Origin: Candidatus Firestoneibacteriota bacterium
GTDB lineage: Bacteria; Oederibacteriota; JAAXVQ01
Length of the DNA stretch: 15,475 nucleotides
Assembly (NCBI GenBank): GCA_013335425.1
Contig: JAAXVQ010000014.1
Span: 1 to 15,475, forward strand
Direction: 5' to 3'
The notes beneath the pieces are model-generated. The model ran no database searches, had not been told where the DNA came from, and saw nothing but the letters and a program-made list of their open reading frames with translations. The translations under genes and the position numbers were made by a program. Below are positions 1 through 15,475 of the stretch, piece by piece. Position 1 is the first letter of the stretch. Each line of letters opens with the position of its first letter.

Positions 1-250
1 GGAAAAAAAATCCAAGCGCGTTTTGGTGAAAAAGAAAATTACACAGGTTACGGCGCCGGTGGTGACTTTAATTTCAGCGCCGGCCTTGGAAGAAACGGCC
101 GCGCCGCCGGAAGTGGAAAAAAATGGAACATCCCCGATTGCCGAAAAAGGCAATTCGCCCGTTTCCGCCCAATCCGATTCAACCACGGATGTCGGAGCCT
201 CGCCGGTACCGGTTCCCGGCTCGGATCCGACGCCTCCAAAACTGCCATGA
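1..250 (+). CDS. C-terminal tail of an unidentified Pro/Ala/Ser-rich protein (5' truncated)
   Basis: The frame is open from the left edge to the TGA at 248-250, giving the last 82 residues of a longer protein. A TTG at 23 and a GTG at 26 exist, but nothing shows that translation begins there. The visible part begins with a short basic stretch (KKSKRVLVKKK) and continues as low-complexity sequence rich in Pro, Ala, Ser, Thr and Glu, ending in repeated Pro-Val and Pro-Pro pairs. Such tails are usually disordered linkers or C-terminal extensions, and no domain or catalytic motif can be seen. Its TGA overlaps the ATG of the methyltransferase gene (ATGA at 247-250), so it is probably the upstream member of the same transcription unit. 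I do not recognise the protein, and its function must be read from sequence left of this window. Confidence 0.6.
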   Translation, partial: EKKSKRVLVKKKITQVTAPVVTLISAPALEETAAPPEVEKNGTSPIAEKGNSPVSAQSDSTTDVGASPVPVPGSDPTPPKLP

Positions 251-957
251 GCAGGCAAATAACCGCCTGGCGGCAGGAATACCTTACTGGCGGAAAAACG
301 CGCATAGAATCTTCCTACACCTTGCGCCCCGAGCCCAGCGTACTTTGGTTTCACCGTCAATTACGGCAACAGGGCCTGCGGTTGGGAAAGCTGTTGGACT
401 TGGGATGCGGTCGAGGCAGAAACAGCCTGGTTTTTCTCAAGCACGGCTGGCGGGTGGAAGGTCTCGATGCGGCCGGGGAAGCTTTGCGGGATTTTAAACA
501 TTTGGCGGGTCCGCTGTCGGCAGGCTTGGGTTTGCAGCAGCGGGATTTTAAACAACCTCTCCCGTTTCCCGACCGGCATTTTGACGCCGTGATGGAAATT
601 ACCGCAGCCGACAATATTGCGGATCTTCGTAAACGGGAGAAATTTTGGCGAGAAATTTGCCGCGTGCTGAAACCCGGGGCGTATTTTTTTTCCTACCATT
701 TTACTCCTAAGGACGGCTATTACGGTCCGTTGCTGAAAAAATCTCCCGACAATTCCCGCGGTTTGCTGTTTGATCCCCGAGGGCATATGACTTTCCGATT
801 TTACGATGTTGAGGAAATTATTCGTGCAATGCGGGGGCAGTGCACGCTCTGTGCCCGGCAAAGCTACCGTTATCCGGGACCCATGTTCGGCAGTATTTAT
901 CAGCGGGATTTAATCGCGGCGCTCTTTAAGAAAACGGGGGACCCCCATGCGGCTTAA
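247..957 (+). CDS. Class I SAM-dependent methyltransferase
   Basis: The 236-residue product is a cytosolic methyltransferase of the Rossmann-fold type that uses S-adenosylmethionine. Motif I is LLDLGCGRGRN at residues 49-59. An acidic residue ending strand 2 (EGLD, D74) would bind the ribose. FDAV at 112-115 and the RVLKPGAYFF stretch at 139-148 match the later motifs of the Methyltransf_11/25 group. The LDLGCGRGRNSL wording resembles TehB-like enzymes, but that does not fix the substrate. The start at 247 overlaps the stop of the preceding gene in an ATGA, with no strong ribosome site, so translational coupling is likely. It sits directly before an SDR, a PTPS-family enzyme and FolE2. A pterin or a pathway intermediate is therefore a possible substrate, but this is inference from position only. 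The family call is secure; the substrate is unknown. Confidence 0.88.
   Translation: MSRQITAWRQEYLTGGKTRIESSYTLRPEPSVLWFHRQLRQQGLRLGKLLDLGCGRGRNSLVFLKHGWRVEGLDAAGEALRDFKHLAGPLSAGLGLQQRDFKQPLPFPDRHFDAVMEITAADNIADLRKREKFWREICRVLKPGAYFFSYHFTPKDGYYGPLLKKSPDNSRGLLFDPRGHMTFRFYDVEEIIRAMRGQCTLCARQSYRYPGPMFGSIYQRDLIAALFKKTGDPHAA
936..946 (+). promoter_or_regulatory. G5-A-C5 palindrome abutting the SDR start codon
   Basis: Five G (936-940), one A (941) and five C (942-946) run directly into the ATG at 947. The G run is the only Shine-Dalgarno-like sequence for the SDR gene, and the C run could pair with it. In mRNA the innermost pairs cannot close over one base, so any hairpin would be short. The site lies inside the end of the methyltransferase gene, so ribosomes finishing that gene would open it. 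A coupling role is plausible but unproven. Confidence 0.3.
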
Positions 958-1678
958 AGGCAAACGCATACTTATTACCGGCGCGGGGCGCGGCATCGGG
1001 CGTGCAGTGGCTTGTCAAGCCGCACGTGAGGGCGCTTGGGTTGCCCTCAACAGCCGTACGGAATCCGAGTTGGATGTTTTAGCCGCCACCTTGAGGGACG
1101 AAGGTGGAGAATGCCTGGTAACGCCCGGAGACATAGGCTGCGAAGAAACCGTGCGTCGGATTTTTTGCGACCTTCGCCGAACTTGGGGCGGGCTCGACGG
1201 GTTGGTGAACGGTGCCGCGATTTTCAAACGCGGGCTTATCCGGGACATGGTGTTGTCGGATTTTCAGGAAGTCATGCGTGTCAATCTCATTGGACCGTTG
1301 TTGTGCGCCCGTGAAGCATTCGGATGCATGTTGCCGGGTGGGACGGTGGTAAATATTTCCTCCTTGTCGGGAGTTGCCGGGGTCCAAAAGTTCGAGGGCT
1401 TTACCGCCTATGGCTTGAGCAAGTTCGGGCTTGTCGGTTTGACTGAAATGATGGCTCTGGAGGGGAAAATCTTGGGGATTCGTTCCAATTGCATTTCGCC
1501 GGGTGCGGTGGATACGGGTATGCTGGCCGAGGCGGCCCCGGGGTTGGTGCCTTTTTTAGAACCGACGGATGTGGCGGACGTTGTTTGCTTTCTGCTCTCC
1601 GCTGAAAGTTGTGCTTTAAACGGCGCCAACTTGATTTTGGACGGAAATTCGCGCACCGGGGGGGCGGGGAAACCATGA
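947..1678 (+). CDS. Short-chain dehydrogenase/reductase (SDR), possible pterin reductase
   Basis: The 243-residue product is a classical SDR oxidoreductase. TGAGRGIG at residues 11-18 is the dinucleotide-binding loop. N35-S36-R37 after strand 2 favours NADP(H). The usual NNAG is NGAA at 88-91. N113, S139 and Y155-x3-K159 form the catalytic tetrad, and SPGAVDT at 184-190 is the usual post-catalytic loop. The C-terminus reads LILDG instead of the common VDGG. Annotated in isolation it would be called a FabG/3-oxoacyl-ACP-reductase-like SDR. It overlaps the methyltransferase by 11 bases and the PTPS gene by an ATGA, and FolE2 follows. Sepiapterin reductases are SDRs, so reduction of 6-pyruvoyl-tetrahydropterin is a reasonable hypothesis. 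It lacks the TGxxxRxG arginine typical of pteridine reductase 1 and FolM, so those are less likely. The family is certain; the substrate is inferred. Confidence 0.9.
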   Translation: MRLKGKRILITGAGRGIGRAVACQAAREGAWVALNSRTESELDVLAATLRDEGGECLVTPGDIGCEETVRRIFCDLRRTWGGLDGLVNGAAIFKRGLIRDMVLSDFQEVMRVNLIGPLLCAREAFGCMLPGGTVVNISSLSGVAGVQKFEGFTAYGLSKFGLVGLTEMMALEGKILGIRSNCISPGAVDTGMLAEAAPGLVPFLEPTDVADVVCFLLSAESCALNGANLILDGNSRTGGAGKP

Positions 1679-2094
1679 TGTATCTGACCCGTAAAGTCGA
1701 GTTTTGCGCCGCGCATCATCTGGTCTCGGAACAACTTTCCGCTGAGGAAAATGTCCGGGAGTTTGGGAAATGCGCCCGGCGCGCCCCCCATGGGCATAAT
1801 TTTGTTTTGGAAGTCACCCTCCGTGGGGAAGTGCAACCTCGGACGGGGTTGGTTTTTAATCTGGCAGCCTTAAAAACGCTGTTGCAGGAATTGATTGTGG
1901 CTTGGCTGGATCACCGGGATTTGAATTGTTTGCCGGAATTTTCCGGCCTGGTTCCAAGCTCCGAAGTTTTGGCACAACAGATTTGGAAAAAATTGGCGGC
2001 GGTTTCGTTTATTCCGGCCCAACTGCATGAAATCAGGCTATGGGAAACCGGAAACAACAGCGTAACCTACCGCGGGGAAGGGGAAGGGTCATGA
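1675..2094 (+). CDS. ptpS: 6-pyruvoyl-tetrahydropterin synthase (PTPS-II-like; PTPS/QueD family)
   Basis: The 139-residue, zinc-dependent enzyme of the T-fold superfamily would act on 7,8-dihydroneopterin triphosphate. Zinc ligands are H14 (CAAHH), H39 and H41 (HGH). The catalytic set is C33, D79-H80 and E124 (LWETGNNSV). The spacing is C-A-R-R-A-P-H-G-H, i.e. C-x5-HGH, the pattern of mammalian-type synthases. QueD has C-x3-HGH and the folate-rescue PTPS-III has E-x2-HGH. LVFNLAALK at 59-67 also resembles the eukaryotic 'MVMNL' wording rather than the QueD-type DF. The start is ATG 1675, overlapping the SDR stop. ATG 1678 is also possible and is better spaced from GGGGA at 1666-1670. An upstream in-frame ATG at 1609 lies deep in the SDR gene and is unlikely. 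FolE2, which makes its substrate, is the next gene. Automated annotation may call it queD. Confidence 0.88.
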   Translation: MMYLTRKVEFCAAHHLVSEQLSAEENVREFGKCARRAPHGHNFVLEVTLRGEVQPRTGLVFNLAALKTLLQELIVAWLDHRDLNCLPEFSGLVPSSEVLAQQIWKKLAAVSFIPAQLHEIRLWETGNNSVTYRGEGEGS

Positions 2095-2885
2095 AAGACG
2101 TGCAAAACGAGGCGGATTACCGGAATTTGGCCATCAATAAGGTGGGTATCCGCAATATTAAATATCCCATTTCAGTTTTAGATCGGGCCCACGCCGCTCA
2201 ACATACGGTGGCGGATGTTAATCTATACGTTCAATTGCCGGAGGAGTTCCGCGGCACGCATATGAGCCGTTTTGTAGAAATTTTAAACCGCTATCAAAGG
2301 GAAATCGATGTGCGAAATTTGGATGAAATTCTTTCCAGCATGCGGGAACACCTGCATTCCGAGGCGGCCTATTTGGAGCTCTCCTTTCCTTATTTTATTG
2401 AAAAGCATGCGCCGATTTCCAAAGCCTCCAGTTTGATGGAGTACAATTGCACCATGATGGCCAGCCAACACCGGAACGGCACCAAGGATTTCGTGCTGAC
2501 GGTGAAAGTTCCGATTATGACGCTCTGCCCGTGTTCCAAGGAGATCAGCGACCGGGGAGCGCACAACCAAAGATCTTTGGTTACGGTTTCCGCCCGCATG
2601 AACAATTTGGTGTGGATCGAAGAATTGATTGAACTGGTAGAGAGGCAGGCGGTTTTGGATCTCTACGCGCTGCTCAAACGTGAAGACGAGAAATTCGTTA
2701 CTGAACGTGCCTATGACAACCCGGCGTTCGTGGAAGATGTCGTGCGCGAGGTCGCCTTGGCTCTGCGTGCCGATCCGAGGATCGAGTGGTTTACTGTCGA
2801 AAGCGAAAACATGGAAAGCATTCATAACCATAATGCGTATGCCTTCGTCGAAATTGACCGCAGGGTACCGGCGCGGAAAACCTAA
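2091..2885 (+). CDS. folE2: GTP cyclohydrolase I, FolE2 (type IB)
   Basis: The 264-residue enzyme converts GTP to 7,8-dihydroneopterin triphosphate and formate, the entry step to folate, queuosine and biopterin. The hallmark is TLCPCSKEISDRGAHNQRS at residues 144-162. By register with the Neisseria enzyme as I recall it, the metal ligands correspond to C146, H158 and E200, and the spacings fit. AHAAQHTVADV at 33-43 and the C-terminal ESENMESIHNHNAYA at 238-252 are also typical of the family. The ATG at 2091 overlaps the PTPS stop (ATGA, 2091-2094) and follows a purine-rich GGGGAAGGG. The longer frame from ATG 2040 lies within PTPS and is rejected. FolE2 enzymes accept metals other than zinc and are often zinc-repressed where FolE also exists. 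No Zur-like site can be judged here because the operon promoter is outside the window. No convincing terminator follows. Confidence 0.95.
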   Translation: MKDVQNEADYRNLAINKVGIRNIKYPISVLDRAHAAQHTVADVNLYVQLPEEFRGTHMSRFVEILNRYQREIDVRNLDEILSSMREHLHSEAAYLELSFPYFIEKHAPISKASSLMEYNCTMMASQHRNGTKDFVLTVKVPIMTLCPCSKEISDRGAHNQRSLVTVSARMNNLVWIEELIELVERQAVLDLYALLKREDEKFVTERAYDNPAFVEDVVREVALALRADPRIEWFTVESENMESIHNHNAYAFVEIDRRVPARKT

Positions 2886-2971
2886 ATTGAACAACTTACC
2901 GGGCGTGATTGATTTTTGGCAAAATCACTAGAAACCAAGCTTAATTTCCGTGGCCCTGTGCTCCTTTTACA

Positions 2972-3001
2972 TTGCCGCCCTGCATTAGGATACGTTATAA
3001 T
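2972..3001 (+). promoter_or_regulatory. Candidate sigma-70-type promoter
   Basis: A perfect TATAAT lies at 2996-3001. TTGCCG at 2972-2977 (4 of 6 to TTGACA) sits 18 bases upstream. The predicted start of transcription is near 3008, about 33 bases before the ATG at 3041, with AGGGGG at 3025-3030 as ribosome site. It lies in the 155-base gap after folE2 (2886-3040), the largest gap between genes in the window. It would separate the pterin operon from the following genes. The rest of that gap shows only a weak hairpin (2905-2928) and no gene. Confidence 0.55.
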
Positions 3002-3034
3002 ATGCCCAGGTAATGACAACACTCAGGGGGCATA
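3001..3034. repeat. 7-base inverted repeat TATGCCC/GGGCATA around the leader
   Basis: TATGCCC at 3001-3007 and GGGCATA at 3028-3034 are perfect reverse complements 20 bases apart. The left arm begins at the last base of the candidate -10 box, and the right arm covers the candidate ribosome site. It could be an operator half-site pair or chance. An RNA hairpin is less likely because the left arm lies mostly before the predicted transcription start. Confidence 0.3.
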
Positions 3035-3040
3035 GATGCC

Positions 3041-3664
3041 ATGGCGTTATCCAGCAGCGGGTCCCGTCCCAGTGAAATCAAGTTTTTAGTGGACTTGGAA
3101 AAACACACTTATCTCAGCGATAAAGCCCACCAGGAGATCATCGACCATGCAGGTTTGAATCCGGCCGGGTATGATAATTATCTTAAAGGTTGGGTCAAAC
3201 GGGACGGCACGATCAAAATTTGGGTGGAGACCATGGAAGATTTGGCCTTCCGCTATTGGGAACAGATTAAAATGGCGTTCGGCATGCTCTTGAAGGAAAA
3301 AGTGATATCGCAGGGGTCCCGTACCTATGCGGTGGTCAATCGCGTGGATCGCTTTGCCGGCAAAGTGGAGGACTTTTTGGCCTGCGCCAGCCGCAATCAA
3401 TATTTTGAAAATCAACTGGGCTATGCCATTCATCTCTACGGCGCCCCTAAAATTGCCCAAGGCACGGAAGTGCTGCTGTTGGTGAATTATCTCTGCCGTG
3501 AAGGGCAATACCTGCTGGCGGGAACGCGCGGCCGGACATTGACGGCGGCAGGGCCTATGGCCAAACGTCTCCGCGTCAAGTGGCAGCACAGCGTGAACGG
3601 ATTGATGCGTCCCGGCCGGAGCGTAGAGTTGCTTACCGACCGGCGTTTGTTGACCTTGGCCTGA
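3041..3664 (+). CDS. Hypothetical protein, unrecognised family
   Basis: The 207-residue protein was not recognised. It has no signal peptide, no membrane segment and no familiar catalytic signature. It is mixed hydrophobic and basic with many aromatic residues. It begins with a Ser-rich leader (residues 4-9), then a charged region with LVDLEKHTYLSDKAH (16-30) and YDNYLKGWVKRDGTIKIWVE (44-63). A middle helix-like stretch FRYWEQIKMAFGMLLKEKV (70-88) follows, then a C-terminal part rich in Arg (KRLRVKWQHSVNGL and beyond). The composition suggests a soluble cytoplasmic protein. It has its own promoter-like upstream region and a good ribosome site (AGGGGG, 3025-3030). A GTG-started metallophosphoesterase-fold gene follows after 27 bases, so the two are probably co-transcribed. 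The coding call rests on frame length, start context and gene packing. Confidence 0.75.
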   Translation: MALSSSGSRPSEIKFLVDLEKHTYLSDKAHQEIIDHAGLNPAGYDNYLKGWVKRDGTIKIWVETMEDLAFRYWEQIKMAFGMLLKEKVISQGSRTYAVVNRVDRFAGKVEDFLACASRNQYFENQLGYAIHLYGAPKIAQGTEVLLLVNYLCREGQYLLAGTRGRTLTAAGPMAKRLRVKWQHSVNGLMRPGRSVELLTDRRLLTLA

Positions 3665-3691
3665 GGCCATCCCAACGGGGGTGTTGCATAC

Positions 3692-4453
3692 GTGCAGATT
3701 CTGGTGATTTCAGACCTCTTGGGGGCCATGGACCGCGTCAAGGAAATGGCGCAAAAATGTTCCCAATATTCCTTGGATGCCGTCTGTTTTTGCGGCAATA
3801 TCGTTAATGGACAAGCGCGCCAGGCTGAATGGTCGCAGGCACAGCGTGATGACCGCACCCCCAATCGTAATCAGGTCGGCATCCTGCAGGAAGCTTTGGA
3901 AGATTTAAGGCAATACCGGATTTTTTGCCAAACCTTGGACTCTTTGGGGATTCCGGTTTTGTTGGTGCCTGGGCATTTGGACGCGCCTGAAGAACGTTTC
4001 TTTTTGTTCATGCAGCAGGCGGCGTTTTTATCGGACAACATCGTTCTTTTGCATGAAAACGTTACGCGTGTGGAAAAATTCATTTTTACGGGATTTGGCG
4101 GTGAAATTACGCCCGGCGACAAGGAAGATTATTTTCTTCTGAAATATCCCCGGCAAGAATGCATTTTCGGCACGCGGCGCATGCGCTTTTTAAATCCTCC
4201 GCGGATCATCATTTTTCATTCACCGCCTATTTCCAAATTGGATCTGGAGGACGGCCAACACCGAGGAGCCCCTTTCGTAAACGAAATTATTGACGCCGTG
4301 GCGCCCTCGTTTCTTTTTTGCGGACATGTGCCCACGGCTTGGGGCATGGAAAAAATCGGAGAAACCCTGGTAGTCAATCCCGGAGCCTTGGCCCTCGGAC
4401 AATACGCCCTCGTTGATACCCAAGAAAAATCCGTCCAATTTTTAACTTTGTAA
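3692..4453 (+). CDS. Metallophosphoesterase-fold protein with degenerate metal site (Icc/COG2129-like)
   Basis: The 253-residue protein follows the layout of calcineurin-like phosphoesterases, closest in my reading to the Icc-related group (COG2129). Motifs in order are ISDLLG (6-11, normally SDxHG), FCGNIVN (33-39, normally GDxxN), VPGHLD (92-97, normally PGNCD or PGNHD), GFGGE (134-138), FHSPP (175-179), FCGHVP (209-214, normally GHxH) and VVNPG (227-231). D8, H176 and H212 remain. The positions usually holding H (10), D (36), N (95) and H (214) are L, N, H and P. The two-metal centre therefore looks incomplete, which suggests loss of catalysis or a changed metal site. The start is GTG 3692, about 10 bases after a GGGGG run. 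The fold is well supported; activity is doubtful. It probably belongs with the preceding unknown gene. Confidence 0.85.
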   Translation: MQILVISDLLGAMDRVKEMAQKCSQYSLDAVCFCGNIVNGQARQAEWSQAQRDDRTPNRNQVGILQEALEDLRQYRIFCQTLDSLGIPVLLVPGHLDAPEERFFLFMQQAAFLSDNIVLLHENVTRVEKFIFTGFGGEITPGDKEDYFLLKYPRQECIFGTRRMRFLNPPRIIIFHSPPISKLDLEDGQHRGAPFVNEIIDAVAPSFLFCGHVPTAWGMEKIGETLVVNPGALALGQYALVDTQEKSVQFLTL

Positions 4454-4463
4454 ACCCATTCCC

Positions 4464-4504
4464 AAAACCGCAGGGGCGCCGGATGGGGTCTCTTCGCGGT
4501 TTTT
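4464..4504 (+). terminator. Possible weak intrinsic terminator after the phosphoesterase gene
   Basis: AAAACCGC (4464-4471) and GCGGTTTT (4496-4503) are perfect reverse complements with a 24-base loop. A run of five T ends the right arm. The loop is long and the T run is part of the stem, so termination would be weak or partial. It lies just before the ribosome site of the lytic transglycosylase gene. Confidence 0.35.
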
Positions 4505-4526
4505 GGATTTTGAAAGGATTATCGGA

Positions 4527-5858
4527 TTGAAAATATTGCGAAAAAAAATTAAGCGGCTTTTAGCGGTTGCTTTATGCTTGGGCCTGGGATGTTTACCGGT
4601 CTATGCTGCGGCCAACACGGAAACGGCGGTGACCGCAGAGGACAATACCCGGTTGGCGGAAGCACAAAGTTCGCTCATGGATGCCTTGGATCAGTACAAT
4701 CAAGGCGATTTTTTGTCCGCAGAGGTGTCGACCCACGCGGCCGGGGTTTTGCTCTATGATCCCTTGTTTTTTCCCAAGGGTGATGAGGTCAAACGCAGCG
4801 CGGAATTGGCATCCACGCTCTCGCTGCTCACCGTGCGCATAAACCGTTTTTTGCACGAGGTCAAACCGGAACTCGAGCCCGAACGTTTCAGCCTGGCCGT
4901 GCCCTTTAATCCGCGGATTGAAGGTGAAATTGACCGTTTTTTGACCGGCGGACGGGAGGAGTTTGCCCGCTGGTTGCGCCGTTCGGGACGTTACTTGGAA
5001 AAAATGCGCGAAACCTTCCGGCGGGAAGACTTGCCGGAAGACTTGGTTTACCTGGCTTTGGTGGAATCGGGGTTTAATCCCCGCAACCGTTCCAGCAAAC
5101 AAGCGGTGGGGCTGTTTCAATTCATGCTGGGTACCGCCGAAATGGTGGGCTTGAAAAGCGACTTGTGGAAGGATGAACGCCGTGACCCGGATAAAGCCGC
5201 TTTGGCCGCCATTCGGCATCTGAAATCCTTATATCAGGAATTCGGCGATTGGGATCTCGCCCTGGCTGCCTATAACGCCGGTTCGGGACGTGTATGGCAA
5301 TCCATTAAAAGCCAGGGCGTGCGCGATTATTGGCAATTGGCTTTGCCTCCCGAGACGGAAGCTTATGTGCCGCGCTTTTACGCTGCCTTGGTCATCAGCC
5401 GCGAACCGGAACTTTACGGATTTAGCCCGGTGCTGGATGCCAAAGTGGATGCGGAAGAAATCGAAGTGCCGGGCGGAGTTGATTTGAAGGTGGTGGCTGC
5501 TTGTGCGGGAGTAACTCCGTCGGCCATTGCCGAATTGAACGTCGAATTGACCAAAAATTGCACCCCGCCCGGAACCGACCCCTATACCTTGCGCCTCCCT
5601 CCGGGTACCGGGGCGCGCTTTCAAACCGCTTTCGCGGCGTTGACGCCGGCGGCCAAATTTTTAAGCGCAGAGGAGATTGCACGGCGGCGTTTCAAAGGCG
5701 TGTACATGGTATATACTGTCAAAGGCGGCGACAGTTTGTATACCATTGCTCGAAAATTTCACACCACCGTGCCCAAAATCACGCAGGGAAATCCCCTGAT
5801 GCGAAATCGGCGTTACATTCACCCGGGAGAAAAATTGCGCATTTACCGGGTTCAATAA
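4527..5858 (+). CDS. MltD-like membrane-associated lytic transglycosylase with LysM
   Basis: The product cleaves the MurNAc-GlcNAc bond of peptidoglycan in the periplasm. TTG 4527 is chosen as start because AAAGGA (4513-4518) sits 8 bases upstream and the protein then begins with a clean signal peptide (MKILRKKIKRL, a hydrophobic core, cleavage near VYA-AAN). A TTG at 4503 would add eight residues. The 443-residue protein has an SLT domain at about 157-275 with catalytic E180 in ALVESGFNP, then GLFQFM and AAYNAGSGRV. A degenerate LysM-like stretch (about 316-360, DLKVVAACAGV...ELNVEL) follows, and a clear LysM (about 394-443, YTVKGGDSLYTIARKF...HPGEKLRIY) ends the protein. This order is that of MltD, with about the same length. 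The cysteine in the signal core is not in a good lipobox, so it is probably not a lipoprotein. nadE follows 11 bases later. Confidence 0.92.
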   Translation: MKILRKKIKRLLAVALCLGLGCLPVYAAANTETAVTAEDNTRLAEAQSSLMDALDQYNQGDFLSAEVSTHAAGVLLYDPLFFPKGDEVKRSAELASTLSLLTVRINRFLHEVKPELEPERFSLAVPFNPRIEGEIDRFLTGGREEFARWLRRSGRYLEKMRETFRREDLPEDLVYLALVESGFNPRNRSSKQAVGLFQFMLGTAEMVGLKSDLWKDERRDPDKAALAAIRHLKSLYQEFGDWDLALAAYNAGSGRVWQSIKSQGVRDYWQLALPPETEAYVPRFYAALVISREPELYGFSPVLDAKVDAEEIEVPGGVDLKVVAACAGVTPSAIAELNVELTKNCTPPGTDPYTLRLPPGTGARFQTAFAALTPAAKFLSAEEIARRRFKGVYMVYTVKGGDSLYTIARKFHTTVPKITQGNPLMRNRRYIHPGEKLRIYRVQ

Positions 5859-5869
5859 GGAAGCCTGAC

Positions 5870-7564
5870 ATGAGCGTATTGCAGATAGCGCTAGTCCAAA
5901 TGAATTCGGTCATGGGCGCTTTGGAGCAAAATCGAAATAGGATTTTTCGCTCATGCAGCGCAGCCCGGGAGGCCGGTGCCGACGTAGTGGTTTTTCCCGA
6001 GCTGGCGTTATGCGGTTACCCCCCCGAAGATCTTCTCCTGACGCAAGCTTTTTTAACCGAAACCCGGGAAGCCTTGGACTGGCTTGCGCAAAAAATACAG
6101 GGACTATGCGTTCTGGTGGGTTTTGCGCATAACGAAAACGGCAAAGTTTATAATGCCGCCGCCTGGTTGCAGGACGGCCGCGTAGCGGCCGTTTATCGGA
6201 AAATTGAATTGCCGAATTACGGTGTTTTTGATGAAAAACGCTATTTTTCTTCCGGGGATGAATTGGTTTGCGTGACCTTGAAGGGCGCGCGCTTGGCTTT
6301 GAGCATTTGCGAAGATCTTTGGGTGGCAGGAGGGGCATTTGAGACCAAGCTGCAAATTCAACCGGCGGATTTGGTTCTCAACATATCCGCCTCGCCGTTT
6401 CATGCCGGGAAATTGGCCACCCGCCGCGAGGTTTTGGCCGGCTTTTCCCAGCGCAACCGGGCAGCCATCGCCTACTGTAATCTATTGGGCGGGCAGGATG
6501 AACTGGTATTTGACGGCGGGAACATGTTTTTTGGCATGGACGGAACGTTGTTGGCCGAATCCCGCCGTTTTGAGGAAACAGTTTTGTTGATCGGATTTGA
6601 TGCGGTTCAGGGTCAGGCGGCCGGGACGATACGGGAATTTGTCCTTGACCGGGAAGGCGCTTGGTTGGCGGACGCGTCAAACCCGCCGGTTTTGGAAGGC
6701 ATCGCCGAAGTTTATCAGGCTTTGGTTTTGGGCACCCGGGATTATGTGGAAAAAAACGGTTTTGCTCGGGTTGTTATCGGATTATCCGGAGGCGTGGATT
6801 CGGCTTTAACGGCGGCTTTGGCCGTGGCCGCTTTGGGGCGTGACCGGGTCATCGGCGTTACCATGCCTTCGGAATTTACTTCTGAGGGTACCTTGGACGA
6901 TGCCCGCCGAGTGGCGGAAGCATTGAGCATTAAGCTGCATACCATACCCATCGAGCCGTTCATGCGGGTTTACGGCGCGCAATTATCCGGGTTGCTGGGG
7001 CCGGGAAGCGAGGGCGTGGCGTTTGAAAATCTTCAAGCCCGGATCCGCGGCAATATTCTCATGGCCTTATCCAACCGCCATGGCTGGTTGGTGCTGACCA
7101 CGGGGAACAAGAGCGAAACCGCCACCGGTTATTGCACGCTTTACGGAGATATGGCCGGAGGCTTTGCGGTGATTAAAGATGTTCCCAAAACCATGGTTTA
7201 TGAAGTTTGCCGTTACCTGAACGTTCAAGCCGGACTAGAACTCATATCGCAGTCGGTATTGGACCGGCCGCCGAGCGCCGAATTGCGACCCGATCAAAAG
7301 GATGAAGATTCATTGCCGCCTTATGCCGAGCTGGACCCGATTTTGAAAGCCTACGTGGAGGAAGACCGTTCACCGGATGACATTATTGCTCTGGGCTTTT
7401 CTCCCGAGACGGTTATGGAGGTTATTCGTTTGGTCGATCGCAGCGAATACAAGCGGCGCCAGGCTCCCCCGGGCATTAAAATCACGCCGAAAGCTTTCGG
7501 CCGCGACCGGCGCTTGCCGCTGACCAATCAATACCGCCCCCGCAGCACGCACTTTAGGCCCTGA
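5870..7564 (+). CDS. nadE: Glutamine-dependent NAD+ synthetase
   Basis: The 564-residue cytosolic enzyme makes NAD+ from nicotinate adenine dinucleotide, ATP and glutamine. It has two domains. The N-terminal nitrilase-like glutaminase (about 1-250) has the triad E44 (FPELALCGY), K111 (YRKIELPN) and C147 (SICEDLW). The C-terminal synthetase (about 280-564) has the ATP pyrophosphatase loop LSGGVDS at 305-311, TTGNKSETATGYCTLYGDMAGG at 410-431 (NaAD and ATP contacts) and the PPSAELRPDQKDEDSLPPY region. Length and motif order are normal for the bacterial two-domain form. The ATG at 5870 has AAGGA at 5857-5861. The longer open frame reaching back to 5501 overlaps the transglycosylase gene and has no nitrilase homology, so it is excluded. 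Its packing between a cell-wall enzyme and a tRNA-modifying enzyme looks like ordinary housekeeping clustering. Confidence 0.97.
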   Translation: MSVLQIALVQMNSVMGALEQNRNRIFRSCSAAREAGADVVVFPELALCGYPPEDLLLTQAFLTETREALDWLAQKIQGLCVLVGFAHNENGKVYNAAAWLQDGRVAAVYRKIELPNYGVFDEKRYFSSGDELVCVTLKGARLALSICEDLWVAGGAFETKLQIQPADLVLNISASPFHAGKLATRREVLAGFSQRNRAAIAYCNLLGGQDELVFDGGNMFFGMDGTLLAESRRFEETVLLIGFDAVQGQAAGTIREFVLDREGAWLADASNPPVLEGIAEVYQALVLGTRDYVEKNGFARVVIGLSGGVDSALTAALAVAALGRDRVIGVTMPSEFTSEGTLDDARRVAEALSIKLHTIPIEPFMRVYGAQLSGLLGPGSEGVAFENLQARIRGNILMALSNRHGWLVLTTGNKSETATGYCTLYGDMAGGFAVIKDVPKTMVYEVCRYLNVQAGLELISQSVLDRPPSAELRPDQKDEDSLPPYAELDPILKAYVEEDRSPDDIIALGFSPETVMEVIRLVDRSEYKRRQAPPGIKITPKAFGRDRRLPLTNQYRPRSTHFRP

Positions 7565-7571
7565 TTTCAAC

Positions 7572-8537
7572 ATGCCACTCGGACAACCCCTGCGCTTAGG
7601 ACGCCACTCGGTGTTTCCGCCGTTGCTGATGGCCCCCATGCTGGATATCACCAACCGCGCCTTTCGCACCTTGGTGCGCGGCTACGGCGGCTGCGGCCTG
7701 TTCTATACGGAAATGCTCAATGCTCGGCGTTTGCCCACCGAGTCCGCGCAATCGCCTTTTTGGCAAGGTTTGGGCGTGGAACGCGACGTCATGGTACAAC
7801 TCCTAGGGGATGACCCGGAGGCCTTGGCCCGTTCCGTAGAGCGTCTGCTGCCCCTGGATCCCTTCGGTTTTGACTGGAATTTGGGTTGCGCGCGCAAGAA
7901 AATTACCCATTGGGGTTGGGGCGCGGCATTGTTGGAAAATCCGCAGGCCACGGCCCGGGGCTTAAGGGCTCTGCGTCAGGCCACGGACAAACCGCTTACC
8001 GTAAAAATTCGCCTACCCGAGCATGGCCATCCCGACTTATTCAAGTCGTTCATTAAACTTTTGGAAAACGAAGGGGTGGACGCCATTACCGTGCATGCCC
8101 GCACTGCCGCGGACGGATTCAAACGTCCCGCCCGTTGGGATGCCATTGCCCAAGTCAAGTCCTGGACCAAGGTGCCGGTCATCGGCAACGGCGATGTGCA
8201 GAGTGCTGCCGATGCCCAAGCTATGTTTCAAAAAACAGGCTGTGACGCGGTCATGATCGGACGCGGAGCCGTGGGCAAACCTTATTTGTTTAAAACGATT
8301 ATAAATCAAGCTTCCGGCGCCACGGAACCCGCGCCCGAAGCCGCGAAAGTCTTGGAAGCCATGTTGACGTGCTTGGATACGGCGCTGGAAACGCCGAAGG
8401 GCGCCAGGGAATTCAAGGTTTTTTGCCGTTATTTTGCCCAAACGTTGCCTGTCCCGCACTGGTTTTGGGCGCCCTTGCAATCCATGACTTTAGGACCGGA
8501 ACTGGCAAAAAGAGCGAGAGTTTTTTTTAAAAAATAA
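7572..8537 (+). CDS. dus: tRNA-dihydrouridine synthase (Dus family)
   Basis: The 321-residue FMN enzyme reduces specific uridines in tRNA to dihydrouridine using NADPH. It starts with MAPMLDITNRAFR at residues 20-32 (FMN-binding strand of the TIM barrel). Catalytic C106 lies in NLGCARKK, K145 in VKIRLP, and H175 in TVHAR. NGDV (206-209) and MIGRGAVGKPYLF (228-240) are phosphate-binding loops. The usual motif is NxGCP; here the residue after Cys is Ala, a mild departure that keeps the acid-base Cys. The C-terminal helical domain is present but short. The gene starts 7 bases after the nadE stop, without a strong ribosome site. It ends against a strong terminator and converges with the giant repeat-protein gene. 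The subfamily (DusA, B or C) cannot be set with confidence. Confidence 0.92.
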   Translation: MPLGQPLRLGRHSVFPPLLMAPMLDITNRAFRTLVRGYGGCGLFYTEMLNARRLPTESAQSPFWQGLGVERDVMVQLLGDDPEALARSVERLLPLDPFGFDWNLGCARKKITHWGWGAALLENPQATARGLRALRQATDKPLTVKIRLPEHGHPDLFKSFIKLLENEGVDAITVHARTAADGFKRPARWDAIAQVKSWTKVPVIGNGDVQSAADAQAMFQKTGCDAVMIGRGAVGKPYLFKTIINQASGATEPAPEAAKVLEAMLTCLDTALETPKGAREFKVFCRYFAQTLPVPHWFWAPLQSMTLGPELAKRARVFFKK

Positions 8538-8573
8538 AAGGCAGAGGCGCTCCTGAGCACCCCTGCCTTTTTT
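8536..8573. terminator. Bidirectional intrinsic terminator between convergent genes
   Basis: AAAAGGCAG (8536-8544) pairs with CTGCCTTTT (8563-8571). The inner stem continues with two mismatches (A8545/C8562, C8548/A8559) to a short loop near 8552-8555. The right side ends in TTTTTT (8568-8573). On the other strand the left side gives TTTTATTTTTT. It can therefore end both dus (+) and the giant repeat gene (-). It starts within the last bases of dus. Confidence 0.9.
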
Positions 8574-8590
8574 ATAAACTACCAGTTTAT
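8574..8590. repeat. Small perfect hairpin next to the terminator
   Basis: ATAAACT (8574-8580), a 3-base spacer ACC and AGTTTAT (8584-8590) form a perfect 7-bp palindrome directly beside the bidirectional terminator. For the minus-strand gene it lies between the stop codon (8607-8609) and the terminator. It may be a secondary 3'-end structure. Being AT-rich, it would be weak as a terminator itself. Confidence 0.6.
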
Positions 8591-8606
8591 TCCGCGAGCG
8601 TCGGTT

Positions 8607-11600
8607 CTAGTTCTTGACGCCCAACTTACCTTTCTTGGTACCGCCTTCACCCGTAATCACATACAGATAAATCCCGCTGGCGATCGAGCTGCCGCCCTCG
8701 TTGTTCAAATCCCAGGACATCTTGTCGGTGGTGTCGTTTTTAGTGAGGGTCTTGACCAAATGACCGTCCAGGGTATAAATCTTCAACGTGGCCGTATTGG
8801 AGGGAATGAGGAAGAACGTAAATGTCTTGTTGATCGAGTCCTTCTTCGTGATCGGGTTGGGATAGACGATCACGTCCGACCAGGAAGGCGAAGCCAAGTG
8901 GTAGGTGTTGGATTGCATGGGTGTCGGCTCGCTGGAAGTATAGACTGTTAAAGTATAGTCGCCGACATCCGGCGGATTGAGAATGCCCGAACGGCTGGTG
9001 ATGATCACTTCCACCGGGGTTGACACCCCCAATGATGTCGGCACAGGAATGCTTAAAACTTGAGCGGCACTGGTGGCCGGGGCGGTGGTCTCCTGACCGT
9101 TGACGGTGATCATTCCGGCGGGAATGGATGCCGGGAGTTGCACGTTGGCGGGGAAGAGCACAGCGATGTTTGAAACGCCGCTTACCAGCCCACCCAAAGC
9201 GCCCAAATTGAAATTGATCTTATAACGTCCAGCTGAGCGTGTAAAAGCCGGAAAAAGGTCAACCTGCGGCTGGGAAATGGTTGTGCTTGAGGATGCGCCG
9301 ATGGTGAAGGGCGTTGAAGTGACATAGGTGTTTTCTGTTTTGGTCTTGCCCATAAGTGTGAAAGTACCGGGCAGGGACGGATTGATAATGCCGCTGGCTG
9401 AAGAGAAAATTACCGTGACGCTGCCTAAATTGCTGACATTGACCGGGGTCGTGATTTCTAGAGTGTTTCCGTTTTTTACGCTGACAGCAGGAGGCGTAAC
9501 CCCGTTGACGGTTATGCTTGCCAGAGACATGGTTTTGGGCAGCGAGACCGCTGTTGGAAAAGTGATCGAAATGGTGTCAGAATGAATAATGGCTAAACTG
9601 CCCCCGGACCCGAGGTTAAAAGAAATGGCGTATTGGGCATTTGCAAAAATTGTCGGCGGCGTGACGGTAATGGAAGGCGCTGTAATGGTCGAGGTGGACG
9701 TGGTTTGATAGGAGTTCGAAACGACCGAGTTGGGCTCGGCATCCGTCCAGCAATAGGGCAAGGTCCAACCATACTGGGGTGTCGAAGGATTGGAGAGGCC
9801 GATGATGGTCGGCGGATTGGATAAAAACTCCACGGTAACAGGCTGTCCATTGTTACCCACACTAACCGTGGGCGGAACCAGCAGACGGACAACTTTGCCC
9901 AAGGAGTAAACCGTGCCGGTATTGGCGACGGTGTTGATCAGAATTGTTCCCGGAGCAAAGGAAGCGGGAACGATGGTGTCGGCGGGAAAAATGGGTGTAG
10001 CGGGAAATTGCAAATTAATCAAATTGCCGGGAGACAAGCGACCGTGTTGTCCGGTGGAAAAAGAAATAGTGTATTTCGAAGGCGCACCGGAGGTGTCGGG
10101 GAAATTGACGACAGAGGGGTTGGAAATAACGTTCAAAGTGGATTTGTCCGGTATAAGCTGGAAGGTTCCGCTGCCGGGTTGTTGAGCCGTGGTTTGCAGA
10201 GTAAGGGTGTTGTTCCCGGGTATGCTTGAGTTCAACAGAACGCCGTTGGGCAAGTAAATAGTGTAGATGCCCGCCGGCATATCTACGCTGGGAATTAAAA
10301 CGATATAGGAACCGGCTTGGTTGCCGGTTATGGAGGCCAGTGTCGTGCCGGTAATGGTTGCCCCTGTAATGGGCCCATTGGAAATTAGGGTGTTGGCCGG
10401 AAATGAGACCCGGATTTGACCTTTGTTTGCGCGTTGGACCACGGTAAAGGTCGCGTTGAGGGTATAAGCGGAGGGAACATTGATCTCGTTGTTGGCCACG
10501 GTTGTCACGGTAACGGAGACAGGTCCGCCCAAACCAATGGTGTACGCCGGACTCGTGCCGACATGCTCAGGCGTGGTGGAAACCGTCACAGTATTGCCGG
10601 CACTGGCATAAGTGGGATTTTGCAATCCGGCTACCGTAGCGGTTAAACCGGTGTAAACCCCGAAGTTGGTACTCGGAACGATATCCAATACGCCACCCAC
10701 ATAGTTGCCGGTGGCGGGCTGGCCGCTGAGGGTGACGGTCGGAGCAGCGGGAACCACCGTGTCGACGGGGAAGGTGATATAAATATGACTGGCGGAAGCA
10801 ATCAGCGGGCCATAACGGCCCGTACTGAAATTGATCGTATAATTTGAAGTGCTGCCCACGGTGTTGGGCGAGCACGAGACGCCGGTTACGGAAATGGAAT
10901 CGCCGGACTGCTGAATGGAATAAGCGGGACTATTCCCGACTCCCTGAAGGGTGGTTGCCACCGCCAATTGAACCATACCGCCGCTTGTGGGATTGCGTAC
11001 TCCCACGGTAAGCGGAATAACCACCGGCACGCCTGACGAGTTGGCGGGGATCGGGGCGGGGATAGTAATGTCGATCTGGTTGCCGCCACTTCCTGTGGCT
11101 GTAACTACCGGTATACCGTTGACGGTGAGACCGGTTACGTTTAAAACGCCAATCGGTAGGTTGGTGCTTCCTGGGAAGGTGATTTGCAGGTGGCTGCCGG
11201 TAACCAAACCACCGTCAGAGCTGGTGTTGAACGAGAAGTTATAGGCTGCCTGGTTGCCGATGATATTGGGGTTGGCAGTTACAGTGCCGACCACCAAGGT
11301 GGAGCCTGAAGCACCAATACTATAGTTGGCGCTGTTTCCGGCTGTAGTCTGTACGCTGGTGGAAATGGACAAGTGGTATAGCGTGCTGGAGGTCGTGGGA
11401 TTTCTGATTTGCAGCGATTTTGGGAAAAAGATGTTGATGTTGTTGGTTCCGGCAGGAATATCTTGGGTAAGGGTCAAAGTGATGGACAGCAGCGCGCTGG
11501 AGCCGGTGGCGCTAATGACCTGGATGCCGCCAACCGTCAAACCGGTTGGTGATAAGGAGCCGTTGGGAACAACCGTATCGGAGGGGAAGACGACCGTAAT

Positions 11601-14600
11601 GGTGCTGGTCCCGCCTACCAAAGCGCCATCGGCAGAAGCATTAATGGTTGTGGAATAATCGGCATAATTTCCCATCGTGTTCGGTGTAGCCGAAGTAGGG
11701 CCGCCTACCAGGATGTTGTTGGAATGCGTAATAGTATAAATGCCGCTGTTGCCGGAACTGGTTTGCACGGAAGTAGAAACGATCAGATGCCCGGTTGTGG
11801 GATCGACGAGAGGGTTTCGCACCAAAGTTGCAGCGGGAATCATTACGGGCACATTAAGCGTTCCGCCGGTGATATCCGAGGGAATGGTAAGGGTGATGGT
11901 GTTGCCGCCGCTGCCTGAGGCGGAGGTAACCGGTTGACCATTGACCGTAAAACCGGTTACGTTCAACGCGCCCAAGGGGACAACGGTTCCGGCAGCGGAA
12001 AAGACAATCGTCATTTGGCTGGTTCCGCCGACCAAAGCACCGTCACCTGAAGGGGTAAAGTTGAAAGAGTACGCTCCGTAGTTGCCGATGGTATTGGGAG
12101 TTACTGAACAAGTGCCTACGCTTAAGAGATTGCTGGAAGTTACGATGTTGTAGGTGCCGGAACTGTTGCCGGCAGTCGGTTGCGTTGAGGTTGCAACCAT
12201 AAGCTGCAGGCCCGAAGCCGTATTTGTTGGGTTGCGCACAAAGGCATTGGTGTTAAAGCGGATGGTGTAGGCAGTACTGGGAAGAAGGTCAATGGGGGTG
12301 ATGAAGGTTACGGTTTGACCCGAGCCGCTGGCGGTGACAACCGTTGTGCCGGGCATGCTGGTTCCGATTTGGAGATTTCCCGCAACGAAGGTGGCCGGCA
12401 CCAAGGTGCCCGCGGGAAAGGTCACGGAAATTGTGCTGGTGCCGCCCAACAAAGCACCGTCGGCGCTGGTGGTGAAAGTGACGTCATATTGCCCGTAGTT
12501 ACCAATGGTGTTGGGGGCAACCGCGACCGCCCCCACCGAAAGTGTGGTACCTGAGGTGCTGATGGCGTAGGTGGTGCTGGTGCCCGCTATAGTCTGCATG
12601 CTGGTTGAGATGTTTAGTGCATAGAGCGTTCCGGTGGCATGCGGATTGCGCACAAGCGCGGTCGTGGTGAATCGTATAATATAGGTCGTGTTGGCAGCCA
12701 AATTGATGGGCGTGGTGAAGGTGACCACTTGGCCTGATCCGCTGGCCGTGGCCACTGCGGTGCCGGGCATCGTAGTGCCAATGCGGATATTTCCAGCCGC
12801 AAAAGTGGCGGGGACGATGGTGCCATTGGGGAAGGTTACGGAAATCGTGCTGATGCCGGCTGTCAAGGCACCGTCCGCACTGGTGGTGATGGTAACGTCA
12901 TATTGACCGAAGTTGTCGATGGTGTTGGGCGCCAACGTGACGGTGCCCACAGAAAGCACTGTGCCCGAGGTGACGATGGAATAAGTGTTGCTGGTGCCGG
13001 CGGTGGTTTGAGTGCTGGTGGCAACCGTAAGAGTCTTGGCGGCGCCGGGTATATGTGGATTACGGATCAGGGCGCTGGCGTTGAACCGAATAATATAAGC
13101 CGTATTGGGGGCCAGGTCGATAGGTGTGGTGAAGGTGACAGCTTGACCTGATCCGCTGGCGGTGGCAACCGAGGCGCCGGGCATGGAGGTCCCGATCAGA
13201 AGATCTCCGGCGGCAAAAGTAGCCGGCACCACCGTTCCGGCAGGGAACGTCACGGTGACGGTGCTGGTGCCACCCAACAAAGCGCCATCGGCACCGGTGG
13301 TCAGGTTGATGTCATATTGCCCGATGTTATCAATGCCGTTGGGTGAAACCGTAATGTTACCGACGCTGAGCATAGTACTTGAAACTGCAACCACATAATT
13401 GTTGCTGGTGCCGGCAGTGGGTTGGGTGCTGGTGGCAACGGTCAGCGTTTTGGTCGCACTGGGTGTATGCGGATTGCGGATAAGTGCACTGGTATTAAAA
13501 CGGATAATATAAGAAGTGCTGGCAGCCAGGTTGATGGGTGTGGTGAAGGTGACGGATTGTCCGGACCCGCTGGCCGTAGTCACACCCGTGCCGGGCATAG
13601 AGGTCCCGATTCTAAGATCGCCGGCAGCAAAAGCAGCCGGTACCACGGTGCCGGCGGGGAAAGTTACGGTAACAGTGCCGACACCGGCCACCAAGGCACC
13701 GTCGGAGCTGGTGGTGATGTTGATGTCATATTGACCGATATTGTCGATGGCATTGGGCGCGAGATTAACCGTGCCGACTGTCAACATGGTGCCGGAAGAT
13801 GAAATGGTATAACTGGCGCTCCCGGAAGTGGTTTGCGTACTGGAAGCAACACTCAGGCTTTTGGAACCGGCAGAATGCGGATTGCGGATCGCCGCGCTGG
13901 CAGTGAACCGGATGGTATAAGTTGTGTTTATAGCCAAGTCGATCGGCGTGGTGAAGGTGACGTTTTGTCCTGACCCGCTGGCGGTCGTTACCGAAGAACC
14001 GGGCATGGAGGTGCCGATCAAAATATCTCCGGCCGCAAAGGAGGACGGCACGTTGGTTCCGCCCGGGAAGTTCACAGTAATAGTGCTGGTGCCGGCTAGC
14101 AAACCACCATCGGCACTGGTGGTGAAGTTAATGTCGTATTGAGCAACGTTGTCGACGGTGTTGGGTGAGACCGCGATGGTGCCGACTGAAACCGGAGTGG
14201 CGGAGAGCCCTACCGTATAATTGTTGCTGGTGCCGGCGGTGGTTTGCGTGCTGGTGGCGACGTTAAGGCTCTTGGACCCGCCTGCATGTGGATTGCGAAT
14301 CAGTGCCGTCGCATTGAAACGGATAATATAGGCTGTTGATGCAGTCAGGCTGATAGGCGTTGTGAACGTGACGGTTTGGCCGGAACCGCCGGCGGTTGTG
14401 ACGGCCGTGCCGGGCATGGAGGTTCCGATGCGGAGATCGCCCGCGGCAAACGTAGCGGGTACCACGGTACCTGCCGGGAAAGTCACGGTCACGGTGCCGG
14501 TATTGGCAAGCAAGGCACCGTCGGAGCCGGTGGTGATGTTGATGTCATATTGACCGAAATTGTCGATGGTGCTTGGGGCCAGGGTAACATTACCAGCCGA

Positions 14601-15475
14601 AAGTATTGTTCCTGAAACAGCCAGGGTATAGCTGTTGCTGGTGCCGGTGGTGGTCTGAGTGCTGGTGGCGACGTTAAGGGTCTTGGCACCGACGGCATGT
14701 GGATTGCGTATCAACGCGCTGGTATTGAAACGGATAATATAGCTGGTGTTGACAGCCAGATTGATGGGAGTGGTGAACGTTACCGCTTGACCAGATCCGC
14801 TGGCGGTAACAACCGATGTTCCGGGCATGGACGTTCCAATTAAAAGATCTCCGGCCGCAAAAGTGGCCGGTACCACGGTACCTGCCGGGAAAGTCACAGT
14901 CACGGTGCTGGTATTGGCAAGCAAAGCGCCGTCGCCGCTGGTGGTGAAGTTGATGTCATATTGACCGAAATTGTCGATGGTGGTTGGGGTCAGAGTAACA
15001 TTGCCGACCGAAAGAATTGTACCTGAAACGGCCAAGATGTAGTTGTTGCTGGTGCCGGCGGTGGTCTGGGTGCTGGTGGCGACGTTAAGGGCCTTGGCAC
15101 CGGCGGTATGCGGATTGCGTATCAACGCGCTGGTATTGAAACGGATAATATAGCTGGTGTTGACAGCCAAGTTGATGGGGGTGGTAAAAGTCACGACTTG
15201 TCCGGATCCGCTGGCGGTAACAACTGACGTTCCGGGCATGGACGTTCCGATTAAAAGATCTCCGGCCGCATAAGTGGCCGGTACCACGGTGCCGGCCGGG
15301 AAAGTTACCGTAACCGTGCCGACACCGGCAAGTACGGGACCGTCGGCACTGGTGGTGATGTTGATGTCGTACTGGGCGATGTTATCGATAACACTGGGCG
15401 AGACAGTCACGTTCCCCACGGAAAGGGGGGTAACTGAGGGTGAAATGGTATAACTGCCGCTACCGGCGGTGTTTT
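8607..15475 (-). CDS. Giant tandem-repeat surface protein, 5' end outside window
   Basis: The frame is open from the stop at 8607-8609 to the right edge, giving 2288 residues. A GTG at 15417-15419 is internal: the 18 residues before it continue the repeat (NTAGSGSYTI...PLSV), so the true start is beyond the window. The visible protein is 16 full units of 125-149 residues plus a 94-residue C-terminal module. It is rich in Thr, Ser, Gly, Val and Ala, nearly without Cys and poor in Lys, as expected of secreted beta-sandwich stalks. Each unit has an xYDIN(I/F)T strand, (A/S)DGALL, TVTFPAGT-VP, a central ASGSGQ loop, IRF/IRNP and TSTQT. A signal peptide cannot be checked here. I would call it an adhesin or S-layer-like stalk by composition and architecture; no ligand-binding domain is visible. 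Confidence 0.9.
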   Translation of the reverse strand, partial: NTAGSGSYTISPSVTPLSVGNVTVSPSVIDNIAQYDINITTSADGPVLAGVGTVTVTFPAGTVVPATYAAGDLLIGTSMPGTSVVTASGSGQVVTFTTPINLAVNTSYIIRFNTSALIRNPHTAGAKALNVATSTQTTAGTSNNYILAVSGTILSVGNVTLTPTTIDNFGQYDINFTTSGDGALLANTSTVTVTFPAGTVVPATFAAGDLLIGTSMPGTSVVTASGSGQAVTFTTPINLAVNTSYIIRFNTSALIRNPHAVGAKTLNVATSTQTTTGTSNSYTLAVSGTILSAGNVTLAPSTIDNFGQYDINITTGSDGALLANTGTVTVTFPAGTVVPATFAAGDLRIGTSMPGTAVTTAGGSGQTVTFTTPISLTASTAYIIRFNATALIRNPHAGGSKSLNVATSTQTTAGTSNNYTVGLSATPVSVGTIAVSPNTVDNVAQYDINFTTSADGGLLAGTSTITVNFPGGTNVPSSFAAGDILIGTSMPGSSVTTASGSGQNVTFTTPIDLAINTTYTIRFTASAAIRNPHSAGSKSLSVASSTQTTSGSASYTISSSGTMLTVGTVNLAPNAIDNIGQYDINITTSSDGALVAGVGTVTVTFPAGTVVPAAFAAGDLRIGTSMPGTGVTTASGSGQSVTFTTPINLAASTSYIIRFNTSALIRNPHTPSATKTLTVATSTQPTAGTSNNYVVAVSSTMLSVGNITVSPNGIDNIGQYDINLTTGADGALLGGTSTVTVTFPAGTVVPATFAAGDLLIGTSMPGASVATASGSGQAVTFTTPIDLAPNTAYIIRFNASALIRNPHIPGAAKTLTVATSTQTTAGTSNTYSIVTSGTVLSVGTVTLAPNTIDNFGQYDVTITTSADGALTAGISTISVTFPNGTIVPATFAAGNIRIGTTMPGTAVATASGSGQVVTFTTPINLAANTTYIIRFTTTALVRNPHATGTLYALNISTSMQTIAGTSTTYAISTSGTTLSVGAVAVAPNTIGNYGQYDVTFTTSADGALLGGTSTISVTFPAGTLVPATFVAGNLQIGTSMPGTTVVTASGSGQTVTFITPIDLLPSTAYTIRFNTNAFVRNPTNTASGLQLMVATSTQPTAGNSSGTYNIVTSSNLLSVGTCSVTPNTIGNYGAYSFNFTPSGDGALVGGTSQMTIVFSAAGTVVPLGALNVTGFTVNGQPVTSASGSGGNTITLTIPSDITGGTLNVPVMIPAATLVRNPLVDPTTGHLIVSTSVQTSSGNSGIYTITHSNNILVGGPTSATPNTMGNYADYSTTINASADGALVGGTSTITVVFPSDTVVPNGSLSPTGLTVGGIQVISATGSSALLSITLTLTQDIPAGTNNINIFFPKSLQIRNPTTSSTLYHLSISTSVQTTAGNSANYSIGASGSTLVVGTVTANPNIIGNQAAYNFSFNTSSDGGLVTGSHLQITFPGSTNLPIGVLNVTGLTVNGIPVVTATGSGGNQIDITIPAPIPANSSGVPVVIPLTVGVRNPTSGGMVQLAVATTLQGVGNSPAYSIQQSGDSISVTGVSCSPNTVGSTSNYTINFSTGRYGPLIASASHIYITFPVDTVVPAAPTVTLSGQPATGNYVGGVLDIVPSTNFGVYTGLTATVAGLQNPTYASAGNTVTVSTTPEHVGTSPAYTIGLGGPVSVTVTTVANNEINVPSAYTLNATFTVVQRANKGQIRVSFPANTLISNGPITGATITGTTLASITGNQAGSYIVLIPSVDMPAGIYTIYLPNGVLLNSSIPGNNTLTLQTTAQQPGSGTFQLIPDKSTLNVISNPSVVNFPDTSGAPSKYTISFSTGQHGRLSPGNLINLQFPATPIFPADTIVPASFAPGTILINTVANTGTVYSLGKVVRLLVPPTVSVGNNGQPVTVEFLSNPPTIIGLSNPSTPQYGWTLPYCWTDAEPNSVVSNSYQTTSTSTITAPSITVTPPTIFANAQYAISFNLGSGGSLAIIHSDTISITFPTAVSLPKTMSLASITVNGVTPPAVSVKNGNTLEITTPVNVSNLGSVTVIFSSASGIINPSLPGTFTLMGKTKTENTYVTSTPFTIGASSSTTISQPQVDLFPAFTRSAGRYKINFNLGALGGLVSGVSNIAVLFPANVQLPASIPAGMITVNGQETTAPATSAAQVLSIPVPTSLGVSTPVEVIITSRSGILNPPDVGDYTLTVYTSSEPTPMQSNTYHLASPSWSDVIVYPNPITKKDSINKTFTFFLIPSNTATLKIYTLDGHLVKTLTKNDTTDKMSWDLNNEGGSSIASGIYLYVITGEGGTKKGKLGVKN
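8610..8891 (-). other. C-terminal FlgD-Ig/T9SS-type-A-like module of the giant protein
   Basis: The last 94 residues differ from the repeats. They read VIVYPNPI, then TFTFFLIPSNTATLKIYTLDG, HLVKTL, MSWDLNNEGG, SSIASGIYLYVITGEGG and KKGKLGVKN. This 'YPNP...I-Y-DG-V-TL...W-N-G...SGIY-Y' order is shared by FlgD-like Ig modules and by type IX secretion type-A sorting domains. Many uncultivated phyla carry it at the end of large secreted proteins. It probably directs export or surface attachment. Which of the two roles applies depends on whether the genome has T9SS genes, which this window cannot show. Confidence 0.8.
8892..12116 (-). repeat. Diverged half of the tandem array: units 9-16
   Basis: Units lie at 11703-12116, 11289-11702, 10887-11288, 10512-10886, 10128-10511, 9681-10127, 9270-9680 and 8892-9269 (138, 138, 134, 125, 128, 149, 137 and 126 residues). 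They keep only the framework: a Y-x-I-x-F strand, DGxL/GGxL, an FP strand and late NP. Units 9-11 replace the GTSMPG segment with VTG(F/L)TVNG-x-V. Units 15-16 have SITVNG/MITVNG and SGI(I/L)NP. Unit 13 loses the DG motif, and unit 14 is longest, with an inserted WTLPYCWTDAEPNS segment. Boundaries are aligned by eye and may shift by a few residues in units 12-16. Confidence 0.8.
12117..15416 (-). repeat. Conserved half of the tandem array: units 1-8 (411-417 bp each)
   Basis: Counting from the N-terminal side, units lie at 15006-15416, 14595-15005, 14184-14594 (137 residues each), 13776-14183 (136), 13362-13775, 12948-13361, 12534-12947 (138 each) and 12117-12533 (139). By hand, units 1 and 2 agree at 115 of 137 residues, and residues 41-102 of the unit differ at only two positions. 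In DNA, 60 bases from 14701 and from 15112 differ at two. The exact 411-base offset shows recent duplication. Every unit keeps DGAL/DGxxL, FPxGT-VP, GTSMPG or close variants, ASGSGQ, IRF and NP. Confidence 0.92.

Follow-up and report, generated by a model that had tools for sequence, protein, structure and literature searches.

A FolE2-containing operon with a PTPS-II type synthase and an associated SDR: a candidate route to a tetrahydrobiopterin-type pterin in a Candidatus Firestoneibacteriota bacterium

Four overlapping genes at the start of the window (the whole stretch of 15,475 nucleotides that was analysed, from a Candidatus Firestoneibacteriota bacterium) are best read, with a probability of about 0.58, as an operon that would make an unconjugated pterin of the tetrahydrobiopterin type, which serves animals as a cofactor of enzymes, by way of FolE2, a 6-pyruvoyl-tetrahydropterin synthase (PTPS) and a short-chain dehydrogenase/reductase (SDR), with a methyltransferase (MT) probably tailoring the product. 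This reading is preferred because the PTPS is of type PTPS-II, the SDR belongs to a separate clade, its relatives adjoin PTPS-II in all 25 PTPS-II genomes of the Ktedonobacteria class and a GT4 glycosyltransferase is found in 19 of those 25 loci.

Organization of the four genes

The positions given for the four genes in the earlier note were recovered, all as Pfam-matched open reading frames that overlap by 4–11 bases (Table 1), and their family assignments are far above chance. MT and SDR overlap by 11 nt, and the SDR/PTPS and PTPS/FolE2 junctions each consist of a 4 nt overlap (ATGA). FolE2 scored 297.6 bits against the NCBIfam equivalog model (cut-off 215).

Table 1. Features in the first part of the window
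Feature	Position	Strand	Basis or remark
C-terminal tail of upstream frame	2..250	+	open at contig start; stop overlaps MT start
Class I SAM-dependent methyltransferase (MT), 236 aa	247..957	+	Pfam Methyltransf_11, 1.2e-15
Classical SDR, 243 aa	947..1678	+	Pfam adh_short_C2, 1.4e-44; NADP-type by motif
SDR active-site stretch	1361..1423	+	S139 1361-1363, Y155 1409-1411, K159 1421-1423; alignment A4
Predicted PTPS-II type 6-pyruvoyl-tetrahydropterin synthase, 139 aa	1675..2094	+	Pfam PTPS, 1.4e-30
Cx5HGH signature, CARRAPHGH (C33, H39, H41)	1771..1797	+	motif read in PTPS
FolE2, GTP cyclohydrolase IB, 264 aa	2091..2885	+	Pfam GCHY-1/FolE2, 1.1e-97; NCBIfam equivalog
207-aa protein (context)	3041..3664	+	without Pfam or NCBIfam match
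Metallophos_3 phosphoesterase (context)	3692..4453	+	Pfam

The same four-gene order was looked for in related genomes, as had been proposed, and was not kept in a genome of the same genus (G001, 99% complete). The PTPS-FolE2 pair is retained there with an altered PTPS motif (CRSLHGH, Cx3HGH), and no SDR or MT of the window kind was found at E<=1e-30, with at most seven candidates scored per genome. A glycosyltransferase of G001 was considered as a pterin glucosyltransferase and found no support, its best solved matches being other GT4 enzymes.

PTPS subfamily and the role of FolE2

PTPS homologues were misannotated for a long time; excerpts of the same source give Cx5HGH as the PTPS-II motif and CExxHGH as the signature of PTPS-I/III hybrids, which is tied to both pathways (PMC5041015). 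Cx5HGH is present in the window PTPS and also in its six near relatives P0002–P0007. The ExxHGH motif of PTPS-III is absent from the window PTPS, which has R at that position. Against solved structures the window protein scored 106 bits to the best-matching PTPS chains, which we take to be those of rat and human, and 47 bits to Escherichia coli QueD; residues presumed to bind zinc and to act in catalysis in the rat chain align with the corresponding positions of the window PTPS. A second PTPS elsewhere in the genome carries CENCHGH and adjoins a QueE-like protein, and G001 likewise has another PTPS with CENCHGH next to QueE. No QueC or QueE family member was detected by Pfam or NCBIfam among the nine window genes scanned around the PTPS; the queC/queE neighbours that would have spoken against the earlier note did not appear there, and the queuosine branch is served elsewhere in the genome. 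By its sequence the window PTPS is of type PTPS-II and is predicted to synthesize 6-pyruvoyl-tetrahydropterin. The claim that it is a genuine synthase type was thus upheld by the motif, the animal structures and the separate PTPS beside QueE, while the signature itself holds for the window and P0001–P0007 and not for the same-genus orthologue.

A role for the window PTPS as another QueD, making 6-carboxy-tetrahydropterin, is very improbable. Such a function would fit the Cx3HGH of the same-genus orthologue and the second NCBIfam match, QueD at 65 bits, which lies under the cut-off of 89. In a quick tree of sequences filtered to 100–300 aa, the window PTPS stood apart from the QueD proteins of E. 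coli and of its own order, and its clade was not clearly split from the QueD-like P0017–P0029. Against a second QueD are the motif shared with six near relatives, which is not CxxxHGH, the far better match to animal PTPS and the existing QueD-QueE pair with its hybrid motif, and it was set aside as the main reading.

Bypass of FolB in folate synthesis, in which the PTPS would act together with FolE2 in the manner of PTPS-III and the SDR and MT would be passengers, is improbable. FolB (PF02152) was not found in any of eight genomes of the order, FolK was found in seven of them, including that of the window, and FolE2 lies next to the PTPS. This bypass was nevertheless rejected as the main reading, as ExxHGH is lacking and the hybrid motif is carried by the other PTPS, beside QueE, in the window's genome and in G001; the motif occurs likewise in two f2 genomes (CENLHGH or CENVHGH).

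No GTP cyclohydrolase I other than FolE2 was found in the window's genome (84% complete), and FolE was not found in any of the eight order genomes. FolE2 forms a block with the 207-aa protein and the phosphoesterase downstream of it in all six order genomes with FolE2, four of which have no PTPS within 1.5 kb of it; this block predates the insertion of the PTPS. A FolE2 dedicated to the pterin route was rejected because it is the sole GTP cyclohydrolase I found and its block stands without PTPS in most of these genomes. FolE2 must feed folate as well.

The use of FolE2 with this PTPS had been called unusual, and the neighbourhood counts agree: among the best 80 of 576 PTPS relatives, a sample that favours PTPS near that of the window, FolE2 lay within 3 kb at one locus, FolE at 71 and some SDR at 27. 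A coverage of only 0.13 at most is given for FolE beside PTPS-II in an excerpt of PMC5445326, and neighbourhoods therefore vary across the whole subfamily. An aromatic amino acid hydroxylase had been suggested as a pterin user; none was found in 44 genomes (the window's own and 43 others), and therefore the route has no known pterin user among them.

The SDR and its PTPS-II neighbourhood

The SDR contains TGAGRGIG, followed by NSRT after the second strand. The active-site residues S139, Y155 and K159 are invariant across 26 aligned sequences, window included (alignment A4), as are G16 and the stretch K148 F149 x G151. Sequences for the trees were filtered to 120–360 aa, and a quick tree took in 28 of the 120 SDR relatives listed. 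The window SDR fell into one clade of 41 rows, with support of 95/98, together with the SDRs of Ktedonobacteria and the relatives sampled; this second tree was built without FolM, three further long rows and 20 of the 32 Ktedonobacteria rows. The Chlorobium sepiapterin reductase 2bd0, the only sepiapterin reductase compared, fell outside this clade; in the quick tree it grouped with Acidobacteria/Ignavibacteria SDRs on a branch flagged as long. In the tree that gave the 41-row clade, the 26 rows labelled as the SR lineage, an SDR from Deltaproteobacteria among them, did not group together as a single clade. The window SDR scored 85 bits to 2bd0 and higher to several other solved SDRs, a FabG-like one reaching 108 bits.

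Identity with FabG was not supported, as the best NCBIfam FabG model gave 134 bits against a cut-off of 222 and both FabGs compared fell outside the window SDR clade in two trees. The tree check that had been asked of the SDR thus gave no grouping with FabG, and placed the clade apart from the Chlorobium sepiapterin reductase as well. The pteridine reductases FolM, PTR1 and PruA carry TGx3RxG, according to an excerpt of PMC13259868; the window motif is TGx3GxG, and neither this motif nor the NCBIfam cut-offs supported FolM, the place of which in the quick tree is meaningless with a branch of 8.3. We propose that the SDR is a reductase of the 6-pyruvoyl-tetrahydropterin/sepiapterin type.

Of 47 genomes in the Ktedonobacteria class (that of G384), 25 encode PTPS-II, and these 25 and no others encode an SDR at least 69% identical to that of locus L059; the two genes were observed side by side in all 25 loci read. 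These data support the proposal that the SDR is a pathway partner of the PTPS. The GT4 glycosyltransferase lies within about 1.5 kb in the 19 loci that have it. The one tested (L047) scored 151 bits to UDP-glucose:tetrahydrobiopterin glucosyltransferase, 168–169 bits to its best solved matches, 8x3q and 7fg9 (the latter a glucosylsucrose synthase), and 55 bits or less to the remaining GT4 enzymes. Six of the 47 genomes have an aromatic amino acid hydroxylase, and none of the six is among the 25 with PTPS-II. No MT relative showed in the SDR loci read for the Ktedonobacteria class. Searches of open-licence literature on Ktedonobacter tetrahydrobiopterin and on pterin methyltransferases brought up no report of such an operon, the latter leading to work on methanogens.

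The methyltransferase and the proposed pathway

The AlphaFold2 model of the MT has a pLDDT of 95.4. Fold and family searches returned generic class I methyltransferases only, with no informative single match, and the fold therefore gives no hint of the substrate. Among the matches listed were 21 close relatives (P0196–P0216, 49–68% identity). Co-occurrence was inferred from equal longest-contig sizes. On this basis an SDR fragment (73% identical to that of the window) and a PTPS (77%) would share a contig of 1,087 bases, and the MT and PTPS relatives P0197 and P0003 one of 82,976 bases, a size that did not occur among the 120 SDR relatives listed. Only one of the six near PTPS relatives, P0002–P0007, shares a contig size with an SDR match and one with an MT match. 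MT and SDR relatives had six contig sizes in common (2035, 2403, 9374, 10453, 70916 and 1597075 bases), P0206 and P0078 pairing at 70,916 and P0213 and P0079 at 1,597,075. None of these six sizes occurred among PTPS matches P0002–P0016, from an insensitive search that collected 100 PTPS candidates.

These six apparent pairs are what would be expected if MT and SDR formed a gene pair of their own with some other small molecule as substrate, placed upstream of PTPS-FolE2 and sharing only a transcript. The lack of a match to either gene in G001 and the presence of the SDR in 14 Ktedonobacteria-class genomes without PTPS-II point the same way. Such a pair is nonetheless unlikely, given the constant SDR-PTPS adjacency in the Ktedonobacteria class, the overlap of all four window genes and a PTPS search too word-limited to exclude a PTPS on the six contigs. 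The link of the MT to the pathway, proposed in the earlier note, accordingly has its operon position and one contig apparently shared with PTPS in its favour, and the seeming MT-SDR pairs elsewhere against it. For the biopterin-type operon as a whole, the PTPS-II type and the SDR partner held up, the dedication of FolE2 and the conserved gene order did not, and the MT may belong to the route.

For the tetrahydrobiopterin-type route we infer the activities, product and MT step from sequence as follows. FolE2 would convert GTP to 7,8-dihydroneopterin triphosphate, which would also feed folate and queuosine; PTPS-II would convert this to 6-pyruvoyl-tetrahydropterin; and the SDR, with NADPH, would reduce the side-chain ketone(s) to a tetrahydrobiopterin-like product. 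The MT would probably tailor the product by capping it with a methyl group at the point where a sugar is attached in cyanobacteria and presumably in Ktedonobacteria. More specifically, and only tentatively, the MT may methylate the side chain or ring of the tetrahydropterin to give a methyl-capped tetrahydrobiopterin, the methyl group replacing the glycoside sugar and the SDR clade representing a second recruitment.

Compared with the animal route of GTP cyclohydrolase I, PTPS and sepiapterin reductase, the window has a PTPS of the same subfamily; it differs in having FolE2 rather than FolE/GCH1, an MT in the operon and an SDR in another clade than the only sepiapterin reductase in the tree, a bacterial one. 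PTPS-II is also common to the cyanobacterial tetrahydrobiopterin glucoside pathway (PTPS-II, SR and BGluT/PgtA), the glucosyltransferases of which, from an excerpt of PMC3546692, resemble the GT4 near window-type SDR and PTPS in the Ktedonobacteria class; no glycosyltransferase was present among the window genes scanned, which have an MT instead. In Acidobacteria/Ignavibacteria clusters a GTP cyclohydrolase I, PTPS-II and an SDR adjoin as in the window, but the cyclohydrolase is FolE and the quick tree puts their SDRs together with the sepiapterin reductase of Chlorobium, which for L076 is also the best solved match. Agrobacterium PruA, in excerpts of PMC13259868, offers a case of a reduced pterin that is made by an SDR and also O-methylated, 2'-O-methylmonapterin, in a bacterium; PruA and FolM differ from the window SDR in motif, Agrobacterium is without biopterin synthesis genes, and the word methyltransferase is absent from that review.

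Few groups of bacteria are known to make biopterin-type pterins, according to an excerpt of PMC5041015. If the proposed route is correct, an operon that relies on FolE2 and on another clade of reductase would extend the possible range of such synthesis, and SDR-PTPS adjacency would serve as a rule for finding it in other genomes. If the methyl cap is also correct, the operon would supply a gene for the methylation of an unconjugated bacterial pterin, a step suggested on chemical grounds for Agrobacterium (2'-O-methylmonapterin). The SDR clade would then represent a second type of 6-pyruvoyl-tetrahydropterin reductase, recruited independently. Methylated unconjugated pterins are considered possible bacterial redox signals in part of PMC13259868, and a linked MT would make their origin testable.

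Gene cluster and 6-pyruvoyl-tetrahydropterin synthase (PTPS)

Four genes, encoding a methyltransferase (MT), a short-chain-type reductase (SDR), a PTPS family protein and GTP cyclohydrolase IB (FolE2), are joined on the plus strand by overlaps of 4–11 bases. They are followed 3′ on that strand by genes for a 207-aa protein without family, a phosphoesterase, a lytic transglycosylase, NAD synthase and tRNA dihydrouridine synthase (Pfam/NCBIfam). The C-terminal segment of the long minus-strand frame resembles a sorting or FlgD-type domain.

Coordinates of the cluster genes and of other features mentioned
Feature	Position	Strand	Observation
MT	247-957	+	ORF; Pfam match over curated cut-off
SDR	947-1678	+	ORF; Pfam match over curated cut-off
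PTPS	1675-2094	+	ORF; Pfam match over curated cut-off
FolE2	2091-2885	+	ORF; Pfam match over curated cut-off; NCBIfam equivalog cut-off also passed
Long frame, window	8607-15419	-	2,270 aa, open at contig end; ~120-residue repeats (by eye)
L021, same genus (G001)	9943-10359		PTPS orthologue with Cx3HGH, not Cx5HGH
L022	787-1150	-	QueD-like protein, PTPS-I/III hybrid CENCHGH, adjoins QueE
L118, Vampirovibrio record	6582-8417		FolE2, then two PTPS copies

The best-supported reading is a route from GTP to a tetrahydrobiopterin-type pterin, in which FolE2 would be the shared first enzyme, and 6-pyruvoyl-tetrahydropterin synthase (PTPS-II), then an SDR from a separate clade, would complete the pathway. 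The top solved-structure matches of the window PTPS were PTPS of rat and human (106 bits), with QueD of E. coli at 47. Its motif, CARRAPHGH, is of the form Cx5HGH, which is kept in six relatives at 70–77% identity and is given for PTPS-II in PMC5041015. Relatives at 39–50% identity, among the best 80 of 576, came from records labelled Acidobacteria, Ignavibacteria, Chlorobi, Ktedonobacterales, Nitrospina and others. In a poorly resolved tree (141 columns, 209 rows) the window clade lay apart from QueD of E. coli and of its own order, and the QueD-like P0017-P0029 fell in the same poorly resolved part. Homologues without Cys before HGH (e.g. AANANGHGH) were seen at L070, L097, L109, L118, L120 and in P0015, the five loci each having a second PTPS copy adjoining.

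Queuosine and folate

A second PTPS in the window's genome, with the motif CENCHGH, adjoins a QueE-like protein. CExxHGH is a hybrid motif tied to both queuosine and folate in PMC5041015, and FolB was found in none of the eight genomes of the order; this protein is therefore a likelier FolB substitute than the window PTPS. The L022 protein, from the order in which FolB was not found, is a likely substitute. QueC was found in the seven other genomes of the order (a fragment in G003) and not in the window's, which is 84% complete. A PTPS with C-x14-HGH was the sole PTPS match in each of eight genomes (L024-L031, in G024, G027, G021, G030, G018, G033, G013 and G038), adjoining NAD synthase or one ORF away; FolB was present in all seven of these that were searched (G038 lay outside the search).

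The reductase and its Ktedonobacteria relatives

Along with classical SDR motifs, the SDR carries an Arg that follows the second strand and hardly varies among relatives; a K-F-x-G located between its catalytic Ser and catalytic Tyr was invariant in the alignment of 26 sequences. A FolM/PruA-type assignment was not supported, as TGx3RxG, the motif of those reductases in PMC13259868, is absent. The SDR grouped with P0076-P0085 in two trees (support 100/99 in the second), within a clade that also holds Ktedonobacteria SDRs (95/98 in the second tree). Two FabGs fell outside the SDR's clade in both trees, so the grouping with FabG that the earlier note had named as a refutation was not seen. Chlorobium sepiapterin reductase was also outside the clade; in the quick tree it joined, by a long branch, the SDRs of Acidobacteria and Ignavibacteria. 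Rows were picked by similarity and animal sepiapterin reductases left out, and other SDR families could be nearer. At E<=1e-30 the SDR was found in three of 59 genomes, the copies in the two besides the window's own being only 34–37% identical. A limited literature search did not show this clade tied to a tetrahydrobiopterin-type route.

Among 47 genomes of the Ktedonobacteria class (the class of G384), PTPS-II occurred in 25 (E<=1e-25), and the same 25 carried an SDR that matched the one in L059, a PTPS-II locus of the class, with 69% identity or more. Both genes shared a locus in all 25, with 17–646 bases between matched stretches (24 measured), and 19 of these short loci included a GT4. The GT4 tested (L047) scored 151 bits to UDP-glucose:tetrahydrobiopterin glucosyltransferases, a higher 168–169 to two entries, one a glucosylsucrose synthase, and 55 to the next GT4 enzymes. 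Evidence against such a link is that fourteen further genomes of the class had an SDR at 53–66% identity and no PTPS-II at E<=1e-25. Aromatic amino acid hydroxylase, which the earlier note had put forward as a pterin user, was found in none of 44 genomes, the window's own and 43 others, so no known user of the pterin was found. In the Ktedonobacteria class the hydroxylase was present in six of the 14 and in none of the 25 PTPS-II genomes; these six of 47 (L179, L180 and four further genomes) all have an SDR at 53–63%. In those six genomes, none of which has PTPS-II, a different reduced pterin may be what the SDR works on.

Methyltransferase and assembly of the operon

Structure prediction for the MT gave, with high confidence, a generic class I fold. 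At E<=1e-30 the MT was found in one of 384 genomes, the window's own (up to seven scored candidates per genome listed). Among the matches listed, its close family comprises 21 proteins at 49–68% identity. The main rival to the pterin route is that MT and SDR form an independent pair. Judged by equal contig sizes, six of the 21 MT relatives apparently lie on a contig with a relative of the SDR, one such pair carrying the label candidate division FCPU426, and one lies with a PTPS relative; by the same measure, only one of six close PTPS relatives shares a contig with an SDR and only one with an MT. Under the pterin route, methylation of the product by the MT is a guess from gene position. Precedents are the O-methylated monapterin proposed in Agrobacterium (PMC13259868) and cyanopterin with its 4-O-methylglucuronyl group (PMC3546692).

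FolE was found in none of the eight genomes of the order. FolE2 was found in six of 16 genomes searched, all six of the order, and in each it stands with the 207-aa gene and the phosphoesterase; FolE2 is thus shared, not exclusive to the pterin route. Among the best 80 of 576 PTPS relatives, L118 was the only FolE2-PTPS neighbourhood. The order in the window is MT-SDR-PTPS-FolE2; the same-genus G001 has hydrolase-PTPS-FolE2, and neither an SDR nor an MT like those of the window was seen in its genome. In the four FolE2 genomes of the sister family an alpha/beta hydrolase, 35–40% identical to that of G001, lies next upstream of the FolE2 block. Because these three arrangements differ in this way, the operon looks to have been built stepwise, PTPS having probably been inserted upstream of FolE2 in the genus and MT-SDR in the window's lineage.
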